Shown: positions 1-64,000 of the stretch, in pieces
Layout of the letters: each line of letters begins with the position of its first letter
Position numbering within the stretch: position 1 is the first letter of the stretch
Origin: Apostichopus japonicus
Lineage: Eukaryota > Echinodermata > Holothuroidea > Aspidochirotida > Stichopodidae
Assembly: GCF_037975245.1 (NCBI RefSeq)
Contig: NC_092577.1
Location: forward strand, 22,284,398 to 22,348,397
Direction: 5' to 3'
Length of the DNA: 64,000 nt
Translations under genes and position numbers: made by a program
Notes under the pieces: model-generated
What the model was told of the DNA's origin: nothing
Databases searched by the model: none
What the model saw: only the letters and a program-made list of their open reading frames with translations

Positions 1-464
1 TAGATCGCTTTTGGAGACCCAGTCCACGTACGTAGCACCAGCTCAAGTACACTTTTCATTTCATGTCCGTTTTGTCGCTCACTACTTTTGGCATTGCGGG
101 ACCCAAATAAAGCAACCTGTGCCTTCCACCTGAACAGCGCGGCGACGCGGCCGCAATGTACACGTTACGTGTGTTATGCTACCACTGCATGAAACTGTGC
201 TATATATTACGTATATTTACATACAGGGTACACTGTACACTGGCAGTATATTACAAATACCGTGTCACGTGATTAACGGTGAACCATCGAAACATATGAA
301 ATTGGCCCGCCCTCTAAAAATTTCCTAGCTGAGAGTGTGCTTTTAATTGTTCCCCAACCAGCAGACACAACACGGCAAACAATCGGTTTTCGTCTAAATG
401 GTTTGCAGAATACCACCACTAGAGTATAACTAAAGATGCTGCATTCTGTTTTGTATGTTGTCTA
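1..464. other. non-coding, nothing recognised
   Basis: I see no gene, repeat array or regulatory motif that I can support here. The hAT-like coding sequence that follows has no ATG at its open start, so its N-terminus may once have extended into this stretch. Confidence 0.4.
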
Positions 465-2200
465 TTGAAGAAAAGCATTTCTAAGGAAAAGGCAGATCCG
501 GCTTGGGTGGACCTGGGTGTACGTACGTGGCACAAGATGAAGAGTCTCGGCAAGGACAAACACGGGAGGCTTGCAAAACACTTCACTTCTGAGTGTCACC
601 GGGCTGCTCTTTCTGCCTACTGCAGCTATCTCAACAAGAACAGGCACATTGATGTTCAGCTGGATAAAGCTACTAGGAATGCAAGAATCCAGGAGGCCGA
701 GGACCTCGCATACAATCGCGAGGTTGTATCCATACTGCTAGATGTCACCAGGACCTGGCACGGCAGTCCCTCCCATTCAAGGGGTCAGGTGATGTCCAGT
801 TACACGGCAGACACGTTCCCATCCTCAGCCGGCGGCTTAGTGACAAACGTATGAATCCGTACCGCGTGACATATTTGAGTCCGCAGTCTCAAAATGAATT
901 ATCATTTCATTATTGGAGGCGGAAATACGCCAGCGAGTGGTCGACGAACTTCATGCTGCTGGGATGTTCGCCATCATGGCAGATACGACTCCTGACGAGA
1001 ATCACATACAGACCAGTTATCAGTGGTTGTCAGGTATGTGACTGAGTCTGGCAAGCCAGATGACTTCTTATTGACTTATTGACTCTCGACAAAACTGGTA
1101 AAGACCAAGCTGGTCAAATTGTCTCTGCAATGGACAAGTTGGGGTTCAACACGACCGAGCTTTTTGTTACCAGTCTTATGACTTCGCTGCTGCAATGTCT
1201 GGTAAATTTAGTGGAGCCCAGAAAGAACTCTCTGACATAATTGGAAGCAAAATCCCATAGATACCATGTCAGGCACATCGGTGCAATACTGTGATCGAAC
1301 ATAGCTGCAACCCAAGCACTTTGGGTGTGTGCAATGTGCGATACCATTCAGGAACTATGTTTTCTTCACATCGAGCACCAAAAGATTCCAACCAGTGAAG
1401 GATCAAGTGGGAGCTGTAGAGCCTCATGCTGCGTAAGCTGTCGAAAATCAGGTGGAGTGCAAGGGCCGAGAGCGTACAAGCTGTGTGGACTTCATTTCAA
1501 GACATTGTAGCAGTTTTTAAGCACATCGGAGGGAACCCAGACATCGACAAGGTGACTCAAACAAAAGCATCCGGCTTGAAGAAAGATGCTCGACCTTGAC
1601 TTCATTGCCACTATAATGTTCATGAAAAATATCATGTTTTTCATCATGTCCAAGCATCTCGTTGAAAAGCTCCAGGAAGTCGATCTCAATGTCTTGGATG
1701 CAGCGGTTCTTGTTGAGGCGACAATGAAGGTTCTGGATCAAATTCGAGGGAATGACCAGACGATGACCGATGTGATTGAGGCGTCATGCCATTTTGCGAA
1801 GCAACTTGGAATCGACCCTGAGCGACATTTCACCTGTCACCACCGTCAACGGAGGGTCCCAAAGCGACGTGATGACAGACCTGACACAGGTGTTCGTCTT
1901 ACACTTCACGCATTCTATGGACAGCAGTTCAAAGAAGTCCTCGATGTCCACATATGACGAATGCGGGAACATCTACTTCAGTTTCAAGATCCACAAAAGC
2001 CGCTGTTCTCATGCCTGCAACCACCAATTGATGCATCGGAAGCACCATCCATTGCTGCACCTTTTCCACCTGCCCATGCTCCAGACCCATCAGCCCAGAC
2101 AGCCCTTATGGCAGAGCTTCAGGTTTTAGCTGAACTATGTCCCCAAGATGAACTGTCAGAGGTAAGTCTGTTGAAGAAACGACGGGTTCGACTCCAGTAG
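465..2200 (+). pseudogene. decayed hAT transposase (ZMYM/TTF-finger type)
   Basis: Pieces in all three plus frames follow the order of a hAT transposase of the ZMYM1-like, TTF-finger group. First comes an N-terminal part ending in HFTSECHRAAL. ILLDVTRT follows, and a one-base shift continues it as LARQSLPFKG near 750. A catalytic-Asp region with ADTTPDE lies near 980. The Cys/His segment CQAHRCNTVIEH is near 1270 and the conserved Trp region KTRW near 1440. A longer open stretch from 1586 (LVEKLQEVDLNVLDAA) ends near 1957. I count at least four frameshifts or stops, so no protein is made. The open frame begins without an ATG, so the start is missing or in an unseen exon. No target-site duplication or terminal repeat was found. 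A related, better preserved C-terminal half is at 48.5-49.6 kb. Family assignment rests on motif order only. Confidence 0.7.
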
Positions 2201-2883
2201 CTCAAGACATAATTGGTACTTGGTTCACGCACCCATGTATTCGATAGCCAGATGTAAGTAACACCTATAGTTCCTTGTTTTATTTTCCCAAAAAGTCATG
2301 CGGTTTCATATTTTTAAGTGGTATTGCTCCAACTAAAAATATTTCTGAAAAAGTATACATACTCATTGCGATGGTTTGAGCCCGAGAGGCGTAGGCGAAG
2401 CCTAAATACATTCACCAATGTACTTTGCAATATAAGGTACCGGTATGCAACTTTTCTTCCTTATCCAATTCATTCTTGTTCTGCCAACTACCATAAAAAT
2501 AATACCGAAATGGGAAATTCTACGGTCCCAAATTTGACTTAAAATATGCACCCAGATTGCATCTACGGGCGTTTCAAAACTAAAAATTGTGCCATAGACC
2601 CCTCCCCCAATTCAGTCATCACTTCCAGATCCGTCGGCAAATAAAATTCTCCACCCCCCCAACAAAAACCCCTTCGCTACGCCCCTGACTAAATGACACT
2701 AAAATTTGACATTCTGATATTTCTTGGCACATCTCAACAATTGGCAATGACACCTACTTGAATATCAGCAGGTTTAATTTTATGGAAAGAGGGCACAGCT
2801 TTGATTCATGAGAGAAATTCGGGTGTAAAGGGCGAAGATGACAACCAGAAAACACACCCAAAAACCAAGACAGCAAACGTCAA
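2201..2883. other. non-coding, nothing recognised
   Basis: AT-rich sequence after the hAT remnant. It has a C-rich patch at about 2580-2680 and no open frame with family features. Confidence 0.4.
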
Positions 2884-2953
2884 AGCTCGATGCTGATTGG
2901 CTGATAAAAAATAAACATCTAATTTTTTGTTACCAGCCAATCAGCATCGGGCT
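2884..2953. repeat. 19-20-bp inverted repeat carrying paired CCAAT boxes
   Basis: The left arm (2888-2903, CGATGCTGATTGGCTG) and right arm (2934-2949) are perfect reverse complements over 16 bp. With one mismatch the match extends about 4 bp outward. The 30-bp spacer is AT-rich. Each arm contains an inverted or direct CCAAT core (GATTGGCT / AGCCAATC), so the site could bind NF-Y as a divergent pair or simply be a small foldback element. No gene start is evident beside it. Confidence 0.7.
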
Positions 2954-3255
2954 GTCATTATGTAAGGCTTTCACTTGTTATGCTTTTGTTGTCAGTGCTT
3001 TCAAAATTACAACTAACATGAGTTTATATGATGAAACAAGACTGCTTTAGCCTGCAAACGTCACTTTGCTACTGGACAGTCATCTGCTTAAGTCAGTTTT
3101 GAACAGAACTCGTAAAAATAGGTGTCCTTAAAGTAAGGATTACCGAGAATTTCATGCATTTTGTAAAGTTGTCAGAGGGAATAAGAATATGGTCATATCA
3201 TAGAGATAGAGGATGGTCTGACATACATGGCATAGGGCCTTGCTAGACTTGCTTT

Positions 3256-3625
3256 CAGGTCTATAGAGACGTCAGGTCCATAGAGACGTCAGGTCCATAG
3301 AGACGTCAGGTCCATAGAGACGTCAGGTCCATAGAGACGTCAGGTCCATAGAGACGTCAGGTCCATAGAGACGTCAGGTCCATAGAGACGTCAGGTCCAT
3401 AGAGACGTCAGGTCCATAGAGACGTCAGGTCCATAGAGACGTCAGGTCCATAGAGACGTCAGGTCCATAGAGACGTCAGGTCCATAGAGACGTCAGGTCC
3501 ATAGAGACGTCAGGTCCATAGAGACGTCCGGTCCATAGAGACGTCCGGAACATAGAGACGTCCGGAACATAGAGACGTCCGGAACATAGAGACGTCCGGA
3601 ACATAGAGACGTCCGGAACATAGAG
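3256..3625. repeat. 17-bp minisatellite, about 22 units
   Basis: The unit GGTCCATAGAGACGTCA is repeated head to tail without interruption. The first unit carries a C-to-T change. The last six or so units shift to a second sequence class with CCGGAACATAGAGACGT. Every unit holds the palindrome GACGTC, one base short of the CRE octamer TGACGTCA. The 17-bp period gives apparent open frames on the minus strand; these are artefacts of the repeat. Confidence 0.95.
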
Positions 3626-4290
3626 TTGTAACCGTTCAAAACAGTACCCGCGAGGCTGATTTATTACAGCAACCTCCCCGCGCTGGGCCATGGGTGTCCG
3701 TGTGTCACGTTCACCCGGAAAGCTTGCGAAATAGCCGATTTAAGTGGGTTGGGAACACATCATTACTCGTTAGTATTGTGGCTAAAATTGCGAGCACGCT
3801 TTCTGAACATGATCCTTATGTTTTTGAAACTTTTCTTGTGAAATTTGACTTTCTTTTTTTTACAGATGTACTTTTTTCGTCCCGTTTTTTGTAATTTTTT
3901 GTCTCGTTTTTTCCCCGCTTTTTTTCCGAATTTTTGTTCCCGCCAGCCGGGTTGGATTGCCCGCGAACCACGGTTCGGACGGTTCGCAAGGTTTTCCAGC
4001 CCTAACCGTTAGTCTAGCTTTAACAATTTTCTCACTACATGCAATGCTGCCTATTGCGTATATTCACATGCATGCCTCGTGGTTTGGGCTTCAGGAGGAA
4101 TGACATTCTAGCCCAACTTCACGTAGGTCCGTAAACGGTACTTTCACACTGTGCAAACATTAGTGACAGTGTGCGCTACCGTAAGTAATGCTTACACGAT
4201 CTTTTATTTGTCGAGTCCAATATAGAGTAGCTTGCAACTTAACTTACACACTCAGTGCACACAGCTGAAGTACACTACGCCGAGCTGACT
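3626..4290. other. non-coding, nothing recognised
   Basis: T-rich runs at about 3840-3945 and otherwise unremarkable sequence between the minisatellite and a LINE tail. No supported gene. Confidence 0.4.
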
Positions 4291-4462
4291 TTGTGCTTTT
4301 TACGTGACCCGCCATGCGGGATATAAAACGTCACGGCCAAACCGAACCATCCCATTCTGAAAAACGAAACTCGGGTCAAGCGAGCCACTAAAACATACGC
4401 CCGCCGACCTGCAGAGACAAAACGCCCAACCCCCCACTGACATTCAAAAAACCACAAATCAC
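4291..4462 (-). mobile_element. family A LINE, 5'-truncated 3' end
   Basis: On the minus strand this is the last roughly 170 bp of the LINE found at 40.5-45.4 kb. It has the same 3'UTR words (TCAGTGGGGG, CTCTGCAGGTCGG, GAATGGGATGGTT, GGCCGTGACGTTTT). It then carries the true 3' terminus that the long copy lacks: a small hairpin CCCGCATGGCGGG followed by TCACGTAAAAAGCACAA. This copy therefore defines the family's 3' end. Severe 5' truncation is the usual outcome of target-primed reverse transcription. Confidence 0.85.
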
Positions 4463-5001
4463 GTCATAGGTCACTGTAGATCACGTGATCATCATATCGC
4501 TTTTCGCGAAAAGCCGAATTTTTTGTTTGAAAAATGAACGAGTTAAAGAATTTCAGCCTTTCAGAATTTCAGCCTTGAATTTTCACATGTGTAAAACGGA
4601 AACCAACTAGAATACTGTTGAATAAAATCGTATTTTTTCGTCAATGCTCAAAATCGCTATCGTTCATCCTTAAAGATATAGTAAAATGACACTTGATATA
4701 TTCACAATATCACTCGATAAAAGTTGCTTACCCCAAGTAATACACTAATTCATTGAAAAAAACAACTTCACACCAATAAAACAAGCATTTTTTGCCAAAT
4801 TTAGACCAATGTTTACGATGACCTACTTTCTCCCGAAGTTGCGCTCCAATGTAGGTCAAGCTTTTGTTCGCTCTCATGACGTAGAAAGGTGAACGATTCA
4901 GACGACTGGCAAAATATCTTTATACTGTAGTATATAACCTACACACATCTTCACATGACACATTATACATAAGTTTGTAAATATCACCAAATCAAGTCGG
5001 A

Positions 5002-5231
5002 ATGTCGTCAAATGACGAAAATAGTGGAAGTAAGAGTGAACAAATGTTTCTAGAATGTGAAGAAGACGATATCGACGAAATTGAAGCCGGTGAGGATCCT
5101 GAAAACGACCGTCCCGTGGGCAACGCAATTAAGCCTTATCTATATGAACCAGAGGACGATGAAGATGACGACGAAGAGGGAGGGAAATTAGCGAACCACG
5201 TTCGCATTCATCGAATACATTCGTTAGATTG
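5002..5231 (+). CDS. P2X7 intracellular-domain-like protein, exon 1
   Basis: Opens with ATG at 5002 and encodes an acidic, low-complexity N-terminus (ECEEDDIDEIEAGEDPE, EPEDDEDDDEEGG) with the short motif IKPYLYEPE. This resembles the YxFEP stretch that precedes the Cys-rich P2X7-C-terminal-like domain in many invertebrate cytosolic proteins. It ends HSLDW at a good donor (TTG|GTAAGAAG), leaving phase 2. The exon at 21678 begins with the one base needed to finish this Trp codon and continues with Cys, giving the family's WC junction. I therefore infer that the two exons belong to one gene with a 16.4-kb intron. The proteins lack the P2X channel part, so ATP-gated channel activity is not implied. 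Their function is unknown. Confidence 0.65.
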
Positions 5232-5278
5232 GTAAGAAGCAACTACAAACTGAGAAACCTTTTTGATTCCTTGGCGGT

Positions 5279-5873
5279 AGCCGTAGGAATCTATGCGGTC
5301 ATGACTGCGTGTATGTGTTTGTGTGTATGTGTGTGTGTGTGTCTGTGACGCCAAGCTTGAAATTAGGTTTTCTCAGCAATCCCAAGGTAGATTGATCTCA
5401 TTCTTGGTACATAGGTTACCCATCATGAGTAGACGATCCCTATTTATTTTGGTGCTAATATCAGGAATATTAATGAGTGGGCGGGGCTTAGAGTGATTTT
5501 CAACAAATGTCAATATCTTCGCAACCGTAAGTTAAATTTTCATGGAACTTGGTTTGGTGGTACAAGAGGAAAGTCCTATATGAATATGGTGACAGTTTGT
5601 CCAATCTCATTATTATTCATGAGGGGCGGGGCTAAGTGTTCTTTTTCGCCAAAAAATCTTGAAATTAGATTGCAATCCCAAGGTGGATTGATCTCATTCT
5701 TGGTACATAGGTTACCCATCATGAGTAGACGATCCCTATTTATTTTGGTGCTAATATCAGGAATATTAATGAGTGGGCGGGGCTTAGAGTGATTTTCAAC
5801 AAATGTCAATATCTTCGCAACCGTAAGTTAAATTTTCATGGAACTTAGTTTGGTGGTACAAGAGGAAAGTCCT
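5279..5873. repeat. dispersed repeat with an internal ~220-bp tandem duplication
   Basis: A TG-rich microsatellite (about 5308-5345) leads into a module at 5356-5577 that is repeated almost exactly at 5658-5873. Shared words include TTGATCTCATTCTTGGTACA, GATCCCTATTTATTTTGGTG, ATATTAATGAGTGGGCGGGG and ATATCTTCGCAACCGTAAGT. Diverged relatives with the same TG tract and ATTAATGAGTGGGC core are at 16735-17050 and near 20820 and 36060. It is a middle-repetitive, non-coding family of unknown mobility. Open frames inside it are not genes. Confidence 0.8.
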
Positions 5874-6708
5874 CTATATAAAAGTGTTGTTTTTCATTTT
5901 GGGCGATATCCAAGATGAAATAGCATGATTCGAAAGGCAAAATATGACTTTGGTCGATATATGGTGTCCCATTTGGCGTTCCATTGGACTCGGGAGTTAA
6001 TTGTGCGATGATGTGATTATGATAACACCACAGAACTAGAACACGGAGAATGACGTCATGCAAAGGAAAGTGAAGCACCAATTACACTAGGTTGATATGG
6101 CAAGAAGGTTCTACGCGTAATACAAATACTGTGATAAATGCAAAAACTTTAAAATAACTGAACGAGTTGTTCCTTCTTGGAGGTTATCACACTTACTACA
6201 AACAGCAATATTGAAAATACTTTGGTTGAATATGTTTGTTTTTCTTTGGGAAAAATATGAAAATATACCCGTTTACTAACGTTAACAATGTACGTAAAGC
6301 ACCAGCCTTACGCTGTATTTTGCCAATAACACTGTCGGCTTTCTCCGTGTTCTATTTCTGTGGGTAACACATAATGATACGCACAACAGTGGATACGCAG
6401 TGTCACCGGCCGTACGTATTCGTTACAGTACATTTGGCAACCGTTCCGTCCGTTCATCTGATTGTTAGGGTTGCTCCGTACTACCTGCTAGTGCTAGCTT
6501 CGCCTGGTTACGTGAATCAAAATATCGTAAGTAGCCTAGACAACAAATCCTCACTTGCAAAGGCTAGGCCCTAACGTAGTCACTCTAATTAAGTCTAGCC
6601 TAATTTTAGCCCAATGCCGTTTTATACTACTAAGCTAGGCCCTAGGCTAGGAGGATGTTAGGCTAGGCTGTAACGCTAATATAGGCTAAGTTAGATTACA
6701 ACATCATT
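5874..6708. other. intron 1 of the P2X7-like gene, non-coding
   Basis: Inside the inferred long intron. It contains AGGCTAG/TAGGCC-type words from 6560 onward. No gene is recognised. Confidence 0.4.
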
Positions 6709-6846
6709 CTGCAGAATGCAATGCCCCATCCGGTTTTGTCGTTCTCAACATGTCACGCTTCACTGATCTACACACAATTGTATAGGGTCCAGACTGGCTT
6801 AAATTAAAATACACACGCCAATCAACAGGGGCATTGCATTCTGCAG
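6709..6846. mobile_element. MITE-like element, 138 bp, perfect 19-bp terminal inverted repeats
   Basis: CTGCAGAATGCAATGCCCC at 6709-6727 is matched by its exact reverse complement at 6828-6846, with a 100-bp non-coding interior. Size and structure fit a miniature inverted-repeat transposable element. The flanks are ATT and TTG, so only a possible 2-bp TT duplication is visible and the superfamily cannot be named. Confidence 0.6.
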
Positions 6847-9800
6847 TTGCTTCCATCATTCTTCCTGACATATTTAAATCAAATAATATATTTATAATAA
6901 TATTCTTCCTGACATATAATAATATTCTATATTTATAATAACATTCTTCTTGACATATTTATATCCAATAGTATATCCAATAATATTTTTCCCTTTGACT
7001 TTAGGCCTAGGTACTACTAGTTTAGAATTCTTTAAAAACGGTAATTCTTAAAAGGCAGGTTAGGCCTAAGCATAAGGGAAAATTTTAGCAATGGCTAAGT
7101 TTGTTTTGTACAATCCATTTGAGGATCCTTGTATTGTTTGTAGTAAAAAAAATTATCATTAAATATAACATCTTTAGGAAATTGGAGGAGAATATTTGAA
7201 GGTGGTTGAATACTGGGCATCAAAAGTAAATTTGATGCCCTGTATAAAAGACTTGATTAATTAATGATGCTAAAGTTAGGAGTTTTGTACATTTCATATA
7301 GAAGAAATTATTTCTGACAAAATTGAAGGTATAGTTCAAATCAGTACAAAGATATTTTAAATAAAAAACTTGGCACTGGGATTTGCACTATTTCACCTAA
7401 TCTGTACCTGTGCTTGAATGGATGAAACGTTCACGTTATCAAAGTGACCCCCCCCCCCTGTCAAATGGAATACAAATGGAAAATATTTTGGTGGTTTCAT
7501 GTTGGTGACTTTAATAACAAAGGAATGCATACTAAATTATATTAATTCCACTCTTTCTGAAAAGAATAGTTGCAAATGTTCCTTAAGGGGTTGAATACTG
7601 GGTATTCTACCCTAAGCGCTAGGCTACTGTACCTACCCTATACATGGACAATGGCGGGCTGATGTCACTTTCGGACAGAAAGAATGTTTTATACTTTCCG
7701 GCATCTTAAACGATTAGTGTTTATTTCATGAATAAATATTTAAGGATATAGTAAACTTTGGTACAATTTTTTTTAATCATTTTGAGCTCATTGGCTACTC
7801 AATTACTGTAAGAGATTATGATGACAAAGCTTGATATTGACTAGCTAAACCAGTAGGTCTTGTAATGATTAGCTTTTCAGTGTAATATACTGTAGTTAAT
7901 ATTAATCCAATAAATGTTTAAGGAGGTATGGGGATCTGTTGAGATGAAAGTACAAACAGTTGATGAAATACCATAATACTGGGTGTTTGTAATCAACACA
8001 TCAGTGTCAATTATTGAGTGGACATTTGAAGTTCATCGGTTGCTTAAATCTAGAGTTAACTAAACTATATAACAAGCCAGACAAATTCAGAAATTTCTTG
8101 TTTAAAAGCTGCATATTTCATTACTTTAATGATAAGATTTTATTGCAAGCAATATTGCTAGAAGGATTGTAGTTTCATTATAATTTTTCTTTAGTATTTT
8201 TACAGGGATGTTGTTCTTTTAAATTAAAAAAAAAAAGCAAAAATCATGATTTAAGTCCTGATTTAAAGCAGTTTAATCGATTTAATGAAATAAATCATGA
8301 TTTTTTTCAATTAAAATCAGTCATTTAATCATGATTTAACTCCTCTTGATTTAAATCAAACAACCCTGATTATAACTCTGTCTTTTTACCTCCATGGTCC
8401 GATGCAGTAAGTATGATTTTGCACACGCATTGAAATTGAGCAATCAAATTCTTGGAATCCAAGCATGTGATGCAATTTTGAAAACCAACTTCTGAATCTG
8501 TCTTATTAGTTTTGGCTCTGGATTATGGAAAAACATATTTATTATTACTGCCAAAGCAACCGTAATCTTTTTTTGGGCCTTCTAATTTAAACGTGAAGCT
8601 ATAAATAATCATCGAAAGTTTTGTCTGTTCAAGAAAAAAACATGCCTGTATTTCTAAAGCGTACTCAAAGTCTAGCACTAAGTACGTACCAGCAGCATGC
8701 TACTACACGTGGTTTGCATAGCGTATCCACGTAAGTGTATCCATATGCGATATGTTCACACTTGTACTTCTTCACTGCTTATGAATGGTTTACGTTTATG
8801 AACTACTACTGTAGTATAGTAATATTACTACTTTTATAACCTTTCATAACTCACAAGTAGCCTACAATACGCCACGTAAGCCCACTTTCTTTGTTCCGGT
8901 GAGTATTTTAGTGTAATTATAATACTTAATAGGCCCTAACGTTAGGCCTACAGTAGATATTCTTAACCTAACGATGACTAACGTTAGACTACCAAGGTCT
9001 TAGGCCTAGGCTAGGTTTGGCTTAGTGAATTTACGCCCGATTTTAGCGAACTTATAATTGGACAAGGATGAGCATTTAGGCTACAGGGGGCAATACATAA
9101 CTTATAATTGTTTGAATTTACCTCCAGGACCTAAAATATGCTGTAATTCCAATTGGCAGTCTAAGAATTATTGAATTAAGATAAAGCATATAGTTTTTAG
9201 GAAAAATCACATAGGGCCTAACTTAGGCCTACTGTACAGCCATTTAAATACAATCCAGTACAGCAAGGACCAGGGGTCTAATTTCACAGAGGCCATAGCC
9301 TTGGATACTCTTGCCAAATTTTAAGCTCAAACCAGCTATAGGCCTAAGCTGTTTGAGCTTTTGTGATTATCCACCATCACTCTAAAAGTTATGTATCTAG
9401 GCCTAGGTCTATCTATGTATCTGTCAAGAATTGATCAAATTGCTTTCATTTGCATGCACTTTGTTGCAATTTGATGAAACTTGGACACAATGATCACCAA
9501 GTAAGTAAGTGGTGGCCATTTTGTGAAAATCTCTGAAATGCTTCTCCCAGAGATTAACTTTGATGATAATGCATGAAACTTAGTGACAATTATCATTGAC
9601 CATTAGTACATATGGAGTGTATGCAAAATTGAGGTTAAAGGTCATTTACTTTTCTTAATGTGAAAATACATCAAAATATACCCTTCCTACATTTAGTGTT
9701 CTTTAAAGTTTATTAGAATTTTCCTTTTGTAGTATTTCCTTGGGATGTAGGATCTAACATCATTTGGGGGGTATATTAGGCCAAATATAAAATTGACAGG

Positions 9801-10120
9801 TTTGAGCTACGGTTCATTGGTGCTGTGGTTTCTTTAAGCATTGATACCCTTTAGCATTAGACAAAGTCATAACACCAAATGACTAAACATAAGGCCAAAA
9901 TGGCCTGCCCATGTGATAAAATTTGAAGCATGGATCAGCATGGCAAGTTACAAAGTGCCTTGTATTTTATAGGAGGTGTATTGAAATGTTCATAAGTACA
10001 GATTCGTTGTCTAGAAAACAAAAACTGATTACAAGATTATTGGTACCAAAGCAACTTGCTTCCTGCATATTTTCAATAAATACACAGAGAAAATAATCTA
10101 GATGTATCCATCACTCACTT
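6847..10120. other. long non-coding intron stretch with low-copy repeats
   Basis: No open frame with family features. Contents: polyC at 7448-7459; an AT-palindromic repeat at 8236-8372; TAGGCCTA-rich patches at 8930-9420; and a diverged module with ATTTGATGAAACTTGGACAC (about 9420-9680) that also appears near 14950-15370 and 18.1-20.6 kb. It lies in the inferred P2X7-like intron. Confidence 0.5.
8236..8372. repeat. ATTTAAATCATGATTT-type palindromic repeat
   Basis: Five or more overlapping variants of AAATCATGATTTAA and GATTTAAATC alternate in both orientations. Such self-complementary AT-rich modules are usually non-autonomous DNA-transposon debris or simple expansions. No terminal repeat or target duplication could be fixed. 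Confidence 0.5.
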
Positions 10121-11792
10121 CCCAGACGAATTTAAGGCAGGAAAACCCTGGAATTCCCTGGAATATAAGCCAGGAAAAGCCTGGATTTAACCCAGGGAAA
10201 TCCGGGGAAATTCCTGGGCTTGAAAATGGTAATTCGGACAGGAAAAGCCTGGTTTATATAACTCATTTAGAGCCAGGTTAAGGCCGGACAAGCCTGGATG
10301 GTTAACCCAGGTTTACCCCGGAAAAGCCAGGTGTCTAGTGTGTGAGTGAAGAGCCAGGAAAAGCCTGGTATATGCACACCCAGGATTACCCAGGAAAAGC
10401 CAGGTCCCTGTTTATATCAGTAAGGGGCCAGGAAAAGCCAGGTATACATACCCAGTATTAAACCGAAAAAGCCAGGTGTCCATGCTTACCCTATATAAAT
10501 TATCTTGCTGGCTTAAGTTGGCAGTTACTTTTAGCTTATGGGAGGTTAGTGTGTTTGTGGTATACGAAATTTTCATAACTTTAAAATCATGAATTATATG
10601 TATATGTAAGGGTGTTAGCGACTGAAAATAAACGTTTGTTCTTGATCAGAGAACTCTGGGTTTGGTGTGATGACCAAACACAGAACAAGACACATAAATA
10701 TGGAACACTCAACTGGATTGGATCAAAATAAATTATAATTATGATTAACAAACAATATACAGCTGATCTGATCCCAGTCAAAGAATTAAATAAAACGACT
10801 TAAAGTCGAGAGGTGCACCCAAATGTTAAAGTTAATACACTTAATTTATAAATCTGTTCTGGTGATTGGTGTGCTGCTGACATCAGGTACAGATCTTCCA
10901 CGACATCAGATCTTACACGACATCAGTAAAGTTGAACAGAATAAATTGTATGATAAATGTCCGATCCCAACAAAATAGTATCCTTTAATTAATAAGCAAT
11001 AGTGTCCCAGGGTGTCCTTTCAGTAAAATAATGTCAGTTATAACAAATGGTGTCCCGGAATATCCTTTATGGTAAAATAATATCCTGTAAGTAAGTAATA
11101 TCCTTTATAGTAAATAATGTCCTTTATAGTAAAACGCGTGCCAGACTGTCAGGTGAATATCACTCCTTCCATAAAATAATAAGGACTACAGTAACTTCAT
11201 TTTATAAATTAAGGTTTAAAACAAACTATCCAGCATTAAAACTATATTTCTCGTCTTTTGCAACTGTCTTGCTCCAAGACTCATGGCCAACTGCCTAACT
11301 CCCTATACCCTCACAAAACTCTTTTGTTCCTATAATATATATACACAGACCCCTTTTCCTGTGAGAGCTAATTTCCAGGAAGAACAAAGATAGTTGCTTA
11401 GCAACCCAGAAGAGAGAAATCTGAATCCCCCCGACCACAACACTTACAAATATACTGTACAAATGTATAGCCCTCTGTACAGTGAGCACTGCACTAATAA
11501 ACAAGTAAAACTATGGTACAAAAGAAAACTTTATGTAAGAGCTGACCATCTTACAACTAGCTCATACTGGGTAAAAGGCAAGCTTGACTTTTCCTGCCTA
11601 GCCAGGACAGCATTGCCCTCGCTTTTCCTGCCTAGTGTGGACTTGTTAGGCTGGGTGAAGCCAGGAAAAGGCTGGACTTTCAAAGTCCTGGCTTTTCCTG
11701 GCTACCTGAGGCAGGAATAAAGCTTGGATATCCAGGGAAACCCGGGGTTTTCTTGACTCTTGCTTAAAAGCCAGGAATTATTTTCGTCTGGG
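10121..11792. mobile_element. foldback-type non-autonomous DNA transposon, 1.67 kb
   Basis: CCCAGACGAA at 10121-10130 is matched by TTCGTCTGGG at 11783-11792. Both ends carry arrays of a short near-palindromic module (CAGGAAAAGCCTGG and variants). At least six units lie in the left 360 bp and several, mostly inverted, in the right 220 bp. The arms can therefore pair along their whole length. The centre holds an imperfect ~20-bp array (ATATCCTTTATAGTAAATAA, about 10975-11130) and no transposase frame. The repeated subterminal module looks like transposase-binding sites. Flanks are ACTT and TTAC, so a 2-bp TT duplication is possible but unproven. The superfamily is not identified. Confidence 0.65.
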
Positions 11793-11966
11793 TTACAATG
11801 TGAATTCTGAAGTCAATCCTAAATTCAAACCTACTTAAGAATACTAAAAAAAACAAATCCTTCAATTTTTGTAAACAACAATTTCAGTTGTTTGTACTGA
11901 GCAGGACAGGTAAACACTTTTCGTTAACAAGTATTAAATGTCTTTCAAATTACATTTTTCTTACAG

Positions 11967-14900
11967 GAAACTGGTTTCATCTTTCAGCACAAAAAACTTC
12001 TTTCTGCAAAGTACCAGGTGGAACACTTGGTTATTTCAATCAGTGTAAGTAAACAACACAATTACTGATGTTAGTATACTTTCTAGATCAATATGAGCTG
12101 CACTGTTCTGGAGATATGCCTGTTCTTATAAAAAAAAACAAATTGCTAGACCAAGGCTCTTCATGGTTTTACTAACTAACAGCATTTTAATCCAAACATT
12201 GGGCCAAACAAATTGAAAGGGCTTTTGCTTCTGGAAAAGTGATCCTGCCCTTAAATTAAAAGTTTTTCACAGATTAAATGAATAAATGTTTTCAATTATT
12301 TGTCACAAACTCTTCTACATAGCGTGACAGTGTAACATTAAACAACAGCACAAAATTTACTGCCGAACCTTGACATATCCCAGGCCTTGCACAACAATGT
12401 GTGAGATTACTAGCAGCTCTGATGGTCTGAAAGTTTTCTACATCTTATTTCCAATTATTTGCTAAAATAGGATAAATGTTTTCTTGCATTTTTTCACTCC
12501 AAAACAACAGCTACATGTATTTGGCTACTTTGTAGTAATCATCTTCTTACATTGATCCACTCAGTCACCTTTTAGAAAGTTGGACAAAAACTATGCTGGG
12601 TATATAATACTGTTCTTTCAGTGATTGTTTGTTACAATATTACCAAACCACTGCACAAAGACAGAAACATCCTGCCAATTAATCTTTTTACTCATATTTA
12701 TTTTGAAGAAAACTTATTAAATGATTTACTTGAACTACTATAGAACTTGATACATTTACAACTGGATCATCAAAAGGAAAAAATTAAATTTGTGGAACTT
12801 GTAGATATAAATAGTTTCATTAAGTCTAAATAGTTTCAATGACTAAATGCTTAGCATCACATACTGTGTTTAAATGTTATCCTTTGAAAGTTGATATTTT
12901 GCTTAAAATTTTAACTTAACCAAAATGTTCTCAACAGTCAACACCAAGGTCTGTCACAAAGAATGTTGTAGTGAGTTGCCAATTTAGAGATTGATGAGGA
13001 GTCCAAAATATTCCTAGCTTTTGAGTATGTTAAAATTAGCACTGGTGTACATTTTGAAGGATCACTTATGCTAGGTAATAATATTTGCACTGCCAGCTCA
13101 GCAATGCTTGAAAAGATGTGGTGAAAACCAGAGCTTGAATTCTACAAAAAATAGCTGTTCAGAGAAAACATGTTTATGCATATGCAAACTTAATATTTCT
13201 GTCAAAAGTGACATATATTTTAATTACATAAACTCCATTGAAATAAGGTTACTTGACTTCAAGCGCTCGTTCTCCTTTTCTGAAATATTTTAAAATGCAA
13301 AACCTGTGTTTACCTGACCTAATGAATATGACTTTCCTTCCTTCTGTAAGTCTTTGTAACTGTTTAACATTTAAGTCTATAACTTGTAATTCTGTAACCT
13401 TTGACATAACATGTCTATATGTATACAATATTTCATGTTTCAGATGTTAAACATCGCCAAAGTGAAGGAGCTTCACAACACCCACCAGCCATTTCATCGA
13501 CCGCTGAAATGTTTGCTTGCCCGAAGTTTGGCACCTACAACGTACGAAAAAGAGGGGAAGAAATACTTGGTGCAGCATCTGGTCATCTGTGATGACACGG
13601 GATACCTGAAAGCAACCTCATTTGAAGTATCTAAAACAGAAAATTTGGCAGCCAACACAACAATCATCCTAAAGAAGTACATTGTTAAAGCAAATGGTCT
13701 CATCATCAACTCGAAAACATAGATTTTTCGGACAGTGCCCATCATTGTCACAGATGTTATTGTGCAGACAGCAGCTAATTATCTGAGGCCACCAACTCCT
13801 CCAGTGACAGACATACCCACTATCAAAAAGTCACCTGTGAAAACTTTGCACACTGTGTGCGGCAAAGTCAGCAAGGTAAATGAAGCACCTCAAATAATAT
13901 TAAGAACACTAATCACAGCAAGTAATGTTCAAATTCATAATAATGCCAATTAAAAAAAATAGTAGTATAACTCATCCCCACTCGCATCCCTTTTTTCCAA
14001 AAGAAACCACAAAAATTGCTTTTCTGGTGCCACAAATCATTCCTGTTGGTCATTTTAGATCCACCACCAAAACAACTGCCCACTCCATTGCTTTTGTAAA
14101 CAGTTAGGACAAGAAACTAGTTTATTTGGTTTGGCCTAATAGCATGACTTGATGACTAGGTTAAAATCTTAAAGCATGTTCAATAAGTCAATGTATTATT
14201 GTTTCCTGGGCGAGTTCAACAGATGCTGACTTTTATTCCATCCATCCTATCTATCTAGCTATCCATCCTTCTATCTATCCACCCATCTATCCATCCATCT
14301 ATCCATCCATTTGCTGTCTGTCCACAATTACTCAAATTCATCCTACTCACACATGATGCGATGGATTTTCACAAATCTTACATGAAAGAAATAATGTAAA
14401 CTTGTTAGAAATGCCACTATGGTCATTTCAGTAAAACAACACAACCAACAGTGGCCTTGGATATAGTAAATTATTAGGGCACATCGCAGCCAGTGGAAAA
14501 GGCATCAACAGCTTTGGCTGCCATGAAATGTGATCTCTGATAACCAATTAATTGCAAAGCCATTATGTTGATCTTAAACTCATTTTTAATACCAACAGGA
14601 TGAAACACCACGACAAGTGCAAACCAAGGGTGGAACAACGCAAGTTCGAACTATTCAAGTCGAAGACAAACCAAGAAATAAAGTAAAACTTGCTCTATGG
14701 AGAAATTTTGCAGAAGAAAGTTTTAACATGGGAGATTACATCAAAGTTCAGAGTGTCACTCTGACTGAGTATCAACGGGAGAAACAACTAGCATCAACAT
14801 CAAGAACAAAGATAGAGGTATATAAAAACAAGAAATAAACTAACCAGCATCATTAGCAACTGACTACCAACTGAATCACAGTGTTAAGCTTTTACCAGCA

Positions 14901-17518
14901 TGCTGGTGTGAGCTATTGTTACAGTATGGCATATATCACTCTATCCATCCACAATTGCTGTTATTTAATTTTATGAAACGGACACAATAGCCATTGGGTG
15001 TAGGGTCATCATAGTTGGTCCAAAATTTGGTCCATTTTATGAAATCATGTTAAATGCTTCTTCTCTTACATATCGTATGCTACAATATTTAGAGTTTGTC
15101 ATGAAAGTAAATCAATAGTGCTTCCTTTGCGATATTCCTGAATTTCAAGTCCAATGTCATCTGTGGGCCATATGGGCCATTTTATGAATCACTGAACATG
15201 CTTTTTCCTACAAATTCTATGCTACAAGATTCAATGACTTCACTGACCTATACATTTGTTACAATGGTTCTTTGCTAGTGCCTCCTTGGCTGTTCATGAT
15301 TTTGGGGGCCACACCAGTAGTTGAAAATGGTCATTGGTCATCATGGCTTATTGGGTGTCATAAATAAAAAGAAAAACAGTTTCATAAAATTACTCCAGTA
15401 TATTTAGTCAACCTACCCATTTTGGTCATAGGTAGGTCACGTAATTATGGTATGCATAGCTAAAAAAATCATGTGACTTGAATTAATATAACCTGTTAAT
15501 TTCACTACTTTTTGGCCTAGTTTTATGATCATCAGAGAGCATACATGGGTTAATAATGAACAAAATCTTGAAAATCGGTCACAAATATTGCTGATATCTT
15601 TAAAAAAAAACAAAGAAAATTTGTATTTTTCCAAGCTAGATGCATGTACAATCATCCTCTCCAACTCATAAATATTCATTGACGTGACACAAATTCTTGT
15701 AGGCTTAGGCCTAATATAGAACAACTTACAAGGGAATTAGTAGAGCCGGTGAAATGCTGTGTATCTCGCACACTTGGGAAAACATTTCAATCAAACATAG
15801 TCCTACAAATACCATGGAAACGTCCCTTTCTCCTGCACATGAAGAACAGCCACCACACCAGATAGAGAATAAGCTACAACTAAACTTGCTAATTAGGTCT
15901 GTGTAATGTCCCCAGTGTTAGTTAGATTGCATAAAACTATCGTCTGAACATTCCTGTAGGGTCTTAATACATATGTCATGTTCAACGGCTAAATAGGCTA
16001 GGCCTAGCCTAGTCACGCCATCTCCACACACATATAGCATAGCATTGCATCATTGTGTCTTCAAAGATGTTTATTGTTTGTGTGTTATAATGACATCACA
16101 TTTGTGGGCATTATATAAATATTTTCGCCAACAAACTTTCAGATTTTGTCTAATTTCTAAGTAAATACAACGATTTATTGAGTGAAACTTTTACATAAGC
16201 ATTTTCGGATAACTTTCTTCAGAATTGTGCAGTCATATCTACATTTTTTTAAGGGCAACAATTTCATACCATGCAAACAGGTCATATTGCTTTAATTGCA
16301 CATTTTTCGAAAAAACATCATTTGAATAGCTGGTAAATGAAATTCAACCTAGGCAGGTTGGGGTTAAGATAAATTATATGTATACTAAATATTACCATGT
16401 ACATAATTTCATTGCTCTCTACAAAATAAACACATCCATGAAAAAAAGGAAGAGCTACTTTAAAATTTGAACTCCATTGGACAGAAAAACGTTATCAATA
16501 TATATGACAGTAATCATTTCAATTAGAATACTCAAATTGAAAACATGTTGACACCATTGTGAACAATACAAGCATGTTTAATGCAAGGACTGGGAGCCCA
16601 CCTCAGGAAGAATCGAGGAATCCACACCATTGTGTGATTTTAAGGTTACATGTCCTAAGTCCCACATACTACACACAATATACAACATATATCATAATTG
16701 GTAGTTTTTGCTTCCTTGCCAAAGATTCAAAGAACCTATGCAATGGTGATGTCATGTGTGTGGGTGGGTGTGTGTGTGACACCCGCTTGGAAACAGGCAA
16801 AGACGGAAGAATTTCAAACTTGGTATGAAGGTTGCCCATAGTGAGCAATTGAACCCTATTTCTTTTTCTGCAGGTCTCATGCATATTAATGAGTGGGCAG
16901 GACTTAGATTGATTTCCTTTAAATGCCAATAACTCAACATCCATATGACTACTTTTGATGAAAGTTGGTGTGTTGGTATTGGTAGGAGGTGTAGTATGTG
17001 CATAGGTGATGTAGTGTTTCATCTAATTACTTCGCAACAGGGGCAGGGCTGTAAATGTGGTTAGCTTATATGGTATCAGTCACACACTTCATGTCATGTT
17101 GAGTATGGAAAGATAGGCCCTATTTCTTTTTGTGCATATTTCATACATACTTGTATGCCGACCATAAAAAGCAAGGAACCACAAATTGTTGCCATTTCTT
17201 GTTTCATTAATATTTCAGGTTACCTCACCTCCAGAAGAACAAGTTGCTATAACCATTGTAGCATTTGATACAACAAACAAAGATTATGAGTTCCTGGCTC
17301 AGATTGATGGAGACCTTCTGGACACGTACATATGCAAGAAAGAGCTGATCTCAGATCTCCTTTCAGAATATGAAAGTTTTAACCATGATGAAGACAACAA
17401 ACCACTCACTGATGACGAAAAACTCCTTGACATGCTTCCAGCAATTTGTGTTGTCAAAGTCCAAGAAAAAACAATAAGTTATGTTGAGAAACCATTGTCT
17501 CGCATTAACAATGCATGA
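11967..17518 (+). CDS. OB-fold (RPA-like) protein gene, four exons, one in-frame TAG
   Basis: Exons 11967-12044, 13444-13875, 14599-14817 and 17219-17518 all have AG/GT borders and join in phase 0, totalling about 342 residues to TGA. Exon 2 (KKYLVQHLVICDDTGYLKAT, then TIILKKYIVKANG) and exon 3 (VRTIQVEDKPRNKVKLALW, FNMGDYIKVQSV) show the strand pattern of two successive OB folds like the DNA-binding domains of RPA1. The fourth exon is acidic and unrecognised. A single-stranded nucleic-acid-binding role is inferred, with no known partner. Exon 1 is the least certain, and the true start may lie further upstream. Within exon 2 an in-frame TAG at 13720-13722 follows the first OB fold, although the frame is otherwise open through every exon. 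This is either a young pseudogene, a null allele or an assembly error. A likely poly(A) signal, AATAAA, is at 17821. The gene sits wholly inside the inferred intron of the P2X7-like gene, on the same strand. Confidence 0.65.
14237..14312. repeat. ATCC/ATCT microsatellite
   Basis: Degenerate tetranucleotide run of CCATC and CTATC units in intron 3 of the OB-fold gene. Confidence 0.8.
14940..15370. repeat. dispersed degenerate repeat module
   Basis: It carries phrases such as ATTTTATGAAACGGACACAAT, GGCCATTTTATGAATCACTG and GTCATCTGTGGGCC that recur in the array at 18.1-19.3 kb and near 9.5 and 20.4 kb. It is non-coding, and the unit borders are too diverged to fix. Confidence 0.45.
16735..17050. 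repeat. copy of the TG-leader dispersed repeat
   Basis: It has a TG-rich run, then GACACCCGCTTGGAAAC, GGTTGCCCATAGTGAGCA and ATATTAATGAGTGGGCAGG, in the same order as the pair at 5.3-5.9 kb but diverged. It lies in the last intron of the OB-fold gene. Confidence 0.65.
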
Positions 17519-17880
17519 AAAGTTTTTCTTCTTTGTTCATACTCTTTTTGTATGGCTTAATTTGTTTTAAACTGTTGGTTTGTTTTTGTAACTTTTGAGA
17601 CAAAACAGGTAGGAACAGTTGTTTCTTAATGAGACTGAGCAATGCTTCTTGGACATTTGTTTTTACAGAAGTTTGGAACCTCACATTACCTTACATTTTT
17701 TGTGGTTCATGTTCTAAATGGTTAATTTGTTTTTGTTCATAATCCTTTTGGTGTGGTTTAATATGTTCTAAACTGTTATTTATTTTTGGCATGGATGAGG
17801 GATGGGTAGAGTTCTCTGTTAATAAAAATGAGCTTTGCTTTTAGACTTTTGAAAACACTGGTTCTACTGTTAAATCCAAG

Positions 17881-18126
17881 AGAAGGGATAACCAGCTATA
17901 TAATTGGTTCATTAGTCAAATTAGTCATACCAGATGTCACCCTAATACTAGCCCATTCATTGATACTGCAAATATAATCAGTCAATAGAAAAGAACTACT
18001 GTGATTATTTCAATACTGAAGAAAACTGGACATGATCCCAGGCAATTGTGTTATCAAACTACAAAAATAAGAAATAATATTATGTTCTGAAAAAACTATT
18101 GTCCCACATTAACAGTGCATAAAACC
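17881..18126 (+). repeat. degenerate duplicate of the OB-fold gene's last-exon tail
   Basis: From about 18024 the sequence tracks the final roughly 95 bp of the OB-fold gene. It has GACATGATCCCAGGC against GACATGCTTCCAGC, then GTGTTATCAAA, then CACATTAACAGTGCATAAAA against CGCATTAACAATGCATGAAA. The reading frame is not kept. The block before it, starting GGGATAACCAGC, recurs at 19.87 kb. This is a decayed piece of an old segmental duplication. Confidence 0.6.
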
Positions 18127-19340
18127 TGATGACAAAAGTTGGTTCTAATGTTGGTTGACCACTGTGGTTTTCACAAATTTTTACAAACGGTCATCTAGGA
18201 CATCTTAGGCCCTTTTATGGAAAACTACAAAATGTTTCTTGTCCTTCAGTTAATAGCAATGATTATGAAGGTTGGTCAAAATGTTGACTGACAAATGTTC
18301 ATTTGGTTTGTTTTCACACATTTTGGATCTAAGGTCATCTATGGCCCATTTAGGACCCTTTTATGGAAACCTACAAGGTGTTCTTGTCCTACTGTTGACA
18401 ATGCATCATTATGTCAGTTTGTGATAGTGTTTGCCAACCAATGCGTCATATCATGTGTTTATGCATGTTGGGTCTCTGGTCATCTAGGACCAATTTTGGG
18501 CCATTTTATTAAAACTATCAAATGTTGCTAGTTGCACAGTTAATAATGCATTATTATACCAGTGGGTCCTGTGGGGTGTTTATAAATTTAGGGTCCAAGG
18601 TTATCTGGAGGTCAATTCAGGCCATCTTACCTACAAAATGCTTGTTCATACAGTTAATAAATTATTATTCTAAAAGTTGACCATAATGTTGGTTGACCAG
18701 TGCAACCTATAGGGTATTCACAGATCTTTGGTCCAAGGTAATCTAGGGCCCCAAATGGGCCTTTTATGATGAACTGGAAAATGTTTCTTGTCCTACAGTT
18801 AATCACAAATGATTATGAAAGTTAGTTTTGGGTATATGATCCGAGGTCATCTAGGGTCCCGTAGTGTCCCCTTTATAGAAATCTACAAATTTCTTCTTGT
18901 CCTGTAGTTAATATAGATGGATAGTGCAGAAATTTGATGTTTGTCAACTAGTAGGTCATATGAGTTTTTGCAAGAATTACATCCAAGGACATGAAGGGTC
19001 CATTTTTAACCTTTTAGGGAATGTGCATGCTAATTGTTCTATAGTTAATAATGTAAAAATATGAAAGTTGATCATGCTGTTTTGCCACATTAATTCTTGG
19101 ATGATCAGCCATGTATTGATGGTAAAACATTGAAGGTCAAAGGCCCTTTTAGAGCCTTTATATGAAGAACAGCAAAAACTTTCTTGTTCTACAGTTGATA
19201 GTAGATTATGAGTGGTGGTCACATTTCTTAATTAGTGAGTCATCTCGCCCGGTATTCACAGATTTTATATCCAATGTTGTCTAGGGTCCATTCTTGACCT
19301 TTTTATTGCATATCTGTACAATATTTCAACCAATTATAAG
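18127..19340. repeat. degenerate tandem array, unit roughly 110-150 bp
   Basis: About nine diverged units share the order GGTCATCTAGGGCC, GGCCTTTTATGGAAA, CTACAAAATGTTTCTTGTCC, ACAGTTAATAATG, ATGAAAGTTGGTCA, GACCAGTGGGTCAT. Unit length drifts through small indels, so it reads as an old satellite-like expansion. Open frames within it are not genes. Confidence 0.6.
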
Positions 19341-19499
19341 ATTATTACCAGATATAAAAAGACTCCAGTCATGAACCTCTGTAGTGGTTGATAGATAAAG
19401 GGCTTAAGCACTACTTAAAATTCTTCTGCCATCTCCACCAACAAGAAAATGTTCATGTGCAATTGGAAAATATGACAAAAGTTACTTGCTGGTATGAGC

Positions 19500-20280
19500 T
19501 ACTGCACCATTGGTGCTCGAGTTTGTATGCCTTAATTATTTTCTAAACTGTTTGTTTGTTTGTATTTTTGGAGTGAAGAGGACAGGTGGGTAAAGTTGTT
19601 TCTTAATGAAATCTAGTTTGCTTTTAAACATTTTGTAGAAAATTTTTACATTTGTCTTAGTGTTAACTAAGCAATAACCACCAATTAGTAGAGTTATCAA
19701 TACTGGACACACCTCTTGGCCCTGAAGTATCAGCTATGTGACCCTCATACTAGCCAAATCATTGTTACTGTAGATATAGATATCAGTACAAAAGAACCAT
19801 TGTGATTGCTTTTATATAGACGGTTTTTACAAAGGTTCACAACTTAAGTCCTAGTGTGTAAATTCAACAAGGGGATAACCAGCAATATGATAGGTTCATC
19901 AGTTGAGTTGTTCATGCCGGATGGACCTCTTGGCCATTAATCATCAGTGACCCTAATACTAGCCGTGTTCATTGATACTGATAATACAATTCATCAATGC
20001 AAAAGAACCACTGTAATCATTTTGTTACATGATCCCATGAAATTTGTGCTATCGGTCTAAAAATTTAATTGAAAAACATATTCTCATATAAACAAGCCAT
20101 AAAACTTGTTTGTTTTCCTAACAATTTCTTTGCCTGTGTATTGTTAACTGTTATTTTTTATTTTACTTCCTGTGGATGAGGAGTGGTAAATAAAAGTTGT
20201 TTGTTATTAAAAACCAAACATTGTTTTTTTTTAAACTTATTCAGATTTGTCATATCATGAAGTATTTAATCACTTTTGTT
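19500..20280 (+). repeat. further degenerate copies of the OB-fold gene 3' end
   Basis: The 3'UTR phrase (TTTTCTAAACTGTT, TGGGTAAAGTTGTTTCTTAATG) recurs at 19530-19615. A block with GGGATAACCAGC and CCTAATACTAGCC recurs at 19866-20000. The end-of-CDS-like piece (ACATGATCCCATG, ATTTGTGCTATC, GCCATAAAAC) recurs at 20030-20110, followed by another UTR-like stretch. None is open. Confidence 0.5.
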
Positions 20281-20589
20281 GCTAGATTTCAGCTGACTTT
20301 GTATCATGCTGGGTCTATCTATTCTTCTATCTGACAACAATTGGTTTCAAAATGACCTCCTGCATACATGCTTTGACAGAATTTGATGAAATGTGGAATC
20401 GTGGATGCAATGATGGCTTGTCATCTAGTGTTCACTTTCGGTCATTTAATGGAAAAACCAAAAAATGCATCTACAGATTCAATTGCAGTCTAAGTCTTGA
20501 GTGTTTGCTATAGTTATGCTTGGGTAGGGCTTCATTCAGAGACTTGGGGTCAGTAGTCATCTAGTGGCCACTTTGGGTCATTTTTTATT

Positions 20590-20812
20590 CCTTGGCTTAA
20601 GCTCAGTTTCTAACCATTTGGTTTAATTCACACCGGCAACAGCCTTTATCCAGTTGTGACTCACTGGCTTCTTTTCCCTACTCCATTGCTTATGCTGAGC
20701 ACCAAGAACAATGGCAATAGGTTCCATTTTTAAAGTCTTCAGTTTGACCCGGCCAGGAGTCGAACCCCTAACCTTCCAGCTGCAAGTCTGAATTCTACCC
20801 CAATACGATTAA
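20590..20812 (-). mobile_element. tRNA-derived SINE
   Basis: Read on the minus strand, a B-box-like GGTTCGACTCC follows a tRNA-like stretch (TATTGGGGTAGAATTCAGAC, GCAGCTGGAAGGTTAGGG) at the expected distance. The body continues through TTGTTCTTGGTGCTCAGCAT and CAGTGAGTCACAACTGG. The tRNA-like head plus unrelated body is the classic SINE layout. Ends and target duplications are not resolved. Confidence 0.55.
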
Positions 20813-21677
20813 TGAGGGGGGCATGAATATTAATGAGTGGTAGAGCTTAAAGCAAATTCTTTAAAATATCAATTTGTTCATCAAACTTGAGCTGATAGCA
20901 AGGAACAACATTTGTGTTGATGCTACATTAATATTCATAAAAGTTTGGAACCAAGTGTACACAATGAACCAACAGTAATATTTAGATGCCAAGGAATCTC
21001 AAAACCTATTGGTTTTCTTGTTTTAAATCTTCCTTTTTTCCAAACCCCTAACGTACAGTGGGGGTTTCCTGTGGCTACTTGGTTTCTCTGTCATGAAACT
21101 GGTTTACTGTAAACCGTTACCGCTAGGCTTTATACGCTAGCCTACAGCTTTTCAAGTTCCCTATACAAAAATTATGCATTGTAACTGTAAGGCTAGGATG
21201 ATAAACAGTCATGGGTCACATTCAGAACGGTAACGTTAGTAAGTAATGTTTCTACGCAATGTCAGCAAATTTATATCAATAATCATGATCGTATTATTTT
21301 CGTAACATTATGTGCAAATATCACCAATGGGTTTTGCTATACATTGGTTGCAGTCTAGGCTGGCCTACTTTCTAGTGCATAGGATGTATAGCATAGCCAC
21401 ACATATTTAATTTTCGAGGAGAATAAGGACAGCCTATGCTGTTCATAACAAAATGTCAGCAATTTTTTGTACTAAACACAGCAATTTGTGTCCCCAATAG
21501 TTTTTTCTTGAGTCTGATAGGCCCTACCCTATGCATGGTAATATAATCAATTGAACCCACTCACTGGTGAATCTTGTGAAGATTTCAAATAAATCTGAAA
21601 TATAAAAATTGAAATAGAGTACTATAATGCCATAGGCTAGTATACTTATCTCAACTAATTTTATCATTCTTATCTAG
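20813..21677. other. intron 3' part of the P2X7-like gene
   Basis: It contains a short remnant of the TG-leader dispersed repeat near 20820 (ATATTAATGAGTGG) and otherwise unremarkable AT-rich sequence. It ends at the acceptor TTCTTATCTAG. Confidence 0.4.
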
Positions 21678-22086
21678 GTGCACCTATCAAAACTCTCAGA
21701 TCATGCCATCTGGGAGGGAATGTGACTGTTGTTCAGAGGTTCCACAGGTCCTGGAAAAACGAGACGATGCAAGGACACTGTATCACCAAGCCCAACCCTA
21801 CCGGTACATTACAGAACATCCAGGATTTCAATCCGTTTGTCTTGATGTTCATGTTCTCCAAACTGCTTGGTCTCAGTACAAGCAGCAGTACGATGAACCG
21901 TATGAGGGCCCTCAACATAAAGTGTTTCGGCACATCTCTCACCGGCAGTTTGCAACATGGATATGGGGTTTCCTTGGTCGTCACCTGAGAATCGTTCTAC
22001 CATCCTGTGCTGTTTCAGCGATTCGTGCTACCTTTCCGCCACCGGGAGATGAAGATGACCATGTTTATGTAGGATTCCTAGCATAG
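21678..22086 (+). CDS. P2X7 intracellular-domain-like protein, final exon
   Basis: It begins after TTATCTAG and encodes about 136 residues to TAG. The Cys-rich start (MPSGRECDCCSEV), ITEHPGFQSVCLDVHVLQTA, HRQFATWIWGFLG and the signature ILPSC-like core VLPSCAVSAIRATFPPP followed by YVGF match the cytosolic C-terminal domain of vertebrate P2X7. In P2X7 that domain contains a zinc cluster and a guanine-nucleotide site. In many invertebrate genomes it occurs as a stand-alone protein, often from recently duplicated genes. The phase fits the exon at 5002-5231. The exon is open and has the expected length, so the gene may be live. A U2-headed SINE sits 25 bp after the stop, in the likely 3'UTR. Confidence 0.8.
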
Positions 22087-22126
22087 GATACAGTATGCAT
22101 AGGCTTCATCCATTCCTGCCATTGAT

Positions 22127-22339
22127 ACTTTTTAAAAATGGCCCAAGAAAGAACCTGGGCACGAAACTGAAACGAACGGCGGCAGCTGTCACAGCAACAT
22201 TGTCAACTGACTAACCTCTCGGCCCCAGTCCCCCTACATCATGACCAGTGGACTGTGATCATCAGGTGAGAGTGTAGCAATGTAATTTCCTTTACATCAG
22301 AAACTATGTACAAATACTACACATAATCTTAGGCAGAAG
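22127..22339 (-). mobile_element. U2-snRNA-headed SINE, copy 1
   Basis: It is flanked by perfect 16-bp target duplications CATTCCTGCCATTGAT (22111-22126 and 22340-22355). Read on the minus strand it starts GCTTCT, lacks about 10 nt of the U2 5' stem, then continues TAAGATTATGTGTAGTATTTGT as in U2 snRNA. The body has CACCTGATGATCACAGTCC and GGGGGACTGGGG. It ends with TTTCGTGCCCAGGTTCTTTC closing a GCCCAGG/CTTGGGC hairpin, then CATTTTTAAAAAGT with no long poly(A). The same order is seen in the copy at 48646-48837. This is a dispersed retroposon rather than a U2 gene: U2 sequence past about nt 45 is absent. It lies in the presumed 3'UTR of the P2X7-like gene. Confidence 0.85.
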
Positions 22340-22355
22340 CATTCCTGCCATTGAT

Positions 22356-22892
22356 TCCTTATTTTTTTTCCCTTTGGTGAAACATTCCAAGAGGGCTCAT
22401 TATAACAAATGGTTAAGAACAGTCAGAATATATATGAAGTCTCAAACACTGTGTTTTATTCTATCAGGGCATTTTTTGGCAGATGATTCACTTCTCTGTT
22501 AGTAACTACTTCTATTTCCACTACCTCATGCTTACTATATTTTCACTAACAAGCGAGTAATTGCCTGAAGAAACATGAAGGGTTGACAGGTTTTCTTTGG
22601 TGGTGTTTTCGTATCTAAATTTCCACCCAATTTCCAGTAGCCTACTTGATAGCGTTTCAATTGAGCCAATAAGCAGGAAGCCAAAATTCCACAACATTTA
22701 AACATTTGCTTGGTACAAACACCAGAGGGCACAACATGTGTAGTAAATCTCTGCAATAAAGTAGAAAAAAGTTGTTACAGATTATGTAATAGCCTAGGTA
22801 GTGTGTTGCAACAACTAAGAACTGTTGATATCCCTTTCTATATAATTCACCATGCAATTATGTGCCATTAATGTAAGTTCATTCATTACAGG
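22356..22892. other. non-coding, nothing recognised
   Basis: AT-rich spacer between the SINE and a 3'-truncated LINE. No supported gene or repeat. Confidence 0.4.
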
Positions 22893-23640
22893 GACCAGTA
22901 ATAGCCCCGCCCGATCGGGAAAATGGAAGGCAAAACAAAACGTGCTACCACAGTGTCATGGTCAGAGAGCGGACAGCTGAGCGTCTCGCAACCCGAAAAT
23001 GTAAAACTTACGGGCGCATACACTCGATCTATCCCGGAGGCATCTTCTCCGTTAGGCCTCACCCACGTATACACCGTACTACACGGGTGTATACGCCTCC
23101 AGACATCGGCTAAAAGGTGTGCGGAAGTGAATCTGTCAAATTCTGTGATCCCAGCGTCGGGACTAGTAGACACAGCAGCCCCGAGTCTGTCAAGACCCGA
23201 GTCTGGGACACAGTTAAAGTCTCCGACCATGACACATGGAGCACTACCAGGAACAAAGGAAGGCAGTGTGTTAAAAAAATCTCGTCTAGCAGAAGGCCGA
23301 TTGGGAGCATACACATTGCAAAGGGAGATGTTACCCTGTGGATACTTGAAAAGAATGCAAACCAATCGGCCCTCGTGATCCGTCTCCACCCTAGTGGCAC
23401 AACCCGCCTGACGAGGTGACAGGAGGATGACAGTGCCACAGGATGAAGACGAACCAAAGCATGCAGCCCACCACCCCACTCATAAGCCCATAGAGGGACA
23501 TCTTCTTCCAAAATATGTGTTTCTTGAAGGCAAACGCAGTCGACTTCCATTGAAATACAATATTGGAAAATGCGACTGCGCTTGCGATGATCCCTCATGC
23601 CATTGACGTTGAAGGTGGCAACTGAAAATGGATGGGCCAT
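22893..23640 (-). pseudogene. LINE family A ORF2, endonuclease domain only
   Basis: ATG at 23640-23638 starts MAHPFSVATFNVNGMRDHRK, the apurinic-endonuclease-like domain with NVNGMRD, LQETHIL, NVYAPN, VGDFNC, IDRVYAP and CPLSDHD. All are hallmark motifs of LINE EN domains. A frameshift near 23470 splits it into two frames. The sequence ends just beyond the SDHD motif, so no reverse transcriptase follows. Confidence 0.8.
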
Positions 23641-24827
23641 GAGAGGGCAATGGGGCAAAACTACGCCGACGTCGATTCTGTAAGCTTCAAGCGCGCTCTA
23701 AACGACATATCGTCGTCGGAGTCGTCACTTGAGGCCGACCTTTTCAGTGAGGGTTCCCCCATCTCGTCGTACCAGCTCGTCCCAGTGGCACGTTTCGGCT
23801 CGACGATCACCGAGCCTCCGGAGTCGCTGTCAGACAGCCTCCGGAGACCTGACGACCGAGTCGTCGTCAGACAGATTCTCCGGATCTGGCGATACCGGCG
23901 GCGGACTGGGGACGGAACTGGACGGGTTGATGGGGGAAGCTGGTGGAGACCCCATGTCCGCTTCGCTGTGTGGTGGAGACGGTGCGGGCACGGGGTTCAT
24001 GGGGGAAGCTGGTGGAGACTTTCTCGGTGCGGGCACGGGGTCTGCAACTACGGGGGAGGGTGAAGGAGGTGCGGAGAGTGAATCCTCACCCGTTTCCCCC
24101 TCCTTGCGTGGAGCTTCCTCAGGGGCAGTAGGTGCGCCAGAACTTGGCGCCTTTGCTTGACCCCCACTCTTTGTCATAAAGACATAAGAGGAGGGACAAG
24201 CGCGAAAGACATGTCCCTCCTTCCCACAGAGTGAGCACACAACTTCGCTTGGGCAAGCAGAGGTATCATGCCCAAGACGAAGGCAGCGCCCACACTTTTT
24301 ATTTGGGCAGCCCTTGGCTTCGTTGCCCGGTCTCCCCACACCTGAAGCAGGTACGGGGCTGACCGGGGTAACGCACGTGAGCTTTATGCCCGGCAATAAA
24401 AAGGAAGGAGGGAATGTCCTGCTTGAGGTCGATCCGAACCTGTCGGTGCCCGTTCAACACCCCAGGGGCCTGTGCGTAGGAGCACATTTTAATAGCCTTG
24501 ACAGCCCCGAACCGACCTAAAACAGTTGCGACAAGTTCTTGACGCACCTCTAATCCTACGTGGATGACAGTTACCCATACGGAACGTTCGTATGGAGTAA
24601 CTCAAACCTTCAACCCCACTCAGCAACGTGACACCCTTCTGCCGGGTCACGTCACTGGTAAAACGTAGATCATACGTATTACGACCCTGGAGAGCTTGTA
24701 AAGCATCACAACCTCTCCAGGCACAACAACACCCTTACTCTTTAAAATACTAAAAACTTGCACCGGTGGAACCACTTGTTCACCGGTGAAGGTCAACTTA
24801 ACAATTTGAATCACGGCGCGATGCCAT
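23638..24827 (-). pseudogene. LINE family A ORF1, frameshifted (zinc-knuckle protein)
   Basis: ATG at 24827-24825 opens the ORF1 that in the long copy gives a 363-residue RNA-binding protein. Recognisable pieces are VLGRFGAVKAIKMC, GHRQVRIDLKQDIPSF and three CCHC knuckles (CFRCGETG near 24310, CGRCLRLGHDTSAC and CSLCGKEGHVFRAC near 24200-24290). A Ser/Pro-rich acidic tail with a duplicated SPPASP-type block follows. There are at least two frameshifts: one beside the first knuckle, which reads GQRSQGLPK in its 5' frame, and one upstream of the QELVATVL segment. The 3' limit is approximate. Confidence 0.75.
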
Positions 24828-25036
24828 GATACCGAAGGTGGCTAGGCCACAGAGGAGTAACAAAAACAAACTATAAAGACAGGTTTAAACTTAAAACGAT
24901 ATACGATAACTATATACGACAAACGCACACACCCGCCTGGCGGGAAGTATAGCACAGTACAGTACAGTAAGGTAAGAAAGTAGCTGTATCAGATGGAGAG
25001 CGAGAGCGAAACACGTCTGCACTCCACGAAAGCCAA

Positions 25037-26644
25037 CTCAACTGTGACCCCTTCTCAGGTCCAGAAATAAAGAAGAACAGATTTCAAAGTTTCTTTGTTT
25101 CCTTCTATATTTGAAAGTTGTTGTTTATGTGCTACAGTATTTGAAGTTACTACTCCTTCAAGACAACTTAGCATTAAAGTAAAAATGAAGTGGTGAAAGT
25201 TTCAGTGTGTGACTTGTTGACCTCTAATGACTTTTGACATGTACCATGCAAACACTGAGCGTTGTTTTATTCACTGCAGATGACAAGCATATAAAGTTAA
25301 AAAAATTCAACTTGCTGATTTGACCTGAAAATAAAATGTTATCATTCTTATACATCACACTTTAAAGGAATGAAGTACAATGGTTTCTGCTTGAAAATGA
25401 CTTTGAACCATCATACTGCTTTAGGCACTTATTAGCAAAGATACACTACTAGCAAAGATACTAGCAAAGATACTAGCAAAGATACTAGCAAGATACTAGC
25501 AAAGATACTAGCAAGATACTAGCAAAGATACTAGCAAAGATACAATGCTGAAAGTTTCACGTAAACAGTTTCTTTTAAACAATGTAACACATTTTTCACT
25601 TAAAAATTGCAAAAAAGGACCATATCACTTTCAGACCTGGAAGGCTAAGTACCTCATTCAAATTTTCCATTGAATGAAACAATTCACTATTTCAGTATAC
25701 ACACTAAACTCCTTAATCTACACTTAGACTTGCACATTGAACAGTAATGCAGCTAACCTATTACAGTACTTGATTCTGACAACTAATTTGTTAAATTTCT
25801 GTATTTGTCTTTCTAATTATTTGAATTATCATTGAAGGTAAGCTGTATTGGTCCAAAATATGCTAGATATTCAGATATGGTCACCTTTGGTCAAACTTCC
25901 TAAACTGTTTTTATTACCCACCGCGTGTAGGAAATTGACCTCACTGGGACATTCAGTCATATAGTGTGTTCATGTAAAATGTATGAAAAAAATGGGAAAT
26001 GAAAGACCTAGAGGAACGAAATTTTTGAAATCTTCTAGCAACCATAGTATGCTATAATTTGGGGCTAATATACAGAGTACCTTTAATGGCAGCATACACG
26101 TGTGTTGCAGTCACCAAGGCTACGTACTCTTCTCCTTAAACGTATCATTAATACATTTGAGCTTTGTAGTTTTAAATGAAGACTATTTACTGCTAGCTTA
26201 CTGCCTAGTTTAAAAATAATTTATAAACAATAGAACATGGTATATAACAAAAGCTTATCTTGCAAAATAAAAACTTAAGGTAAGGTTATCCTTAGTGGTC
26301 ACTTAATATTTTATGACCTTATGAACTTTATGAGACTTGAATTAAGCATACCTGTGACTGGAGGAAAGTATCACTTGCTTACTGTATGCTGTACATGTCA
26401 TATTTCTGTACCTCAAATGACCTTTGTCCCAACAAAGCAATAGGAACCCAGAACTCACTATTGGAATAGATCATGAGATATTCAATTTTCAGACTTACTT
26501 CTAACTGAGTGAAAACAATATGGATCCTCCACTTACCAATGGCTAAACCTACACTCCAAGTGTGAAGTTAAACCAACTTGCACTTCTCGATATATGGTGT
26601 TTATGAGGTTTTCAGGCTTGACCTCTATTTACCTCGGCAAGGAA
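25037..26644. other. non-coding, with one short tandem repeat
   Basis: Nothing gene-like. A 12-13-bp array of AGCAAAGATACT lies at 25437-25547 (about nine units, some missing one A), with unremarkable AT-rich sequence around it. Confidence 0.5.
25437..25547. repeat. 12-13-bp tandem repeat (AGCAAAGATACT)
   Basis: Units of AGCAAAGATACT alternate with AGCAAGATACT. The array is purely local and sits in intergenic sequence. Confidence 0.85.
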
Positions 26645-28126
26645 TCAAAAACGAGTAAAATGTTCTGCAATTGCTTTTTCTTTACTTGGCCTCTCAAACG
26701 TACAACACAATGGAGGTGGAACTTCGACATCTGGAGTTGTATCAACTTTTCCTTTTTCCTTTTCAAGTTCTACCAGTGATGTAACTTGTTTCATGAGCTC
26801 ATCAAAATATGTTTCCGATATACTCAAACTGAAATTTACACATGTGGGGTGTATGTATGGAGAGGGAAATACATTTGATGTGACATTAGATGACCTTTCA
26901 GCTGAGCTAGAAAATAATTGAAGGTTTAATTGTTTTGATAAAGTTCCATCTCTTTCTCATCAAAGACTCTTACTAAAAATGAAGCAAATTATTATTAGGT
27001 TCAAGTTTGGCGATACCAATTTTATAATAGAATATTTTGAGTCCTCAGATTGGAGACTATTGGTTGCTTTTAGTAGTAAAATTTTTTGTTTGCTCATCAT
27101 GTATCCAAATTAAAAAGTAAACGGTTCAAGGCATAGACTACATTTGCAATCAGGTGACTAAGTTTGACCTACAGCAGAAATAATCTTCTATCAAAGTAAT
27201 AATATTTCAATGGGCACATGTCCACCAATATGACCTTTGGCTTTGATTTAACCTTTGAACGCATGATCATTCACGTCATGATCAGTTACTTATATATATG
27301 GCCAAATTTTGATAGTAGGGGAGATTCTTACTATATCTGTAGCTTTTGGTGCACAGTTTGCAGTACTTTTCACTAAATTGGTAATTGGTTATAAGTAACT
27401 TTAAGCTAAATTGACGTTTGGTTTCACACACTGACAGTAGGGAGGCTAGTCTACGTTATTGATCAAGTAAGTTACATGTACTAATGTAGGCCCTAACTTG
27501 TGGTACTTGTAAGTTGTAGGCCTACGGACTAGGAGTAGGACAGTATGATGGCCCTTACTAGTGGTGGTACGACGTTATCGGACTACGTGTCTAACAGCAA
27601 TATTGACATGTGTTTATCGCTTAAAATTGCTTGAAAAGACTTTACCTGAAAAACAAATTATCGACGGTGGATACCGACTGTAACCTAATTAACGTAAGGC
27701 CTAAGTGCAACTGCACCGAGGCTTGCCTAACAACACTACAGTAACAATACTAACACTAACATAATACTAACAACACTGACAGAACAAGCCAAACAAGTAA
27801 GGATTATAATCTTCGGTGCACCGAGATTTGAATCTTCATTGCCATGCGAGCTGGGCATCTGCGACATAAAAGTGAAGGAAATAAATTGCACCTTACCTGT
27901 TTCGAAACCATAGCTTTTGTTTCAATAAATCCTCCACGTACGAGTCAGGGTTGAAGTGTTTCGAGCATATCACCGTGTAAGGTGTAGCATGCCAGTGACA
28001 ACGTTTTAAGTGCACGAACTTTTCCCATCTCTTGAACACCTTAGCTCCTTTTGGTATAAGATGTAAACTTGTTCCGTTTTTCTCGTTTAAGCTAGAACAT
28101 CCAAACATCACACTGCGTTTCGGCAT
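26645..28126 (-). CDS. THAP-domain protein, two exons
   Basis: Exon 1 (28126-27897) starts MPKRSVMFGCSS and carries THAP features in order: RWEKFVHLKRCHW, then VICSKHF (C-x2-H) and a Y-x-E/D segment. It ends at CAG|GTAAGG in phase 2. Exon 2 (26828-26645) follows the acceptor AAATTTCAG, supplies the missing base, and encodes a Lys/Glu-rich probable coiled coil (FDELMKQVTSLVELEKEKGK) to a stop. The product is about 137 residues. THAP domains are C2CH zinc-dependent DNA-binding modules of P-element-derived and other transcription factors. The first zinc ligand, expected at residue 5, is Ser here, while the second Cys (residue 10) and the C-x2-H pair remain, so zinc binding may be impaired. The AVPTIF-type end of the domain was not found. 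Exon 2 is supported only by phase and splice sites. Confidence 0.6.
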
Positions 28127-28424
28127 TTTATTTTCGAAAAAGCAACACGACACACTGCTACTGCTAGTGCTACGACCAAGAAGTCAATACATTTAGTACT
28201 TGGTAATACAGTAACCTACTAAGCCACATACAACCGTGTTCACCTTGTGACGTCACTGCCGAAGCTTTCCGGAAAAGAACGAAAATTCGGACAAATCTGG
28301 TAAATCACAACAATCATGAAAATTACCCAAATTTTAACTTCTTCATTACTAATGCCATATTAATGCAATAATTCATCAAGTTAAGACGAGTTACGCGAGC
28401 ATTTTACTTGATCTTTAAGTGATG

Positions 28425-28589
28425 GGGGATTTCAGTGCTCCTTCGTGATGGGAAAGACAAGGTTATGCCCACTCAAGAGATATACGGTGCCCAGACTAGA
28501 GCTATGTGCTGCTGTGTGGGCAGCGATGCTAGGACAGTTGCCATACAGTACAGGATCCATAACCTCAGCAACAGTGGAAGCAACCCAGC
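28425..28589 (+). mobile_element. BEL/Pao LTR retroelement fossil, upstream piece (RT/RNase H border)
   Basis: The stretch encodes the BEL/Pao-type segment around PRLELCAAV that lies between the reverse transcriptase and RNase H parts of the polyprotein. It is cut by the family B LINE insertion at 28590, and the rest of the same fossil resumes at 30467. The element is broken and old. Nothing upstream of about 28425 was recognised. Confidence 0.7.
28579..28589. other. target-site duplication, left (AGCAACCCAGC)
   Basis: An 11-bp direct repeat identical to 30456-30466. It brackets the family B element exactly and marks its insertion into the BEL/Pao fossil. Confidence 0.85.
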
Positions 28590-30455
28590 TTTGTAGTTTG
28601 CTTTCGTGGAGTGCGGACGTGTTTTCGGCTGCTCTCCACTTTTCGTTGACCACACACTTTGTGTTTTTTACGTTGGCCTTTCAATAGTTTGTTTAGTGTA
28701 GTTTTGGCTTTGTTGCGTGGTTTTTGTTTTTCGTAGGTGCGTGGATTGCCACACCCCTAGCTGTCATGGCGGCTCGCCGTGAGAGCAAAATCGTATTGTT
28801 GAGTTTTTCGGGGAGGCTTAGGTCTTCCCCGGACAATTTTGTTCAGTTTTGCGTTCTGTTGGTTTAAAGGTCCCTGGAGAGGTTGACGCGCTTAAGTGTA
28901 AACCTCTCCGGGGTGTAAATGTTTTTGATGTTCGGTTCACCTCGGAGGCTGCCCGCGTCGGAGGTGTCCATGTGTTGGAGGGAGTTGAGGGACTGAAGGT
29001 CACACCGTACGACAGTTCGGTGTGGGTGACAGTCCTCCATCTCCCTCTGGACATGTCTGAACAGGTTGTTTTGCGGACACTGGGGCGTTTTGGGAAAGTG
29101 ACCGGCTACGAGGAGCCGGAATTCCTTGAATGTAAAGGTGTCAAGACCGGGACTAGACGAGTTAGAATTGAACTCAAGTCCGATATCCCCTCTACCTTGT
29201 GGGCTAATGGGCACAGGGCCCACATTGCATATCCGGGCCAGCCTCGCACTTGTTGGAGATGTGGGCTGGAAGGGCATGAGGCCAGGTTGTGGCCGAAAAA
29301 GCGGTGTGGCCGCTGTTTACAGGTTGGTCATACCCTGGCCGAGTGTACAGGGGATATCGTGTGTAACTCGTGTGGGAAAACGGTCCATCTGGCCCGTTTA
29401 TGCCCAGACAGCTCATATGCCGCGAGAGTGGCTACGGGCGTGCTTGAAGCGGTCCCTGTCCCGGCCTCTGACACCGTACCACCTGATGCTCCTGTTATCG
29501 CCCCAGTGTCCGACACTAGCGCCCGGTGGAGGCTTTGTTCCCCCTTTCGTGTCTGACCTCTCCCCTGATCGAACTTGCCGAGACTGCCAGCCTGCCCACT
29601 GAGGCAGAGCAGGATAAAACGGCGGAGATGGTACTAGCGGAGTGGCATGCGGCGCAGGATGCAACTTGTACTGGTTCACCGGTAGCTACGCCCGCTATCG
29701 GTGATACTAGTTGGGCCCGAGTCTACCGGCCCAAGAGACATTTAGTGGCCCAGATTCTGACTCGCCAATGGAGGACTGCACTACAGCCTTATTAGTTGTG
29801 GCTAAGGAGTCCTCCGATTGGTTTGATGAGACGAAACAGGCCACTGATCTCATTGACTCGAGTGGCCCTTCCACCCTACCCGCAGCCGCTTCCGCTATAC
29901 CGGACACGATAGTCGCTAGTGGACCTCCTGTTCCTGACAGGGAGGTCCACTCGATCAAGGTTGACGAGGAGCTAAGAACTCTGCTCGCTCGTAAGAAAAG
30001 GGGGAACACTGCTAGGGGCCTGAAAAGACCCATATTGGGAAAACTTCGGAGGTAATGCGCAGGCCTGTTGTTTACTATCGGGACGGCGTACCCCGGATGA
30101 AGTTTTGGAGTGGGTTAGTTGTTAGGTGTGGGGGGGGGAGGGGTTGTGTGGTCGTTACATAATATGGGTTGTAGGGTTCTGTTTGTGGTTTGGAGTTGGC
30201 TTTTTGGGGCTGGTTTGAAGAGCTTTATTGTTTTGGTTCTGTTGGCCTTTGGGTCCGTGTTCTTTTCACGTCACGTTGAACGCTACATTGTATACGTTTC
30301 TGGGTCTGTGAGAGATTTCTGTGAGAGATTTCTGTGAGAGATTTCTGTTTGTGGGTTTTCAGTTGGGTTTATGGTGGTTGTTAAACAGACTGGGATTGTT
30401 TTGGGGTTTTGTTGACCTTTGGTCCGTGTCCGTTTTCTTTGCACGTAAAAAGCAC
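28590..30455 (+). mobile_element. family B half-LINE (ORF1 only), copy 1, with target duplications
   Basis: A 1.87-kb unit running from the LINE 5' leader (TTTCGTGGAGTGCGGACGTG, 28602 onward) through an ORF1 to a G/T-rich 3'UTR ending GCACGTAAAAAGCACA. It has no endonuclease or reverse transcriptase. The 11-bp duplications abut both ends, so the ORF2-less form moved as a unit and is not a deletion made after insertion. The first roughly 30 nt match family A, as do the last 14 nt. A second copy at 60547-62389 has the same architecture. The 3'UTR here carries a triplicated GAGAGATTTCTGT repeat that is single in the other copy. Confidence 0.85.
28766..30055 (+). pseudogene. family B ORF1, frameshifted
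   Basis: ATG at 28766 (MAARRESKIVLLSFSG) matches the open 430-codon ORF1 at 60726-62018 closely, but this copy has about three frameshifts (near 28810, 29520 and 29720). The central part is open: VTVLHLPLDMSEQVVLRTLG, then the first knuckle CWRCGLEGHEARLW with its last Cys changed to Trp, then CGRCLQVGHTLAEC and CNSCGKTVHLARLC, where the Gly before His is Val. It is a dead ORF1 protein gene. Confidence 0.8.
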
Positions 30456-30466
30456 AGCAACCCAGC
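30456..30466. other. target-site duplication, right (AGCAACCCAGC)
   Basis: Second copy of the 11-bp duplication at 28579-28589. The BEL/Pao fossil resumes immediately after it. Confidence 0.85.
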
Positions 30467-31940
30467 GGACGATGGATCCCGTGGGCTATCAGCAAATTGT
30501 CTCCGACGTTGCTTAAATGGACCAACATTTCTGCTTAAGAAGGAGGAAGAGTGGCCAGTGTCAGACGTTTTGGACAATAACTTGACCACAATTGCAAATG
30601 ACTTTGGGGGCGTCTGAAGAGAGTAGTATCATGGATACTTCGGTTCAAAGACTACCTACTAACAAGAACAAAGGGACTGCCCATAACGACCAATACAAAG
30701 GACCTCACAGCACAAGTCCGCAGAGACGGCGATAATTGCACATATACAAGAAGAATCTTTCAAGAAGGAGTTTCTGGGTAAAGGTAAAGGCCCATTGGAG
30801 AAGCTGGACCCAGTCATTCAGGACGGACTGTTACCGGTTGGCGGAAGGCTGGACATAGCGTCTCTTCCCAACGAAGTGAAACACCCCCTGATGATACCCA
30901 GTGATCATGACGTCACGAAATTTTTCATAGTTTACCACCATCAAAGAGTAGGTCATTCAGGCGCCAAGATGATATGGACTGTCCTCGGAGAGGATTACTG
31001 GATCGTCAGCGGCGAATCAGTCGTGCGCAAAGTAATCGGTAATTGTTTCAGATAAAGTTCAGGGCAATTCTTCCCAAGGAAAGAGTAACACCACACAAGC
31101 CGCCACCACCTACACAGGTGTAGACTTCTTTGGTCCCTTCATGGTCAAAGTCGGAAGGAACGTGCTAAAAAGGTATGGTTGCATATTCACGTGTTTGGCA
31201 AGCAGGGCAGTGCATCGTTAGGTCTGACATTCGCTAGACACGGACCCGTTCATCCACACTTTGCGAAGATTCATCAACAGAAGGGGACACCCATGAACTA
31301 TATTGTGCGACAACGGAAGCAATTTTAAGTGCGCTGAAAAGGAATTGAAGAACTTAGCTGCATTGAAAGTCGGGCGCTTCCTTGCTCAAAGAGGGGTTGA
31401 GTGGGATTCAACCAACCCGGAGCGTGTCACATGGGTGGCATCTGGGAAAGAATGATTCGCTCAGTAAGGCGGATCCTAGGGAATATATTAAGTGAACAAA
31501 CAGTGACAGACGAAGCGCAATTGACCTTAACGACGGAAAATGAGGCAATGTTGAATGGAAGGCCGCTCACTCCCCCCCCCCCCCGAGTATGGATCCTAAA
31601 GATCAGGAACCGCTCACACGTAACCACTTGTTGCTACTCACAAGGAACCCTAACACACGTGGAATCTTCGGCTACAAACACAGACGGTGGAGACAAGATC
31701 AATATCTCTCTGACCGATTTTGGAAACGCTGGGTTCGGGAATACCTCCCTCTTTTACAGACAAGAAAACGCTGGTGAAGACCTAAGAGGAACTACGCCGT
31801 TGGCAATTTGTTGTCCCGGACGATCACTCACCTCGTGGGCAATGGCCTTTAGGTTTGATTGTTACAGCCTTTAGGTTTGATTGTTACAGCTTACCCAGGC
31901 CAACGCGGCCACGTTAGACAAGTGGAGGTTAATTTTTTTT
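30467..31940 (+). mobile_element. BEL/Pao LTR retroelement fossil, downstream piece (RNase H end and integrase)
   Basis: Recognisable in order are the NPADDGSRG segment at the RNase H/integrase border, the integrase zinc-binding region (DGLLPVGGRLD, VYHHQRVGHSG) and the integrase C-terminal hallmark [16 protein letters not shown] near 31431. The element is broken in many places and carries a polyC run. A possible 3' LTR start is the TGTAGCGACTC near 32075, with an AATAAA at 32709, but the LTR end was not found and no 5' LTR was identified. It was old enough to be hit by the family B LINE. Confidence 0.75.
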
Positions 31941-34613
31941 TAAAGAGGCCTACATCCAAGCTTTGTCTATTGGAGAAAACTAAGGCGGAATCCCAGTGGA
32001 GCCGGCGACATTAAGTTTATTTGTTTACCCTTTCGATTTTGTTGCATGTATTATAAGTCATTGGGGCCGGTTATGTAGCGACTCAGGATTTGTGTGTAGC
32101 GCCACCAAAATCGTTCGTGAGAGAATGTTGCAGTGTAGATTCAAGGTATAGGGGAGGGCGCTCGACGGGTTTCGTACGTTATTTTTGAAGAAAACATGGC
32201 GACACTAACGCCAAAGGCATGATGTTCAAGCTGACTGTTTAAAGTTATTCTTTTTTTGGTTCATATACATTTACATTTAAAAGGCCACAAAACTTCGGTA
32301 AGAATTACGGTGCAGTGGATATGATTTGACATTTATGTAGTTAAGATAAATAAGTTATTTAAGGTTTTTTAAGTGTTTAAGGTTGCACTGTTAACCATTT
32401 AGGATGAGTGACATTGCACTATTCTTGTTGTAGGCCTAGGCTTTGTGCGTTACCTAGCTTGTATATGTGTATAAGATCATAACCCCTCCCGGAGCGTTCA
32501 TAAGCTCTTGTCCTTACTCTAGTATACATCGCTTTACTTGTATTTTAGTGACAATAGCGTGAGTGTTTCTGGTCCGTTATGCTATCGTCCATCGATCTTA
32601 GGAAGGCCGTTTTTGACAGTATTTACGTATGTCTTAATGTATCCTTTTCTTGTATATTTGATTATTTTGTTTTAATTTGTTCTCGTTTGCAGTGAATCAG
32701 TTTACTTCAATAAAGTCATAAGCGAGACTGAGTTACTCCATAAATTATACATCCATTTAGCTTCTTTGCAGGGTTGCCGAACAGTTGGTGAGTTATTCAG
32801 GGTTGCTACCTTCCATCTACAATATAGGCATAATTATTCTGTCATTCATTCTAAAGCTTACATTCAGACACTTGGTTATTGGGTAGGGCATGCAAGCATT
32901 TCATTATTCCGTATGGTACATAGTGTGTTTACACGTGGGCCAATCCACCGTTCTTTGGTAAGTTATATCGAAGGTTTTCTCCGGTCACTGTATTATGTAA
33001 ATCCTTTCTCTCAGCGGGTCATATGTATTCCGTAACTGTGGAAAGTTATTTCATGGTTGTTGTGTGCCCTTGGGTTACTTCACTCAGTGTGTGGTACGGC
33101 GTTTATATAGATCGTTTGATTGGAGGTTGCTGTATCCTACCGCGGTACTACAGCTCGTTGTTGTGTGGCCGCGGCCATTCTGTTTTTCCCGGTCCCGTCC
33201 ATATAACTATTCCCTCTATTTCAAACTATAGTGCTAGCCTACCCACACTTAAAGAGGCAGTGCTGGCAAAGCTTCTCCAGAAGTGGTTGACCCGTGTAGT
33301 CACTAAGAGGCTACATGAAAGGAGATGGTGTCTACAGGGATGCATTGTCCGAGCTTTGGACTTCATCCAACAAATGCACCCCACATTTACAAAGTTCCAT
33401 TGATAAGTCATGTGACGCCCTTGGCTCGAAAACACGACAACTCAACGATGGCGAGTTGGATTGAAGTCATACTTGGTGTAGCGTCCCCAACGGGGTTGTA
33501 ACTAGCCGAGCGGCTGTGTGTTCGATAGGGCCGCTGTCGGCCACCCTACGTCAGAATGAATGTGGGGCAACCACTAGTTAACACAACTTGAACCAATAAA
33601 ACACGAAAAAATAAATTTCATTTTGTGCGACACATTTAATACGAAACCGATGCCCAACTCGGGCAGGTTTCTACAAACCAAATTTAATAATACTTGGTCA
33701 TCGCAGTGACCTCCAATAATAGTGTAGCAAGGTGATAAGTTAAGACCAATCCTAAATTAAGAACATTACAAATACACATATATCCCAGCTGATAATTTAC
33801 ATTAATAACGCGCCAAAGATATAAGGATAACCCGCGGGTGCGGCAATAATATATACCGTGTTCGCAACCTTTTTAATAAGTTTAGATTCAGACTAACGGG
33901 GAAATAAGCCCACAGTATTATGAGAAAAAGGACTGTAACTTGCTTAAACTATAAAAAACATTGAACTTACTTAACGAACTAGCCGATGGACCTCACTCAG
34001 GCCCGTAAAGCTTTTTTTTTTAAGGGGGGGTTCTTATTCGTGTTTGGGAGACTTATGAACGTGTGTTTGTTTCCGAAGTAATAACCACATTTTAAAAGGG
34101 TACTGGATGTGTATCCATAATATTGGGAGGGGGGTGATTACATGGGTTATCCTCCCCTAGTCAAATATTGCGGAGATAATCCCCACCCCCCGATCTACGC
34201 CTATGGATCTCCTCAAGTGATAGGTTTTTATCCATGTCCTGGGGTGGGGGTGTCCCCTGCGATTTTTTGGTATGAAGAACGGTGCTTTGATGCAAAATAG
34301 TGCTATATTTTGTTGAAGAATTGTCTTATTTGTTGGAGGAAAAAAATATTTAAATTACTGTTTGAGATTTTCAATTACTTTCAATTACATTATTTCCCAG
34401 GTCATCAATATTATTCTCATCCTGTTTCATTAGGACCTATAACTATTCATTATTTTGTCAAAGAGAGAACTCCATGAAACTTGTGGCTCATTTGAAAAGT
34501 GGTACGGACATAAGGATTTTGGCTGCCTCGGGCATTCTTGCGGTATTCGCGGGAAATTTGATCTTCCGTAGCTATTGCCTATTCTCCATTCCTTTTCTAT
34601 CCGACAGACGAAA
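31941..34613. other. BEL flank / possible LTR, then non-coding
   Basis: The first part may contain the BEL 3' LTR (candidate start near 32075). From about 33480 the sequence is unremarkable, with a polyT/polyG junction at 34010-34030 and G/C-rich runs around 34120-34260. Open frames near 32766-33403 have no family features. Confidence 0.4.
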
Positions 34614-36634
34614 CTCGATTATGAGGCGCCATGTGTGACAAAATTATATACCAAATATATTGATTATAACTCCTCATATATATTAGTTATGCCACAATAT
34701 ATATATAACTTACTCGTACACCTCATATATATAGGTTATGCATAACCTATTTTCATTATGCATAACATATATATCAAAGTAAGTCATATATTTTGCTATT
34801 ATAATCGATATTTACATATATATATATAATATAGGTCCGTACGGCTTTCCGTATAATTTTGTCACACTCGGCGAGCTCATATATATATAGGTTATAGACA
34901 CACGAGCAGCACGCGAATGGGCGGTGCTATGTTAGACACTTGTGATACGTGGGCGGGGCGTATGCAAATTCGGCAAAGCGCGGCAAATTAGCTGGACGAA
35001 TATCTTACACTGGGATTGAGAGTGTGTTTGAGAGAAATGAGAATTGGGAATGATATGGGATTTACCCAGAAGGAGATCCACCTGCGTATGAGGTAGACCA
35101 TGAAATACAAGTGCCCGAAACTCAGTATTCACTTAGAAGAGATCAACTTGCAATACTGAGGGAAACAGGCAATCCACTTGAGGACGCTGGAAGCCATGGG
35201 TATCATTTGTATACCACAACTCGCTTACTTGTAAGAGAACTGGTTGCAGAAAATGATGTAGACATTCAGAATTGGTAATTAATGGATTTCATTTCAGTCC
35301 AGTTCACCTTAAAACAACTTACACATGCCCAGATCAAAATAATTGAGCAAACAGATCTGTTGTCATGTTTACAGACACAAGAAGTCTTTTTATGCATTAA
35401 AAAGGGTATTATTTTATCCTGAAATATGAATTATTGGAATCCAAATTTTGTTTAGATCGCCTGTTAGGTCATTTAAAATTATTAAAGAACATAGACTCGG
35501 CGTATCTGATACATCACATATGTTTGCTCAAGTCATTTCCTCCAGATATGAACAATTTATTTGTTTTGCTGGAAATAAAAACCGTTCCAAAGTATGACTA
35601 TCCTGAATACAGGACAAGATGTAAAGATAAGTTGTAGCTATCGTACCGTGTTTGTTCAATGGGTATGACATGGCAATGTAATGCTTCTTGAATTTCTAGT
35701 ACATCACTAAAAGGAATTATTTCAAAACTCATATTTTCTGTATTTGGACTTGTGCACTGTAAATACTATAATCATAACATAATCACATTACAATTTGGAT
35801 CACTCTAGATTTTGGAAGCAAATCTATGGTAAGTTGCATACAGCTATTTTACATGTTTAAATTATGGTTATGAACATTATGAATGATTAAGAAATTAGGA
35901 CATACAGACTGCAACATAGGCCTATGCAGAGTTCAACTATGATCCATGTCCTTTTGGTGCATATGTGATACATTTTTCAACAATGTTATTAACCTCATGA
36001 AGTATTTAATATGTCCAGACATGTGTGAAATGATTTGTGAAATGATGTGTGTGACACAGGGCCATAGTCACAATATCTCATTAAGCTCCTCGCGGTATAT
36101 GATCCCTATTGATTTTGGTGCTGATGTCATGAAAATTACCAACCTTTCTACCAGAGACGAAAACTCGTGTTCACTCAAATTAGACATGGCGATGACCTAT
36201 AGGTGTAACTTTAGTTATACTACTTAGGCTAGTAATAGTATTATATAGTACAGTGTGTAAATGGCATATTCGTCCAGCTACTTTGCCGAATTTGCATACG
36301 CCCCGCCCACGTATCACAAGTGTCTAACATGGCACCGCTCATTCGCGTGCTGCTCACGTGTCTATAACCTATATATATATATGAGCTCGCCGAGTGTGAA
36401 AAAATTATACGGAAAGCCGTACGGACCTATATTATACAAATTGATTATAGTTGCAAATATATATGACTTACTGTGATATATATGTTATTCATAATGTAAA
36501 TAGGTTATGCATAACCTAAATATATGAGGTGTACGAGTAAGTTATATATATTGCGGCATAACTAATATATATGAGGGGTTATAATCAATATATTTGGTAT
36601 ATAATTTTGAGACACATGGCGCCTCATACTCGAT
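34614..36634 (+). mobile_element. DNA transposon with ~380-bp terminal inverted repeats and 6-bp target duplication
   Basis: The element spans 34620-36628. CTCGAT occurs directly before it (34614-34619) and after it (36629-36634). The termini are TATGAGGCGCCATGTGTGAC and its near-exact complement. The inverted repeats run about 380 bp inward (34620-35003 against 36261-36628). They share GTATGCAAATTCGGCAAAG, AGCAGCACGCGAATG and ATATAGGTCCGTACGGC and are full of TATATA. The interior (35004-36260) holds only a short open stretch at about 35046-35278 (PEGDPPAYEVDHEIQVPE, SLRRDQLAILRETGNPL) without a transposase signature. It is therefore probably non-autonomous or a decayed autonomous copy. A 6-bp duplication is known for IS3EU and Dada elements; the superfamily is a guess. 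Confidence 0.75.
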
Positions 36635-38701
36635 GCCAAAATTTGAAATGCTCGAACGATTTAGTACGAAATTGCACTCTTAAAACGCAAAAATAGTCGT
36701 CTATAAACCATTTTTCACGAAAACTTGTAATCCGGTTTACAATTCAAAACAGATAATCTTCACGGCAAACTTCCTCCCCATCTTTATTTTCGCTTCAATC
36801 TCGTCCGTTTCAACTTGGGACTGTACCATTATCTTTTGGTGTTGAGAATATACATTGTTATTAATTGAAATATGACAAAGCCATTGAAGAGACTGATATG
36901 ATTCTAAGCTCCCCTTTTTTAATTATTAATAATGATTTATAAGTGATTTACATTAATTTATGTAATGATTTAAACGCATTACAGTTAATAAAAGGATTAT
37001 CTAAAAACCACTCTCCCCCATCGTTTATCAACATCGAACATGCCAAAAGTAAATGTTACATCATATTGTACAGAACTTTCGTACGTCAGCTGGGAAAATC
37101 TATAGAGCTAACTTGCGTTAGCAGAAATAGTGGAACCCATACCTATCCATGAACCATACTGTGCAACGATATACCCCTATCGTGATTTGCGAAGTGTGGC
37201 TCAAAGGCGAAAACTTCTCTCATTTAATATATAGCATAACTTGATGCTTGATGTTGCATTTTCTCCTAAATTATCATAATAGGCTAGTTGTACAGAAACC
37301 TTGCTTGAACTAAGTCACTAGTAATATTATAGCATCAGCCATAGATTTAATAAAATGATCTATATCATGCTACAATAAGAGGGTTTGCTTGCTTAAATGA
37401 TCCTATTATTATATACAGCAACAATCATTTTATCCATACATCGCCCATAATGCTTTTTTTCTTTAGGCCATCATCCCAGATATTCAATCTCACCATGACT
37501 GTACTGTAATAATGTCAAAGAAATATGTAGAAATCAGCAATTGATTTTACCAAACAATTATTCTTTGTTAGTAAGTGGGTTCACTGGATTTTTAAATACC
37601 AGCTTGGGGAGGGGTATTGTTGCTTCTAGAAGGAGTGTTTTTTTTTCTTCAAATTATTTACTATTGTCTCCTAGGAAGCTTGTAGAAGTCGATTACAAAA
37701 GCACATATGGTCTTTGTTTGAGTAGGAGAAGGGAGACAATGGACAAAATTCAAAGGGCCTGTGACTGGAAATGTCATGTGAAAGGTCACAAATTATTTAT
37801 ATATACACAATTAATAAGTCCCACATCAAAACATGGGGGTTGGGGGGGGGGGAGAGCAGAACAATGTCAGGCTCTGACTAGTAGTGTGTCATTATTTCCC
37901 TCTTACATGCAGTCAGGGTGGGGTGGAGAGGGACACTGTTTGGTGCAGACAAAATAATGAAAAGCACAAAGAAAAAGGATAACAAACAAGATTTTATCAT
38001 TGGTATGTTTTTTTTATTGTGTCCTGTCACAGTGAACAGCAGAAGGCAAGGTATAACGGTTTTCAGCATAAACATCAAGCTTCCTTTGGGTAGGATTTGT
38101 TCATGGGAGGGGCACAACTTTTATTATGGGGGGGGGTCTGATTGAGTCTAGCGTTGCTTTGAAAGATCACAGATGGCATCATTGACCTCTTTGGTAGCGC
38201 TTTTTAAAACTGCTGAAGAGTTGATCAGTTTCCATTTCATAGGTCACTGGAACTCAAATTGTTGCTCTGTGTGAGAGCCTCTAGATGTAAACACATTCAC
38301 TGCACTAATGTACAGTAAATACCAAGTTTGCAAAGCAAATTGTTCTGAAATCGATTTTACACGATTTTTGAAAAATCTATATTTAACAATGACAACTACT
38401 AAAAACTGCATATTATAGGCTCACAGAGTAAACAATATTCAGTAGCAGCATTTCTTGTTCAGAAATATACTTTAACCCGTTGTTATGATTTCATGTATAG
38501 ATTCTGACAAGAATATTGGAATGAAAAAAAAATCCAGTCCAGTTAATAATATCATGTTGTTCACATGGATTTTAAATCACATTCTACTGACATCAAATGA
38601 CCATTGCCTTGTTAACACAACTGCAGAGAATGAGTAATTTCTGTCAGGAAAAACCTGTACAGCTTATTAAAGAAAAAGAGAAAGACAAGTCACACACTTA
38701 C
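36635..38701. other. non-coding, nothing recognised
   Basis: AT-rich, with G-runs at 37842 and 38127. Open frames here show no family features. It is probably intron or flank of the minus-strand gene whose exons begin at 38702. Confidence 0.4.
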
Positions 38702-39365
38702 CTGAAGAGAAAATTTAGACAGCAAGGAACCAAGTTTATTACAATCTGCTCCATGTTGGAGAAAGACTGTTGATTAAGTGCATGAAAATGTGTACCTTCT
38801 TTTGCTTTAAATCGATCCCAAATGTTGCTGCCGCTTGCATTAGACCAATTAGCAAAGAGTATTGAGACGTGACAACTAATACTCACATCGGCAGCTGATG
38901 ACCAAAATTATTGTCTTCTTGTGCTCAGCATATACAGATATGGTTTGCAAGGTTTTCACATTCTGACTACACATTACCTTTCACCATCAAAAACAATAAG
39001 TCTCTTGATTCTTGAACTCAACGTGTCACAAGATCGTTTTTAATATGAAATTGGTCCAAGCTTCCTTTCTTGAGATATCAAGTTTAAAAGCAAGGCATCA
39101 CAAACACATCACTCATCCACCTGCATGACTACAAATTATCATTGGAAACAAATACTGATATTTCTATCAATACAGAAAATATCTGGGGAACATTTCAACA
39201 ACTGAGGCAGCTTGAAATTAAATTTTTAGGGGGAGAAAAGGATAGATGATTTGGAAGGAAACTGCACAACATGAAAATGTAATATATTGACATACCTTGA
39301 ATGTGAAAAAGGGCAACATACCGTGGTGCAAAATCTACACAATGATACAAAATTTCAGCCATTGA
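38702..39365 (-). CDS. unrecognised host gene, two phase-matched exons
   Basis: The upstream exon (39365-39296, 70 bp) lies between TTTCATTTTGCAG and G|GTATGTC and encodes SMAEILYHCVDFAPRYVALF-HIQ in phase 1. The next exon (38894-38702, 193 bp) follows GGTCATCAG and opens with the two bases needed. It continues AADVSISCHVSILFANWSN, then NIWDRFKAKEGTHFHAL and MEQIVINLVPCCLNFLFR, ending CAG|GTAAGTGTG in phase 2. Phase agreement and strong splice sites make this a real gene fragment. I do not recognise the family. It has Cys-rich, hydrophobic stretches but no clear membrane segment. Further exons on both sides are unseen. Confidence 0.55.
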
Positions 39366-40250
39366 CTGCAAAATGAAAAGCATGTGGCTAAGCTTGAAGC
39401 CTACCTAGATCGTATGTGCTACATTGACACTCTCACGAATAAGTCACCTGATATTGCACACCACATTAAATGTCCTATGCTATTCTTTGTGTAGGCCTGC
39501 CGACATTAGTACCATTTGATGAACCTACTGTACAATAGCCCGTTGGGGGGTGGGTGGGATGGGTGGTTGATTGCTTACTCTACACACTAGTGATATCTTG
39601 AAATATAATAACACTCTCATAACTAAGAGAAACCTATATTGTATCATATACATATCGTATACAGTATAGTCTACTGATCTATTAGATATATGCCCCCAGT
39701 GTAGACCTTAAGTATTACAAAGTACTATTCAGCCACTAACAGAAACAGTAAAGAGTATGTGGCAAAGCTTCACACCACGCAATATGGTGTGTGCTGCCTT
39801 CACACTCTCACTTATTCCAGTTGCATGACAATACCTTAGGCAAACCATATTAACTTAACTACTATACATACATAGACCTATCTTGGGATAAACCTACAGA
39901 CATTAGTGTCATTCAATGAGATTCACTGTAGACTTGATAACATACTTGTACTGTAGCTATGGGTTTGTGGGTTTGACTTGACTTGACTTGGAGAATTGCC
40001 ATACCTTCAGTGTGAAAAAGGGCAACCAGACCTACTTCACAATGATACAGAATTCAGCGATTGACTGCAAAAAGGAAAAGCATGTGACCATGTGGTTTGT
40101 GCTGCCTCAAAGCTCTCACACATAACAGTCTCCTTATGCAAACGACATTTGAATTTATATTACACTATTTCTTGGATAGTCCTGCCAATAGTTGTATAAT
40201 CCAATAACACTAAAGCAGCCTATTCTTAAGGTATTTAAAGGTGTTGGTGG
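39366..40250. repeat. degenerate segmental duplication around the 39.3-kb exon
   Basis: Blocks with AAAGCATGTGRC, CTCTCACANATAA and CCTRCMGACATTAGT recur near 39375-39540, 39750-39960 and 40075-40200. They mark two or three diverged copies of a roughly 350-700-bp unit that includes the exon at 39296-39365. Confidence 0.5.
40005..40064 (-). pseudogene. decayed duplicate of the 39.3-kb exon
   Basis: It keeps the acceptor (CTTTTTGCAG), the start TCAATCGCTGAA, the end GCCCTTTTTCACACTGAAG and the donor GTATGGC. It has lost 10 bp internally and reads into TAG, so it cannot replace the exon at 39296-39365 in frame. Confidence 0.6.
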
Positions 40251-40728
40251 TTGACTGCTGGCAAATAAAATGAAAGCCATGATCCTCACACTGCACGAGC
40301 TGGTAAGTACTATCTTCATTGTCTCAATAAAATGGGTCACATGCAAATGAAAATATTAGTTTCCTCGACTCCATAAACCCATCCAAAAGTTTATCCTCAA
40401 TGTTGTTTTGTTTTTTAATATAACATCTGCACCTTGTATTTGAAGGAGTGCCATCACCTGTACTTTTGTGAGGCAATTTATGCACTGGTAGTTGAAGACT
40501 TCCAACCACTTTGGCAGTTGGCAGTTGGCTTTCGTGGAGTGCGGACGTGTTTTCGCTCTCCATCTGTTACAGCTGTTATTGTACTGTGCTGTGCTATACT
40601 TCCCGCCAGGCGGGTGTGATAGCTTGTGTTCGTGTGTTTTCCTCAGTTCGTATATCGTTTGTTGTTTCACTATCCTGTCTTTTGTTTGTTTTGTGTTACT
40701 CCCCTGTGGCCTAGCCACCTTCGGTATC

Positions 40729-41820
40729 ATGGCATCGCGCCGTGATTCTCGGATAGTTAAGTTGTCGTTCACCGGTGAACAAGCTGTTCCACCGGTGCAA
40801 GTTTTTAGTATTTTGAAGAGCAAGGGTGTTGTTGTGCCTGGAGAGGTTGATGCTTTGCAAGCTCTCCAGGGTCGTAATACGTACGATTTACGTTTTACCA
40901 GTGACGTGGCCCGTCAGAAAGGTGTCACGTTGCTGAGTAACGTCGAGGGGATGACAGTTACTCCATACGAGCGATCCGTATGGGTAACTATCATCCACGT
41001 AGGACTAGAGGTGCGGCAGGAACTTGTCGTAACGGTTTTGGGTCGGTTCGGGGCTGTCAAGGCTGCCAAAATGTGCTCCTATGCACAAGCCCCTGGGGTG
41101 TTGAACGGGCACCGACAGGTTCGGATCGACCTGAAACAGGACATTCCCTCCTTCCTGTTTATAGCAGGGCATAAAGCCCACGTGCGGTATCCCGGTCAGC
41201 CCCGTACCTTCTTCAGGTGTGGGGAGACCGGGCACGAAGCCAAGGGCTGCCCAAACAAGAAATGTGGGCGCTGCCTTCGTCTTGGGCATGATAGCACCGC
41301 TTGCCCAAACGAGGTTGTGCGCTCACTATGTGGGAAGGAGGGACATGTCTTTCGAGCTTGTCCCTCCTCTTATGTCTCTAGGACTAAGAGTGGGGGTAAG
41401 TCAAGTTCCGACGCACCTACTACTTCACGAGAGGAGGGGGAATCTGGTGGGATTTTACCCTCCCCTGCACCTGGTTCACCCTCCCCCGTCGTTGCAGACC
41501 CCAACCCCGTGTCCGCACCGAGAAAGTCTCCACCAGCTTCCCCCATCAACTCGTCCAGTTCCGTCCCCAGTCCGCCGCCGGTATCGCCAGATCCGGAGGC
41601 TTTGTCTGACGGAGAATCGGTGGTCATCTATTCTCCGGAGGTTCTGTCTGACAGCGACTCCGGTGAATCGGTGATCAGCGAGCCGAAACGTGCCACTGGG
41701 ACGAGCTGGTACGACGAAATGGGGGAACCCTCTCTTAAAAGGTCGGCTTCAAGTGACGACTCGGACGACGATATGTCGTCAAGGGCGCGCTTGAAGCTTA
41801 CGGAATCGTCGTCTTCGTAG
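40729..41820 (+). CDS. LINE family A ORF1, zinc-knuckle RNA-binding protein
   Basis: An open 363-codon frame from ATG in TCGGTATCATGG; the same start context and MASRRDSRIVKLSFTGEQ occur in the minus copy. The N-terminal half (VPGEVDALQ, YDLRFTSDVA, SVWVTIIHVGLEV, VTVLGRFGAVKAAKMC) has the alternating pattern of an RRM-like fold. Three CCHC knuckles follow (about residues 158-210), then a Ser/Pro-rich acidic tail. In this copy the first Cys of knuckle 1 is Phe (FFRCGETGHEAKGC) and the first Cys of knuckle 3 is Arg (RSLCGKEGHVFRAC). The minus copy at 24.2 kb keeps both Cys. The frame is open, but two zinc sites are probably lost. Its role is to package the LINE RNA. The ORF2 start lies 21 nt after the stop codon. 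Confidence 0.85.
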   Translation: MASRRDSRIVKLSFTGEQAVPPVQVFSILKSKGVVVPGEVDALQALQGRNTYDLRFTSDVARQKGVTLLSNVEGMTVTPYERSVWVTIIHVGLEVRQELVVTVLGRFGAVKAAKMCSYAQAPGVLNGHRQVRIDLKQDIPSFLFIAGHKAHVRYPGQPRTFFRCGETGHEAKGCPNKKCGRCLRLGHDSTACPNEVVRSLCGKEGHVFRACPSSYVSRTKSGGKSSSDAPTTSREEGESGGILPSPAPGSPSPVVADPNPVSAPRKSPPASPINSSSSVPSPPPVSPDPEALSDGESVVIYSPEVLSDSDSGESVISEPKRATGTSWYDEMGEPSLKRSASSDDSDDDMSSRARLKLTESSSS

Positions 41821-41840
41821 TTTTGCCCCACTGCCCTCTC

Positions 41841-44800
41841 ATGGCCCATACACTTTCAGTTGCCACTTTGAACGTGAATGGCATGAGGGATCATCGCAAG
41901 CGCAGTCGCATTTTCCAATATTGTAAATCAATGGGGGTCGACTGCGTTTGCCTGCAAGAAACACATATTTTGGAAGAAGATGTCCCTCTATGGGCTTATG
42001 AGTGGGGTGGTGAGCTGCATGCTTCGTTTGGTTCGTCTTCATCCTGTGGCACTGTCATCCTTCTGTCAGCTCGTCAGGCGGGTTGTGCCACTAGGGTGGA
42101 GACGGATCACGAGGGCCGATTGGTTTGCATTCTATTCAAGTATCCACAGGGTAACATCGCCATTTGCAATGTGTATGCTCCCAATCGGCCTTCTGCTAGA
42201 CGAGATTTTTTTAACACGCTGCCTTCCTTTGTTCCTGGTAGTGCGCCGTGTGTCATGGTCGGAGACTTTAACTGTGTCCCAGACTCGGGTCTTGACAGAC
42301 TCGGAACTTCTGTGTCTGCAAGTCCCGACGCTGGGATCACAGAATTGGACAGATTCACTTCGGCACACCTTTTAGCCGATGTCTGGAGGCATATGCACCC
42401 GTGCAGTACGGTGTATACGTGGGTGAGGCCTAACGGAGAAGATGCCTCCAGGATAGATCGAGTGTATGCGCCCGTAAGTTTTACATTTTCGGGTTGCGAG
42501 ACGCTCAGCTGTCCGCTCTCTGACCATGACACTTTAGTAGCACGTTTTGTTTTGCCTTCCATTTTCCCCATCGGGCGGGGCCTATGGAAGCCTTAACTGT
42601 CGGATTCTTGGCGAGGCAGAGTTCCGCCAGGGTTTCGAGACCAGGTACAAAGGATGGCAAACATTGAAGCCGGCCTTTGTTTCTACATCCCAATGGTGGG
42701 ATGAGGTCAAGTTGCGCATCAAACGCTACGCAATTCAGTATTGCGTGACCCGCGCACGGCGTCGAAGAGAAAAATTCTCCAAGCTGTGCGCGGAGGTGAA
42801 GTTTGGCGACCCTTCGGCAGTCATCGCTTTGCAGACTTATCTCGATGAAAAGTACCACGGTGCCCGCGTCAGGGCCCGTGTCGAAGCGGTGGAAGCCGAG
42901 GAGCGCCCTTGACTGAGGTTTTACCAGTCCGTTAGCTCATCGGCAGGTGACAGACGCGTCCCGTCTGTACGCGCTACTGATGGGACCGTGGTTAGTGACC
43001 CTCACGGCATTGTCCGCGTATATAAAGAGTACTATTCGAGTTTGTTTACGCGTGGCAATGTCGACTTGTCGGCACAGGCTGATTTATTGAGGGGAATCTC
43101 AAAAACCGTTCCCCACGATGTCAATGATATTTTGGGGGGCGAAATAACCACTGTTGAGCTTTGGAAGGCGCTTTCGAAGATGAAGAATGGCAAGTCCCCG
43201 GGTTCGGACGGGCTTCCGAGGGAGTTCTACCGAACCTTCTGGGCAATAATAGGACCCGACATCAGAGCCGTCTTCGAGGACGCCTTCCAAAACGGACTGT
43301 TAAACCAAAGTCAACGTCTGGGCATGATTACTTTGCTGCCCAAGTCTGGGGACCCCTTGGATCCCCGTAACAAGCGTCCGATCACCTTGTTAAATGTGGA
43401 CTACAAGTTGCTGGCTAAGGCTTTGTGCAACCGCCTTGCACTGGCTATGCCGCATCTTGTGGGTGATCTCCAGACTTGTGCAGTCAAGGGTGATTGCATC
43501 CAGCAGAACTTGTGGTTGATGCGCGACTTGACCGACTTTGTTATTGAGCGTGATTTGCCATGTGCATTGGTGTCTCTGGACCAGCAGAAGGCCTTTGACA
43601 TGGTGGATCGCGGTTTTTTAATGAATGTATTGGAGACGTTTCAGTTGCACCCAAATTTTCGTAAATGGATTTCTGTTTTGTATCAGGAAAGTTTCAGTTC
43701 TGTTATCGTAAATGGGTTTTGTTCGGAGGTTTTTAACGTAGAGAGGGGGGTGCGCCAGGGGTGCCCTCTGTCTCCATTACTTTATGTTTTGTTTACCGAG
43801 TCCCTCTCTCGTCTTTTGGAAAGGGACTCCAGACTTGTTCCATTCGTTGTGCCAGGGGGTGCCAAAGTGAAATGCGCTCAATATGCAGATGACGTGACAT
43901 GTGTTGTTTCGAGTCTGGGCTCCTTTCGCGCACTCTCGCAGGATTTATCTATTTTCGAGAGAGCTACCGGGGCGAAGTTGAATCCAGAAAAGACAAAGGG
44001 CCTTCGTCTTGGTAGCTGGAGATACAGAGACTTACCATTCGGTGCGTCGTGGTCGGATCAGAATATCAAAATTAATGGTATATGGTTCGGCTACGATGCA
44101 CCTGGTGATGTCACCTGGAGCGAGAGGGCTGAGGTATTTGAGAGCAGGCTCGAAACCTTTGGCACCCGCTGGCTTTCGATCCTAGGGAAAGTCACCGTAG
44201 TTAATCGTTTTGTTTCGCCCATCTTGTGGTACCCGGGCGCGGTGTATCCAATTCCGCGTCGCGTCCTAGTGCGGTTGGAGAGAGCGATATTTTCATTTAT
44301 TTGGTCGGGTGGTACAGAGCTTGTGAAAAGGGCGGTAATGTACCAAAAACTGGAGAAGGGTGGGTTAGGGGTTGTTCATCTGGGAAGTAAGTTAACTTGT
44401 TTGTTATTTAAGCAGTTGTTTGTAGCGGTAACTGACCCAGGGTTGCCTTGTTCATATTTTGTACGTTTTTGGGGCGGTTTGCACCTGCGTCGATGGGTCC
44501 CGGCGCTGTTTAGCAACAGAGAACCGCATAGTAGTACTCCAAACAGGGTGGTGCGTGTCTTTTGCTCCGCTCTGATTGAGTTGCCCCCTGTTGACCTGTC
44601 ACAGCCGGCCCTCGTTCACAGTTCGTTGCGGGATAGGGCCTTGAATGCAATTTTTGTACAGGGACGTCATCCTGTCGAAGTATGGCGTTCGGTGCATTCA
44701 AGGCTGAATGGTTGCAGGCTCCGTGACCTTGCATGGAGAATTGCACACGGTGCCTTGGTGACCAATCTGAAAAGGTATCACTGGCGATTGGGTGATGGAC

Positions 44801-45234
44801 TGTGCCCGAGGACCGGCTGTGACAGCTTAGAGAGTACTGCCCATGTTTTTTGGCATTGCCCCTTTGTTTTGAACTTGTGGGAGTGGTTTCAGTCCTGGAC
44901 CGACCGTTTAACGGGAGACCGTTCCTGGTCGGTAGGACAGGGTTTTGTCTTGTATGGATTAGATCCTCCAGTTTGTTCCGTTGCTGTGTTGCAGCGTATT
45001 ATTTATGTTTGTTCTGTTGTAAAAAAACTTATTTGGAGGAATAGATGTGATGTTGTTTTTAGGGGGAAATTTGCCAGTTGGCAGGCAGTCCTGGAGGCGG
45101 TGAAGTCTGACATTCGCCTTCAGGTTGAAGGCGATTTTCGCCGTTTATCTAGGGCTGCCTTTTTTGGACGGTGGTGTGCTGGGGAAGGGTGTTTTGTTTC
45201 GCTGCGTGCTGGTCGTCCTTTTGTAGTTTTTTAA
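41841..45234 (+). pseudogene. LINE family A ORF2: endonuclease, reverse transcriptase
   Basis: ATG at 41841 opens MAHTLSVATLNVNGMRD. The endonuclease has LQETHIL, NVYAPN, VGDFNC and SDHD. A deletion near 42583 shifts the frame; the sequence continues as LNCRILGEAEFRQGF. An in-frame TGA is at 42910-42912. From there 770 codons are open: GKSPGSDGLPREFY, RPITLLNVDYKLLAK, the catalytic QQKAFDMVD, GVRQGCPLSPLLY and AQYADDV, then a thumb region. A C-terminal zinc-like segment ESTAHVFWHCPF and WRNRCDVVFRGKFASW follow. All RT catalytic residues are present. The enzyme nicks target DNA and primes cDNA there. Two lesions stop it from being made whole. Confidence 0.9.
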
Positions 45235-45383
45235 TATTTCAGTGGGGGGTTGGGCGTTTTGTCTCTGCAGGTCGGTGAGCGTATGTACTTTTTTTTGGCT
45301 CGCTTGACCTGAGGTTCGTTTGTAAGAATGGGATGGTTTGGTAGTGCCGTTTGGCCGTGACGTTTTGTATCCCGTATGACATC

Positions 45384-45730
45384 CAGCATGGTCTGGCTGG
45401 AATGCAACAGTAGCACCCCTTTTGGTCGCAGCTTGTACCGAGAAAAGGTTCTGTTGATACGTTGGTATGTACAAGGCATCCTTCAATTAAGCGGTAACAC
45501 GCCTTCCATTAACATCGACGATTGACACATTGGCGTCTCCTCGCTCTAAGGCTGCTTTATTAGACCTTGTTCCATCAGCCAACTCATCAAAGTGGTTTTC
45601 TGGTCGAAAGGACTCATCAAACAAGACAAACTGGGGATTCAACAGAAATGATATGCGAAGCCGCACCACAATCAACCAACAACATATCAGTTCTTTCATG
45701 ACCTACATCCGTGTCGCGTGATTCACTAAC
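45384..45730 (-). mobile_element. Ty1/copia LTR retroelement fossil, protease-region fragment
   Basis: Minus-strand pieces with ELADGTRSN and LKDALYIPTYQQNLFSVQAA match the region just after the copia protease active site. The element is broken, and only this part is recognisable. Low-complexity Ser-rich sequence further along the minus strand (to about 45940) could be its gag end, without proof. The family A LINE lies directly against it at 45378, so the LINE probably landed in the copia copy or the two were joined by a later deletion. Confidence 0.7.
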
Positions 45731-47588
45731 CTTGAATGAAAATGTGTGGTCGTCCTTTACCGGCTTTGTCACTGTGTGTGGAGCTACAATTACCACTTTG
45801 TTGGCTTTTCAAGCTCTGGCTACTACCGGAAAATGGAGAACGACGGGACATTCTTCCAAGTAGTTTTCTGCCATCCATGGCAGAACTTTTCTGTCACAAC
45901 TTACTTCTTCAGAAGCGGAGCGTGTACTTTGTTTCTTGATTTGCTTAGCTTTCCTCCTTTTTTACTTTCTCCTTCTGTATTCCTCTCAAGGCCAACAGTT
46001 AGTTCTACAAGAAAAACAAGCAATAAATGAACAGTGGGTAAAGATCATAATCTGTGACTTAACTTTTAGTTTCAAAGTTTTCTTTTGTATGGGCCCAATT
46101 CAATTAGGTTGGTAGGGGCGGGGTTGTAATGATTTGCCTGAAGATTTTTGTGGTACTCAACTGTTCCAACTGTGTAGTTCTGAACTGTGCCATGTGAAAA
46201 ATAAAAGTCAATATGGTGTCTCATTAATGAATGGGTTCTATTTGACCCTACCAGAGATAACAATACATTGCCCATGTTTTCATTGAAATATCCCCCCGCC
46301 CCTTTGCAATCCACCTGTCCTGCTGCAGCTATGGTCACAAGATACAATCCTTTTTCAAAAGTCGAGAATGGAGAGGCAGGGTGTGTGACGTCATGCATTA
46401 ATTCAAAGGGATTTGAGCCCAAAATTTACAGTGGTAGTCACAAGCCTCCTCCTCCTGTAAATTGATCATTTAGCTCATTTGTTAAAAACTTGTTGGTGGC
46501 TGTTTACTCTTGAGAATTGTGCCCCTTGCCATAAAGCAACAGATCTTGGTATTTTATTATTAAACAGAACAATTAATTTATCTGCAATGTGGCAGGCAGT
46601 ACCACCAGAATATACAGTAGGGACTTCAGAACAACTACTAATTATCGTTAGGTAAAAAATATGTCAGCCCAACTTAAACTCTTATGATAAGCAAAGTGCT
46701 TTTCCTGTAGGTCTATACAAACGGTCTTACAAGCCATAAAGACTAAAAACTGATCTGGCACATGGAACTAGGCTTAGCCTAGTCAGAGCCTACAGTTTAC
46801 TAGGATGGATGCACTAATTTTGGGCATGCATCAAAATGGCATTGGCCCTATATATGCCAGATATTCAAATATGGTCACCTTTGGTCAATTTACCTCTGCT
46901 CTAGATATCAGTCACATTGATTGTTCATTGATAATGACTGAGAACAATTGGAAAGTACCAAATTTTAAGTGAATATTGATTTTAATTAGGCTCCACCTTG
47001 GCTAGGTCACGGCTAGTAAGACCCGGCCTAGCCTCGTAAGTTTAGATAAGTTATTTTTTGGTTTAACTTGTAATAAACCAATAATATAATAGTAGAAAAG
47101 AAAGCATCAGGAGGGACAGTCAAATACACACCAATGACCCTATGGCAGAGAAAAAACCTGAAGGCACACCAGATCAGAACCGATTATAATGCTTAAAGTA
47201 CTTGTCCAAACATTCTTTAACTCATTCACACTACTTGTAGTTCTAGACTAAGCTCGTACTGTAGTTCTTGCAATACAACTACAAGTAGGCCTCGGCTAGT
47301 GTACTCAGTAGTATTACTATTAGGCTAGGCCTATGCTATACTACACACAAAATACTGTGATGCGCATGGCTAAAAATTTCGCGGATGCAAAAAAATAAAC
47401 AAAGGCATAGACCCTAGCCTATATCTACGCTTCCTTAGCATTTAAATCGTTTAGGCCTAACATTTTAGTTAATCTTAACTAACGTTTCGACTATGCTTCG
47501 CCTAGTATTAGTATGTTTGTCAAACCTGACACAAAACAAGGATTGGAGTGATGTGAATGTGATACAGGGCAAGCCTAGGCTAGATCAC
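45731..47588. other. non-coding, nothing firmly recognised
   Basis: A dispersed-repeat-like stretch (46080-46440, with a GGGGCGGGG core and TTAATGAATGGGT) is followed by TAGGCC-rich sequence from 46780. No supported gene. Confidence 0.4.
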
Positions 47589-47669
47589 GGCACTCGTAAC
47601 GTTATGTAGGTGTATAGTATATAAACTCCGTGTTTATATACTATACACTTACATAACGTTACAAGTGCC
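47589..47669. repeat. 38-bp-arm palindrome with 5-nt loop
   Basis: The left arm (47589-47626) and right arm (47632-47669) are reverse complements with two mismatches. The inner 18 bp (GTGTATAGTATATAAAC) are perfect. The loop is TCCGT. Arms contain GTAACGTTATGTA, itself nearly symmetric. Such a compact palindrome can extrude as a cruciform and tends to be unstable, so it is probably young. Confidence 0.9.
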
Positions 47670-48538
47670 TGTGGGCTAGATAGCGTAGCCTAGTTCAAAC
47701 TACTTTTAGGCTACATAGCGTAGTACTCACCTCTTCAATGAAAGTCTCTTCTGTATCATTCTACTTGATGAAAGGGCCGAGACATAAATAAGGGGATTTT
47801 CTTCCAATTTGAACTTGATAGCGACCAAATCGTTAGAGCAAGACAAAGTGTTTACAACGCTGTAGTGCATCAGATTCACGATCGCCGGGTTTCGCTCGTC
47901 GCGCCGGAAGTGAAATACGCGGGTTTTTCTTCTAGGGAGGGTGCACGCTGAGAGATCGGCACAATTTGAACGTTCAGATCAGAATTAAACTTCTAAAACT
48001 GACCTGTTTTGATGAATACTGCATCAAATTGGTTAATTCAACCACTAAATAGGGTATAAATGATCCACCTAAGACTTTTAAAATATTAAAACAATCATCA
48101 AACGTAAAAATTATGTTTCATTTGCGTGCATGGCTAAGGTGAATCACGCTACTTGAGAGGGAAATAGTTACGTAATATACAAGCTAACTTTCCAAAGTAA
48201 TAACCTTGAATGGTGCAGAGACGGCCAGTGTCCATCAGTGAACGTCCGTGCTACTAAAGGGCGGATTCTCACATGTGTGGGGTCATATCTAGTCATGACC
48301 AAATATTATTTGTCTTGATACTAAATTAGGGCCTACTATCATTATGTACAGTAGTAGAGCATGCCCTGACAAGCTGGGCAGCATTTAAGATTTCATGTGT
48401 AGAAATAGTTCAATATCTTGGTTTTAAGAACATGAAATATAGGGATAAAAATCCTGGTTGAACACGATTTCGATCAAAAGAAAGAGAACAGGAAAAATTG
48501 ATTGCACCAACCAGCAAGCCCCAACCATTCATACCACT
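47670..48538. other. non-coding, nothing recognised
   Basis: No gene-like frame. Precedes, in minus-strand terms follows, the stop codon of the hAT-derived gene. Confidence 0.4.
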
Positions 48539-49612
48539 TCACTGATATATCATGTTGGGCAGTCTAAGCTGTCTCTTGTATAGTTTGGCAAACATGTCAA
48601 TAATAACCTCATTCTTTATTGGGAAGTCATGCTGGATGTGAATATACTTTATAAGAAAATGTCGCCCAGGAAAGAACCTGGGCACGAAAACCAAACTACT
48701 GAACGACTGATCCGCTTCTAACCCCAGTCTCCTTGCATCGGGACTGTGACTTGAGTGATCATCGTCAGGTGTGCATCACCATTTCCCTCGAAAGGGAACA
48801 GATACTACACATGATCTTAGCCAAAAGGCCGAGAAGCGATGTGAATATGAGCAAGACTTGACAGCCGTTCATCGGTCATTGAAGCTCTTGTATAAATGTT
48901 CAGCCTACGTAATCTACGTTCACATTCACACGAAGTTACTGGTGGCATACAACTGATGGACTGTTTCGATGTGGATGGTACATCTGCTGGCTCTAGACCA
49001 GGAAACTTGGCCTTCCACATACTAACTTCCATATCTAGGAGCTCTGACGAATGTAGGTCATTTGAGTTTGCCTCCTCAATTATGCGGGTGCTTGATGGTG
49101 GTGAAGAATAATCTAGTAGAACCGTTGGTACCAGTCCCATCGCTTCTGTACTTTTCACTGCAAGATCTAAACTAGATTGAAAACATTTGTTATTATTATT
49201 TTGTGATGACACTGAATTCCTATTGATGAATTCTTATTTCTTAATATTATCGGATCTCTTATTTTTTGTTAGTGTAACATACTATCTGATGAACTGCGAA
49301 CTAGGCTAAAAGTGAAACATAATTTATAATCACTTGATTATTCACTATGAATTATTGTAGCCTACTGTACCTGAAAAGCGAGTTTTCAATGATGTGCTCT
49401 ACAAATGGTATGGCCAAATTTACACGATAGTAGGGCATTGGATCACTAGCTGCTGCATTACTACGGTGTACTTGACGTGTCGTAATTCTTGGCATTGATG
49501 GTAAGGTATCCACTGATTCAGCCATGGTGACTGCTTTGTTGAAGATCGTGTTGTATTCAGCCTCCATGTTGTTTCTCATCTCTTTATACATGGCAATAAT
49601 ACCATTTTTCAT
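48539..49612 (-). pseudogene. hAT transposase C-terminal half, interrupted by a SINE
   Basis: Exon 49612-49371 carries SMPRITTRQVHRSN and YYRVNLAIPFVEHIIENSLF. The donor TTTTCAG|GTACAG leaves phase 2, and the exon from 49171 (after TTTTCAATCTAG) completes the codon, giving a 199-bp intron. The second exon has the hAT dimerisation motif MPPVTSCECERRLRRLNIYTR and MTDERLSSLAHIH. Here a U2-headed SINE plus one duplicated target (203 bp) is inserted. Past it the same frame resumes (DFPIKNEVIIDMFAKLYKR) to TGA at 48541-48539. Apart from the SINE the second exon is fully open, so the insertion is recent relative to the gene's age. Catalytic N-terminal parts were not found upstream. Whether it was a transposon or a domesticated hAT gene is open. 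Confidence 0.8.
48646..48837 (-). mobile_element. U2-snRNA-headed SINE, copy 2
   Basis: Flanked by 11-bp target duplications GATGTGAATAT (48635-48645 and 48838-48848; up to 3 bp of overlap with the head). On the minus strand the first 45 nt equal the 5' end of U2 snRNA with one mismatch. They include the 5' stem-loop (CTTCTCGGCCTTTTGGCTAAG) and the branch-site-pairing GTAGTA. U2 identity stops there. The body reads CACACCTGACGATGATCAC, CACAGTCCCGATG and GAGACTGGGG. It ends in a perfect GCCCAGG-N6-CCTGGGC hairpin and GACATTTTCTTATAAAGT. The Sm site and the U2 3' stems are absent, so it is not a U2 gene. Confidence 0.9.
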
Positions 49613-49791
49613 TTGAAATAAAGAAATAATGTAATGAAATACACAAAGTTATTAAAGCATGTATGTGAAAAATATACACATGACATTCGTAACATTACAC
49701 ACCCCCTAGTAAAAATTCCACCAGCGGTCCGCCTGTTACGATGGCCCATTAGGGCCATAGTGAAATAAAAAAATATATTCCAACCAAAGAA
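49613..49791. other. spacer, nothing recognised
   Basis: AT-rich, with a short palindrome ATGGCCCATTAGGGCCAT at 49741. Confidence 0.4.
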
Positions 49792-49878
49792 GTAATCTGT
49801 CGTAACTGATTATTTAATCTGTCGTAACAGACTATTTAATCTGTCGTAACAGCTTAATTTAATCTGTCGTAACAGATT
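49792..49878. repeat. four-unit repeat of an AATCTGT-CGTA-ACAGATT hairpin
   Basis: Units begin near 49793, 49815, 49837 and 49861 with 22-24-bp spacing. Each is a small palindrome with 7-bp arms and a 4-nt centre; some arms carry one change. Regularly spaced palindromes resemble protein-binding iterons. They lie between the hAT remnant and the Merlin transposase. Confidence 0.85.
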
Positions 49879-50034
49879 AGTCTACGCCAGGCGATGAACG
49901 ACGAAAAAACACGGCCTGACTTTAGAATCCGTACCATATGAATGTGATAGCTTATTTCGAATCGCTTCGCTTCGACCGGCAGAATAATAAACAACTGTAT
50001 AATCCGGTGCTCGCGTCGAGTGAATGATTCGCTT

Positions 50035-50215
50035 GAATGGGTAGCTATTATTAAAGGGGTAGAGCTATTATTAAAGGTGTAACGTTATTATGAAAGGGGT
50101 AGCGTTATTATGAAAGGGGTAGCGTTATTATTATGAAAGGGGTAGCGTTATTATTAAAGGGGTAGCGTTATTATTAAAGGGGTAACGTTATTATTAAAGG
50201 GGTAGAGGGGGTAGA
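50035..50215. repeat. ~20-bp minisatellite (TTATTATTAAAGGGGTAGCG)
   Basis: About eight units with small indels, mostly alternating TTATTAAAGG and TTATGAAAGG. Confidence 0.85.
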
Positions 50216-50393
50216 GTTTCAAATGCCAGTCTTTAGTTATTTTATTATTAAAAAGGAGTAGAGTTAAAAGGAATACAATGAGTCAGAGAATAACATTCTG
50301 ACTTTACTTTATGATTTAACATATAACATATAACAAATTAAGACGGGAATACAAATAGAAACAAGTATTGACATGCGATAAAATACAACGGAA

Positions 50394-51629
50394 TTAATGG
50401 GTTCCGGATGGACTGTGCCACGTGCTGTTGTAAACAGAAGAAACGGAATACAAATCAATGAAATGGTCCAGACCTTTATGCTTTACCTGCGAACGCCACA
50501 GATGCTCGGCCAAGTAGCCATTCATATGGGCATGTTTTGATTCATACGCAGGTAAGCTTTTTTTGGCGTGCAGCCACTCATTCTCTATGTGGTTCGTACA
50601 TGCTCCTGTTTCCGCGTTTACGAATTCCACAGAATGATTGACCTTGAGATGAGTATACCCCTCTTTACTCAGGCAATCATAGGCCTTCCAGCAGTCGCTG
50701 TGGATGATAGAACCGGGCCTAATCCACTTTTTGATGAGTGTAAGAAGGGTATTCTCATCTCTTTCTCCACTGGCACCATAAACATTTTGCCCCTGTCTTC
50801 CACCTCTCTGCCTCCAAAAACCCACTGTCCGTCTTGGATTCGCCCGCGATTATATTTTCGCTTGCCAAACTTGCTTTCGTCGATTTCGACGTGGATGCCG
50901 CTGCCACCTATCTGTGAACTGGTGTTAAGAATGACTTGTTCGCAAACTTCTCTGGCAAAATAAGCCCAGTCCACACATGTGGCAGAAGAAAGCCCCAGCT
51001 CGTGCTCCAGGAAATCCTGTGGTACTTTCCGACTCCACCAGTCGGTGAATTGGAGGAGCTCTTTGATGGTCAGGTTAGACTTCTCAAACCAGGATTTTTT
51101 CCGCACGGACATGGTGCATTGGTGAACCAGGGGCTTGCTCGAACGACATCTCCATCTATGTACGTGAAGAGAGATATTAAAATAATTAAATAGAGGTTAC
51201 GAAGAATTTCTGGAGGGGGGGGGGAAGGATATAGGGTTAGGGGTTAGGGTTCGGGATTAGTTAGGGTTGGGGTTAGGGGTAGGGAATAGGGTTAGGAGTT
51301 TGAAGAACGGGAGGTGGATTTAGGGAGTGGTTACATCGATGTGGGAGAGAGATAGTAAGAAGAGAACGTATGAAGAGAAATTGTTATTACCTGTAGCCGT
51401 CACTCGTTGCTTTTTGCACAGAGATGGCTTCCAACTTCATTTTTCCACCACAGGTGGAGCATTCAGGGTCTTTCATGATTACTCCCTTGGACATCAACCA
51501 AGTTAGAGTCGTCAGCTTGTCTTTCAAGACATCTTCATGGAGCCTGTCGTATGTCATTGGCTTGTTTGTAATTGCTTGTGAACGACTATAACTGGGATTC
51601 CAAGAGGTGGATGGAACTAATTCTGCCAT
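50394..51629 (-). pseudogene. Merlin (IS1016-like) DNA transposase, two exons, one frameshift
   Basis: Exon 1 (51629-51391) starts MAELVPSTSWNP and holds the first half of a zinc ribbon, CSTCGGKM. The donor CTACAG|GTAATAAC joins exon 2 (51155 down to 50394) after GTACATAG in phase, giving DGYRWRC and the second half of the ribbon. The catalytic triad is visible: VEIDESKFGKRKYNRG (D), IHSDCWKAYD (D) and NHIENEWLHAKKSLP (E), with QWVFGG between. A frameshift near 50.8 kb separates the first Asp from the other two, so this copy is dead. Merlin is the eukaryotic relative of the bacterial IS1016/ISXO2 group. Terminal repeats and 8-9-bp duplications were not located. Confidence 0.85.
51215..51303. 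repeat. degenerate telomere-like GGGTTA tract in the Merlin intron
   Basis: About 90 bp of GGGTTAG, GGTTAGGG and variants. Roughly ten diverged telomere-type units lie inside the intron of the Merlin transposase gene. It is interstitial, not a chromosome end: sequence continues on both sides. Confidence 0.8.
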
Positions 51630-51971
51630 TATATTTGTTAGGAACGTGGTTACAACTTTGTCGTTAAGATGTGTCTTGGAACAGAGCTGCTGCAAGATAT
51701 GATTAGTGGAGTATAAACACATGCTTAAGTCTTACTGCAGTAGACCATCACAAAAGAAGACGTTTCAATGGAATTCGTTGTCAATAAAAAAGTTTATTAC
51801 GTATTCATTCTTTGCTCTTAATTGTGTTAAATATTCATATTATTTATTACATATTTATTATATATTCATGAACATATTTCATATTCATTATTTCGCTTTT
51901 GTTCTATGGTAATGAATATTAAAATATGGTAATAAAGGAAAAGTTAAGGTTTCAATTTTTCTTTCAAACTC

Positions 51972-52140
51972 CAAATCCTCATCCGGCTCACAGCCTGATT
52001 GGTTAGGAGTATGCGCTATTATTAATTCGCATCCTGACATCCCGGGTTCGATTACTGCTATGTGTTACTCATGTTATTAATCATGCTTCTTCTCTTCTCT
52101 TCACAGATAGGTAGGTCTCATCCGAGCCAACTGGTGAGGA
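51972..52140 (+). mobile_element. tRNA-derived SINE
   Basis: An A-box-like GCCTGATTGGTTAGGAGTAT is followed about 45 bp later by CCCGGGTTCGATTACTGC, a good B box in a tRNA T-arm-like setting. The body beyond is short and ends in mixed sequence near 52140. This is the standard SINE head layout. The 3' limit and target duplications are uncertain. Confidence 0.55.
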
Positions 52141-53157
52141 TTCTAAATTAGTACCAAAAACACACACGAGTATTGAAGTGTAAAGAATATATTTATCCAA
52201 ACCCAAGCCTGGGCACTAGCAGGGTATGAAGAGAGAACTCCAACACAATAACGCTGAACAATACCACGGAGAGGCGTTAACTGCCACAACACAGTGCACG
52301 CTGCACGTGCAACATATACAGTAGCGCATAGCGCATGATATATTCCACCTACCGAACAGTCATTGAAGTAAGTACGTACGTGTGCATAGCCAGTAGGATT
52401 ATGAACGCCATCAGTGATGCCTTTGTATTTCGGCGTGTGTTTTGCCATGTAAGTTTAATGTTGTATTCGTTTGAAACATGTTAAGTTAGTAATACATGTT
52501 AAGTTATACTTTTCAGGTTAGAAAGACTAACTTTAAGCCTAGATCATCGGCTTCATGGATGTTCAGAGTTAGTCATACTAGGTCTACGAACAACCCTAAG
52601 TTGCCTAACGTTACAAACAGCTGTTACCGGGCCTGCCCTAACCATGAATGATACAAGCAAAAGTTAGATTTAGTTGAAATAAAGTAAACCCATGGCCTAC
52701 ACTTCACTATACATTACTATGTTCAAGCAAGATTGGGAGGGAATTCATACCACTGCTTCGTGGCCTAGTATTTGACTGATCGAGTTGAAGACATTATTAA
52801 ACAATTGCTAGGCTAGGCCTACTACTTTTTCAGAAAATAGCCTACTGAAATAAACAGTTCAAAAGCCATTAATAGTGGACTGGCCTGCACGACCCCCCCC
52901 CCACCAATCTGCCAACAGTGATATAGATAGGATTTTTTCCTGTGCATAAAGCATGATAATTACAAAGTATTCATGTAAATTGTGTTGTATGAAAGACATT
53001 TGATTAATGGAGGTGCATGGCAGCATTATTGTTTGACCCGGCATTATTGGTAATAGCTTCGCAATTATGAAAAACTGATTCGTCAGCATGTACGAGTGTG
53101 TAAATAGTAAGCATTCGTTTATATTTTTGTTGCATTATTTCTTTAAAGGGTTTGGTG
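52141..53157. other. non-coding, nothing recognised
   Basis: Unremarkable sequence with a polyC run at 52892. An ATG at 53158 begins the HECT-like remnant. Confidence 0.4.
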
Positions 53158-54660
53158 ATGAAAATGTCAACCAGAAAGGACAAAATAATGGAGAGGCTGC
53201 GAGAAAAGTTGAGGCTAAGACAAAGGGAAAACAGAACAACTGAAGTTTCTACACACCGTTCGAGCAGAATGCAAGGAAACAAAAATGCTGCGAAAGCTGA
53301 AAGAAGGGTTGATGTTGGATGACTGCATTTATCTAAAGGGGACACATACAAGCAAGTACGCATACAAAACGGTGGTGGCATACGACGTTTAATTATGCCA
53401 AAAGCCATGAATGTTTCACATGTGTTAGAGGAGGCAAAGAAGTTGTTTTTCCCAGACGGGCTTTCCCCTAAGGGAACACTAGCAGATTTCAAATTTTAGA
53501 TGATGGATGTTCGCAAGCTCCCCTTTGTGAACAATCCAACAATCCAACATATTGACATATTGACATGTGACATATTAACAAAAGAAATTGAAAGAGACGA
53601 TTCAACAAGTGGTGAAGCATCCTGTGAGGAAACTGACCAGGTACAAGATGTAGATGAAACTGTCCATGTGTCCGATGATTCCGGAGATGAAATTCCAGCC
53701 ATTGATCTTCATGTGATGACTGATGTTGGCAGTGAGGTGACGGTTGGTACATCTCAACAAGTAATGACTGAACGTAGTGATCTGACCACTTATGAAGAGT
53801 CCGAAATTAATTTAAGTGGCCATCCCAGCAATAAATTACCTTCAGGAACACCCACAATTGTGTTTCGACCATCGGCGTTAGCTGGTAGTGATTTTCATAT
53901 TGATGATACACACACCAAAACAACATTTGTAATCAGGAGAACACATGTTTTTGAAGAATTCATAGAGTTCTTTAAAGACCCACAAGTACCAAATTCTGCA
54001 ATTGAGATAAGAATGGTACTGCCAAATGGTGAAATTGAATTGGGAGATGGGTCCGGAGTGTATGCCGATGCCTTCACAGCTTTTCGGGAGGAGTTTGCAA
54101 AGTATTCAACAGGTGACCAGTTCAAAGTTCCTTCATTACGACATGACTTTGATGCAAATTCTTTGGAATCGGTTGGTCGCATAATTTCCAAAGGATGGAA
54201 AGATATGAGTTACTTTCCATTGTCTGTTAGTCCCCCATTCATGGAAGAAGACATGAAGGGGACATGAAGGATGCATTTTTTCAAAACATATGTGTTAGAG
54301 AAAATGGTCATTGTCGAAGCACTTACACACTTTCCAGAGGGTGCTAGTTATGATGAGCTGATTGATATTCTTGATGGTTACGGATGCCGTGTTCTAGTTA
54401 CGAAGCGCAACTTGCCTCAAATCCTGTATGAAATAGGGCACAAACAGATAATTCAGAAACCAATGTTCACAGCTGACAGCATGCGAGAGTCTCTTGTGCC
54501 CTTGCGAAAAGAACTAACTCCATTAAAACTGCGTGAACTCTACAAACACATGATGCCAACGTCCCAGAAAGTTATTACCAGGATAAAAGTCCCACAAGAT
54601 ATTTCAGAAGGCCAACATGTGGTATTTTCTTACTTAAAGAAGTACATCCGATCCCTTTAG
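53158..54660 (+). pseudogene. HECT-like protein gene, broken
   Basis: One frame runs from MKMSTRKDKIMERLR (a basic coiled-coil-like start) through YKQVRIQNGGG and AKKLFFPDGLSPKG. A long acidic linker and TTFVIRRTHVFEEFIEFF lead to the core EIELGDGSGVYADAF, KVPSLRHDF and IISKGWKDMSYFP. The DGSGV and GRI..GW..YFP pattern resembles the divergent HECT-like proteins common in fish and invertebrate genomes, with G2E3 as a distant relative; the catalytic Cys of a true HECT was not found. Two in-frame stops (TGA near 53322, where Trp is expected, and TAG at 53497-53499) and an 11-bp tandem duplication (GACATGAAGGG, near 54253) break the frame. The last 129 codons (HFFKTYVLEKMVIVEALTHF) continue in a shifted frame. 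It was probably a host or transposon-borne gene now decayed. Confidence 0.55.
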
Positions 54661-57600
54661 AAAGACAAGCTTCAGAAGTTTTTGCGCTTTTGGACTGGGG
54701 CTGATGTTTTGTCATTCCCGCAGTTAAACGTTTCATTGAATCTCTTGGATGGATTTTCACGCAGGCCAGTCGCACACACTTGCAGCCAGTGTTTGGAGCT
54801 TCCAACAACTTATGAAAGCTACATTGATATGAAAATTTAACTAAACCAGGTTCTTGACTCAGGTATCTGGGTAATGGACATAGTTTAATATAGCTGGCCT
54901 TTGTCAATAAAATAAGTTCTACTACCCATATTTCATGTTTATGGTGGTGTTTTGAAGTAAAGGATATTTTCTTCTGAAACCTCAGAAATTGGTGTTGTTT
55001 AGCCAATTATTACATCACCATCATCTTAAGATAAGGGATAAAATGTACAGTGGTTTTGTTCGTTCATTCAGAATGCTCTGTGGACCAGGAAAACTGTTTT
55101 CAAATTTGTTATGTGTACGTTTTAGTCTACTAGAGTCACTTTATTTAAATTTTAAATCAATACAATCAGCCTGTATAACATTGATTAGGCAAAATCTGCT
55201 GGAACTTTGAAAGTTTCTGTCTTTTGGTCTATCTTATTTAAGAAATCATGCAATATCATTTAGCCTTCGCGGTGAATGAAGTAACAAGTAAACAGATAGG
55301 TCTTGACATTACAAATATTTTCTGTAGTTAGTTTGAAGTGTTGACTAAATATTGCATGAGAGTGTAATGTTTTTTGTAGTAAAAGTGCATTTTGTTAAAG
55401 TTGTAGAAGTAGTTATTTCCATATGTTGATAGTTTTAGACAATTTGGCAAAGTATAAAAGAGGGCCATTACAACACATTGAAGGCAATGTTATACATCAA
55501 TTGGACAGATTTATCACTTTTTGTCATCTTTTTCATCCTAGAAACTGTCAGTACATTAAGCAAGTCACATTAAAAATACCTTTTTGTGCAGTATGTGTAA
55601 GGAATATTCCACAAAATTTCTATCATACTTTTTCGCATAACTGGCATGGTTTCTACAAATAGTAAATTGTTGGCTTACTGTACATTACTTTTGAGTTATA
55701 AGTAAAGTTTTATGCAGCCTTTGTTTTTTAATTTTGAAGAATATTTAATCCATATATTCAACAAAAAAAGAGATCCTGTATGTAACGCAAAAAGCGGTAT
55801 AAATCGTTTAGAAAGAAACAGGACAGTGTCAGCATGAATATAAAGAGAGATCAGTAGTTGAGTCCTATGCGGAATAAAGCAGGAATTATGAGGTGTGATG
55901 TACAGCTACTCTAACCTCACTGCTGATTAGAGTCCTGCATTGGTGCATCCTCGGGTAACTAGGGGCCCTTTTGAAGATATGTAATTGTTTATCATAAACA
56001 TTTTCAATAATTTGGAAAGTACTGTAATTGTTTTATGTTAAACTTGTTTCTTGGTTTTTATTTTGAGATATTATTGTTCATGAATAAACAGAGCAGGAGA
56101 GCTGGTCATTCCACAGTTTTGTTGTAAACTTTGTCACATTCCTGCAGTAGAGATTGTTATGATGAACGAAAGTTTCAGAACAAAACTTATGTAGTGAATT
56201 GAAAATTAAATACAAGTAATTAACCCAAGTCAGTCAGGTTGAGAAAAATAATACAAAAGGACGCAAAATGCTGCTTTAAGAGAGCAAAGAAAAGTGAAAT
56301 TTATTAATGATTCATGGAATAATTATGGCAAGGGGCAAAACAAAATCAGTTATTGCCATTATTGCCGATATTCAGAGTAACCATAAAGAGTACAGTGCTG
56401 CTATATGACTTGGGTCATTTACTTAAATGTGGGGTACTTTATAAGAATTCATGACTTAGAGAGAGAAAAACACATTAAATACTTAGAGTGACAGGCCAGT
56501 GCTGTAGTTGAGATTAGTAGATCCAAGTCCGAGTCCAGCTGGTCCGAGCCTAAGTCCAAGCTACATTTTAATAGTACATGGCAATACATTGTAACACATA
56601 TGCAATATTCTGTTTACCCCTTATACCTATTATGAGTATGGAAAGTATTCATTTTCCCATGACTCACATTGATCATGGTAGTTGTCCCCTTAATATCTTA
56701 AGCTAAATATCATTACGTATATTACTTTCAAAAGTGACCTTGCTATATTCATCAAAGTGGTCAGGTATATACATACTGAGGTTTCAAAAAGCAAAACTGA
56801 GTATCGATGACCATGTCTTGACTTTGCTTTAGCATAGTTGTGGCAATGTGTTCTTACTGTACATTAATGCTTGTACATCCAAGGGAATAAATCAGACATA
56901 CAAGTAGCTTCTTATGCAGATTGAGCACTCTATCAAACACAGACACTACATTATGCATATCTTATGTAAGGTCTTTGTCTTTGGATATGTTTATATGTAT
57001 TAGACTATGGTTAATGCTACCCCCCCCCCCCCCCTCTCTTCCTCTTTCACATGCCATTCAATTACTTAATGTATTGCATCTATAAGGACACAATGACTTG
57101 GTAATGGATTCATACTGTAAGGTGTCACATCATGGTATATTGAAGGAGCATCAAAATATATAGATGGACACTCAGATATCTGGCTATCAGTTCAGTTATA
57201 GATCCTATTTTCTTGTGTCAAATGATCAGTTTTACACTGCAGATTTGATAATACTTCAAATCTTTGTAGTTATACTGTAACATATTTGTAACATGTGTTG
57301 TCGTACTTGCTTGGACTGGATGCAGCCTGCTTCTGCAGAACATGGGGACACTACTGTCAGCCATAGTGTCCTTACATATTGTGTCCATATCAATATTTCT
57401 TTCTGTAGTTGGAGGACACTGCTGTCAGTCATAGTGTCCTCTTTACATTATTCTGTCTTGGTATTTAAAAATCCCTTCGTCAGAACAAGTACGGTTAGTA
57501 CTGTCAGCTATTGCCAACACGTTTGACAACCATTCACTCTTAGCATTCCATTCCTTTCATTACTCACCTTGTCTCATGTCCTTCCTAGTACGTCCTTGAT

Positions 57601-58124
57601 TTTTTTTTTCATACAACCATCAGGTGTGCCTTGCTTCTTTTTTAGAGGGATGTTAACTGTACTTTAAAAATTTGACCACAAATTCTGATTTTTATTAAGC
57701 CACTGTTGTGTATGATCCTGTGTATTTGCTGTAACAATTTATTTTGATGTAATAGGTCTGCAGGTTATGTGCCCTATATCACCACTTGATATGTCATATG
57801 TATGAATATACCAAAAAATTGTACCCTATAATTATCATTTTAATTTGTACATAGGCCTATGACAACCTTGGAAAAGGATTGCAAAAGGGGGCTAATATGA
57901 ACTTGGTCCGTGTAGTGGTGGTGAGCAACGAGGGAATTGATTAATGTGATATAAATCTAATTGCTGCATAGTGAAGACTATCTAAAGAAGACATGCATGT
58001 TAAAAGTCAATCCTGGTGGCCAAAAAAAGTGACCTTAAAAAATGATAAATAATTTTCTAAACATGTTGTCAAAGTATGAGAACGCTAATGTTGCGTTTGA
58101 CAGAGAAACGATTTTTTAATCGTT
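54661..58124. other. non-coding, nothing recognised except small repeats
   Basis: AT-rich. A paired hairpin repeat is at 57346-57440, polyC at 57011-57025 and a T-run at 57600. No supported gene in 3.4 kb. Confidence 0.45.
57346..57440. repeat. two-unit repeat of a GGACACT...AGTGTCC hairpin
   Basis: 57346-57371 and 57413-57440 share GGACACTRCTGTCAGYCATAGTGTCC-type sequence. Each folds into an 8-10-bp stem, and the units are 67 bp apart. Confidence 0.75.
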
Positions 58125-58340
58125 ATGGATACACATTTCGAATATGATTTGAACAGTAAAATACGTTACGTCAGCTCTGCCATAGCAGATTGCGTCGTAA
58201 CCCACGCTTCGAACAGTAATCAGCACAAAACCGCGTTTGTATACAGATTAATATCTTCCTTAATTCCCGCTGAAATTTCTTCTAAATTAGATATGTTTTT
58301 AAAAACTCATAAAACCGCCATTTGTTGTGAAGATCGGTGA
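58125..58340 (+). CDS. small unrecognised ORF, 71 codons
   Basis: ATG to TGA, richer in G+C than its surroundings, with a mixed helical-looking composition (NSKIRYVSSAIADCVV, LISSLIPAEISSKLDMF). No domain is recognised. It lies 190 bp upstream of the THAP start and could be an upstream exon or a separate short gene. Coding status is uncertain. Confidence 0.3.
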   Translation: MDTHFEYDLNSKIRYVSSAIADCVVTHASNSNQHKTAFVYRLISSLIPAEISSKLDMFLKTHKTAICCEDR

Positions 58341-58530
58341 TTTCGTGGTCTTTGTGTCACTCAAGATAAGTTTGAATAGCAGACTCGTTGTTTACATTAC
58401 GATGTTCAGCTCCAATACCAAGATGGATGTTAGCGTGTTGACTACAGTACTGTGTGGTACTTTCTACGAAGCTTAAGCTCCCCGATACTACGTTCAGCTA
58501 GGCAGGTTAGCGAAGTCCTTTTGTGGAACG

Positions 58531-61500
58531 ATGCCTCAGTGCCAGGCTTTTGGATGTAGTAATGTGCATGGATGCGTGAACGAAAAGGGAGACTTTCGTT
58601 TTTTAGTATTCCTAACCCCAACAAGAGTAATGAAAACTGAACTGTGTAGGAGGTGGATTCATGCGATCGGAACAGACAAATTCGATCACAAGAAATATGA
58701 GTACCATCGTGATCGCGTAGTTTGCGAAAAGCATTTTACATCGGAATGTTATATGGATGACATGCAGGCCCGGTTAATGGGGACCAACCCCCCCCCCCCC
58801 AAAAAAAAATAAGCCAGGATCGGTTCCAACATTATTTACTTTTTTACCAAACTTCGGGTGAGAATTACCATCTCAATCAGAACTACGGATCCAGTCAAAA
58901 GAAATACAAGAGGTAGGTATATGGTTGGCTATGGCGATCAAACCCAAATCGTAGCCGTGTCCATACATGGCCTACACTTGGCTTTGTAAATTTGCAATTC
59001 CTACTTTAAGTACGTAACCTTACTGTAGCTTGGCTTATTTAGGTTAAATTATGTAGGCCTACATCATGTCTCTTTTTTGTGTTTTTATTGTAATAAAATT
59101 GGGTAGCATTTTAGGCTGTTTTCATTGATTCATTATCAATAACAAATGAAATTTTGCAACGTCTAAACTTCATTTTGCCATTTGAGGTCTACGGTAGACC
59201 ACACTGTCAGACTGCATTGCTTTCTTGACAAAATTCACCAAGGGCTGCAGCAGTACCTAGGACATTCACAACTGCAACACTCTGGACATTCAACTAACAT
59301 AACAATAACATTGGATAGGCCTAGCATAAGTAGTCCTTATTTTGGCTTCAAATTTAATTTATCTGTTTGTTACAATTGTAGCCTATGGTTCTTGTTGAGG
59401 AAGTGTTGATAGATAGATATGAGGCTGATAGGATGAGGAGCTCAATGCTGCTGCAAATTTCACAGACTTCTGAGTCTGAAATGATGTTCCACTGGCAGAC
59501 CTGTGGGCTGTACATTGTGGGAAAAATTATACATTTTAGGTTTGTCAACAACTGCGATTTTTCTTGGTGCTGTGGACTTGTTCAGGTCGATAATCCAAAA
59601 ACAATTCTTCAGTTGTTACAGTCATAACACCGTTAACATGTGTAAGGAATGAATGCTCAATATTTCCTGTTCACAGAAAATTACCACTCTGTATAAATAA
59701 GTAACAGTGTTTAAATTCAATGGCCAATTAGGCATCCTGGTTACAGGAAAATTTAAATACAAATTCTCAATGTCATTGCGAAACCAATGCTTTTGTATGC
59801 ATATAGTCCTTACAGTATTTTTCTCATATTACCATACATCTCTAAGCTACAGGAATATCCCCATACTGTACAGAATAAATGACAATGTTTTCACTATTTC
59901 AAAGGCATCATTAATGATCGCGCAACATTTTCTTCTTCATCCTTTCCAGTTCTTGAAGTCCCTCAGCCCAGCCAAAAAACCAAAGAAAGGTACAAAGGTC
60001 AAATCAGCTCCACTTGATTCAGCTGAGATTCCAGAAGCAGAAATTGTTGTTGGTGCTACACAATGGGTAACTGCCATTTTATTTTGTGCTTTTTACGTGA
60101 CCCGCCATGCGGGCTACAAAACGTCACGGCCAAACGGCATTACCGAACCAAACGCAACTCAGGTCTAGCGAGCCAAATAAACATACGCCCACCGACCTGC
60201 AGAGACAAAACGCCCACCCCACTCAAACGTTCAAAAACCTACAAATGGACAACCCGCACGCAGCGAAACGAAAAACCCTCCCCAGCACACCAGCGTCCAA
60301 AAAAGGCAGCCCCAGATAAACGGCGAAAATCGCCTTCAATTTGAAGGCGAATGTCAGACTTAACCGCCTCCAGGACTGCCTGCCAACTGGCAAATTTCCC
60401 CCTAAAAACCAAATTACATCTATTCCGCCAAACATGTTTTTTTACAACAGAGCAAACAAAAATGATGCGGTGCAACACAGCTACCGAACAAACTGGAGGG
60501 TCTACCCCATATAGCCCTGCCCCACCCAACTTAGTTCAGTTCAGTTCTCGTGGAGTGCGGACGTGTTTTCGGCTGCTCTCCACCTTTCGTTGACCACACC
60601 TTTATCGTGTTTTTACGTTGGCCCTTCATTAGTTTACAGTTTGTTTTAGTGTAGTTTCTGTATTTTGGGTTTGTTTCGTTTTGGTTTGTGTATAGGTGCG
60701 TGGCTTTGCCACACCCCTAGCTGTCATGGCGGTTCGCCGTGACAGCAAAATCGTATTGTTGAGTTTTTCGGGGGAGGCTAAGGTCGTCCCCGTACAAGTT
60801 TTTTCAGTTTTGCGTTCTGTTGGTTTAAAGGTCCCTGGAGAGGTTGACGCGCTTCAGCGTAAACCTCTCCGGGGTATGAATTGTTTTGATGTACGGTTTA
60901 CCTCGGAGGCTGCCCGCGTCCGAGGCGTCCATGTGTTGGAGGGAGTTGAGGGATTGAAGGTCACACCGTATGGCAGTTCGGTGTGGGTGACAGTCCTCCA
61001 TCTCCCTCTGGACATGTCTGAACAGGTTGTTGTGCGGACACTGGGGCGTTTTGGGAAAGTGACCGGCTACGAGGAGCCGGAATTCCTTGAATGTAAAGGT
61101 GTCAAGACCGGGACTAGACGAGTTAGAATCGAACTCAAGTCCGATATCCCCTCTACCTTGTGGGCTAATGGGCACAGGGCCCACATTGCATACCCGGGCC
61201 AGCCTCGCACTTGTTGGAGGTGTGGGCTGGAAGGGCATGAGGCCAGGTTGTGCCCGAACAAGCGGTGTAGCCGCTGTTTACAGGTTGGGCATACCCTGGC
61301 CGAGTGTAAAGGGGATATCGTTTGCAACTCGTGTGGGAAAACGGGCCATCTCGCCCGTTTATGCCCAGACCGCTCATACGCCGCGAGAGTGGCTACGGGC
61401 GTGGTTGCAGCGGTCCCTGTCCCGGCCTCTGACACCGTACCACATGATGATCCTGTCATCGCCCCAGTGTCCGACACTAGCGCCCCGATGGAGGCTTTGT

Positions 61501-63913
61501 TCCCCCTTTCGTGTCCGACCTCTCCCCTGATCGAACTTGCCGAGACTGCCAGCCTGCCCACTGAGGCAGAGCAGGACAAAACGGCGGAGATGGTACTAGC
61601 GGAGTGGCACGCGGCGCAGGATGCCGCTTGTACTGGTTCACCGGTAGCTGCGCCCGCTATCGGTGATACTAGTCGGGCCCCGAGTCAACCGGCCCAAGAG
61701 ACATTAAGTGGCCCAGATTCTGACTCGCCAATGGAGGACTGCACTACAGCCTTATTAGTTGTGGCTAAGGAGTCCTCCGATTGGTTTGATGAGACAAAAC
61801 AGGCCACTGATCTCATTGACTCGAGTGGCCCTTCCAACCTACCCGCAGCCGCTTCCGCTATACCGGACACGATGGTCGCTAGTGGACCTCCTGTTCCTGA
61901 CAGAAAGGTCCACTCGATCAAGGTTGACGAGGAGTTAAGAACTCTGCTCCCTCGTAAGAAAAGGGGGAATACTGTTAGGGGCTTGAAAAGACCCGTATTG
62001 GGAAAATTTCGCAGGTAATGCGCAAGCCTGTTGTCTGCTATCGGGACGGCGTACCCCGGATGAATTTTGGAGTTAGTTAGTTGTTATGTGTGGGGTGGGG
62101 GGTTTGTGTGGTCCTTACATAATATGTGTTGGGGGTTTTCTGTTTGTGGTTTGGTGTTGGCTTTTGGGGGCTGGTTTGTGGAGCTTTATTGTTTTGGTTC
62201 TGTTGCCCTTCTGGTCCGTGTCCTTTTCGCGTCACGTTGAACGCTATATTTTATACATTTGTGGGTTAGTGAGAGATTTCTGTTTGTGGGTTTTCAGTTG
62301 GGTTTTTGGTGGTTGTTAAACAGACTGGGATTGTTTTTGGTTTTGTTGACCTTTGGTCCGTGTCCGTTTCTTTGCACGTAAAAAGCACACTGCACTACAG
62401 CCTTATTAGTTGTGGCTAAGGAGTCCTCCGATTGGTTTGATGAGACAAAACAGGCCACTGATCTCATTGACTCGAGTGGCCCTTCCACCCTACCCGCAGC
62501 CGCTTCCGCTATACCGGACACGATGGTCGCTAGTGGACCTCCTGTTCCTGACAGGAAGGTCCACTCGATCAAGGTTGACGAGGAGTTAAGAACTCTGCTC
62601 CCTCGTAAGAAAAGGGGGAATACTGTTAGGGGCTTGAAAAGACCCGTATTGGGAAAATTTCGCAGGTAATGCGCAAGCCTGTCGTCTGCTATCGGGACGG
62701 CGTACCCCGGGTGAATTTTGGAGTTAGTTGTTATGTGTGGGGTGGGGGGTTTGTGTGGTCCTTACATAATATGTGTTGGGGGTTTTCTGTTTGTGGTTTG
62801 GTGTTGGCTTTTTGGGGCTGGTTTGTGGAGCTTTATTGTTTTGGTTCTGTTGGCTTTCTGGTCCGTGTCTTTTTCGCGTCGCGTTGAACGCTGTATTTTA
62901 TGCGTTTGTGGGTTGGTGAGAGGTTTCTGTTTGTGGGTTTTCAGTTGGGTTTTTGGTGGTTGTTAAACAGACTGGGATTGTTTTTGGTTTTGTTGACCTT
63001 TGGTCCGTGTCCGTTTCTTTGCACGTAAAAAGCACACACAGTCATCAATGCATACAACAACATATGAATATGACATCACTTTCATGGAAGACAATTACAT
63101 GCTGCTCTTTGATGATTTCAGATTCCCATGGGTGATGTACATGATGAACTTCCAGTCACAGAAACAGAAGGCAGTGGCATTACATCTCCTCCTGTGTCAC
63201 CTCTTGTGGTGGGTATTAAATAAATCAATCAACAATCAAAACCAACTCAGTTTTAAATCAATTGTTCTGCCACCAGCCCACATTACAGCAAATTTCTATT
63301 CTTGGACTTAGTATATAGTAAAATTGTCAATTGTTACGTGTTGTGGAAACATTTCTCCAATGGTTAACAACTTAATGTAAATGTATCTCTTCAGTATTTG
63401 TGTCCTACTGTCTTTCTATAGGGGTGTATTGACATATTCATTCATCTATTCAATCTAGAACATTGACATTGTTAATGTGAAAACCATTTGTGCTCAGATT
63501 AATCTATTGTGAATTTTTTCTTCTCATTTTTTGAAGAAAATTATTCAATATGTAACTTAAGTGCTTTGATAACATTGTTGCAAAGCCTGACTACAAATGT
63601 GACCAATTCTACACCAAAATATGCAACATTGTATCACTGAAACATCAATTTTTTGGGCTTTTGATTTGATCAGGATACACAAAAATTCCTTTCCTTCACA
63701 TATTTGGTTATTTATGTTAGAAAATTTATATCATTATATTCCTGTCACAAGTGTTCATTTTTGTTTGGTATCAATTGCCCATATTTTGTAGATTCAGAGA
63801 CAGATATTGGGTACTTCAAAGTACCTTGTCCAGTTGATGCCAGAAAATTTTCATCCCCCATATCTCCACTACATTCAACAGCAAGGCCCGCTAGTATTAC
63901 CACCACACCAAGT
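58531..63913 (+). CDS. THAP-domain gene with downstream exons, partial
   Basis: Exon 1 (58531-58912) starts MPQCQAFGCSN (C-x4-C), then GDFRFLVFL, CRRWIHAIG, and VVCEKHFTSECY (C-x2-H). Then a polyC/polyA run shifts the frame into KPGSVPTLFTFLP, the AVPTIF-type end of the THAP domain. A second frame change precedes the donor AAGAG|GTAGGTAT. Three further exons with good borders join in phase 0: 59950-60066 (SLSPAKKPKKGTKVKSA, basic), 63122-63208 (IPMGDVHDELPV, TSPPVSPLV) and 63792-63913 (QILGTSKYLVQLMPENF). A possible extra exon begins at 59382. The intron 60067-63121 is filled by LINE insertions. The product would be a zinc-dependent DNA-binding protein. The homopolymer shift may be a sequencing error, so it is not certain the gene is broken. 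Linkage of exon 1 to the later exons is inferred. Confidence 0.5.
60084..60527 (-). mobile_element. family A LINE, 5'-truncated (ORF2 C-terminus and 3'UTR)
   Basis: The minus strand encodes the last roughly 90 residues of ORF2 (DPPVCSVAVLHRIIFVCSVV, FRGKFASWQAVLEAVKSDI) and the complete 3' end with the CCCGCATGGCGGG hairpin and ACGTAAAAAGCACA. The 5' end is cut at about 60527, and 20 bp later a family B element starts in the opposite direction. Confidence 0.85.
60547..62389 (+). mobile_element. family B half-LINE (ORF1 only), copy 2
   Basis: Same layout as copy 1: 5' leader CGTGGAGTGCGGACGTG, ORF1, G/T-rich 3'UTR and GCACGTAAAAAGCACA at 62389, with no ORF2. It lies head to head with the family A fragment and head to tail with copy 3. 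No target duplication could be assigned within the compound. Confidence 0.85.
60726..62018 (+). CDS. family B ORF1, intact 430-codon zinc-knuckle protein
   Basis: ATG in CTAGCTGTCATGG opens MAVRRDSKIVLLSFSG; the same start is found in copy 1. The N-terminal half (VPGEVDALQ, CFDVRFTSEAARV, SSVWVTVLHLPLDMSEQ, RTLGRFGKVTGYEEPE) parallels family A ORF1. All three CCHC knuckles are complete: CWRCGLEGHEARLC, CSRCLQVGHTLAEC and CNSCGKTGHLARLC. A roughly 200-residue acidic Ser/Thr/Pro tail ends in a basic patch (RKKRGN, KRPVLGKFRR). It is longer than family A ORF1 (363) because of this tail. The frame is fully open, which suggests recent activity and selection for the ORF1 protein despite the absence of ORF2. 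Confidence 0.85.
   Translation: MAVRRDSKIVLLSFSGEAKVVPVQVFSVLRSVGLKVPGEVDALQRKPLRGMNCFDVRFTSEAARVRGVHVLEGVEGLKVTPYGSSVWVTVLHLPLDMSEQVVVRTLGRFGKVTGYEEPEFLECKGVKTGTRRVRIELKSDIPSTLWANGHRAHIAYPGQPRTCWRCGLEGHEARLCPNKRCSRCLQVGHTLAECKGDIVCNSCGKTGHLARLCPDRSYAARVATGVVAAVPVPASDTVPHDDPVIAPVSDTSAPMEALFPLSCPTSPLIELAETASLPTEAEQDKTAEMVLAEWHAAQDAACTGSPVAAPAIGDTSRAPSQPAQETLSGPDSDSPMEDCTTALLVVAKESSDWFDETKQATDLIDSSGPSNLPAAASAIPDTMVASGPPVPDRKVHSIKVDEELRTLLPRKKRGNTVRGLKRPVLGKFRR
62390..63036 (+). mobile_element. family B half-LINE, copy 3, 5'-truncated tandem
   Basis: It begins directly after the 3' end of copy 2 with CTGCACTACAGCCTTATTAG, within the last 90 codons of ORF1, and runs to GCACGTAAAAAGCACA at 63036. 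It is nearly identical to copy 2 over its length. Either it inserted exactly at the copy 2 terminus or the pair was made as a dimer by template jumping. Confidence 0.85.
63209..63791. other. intron of the THAP gene
   Basis: Between the phase-matched exons at 63122-63208 and 63792-63913. AT-rich, with no feature. Confidence 0.4.
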
Positions 63914-64000
63914 GTAAGGAGAAGAGCTTTCTTTTCTTTTCTTCCTTTCATGTGTTGTCTCGACAAATTGCAAGTGTTTCTGAGGTATTCTGTAATGATA

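Follow-up and report, generated by a model that had tools for sequence, protein, structure and literature searches.

Two short minus-strand sequences in the window (the whole 64-kb stretch of DNA analysed here) begin with a piece that resembles the start of U2 snRNA, and the question is whether they are copies of one retroposon that hands its U2 head on to new copies. U2 heads have so far been reported for few SINEs. As such a head is not expected to act as a Pol III promoter, each family with one raises the questions of how its RNA is made and how its head was gained. We consider it probable, with some room for doubt, that the element described here is a SINE and that the first ~45 nt of U2 snRNA form its transmissible head. 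The reading we favour is a U2-headed, SINEU-like SINE whose copies would derive from RNA that Pol II transcribes from a U2-driven source.

Layout of the two copies

The first sequence, copy A, has the following parts and surroundings:

48646..48840, minus strand: copy A, 195 nt; 5' end full length, give or take the 3 nt that it shares with the target duplication
48796..48840, minus strand: head of copy A, corresponding to U2 nt 1-45 with a single mismatch, A30 to T
48770..48811, minus strand: predicted junction hairpin of copy A, spanning U2 and body, with the branch-site-binding stretch of U2 paired
48684..48795, minus strand: body of copy A, unlike U2 and related to the body of copy B
48664..48683, minus strand: 3' hairpin of copy A, GCCCAGG-N6-CCTGGGC
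48646..48663, minus strand: 3' end of copy A, ...TATAAAGT
48838..48848, minus strand: 5' target duplication flanking copy A, ATATTCACATC, 11 bp
48635..48645, minus strand: target duplication of copy A, 3' side, ATATTCACATC, an exact match to the 5' side
48817..49233, minus strand: ORF interrupted by copy A, with a hAT-like C-terminus under the Pfam cut-off

When the window was compared by blastn with a U2 sequence as the query, the head of copy A was identical to U2 at 44/45 positions (48840-48796, E 7e-17). It also matches the Rfam U2 model at 53.2 bits (gathering score 46), in agreement with the preliminary description, which had equated this head with the first 45 nt of U2 save for one mismatch. 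That description had the right locus, but the end it gave, 48837, omits the ATC at 48838-48840, which matches U2 nt 1-3 and also supplies the final three letters of the copy A duplication. Since these letters are common to the start of U2 and to the duplication, the 5' end of copy A is exact only to within 3 nt.

Copy A interrupts an ORF that starts at 49233. Joining the flanks of copy A, as in an empty site, gives ~31 further open codons in frame (roughly 1 in 5 by chance on a hand estimate, and weak evidence alone), and the match of the ORF to a hAT transposase C-terminus is 10.5 bits when interrupted and 14.1 bits when joined (Pfam cut-off 21.4). The case for insertion of copies A and B rests chiefly on their exact target duplications: the perfect 11- and 16-bp repeats reported earlier were recovered as ATATTCACATC and ATCAATGGCAGGAATG, each exact on both sides. 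The second sequence, copy B, is laid out as follows:

22127..22339, minus strand: copy B, 213 nt; 5' truncated, starting at U2 nt 14
22310..22339, minus strand: head of copy B, derived from U2 nt 14-43; 25/30 identical to U2 and 26/30 to copy A
22161..22309, minus strand: body of copy B, related to the body of copy A
22141..22160, minus strand: 3' hairpin of copy B, one mismatch relative to the copy A hairpin
22127..22140, minus strand: 3' end of copy B, ...TAAAAAGT
22340..22355, minus strand: 5' target duplication flanking copy B, ATCAATGGCAGGAATG, 16 bp
22111..22126, minus strand: target duplication of copy B, 3' side, ATCAATGGCAGGAATG, an exact match to the 5' side

Taken alone, the head of copy B resembles U2 weakly (25/30, E 0.003 by blastn), and the Rfam U2 model gives no match to it even with E up to 10. 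It is recognised as U2-derived by its likeness to copy A (26/30) and by its position in the shared unit. Copy B starts within the head, and this is a 5' truncation; copies made by target-primed reverse transcription are often left truncated in this way. An ORF on the plus strand that matches a P2X7 intracellular domain (21628-22086) adjoins copy B.

Two copies of one mobile unit

Patterns for the shared head and for the shared hairpin, each allowing up to 3 mismatches, both gave 2 matches in the window where 0.00 were expected (100 shuffles), and the bodies of copies A and B match each other at z 7.1 (0/500 shuffles equal). These scans bear out the earlier view of two minus-strand elements with a common head, body and 3' hairpin. 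As to the statement that both carry the U2 head and the hairpin, the common unit stands, but the head of copy B is weak by itself and its hairpin differs by one mismatch. U2 beyond nt 43-45 compares with the rest of copies A and B at chance level in 4/4 comparisons, which upholds the description of the body after nt 45 as unrelated to U2; the same four tests led us to reject a longer stretch of U2 homology beyond nt 45, one that in copy B might have taken in stem IIa. Head, body, 3' hairpin and a short A-rich end form a single unit.

A MAFFT alignment of the two copies gave 28/32 identical positions in the head, 31/36 in the tail and 62/106 in the body (head vs body p 0.003), whereas aligning part of the body locally gave 69/86 (p 0.43). 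We do not rely on the head and tail being more conserved than the body, as the difference seen with MAFFT is absent with local alignment. A profile built from both copies finds A and B (E 7e-65 and 1e-54, by construction) and has its next best hit at E 4.4, and the count in the 64-kb window is 2. A candidate third copy near 18496 (blastn with copy B, E 0.013) was rejected: it scored E 3.9 with a model of the tail and was absent with the whole-element model. Exact patterns had no match in viral and genome contigs (viral and prokaryote collections), nor did copy A match plasmids and phages by blastn; neither search bears on copy number.

A count of just two copies would also fit a segmental duplication, or a chance likeness with no mobile family behind it. 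We regard this as very improbable, as the two copies lie in different flanks, their exact duplications differ in length and the common unit is far above chance expectation. The flanks of copies A and B do not align to each other. Several traits of a SINE are seen: both copies are short and non-coding (195 and 213 nt), they occupy separate sites, and they are bounded by target duplications (11 and 16 bp). No coding unit of their own was found in either, and both are located outside U2 genes. Copies A and B are retroposed copies of one element, with a U2 head that was probably inherited.

Probable inheritance of the U2 head

Between the heads of copies A and B, 4/30 sites differ, and all four are copy B's own departures from U2; the 16-bp duplication of copy B is intact despite these private changes. 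Had the changes arisen after insertion, the best joint probability of finding them beside an intact duplication would be 0.012 over the 7 rates tried, on the assumption of equal substitution rates in head and flank. This low value indicates that the source of copy B was probably mutated before insertion. Furthermore, both copies have T at position 30, where the Rfam U2 consensus has A, a coincidence of about 1 in 18 by a hand estimate (5/30 copy B positions changed, one of three bases). The shared T could be the host's own U2 base, which would void this particular argument. Together, the mutated head of copy B, its intact duplication and the common T30 suggest that the head is probably inherited and not newly added at each insertion. 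With n = 2 copies, we hold with fair confidence that new copies receive the U2 head from their source copy.

Alternatively, the two copies could be independent one-off chimeras, each insertion having taken its own piece of cellular U2 RNA. Two copies alone in the window would be compatible with this, and the U6/L1 chimeras described in PMC13174262 are independent events that usually fail to propagate further, whereas the head of copies A and B seems inherited. The junction is near-identical in the two copies (nt 43-45), the change of A30 to T is common to both, and in copy B a mutated head sits beside an intact duplication, all of which makes separate chimeras quite unlikely.

Transcription and RNA shape

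SINE heads act mainly as internal Pol III promoters (PMC7245038), and an ordinary Pol III SINE would here have its A box in the U2 head (TGGCTAAG at nt 18) and its B box in the body. In copy A, TGGCTAAGATCA does fit 6/8 specified A-box letters. However, the best A-box/B-box pair is at shuffle level in both copies: 188/300 shuffles were as good or better for copy A and 171/300 for copy B, in a simple consensus scan that is a weak test. Four T residues are the minimal terminator for Pol III, and copy A has such TTTT runs at nt 15, 151 and 182. The point is weaker for copy B, where the first of these runs reads TTCT and the sole remaining run is TTTTT at nt 202. On these grounds an ordinary Pol III SINE is unlikely.

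U2 genes are Pol II genes, so an internal Pol III promoter may not be required of snRNA-headed SINEs. With box pairs at chance level and TTTT runs within the element, Pol II is favoured over Pol III; read from the sequence, the evidence would speak against Pol III transcription of the element, with the terminator objection carrying less weight for copy B. SINEs with tRNA, 7SL or 5S heads have a head-body-tail layout like that of copies A and B; unlike them, copies A and B have no internal Pol III promoter above chance. The window has no tRNA gene, and neither copy A nor copy B gave a match to 7SL or 5S.

In both copies a local hairpin is predicted across the head/body junction, where it pairs the branch-site-binding stretch of U2 with the body. 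It was equalled by 0/1000 shuffles in copy A and 17/1000 in copy B, figures that are flattering since the stretches were picked after viewing the whole folds. Head-to-body pairing alone is modest (51/1000 shuffles as good for copy A, 28/1000 for copy B). The fold of the whole element is at z -2.84 in copy A (1/200 shuffles as good) and at z -1.40 in copy B (16/200), the latter not clearly better than shuffles.

Origin of the head

In the mechanism we propose, a source copy would have come under a U2-type promoter and would yield Pol II RNA starting at U2 nt 1. A LINE reverse transcriptase would then recognise the 3' hairpin of this RNA and its TAAAAAGT-like end. The source itself may have arisen when the body entered a U2 gene, either exactly where Keno and Utopia insert (nt 38/39) or close by; alternatively, reverse transcription may have switched template to U2 RNA.

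Utopia-group LINEs and Keno sit in U2 genes and are followed by U2 from nt 39 (PMC4640811). The Keno site is given as 37 nt into U2, with a printed 3' target of TCTGTTCTTATC... (PMC6136364), and in the U2 sequence used here this target starts at nt 39. Utopia is described as making no target duplication in arthropods and one of 20 bp in reptiles (PMC4640811). The head of our element stops at nt 43-45, which is 5-7 nt past the cut site of the U2-targeting LINEs. The same bottom-strand nick combined with a duplication of 5-7 bp would produce exactly a head of nt 43-45. The end of the head near the Keno/Utopia site thus suggests a lead to an origin in a U2 gene, and it makes one answer to how the head was gained directly testable. 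In the fullest form of such a promoter capture, a body with a LINE tail would have entered a U2 gene near the site of the U2-targeting LINEs, the Pol II promoter of U2 would drive RNA from nt 1 into the body, and copies would spread; the branch-site stretch, folded with the body, would be kept off introns. Taken as a whole, this chain of steps is doubtful, and no U2 gene carrying a source copy was seen in the window.

With a template switch, the reverse transcriptase of a LINE, while copying the RNA of the body, would have jumped once onto U2 near nt 45 and run to nt 1, and the resulting chimera would have landed near a promoter and become the source. L1 reportedly makes U1-U6 chimeras that have the small RNA at their 5' end (PMC13174262). 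U2 nt 1 would be the natural stop of such a jump, and an L1-group LINE is present in the window. The switch itself, however, leaves the transcription of later copies unexplained, and the anatomy it predicts is identical to that of insertion in a U2 gene, so that these data do not tell one from the other. We rate the switch as a realistic possibility, though short of an even chance.

Relation to known elements

Kojima (2015, doi 10.1093/gbe/evv100) reportedly described SINEU, snRNA-headed SINEs of crocodilians. SINEU elements are presumed to be moved by Tx1-clade LINEs, and the crocodilian families are biased to Mariner targets. By their descriptions, SINEU elements and copies A and B are all short non-coding retroposons with a U1 or U2 snRNA head. 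This U1/U2-derived head is seen directly in copy A, and in copy B through its likeness to A. SINEU counts as an established class of SINEs, with heads taken from snRNA (PMC8010984, PMC5753468), and U1/2 heads are named for SINEs elsewhere (PMC13174262). We place the present sequence in this class as a new U2-headed element with a testable origin. Among the matches listed for the open literature, in the parts available, none was a further U2-headed SINE beyond the SINEU citations; most subscription papers and Repbase lie outside that scope. A U2-headed family outside crocodilians, if true, would mean that such heads arose more than once.

The L1/U-snRNA chimeras of mammals (PMC13174262) resemble copies A and B in having a 5' U-snRNA piece in sense orientation and target duplications; unlike these chimeras, copies A and B have no poly(A) tail. 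Keno and Utopia split U2 at nt 38/39 (PMC4640811, PMC6136364), near the point at which the head of copies A and B ends. They are autonomous LINEs within U2 genes, whereas copies A and B are short, contain no coding unit that we could find and lie outside U2 genes.

Candidate partner LINEs

Two LINE families in the window offer candidate partners:

28590..30455, plus strand: LINE family 2 copy, candidate partner type; carries a zinc-knuckle ORF1 and no RT; ends in TAAAAAGCAC
60086..60511, minus strand: 3' part of LINE family 1, candidate partner type; ends GCCCGC-ATG-GCGGG...TAAAAAGCAC
42913..45234, plus strand: LINE family 1 ORF for a reverse transcriptase (RVT_1), whose best solved relative is LINE-1 ORF2

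Family 1 is placed in the L1 group because, among solved structures, its RT is nearest to LINE-1 ORF2 and it has an endonuclease ORF. The sole ORF of family 2 in the window is the ORF1 with zinc knuckles, and its group is inferred from a 33-nt 5' stretch in common with family 1. The clade of the window's LINEs may be Tx1. The family 2 copy at 28590..30455 has an 11-bp target duplication, AGCAACCCAGC, at 28579-28589 and 30456-30466, directly after TAAAAAGCAC; at the 5 other LINE ends or pairings tested, no duplication of at least 7 bp was found. A protein search of viral contigs with the LINE RT gave no match and has no bearing on copy number.

SINEs and LINEs of the stringent type often have a stem-loop at the 3' end (PMC3747384), and the preliminary description had proposed the SINE hairpin as a tag common to a partner LINE. 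Within 3 mismatches, that hairpin occurs in the window in copies A and B alone and is therefore carried by none of its LINEs, which for the window goes against the proposal. One family 1 copy does have a GCCC..GGG hairpin before its end, and this differs from the SINE hairpin. The related expectation of a LINE sharing the 3' end fared less uniformly. When the final 60 nt of SINE and LINE were aligned locally in the ordinary way, the scores were at chance in 8/8 comparisons, with 229 to 794 of 1000 shuffles doing as well. On the other side stand the ends themselves (TATAAAGT in copy A and TAAAAAGT in copy B, TAAAAAGCAC in the LINEs), the GCCC..GGG hairpin in one family and a 3'-anchored score that, counting the next two bases (AT) as element, beats 283-300 of 300 shuffles and 582-598 of 600 random stretches in 6 comparisons. 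The likeness of SINE and LINE 3' ends is suggestive, and the LINE is a candidate partner only.

Five LINE 3' ends, two of them within one tandem duplication, have GTAAAAAGCAC in common. Furthermore, a terminal CACGTAAAAAGCAC is common to the two LINE families despite their different 3' UTRs (60086-60511 and 4293-4470 on the minus strand, 28590-30455 on the plus strand, and at 62388 and 63035), as if the 3' terminus had been exchanged or strongly selected. The 3' part of a family 2 LINE at 61738-63037 is in tandem duplicate, about 97% identical.

Other repeats in the window

A tandem array at 3255-3625 consists of 21.8 copies of a 17-bp unit (98% matches). Finally, palindromes at 47580-47679 and 2870-2964, which several miRNA families matched far under their gathering scores, are probably foldback elements.
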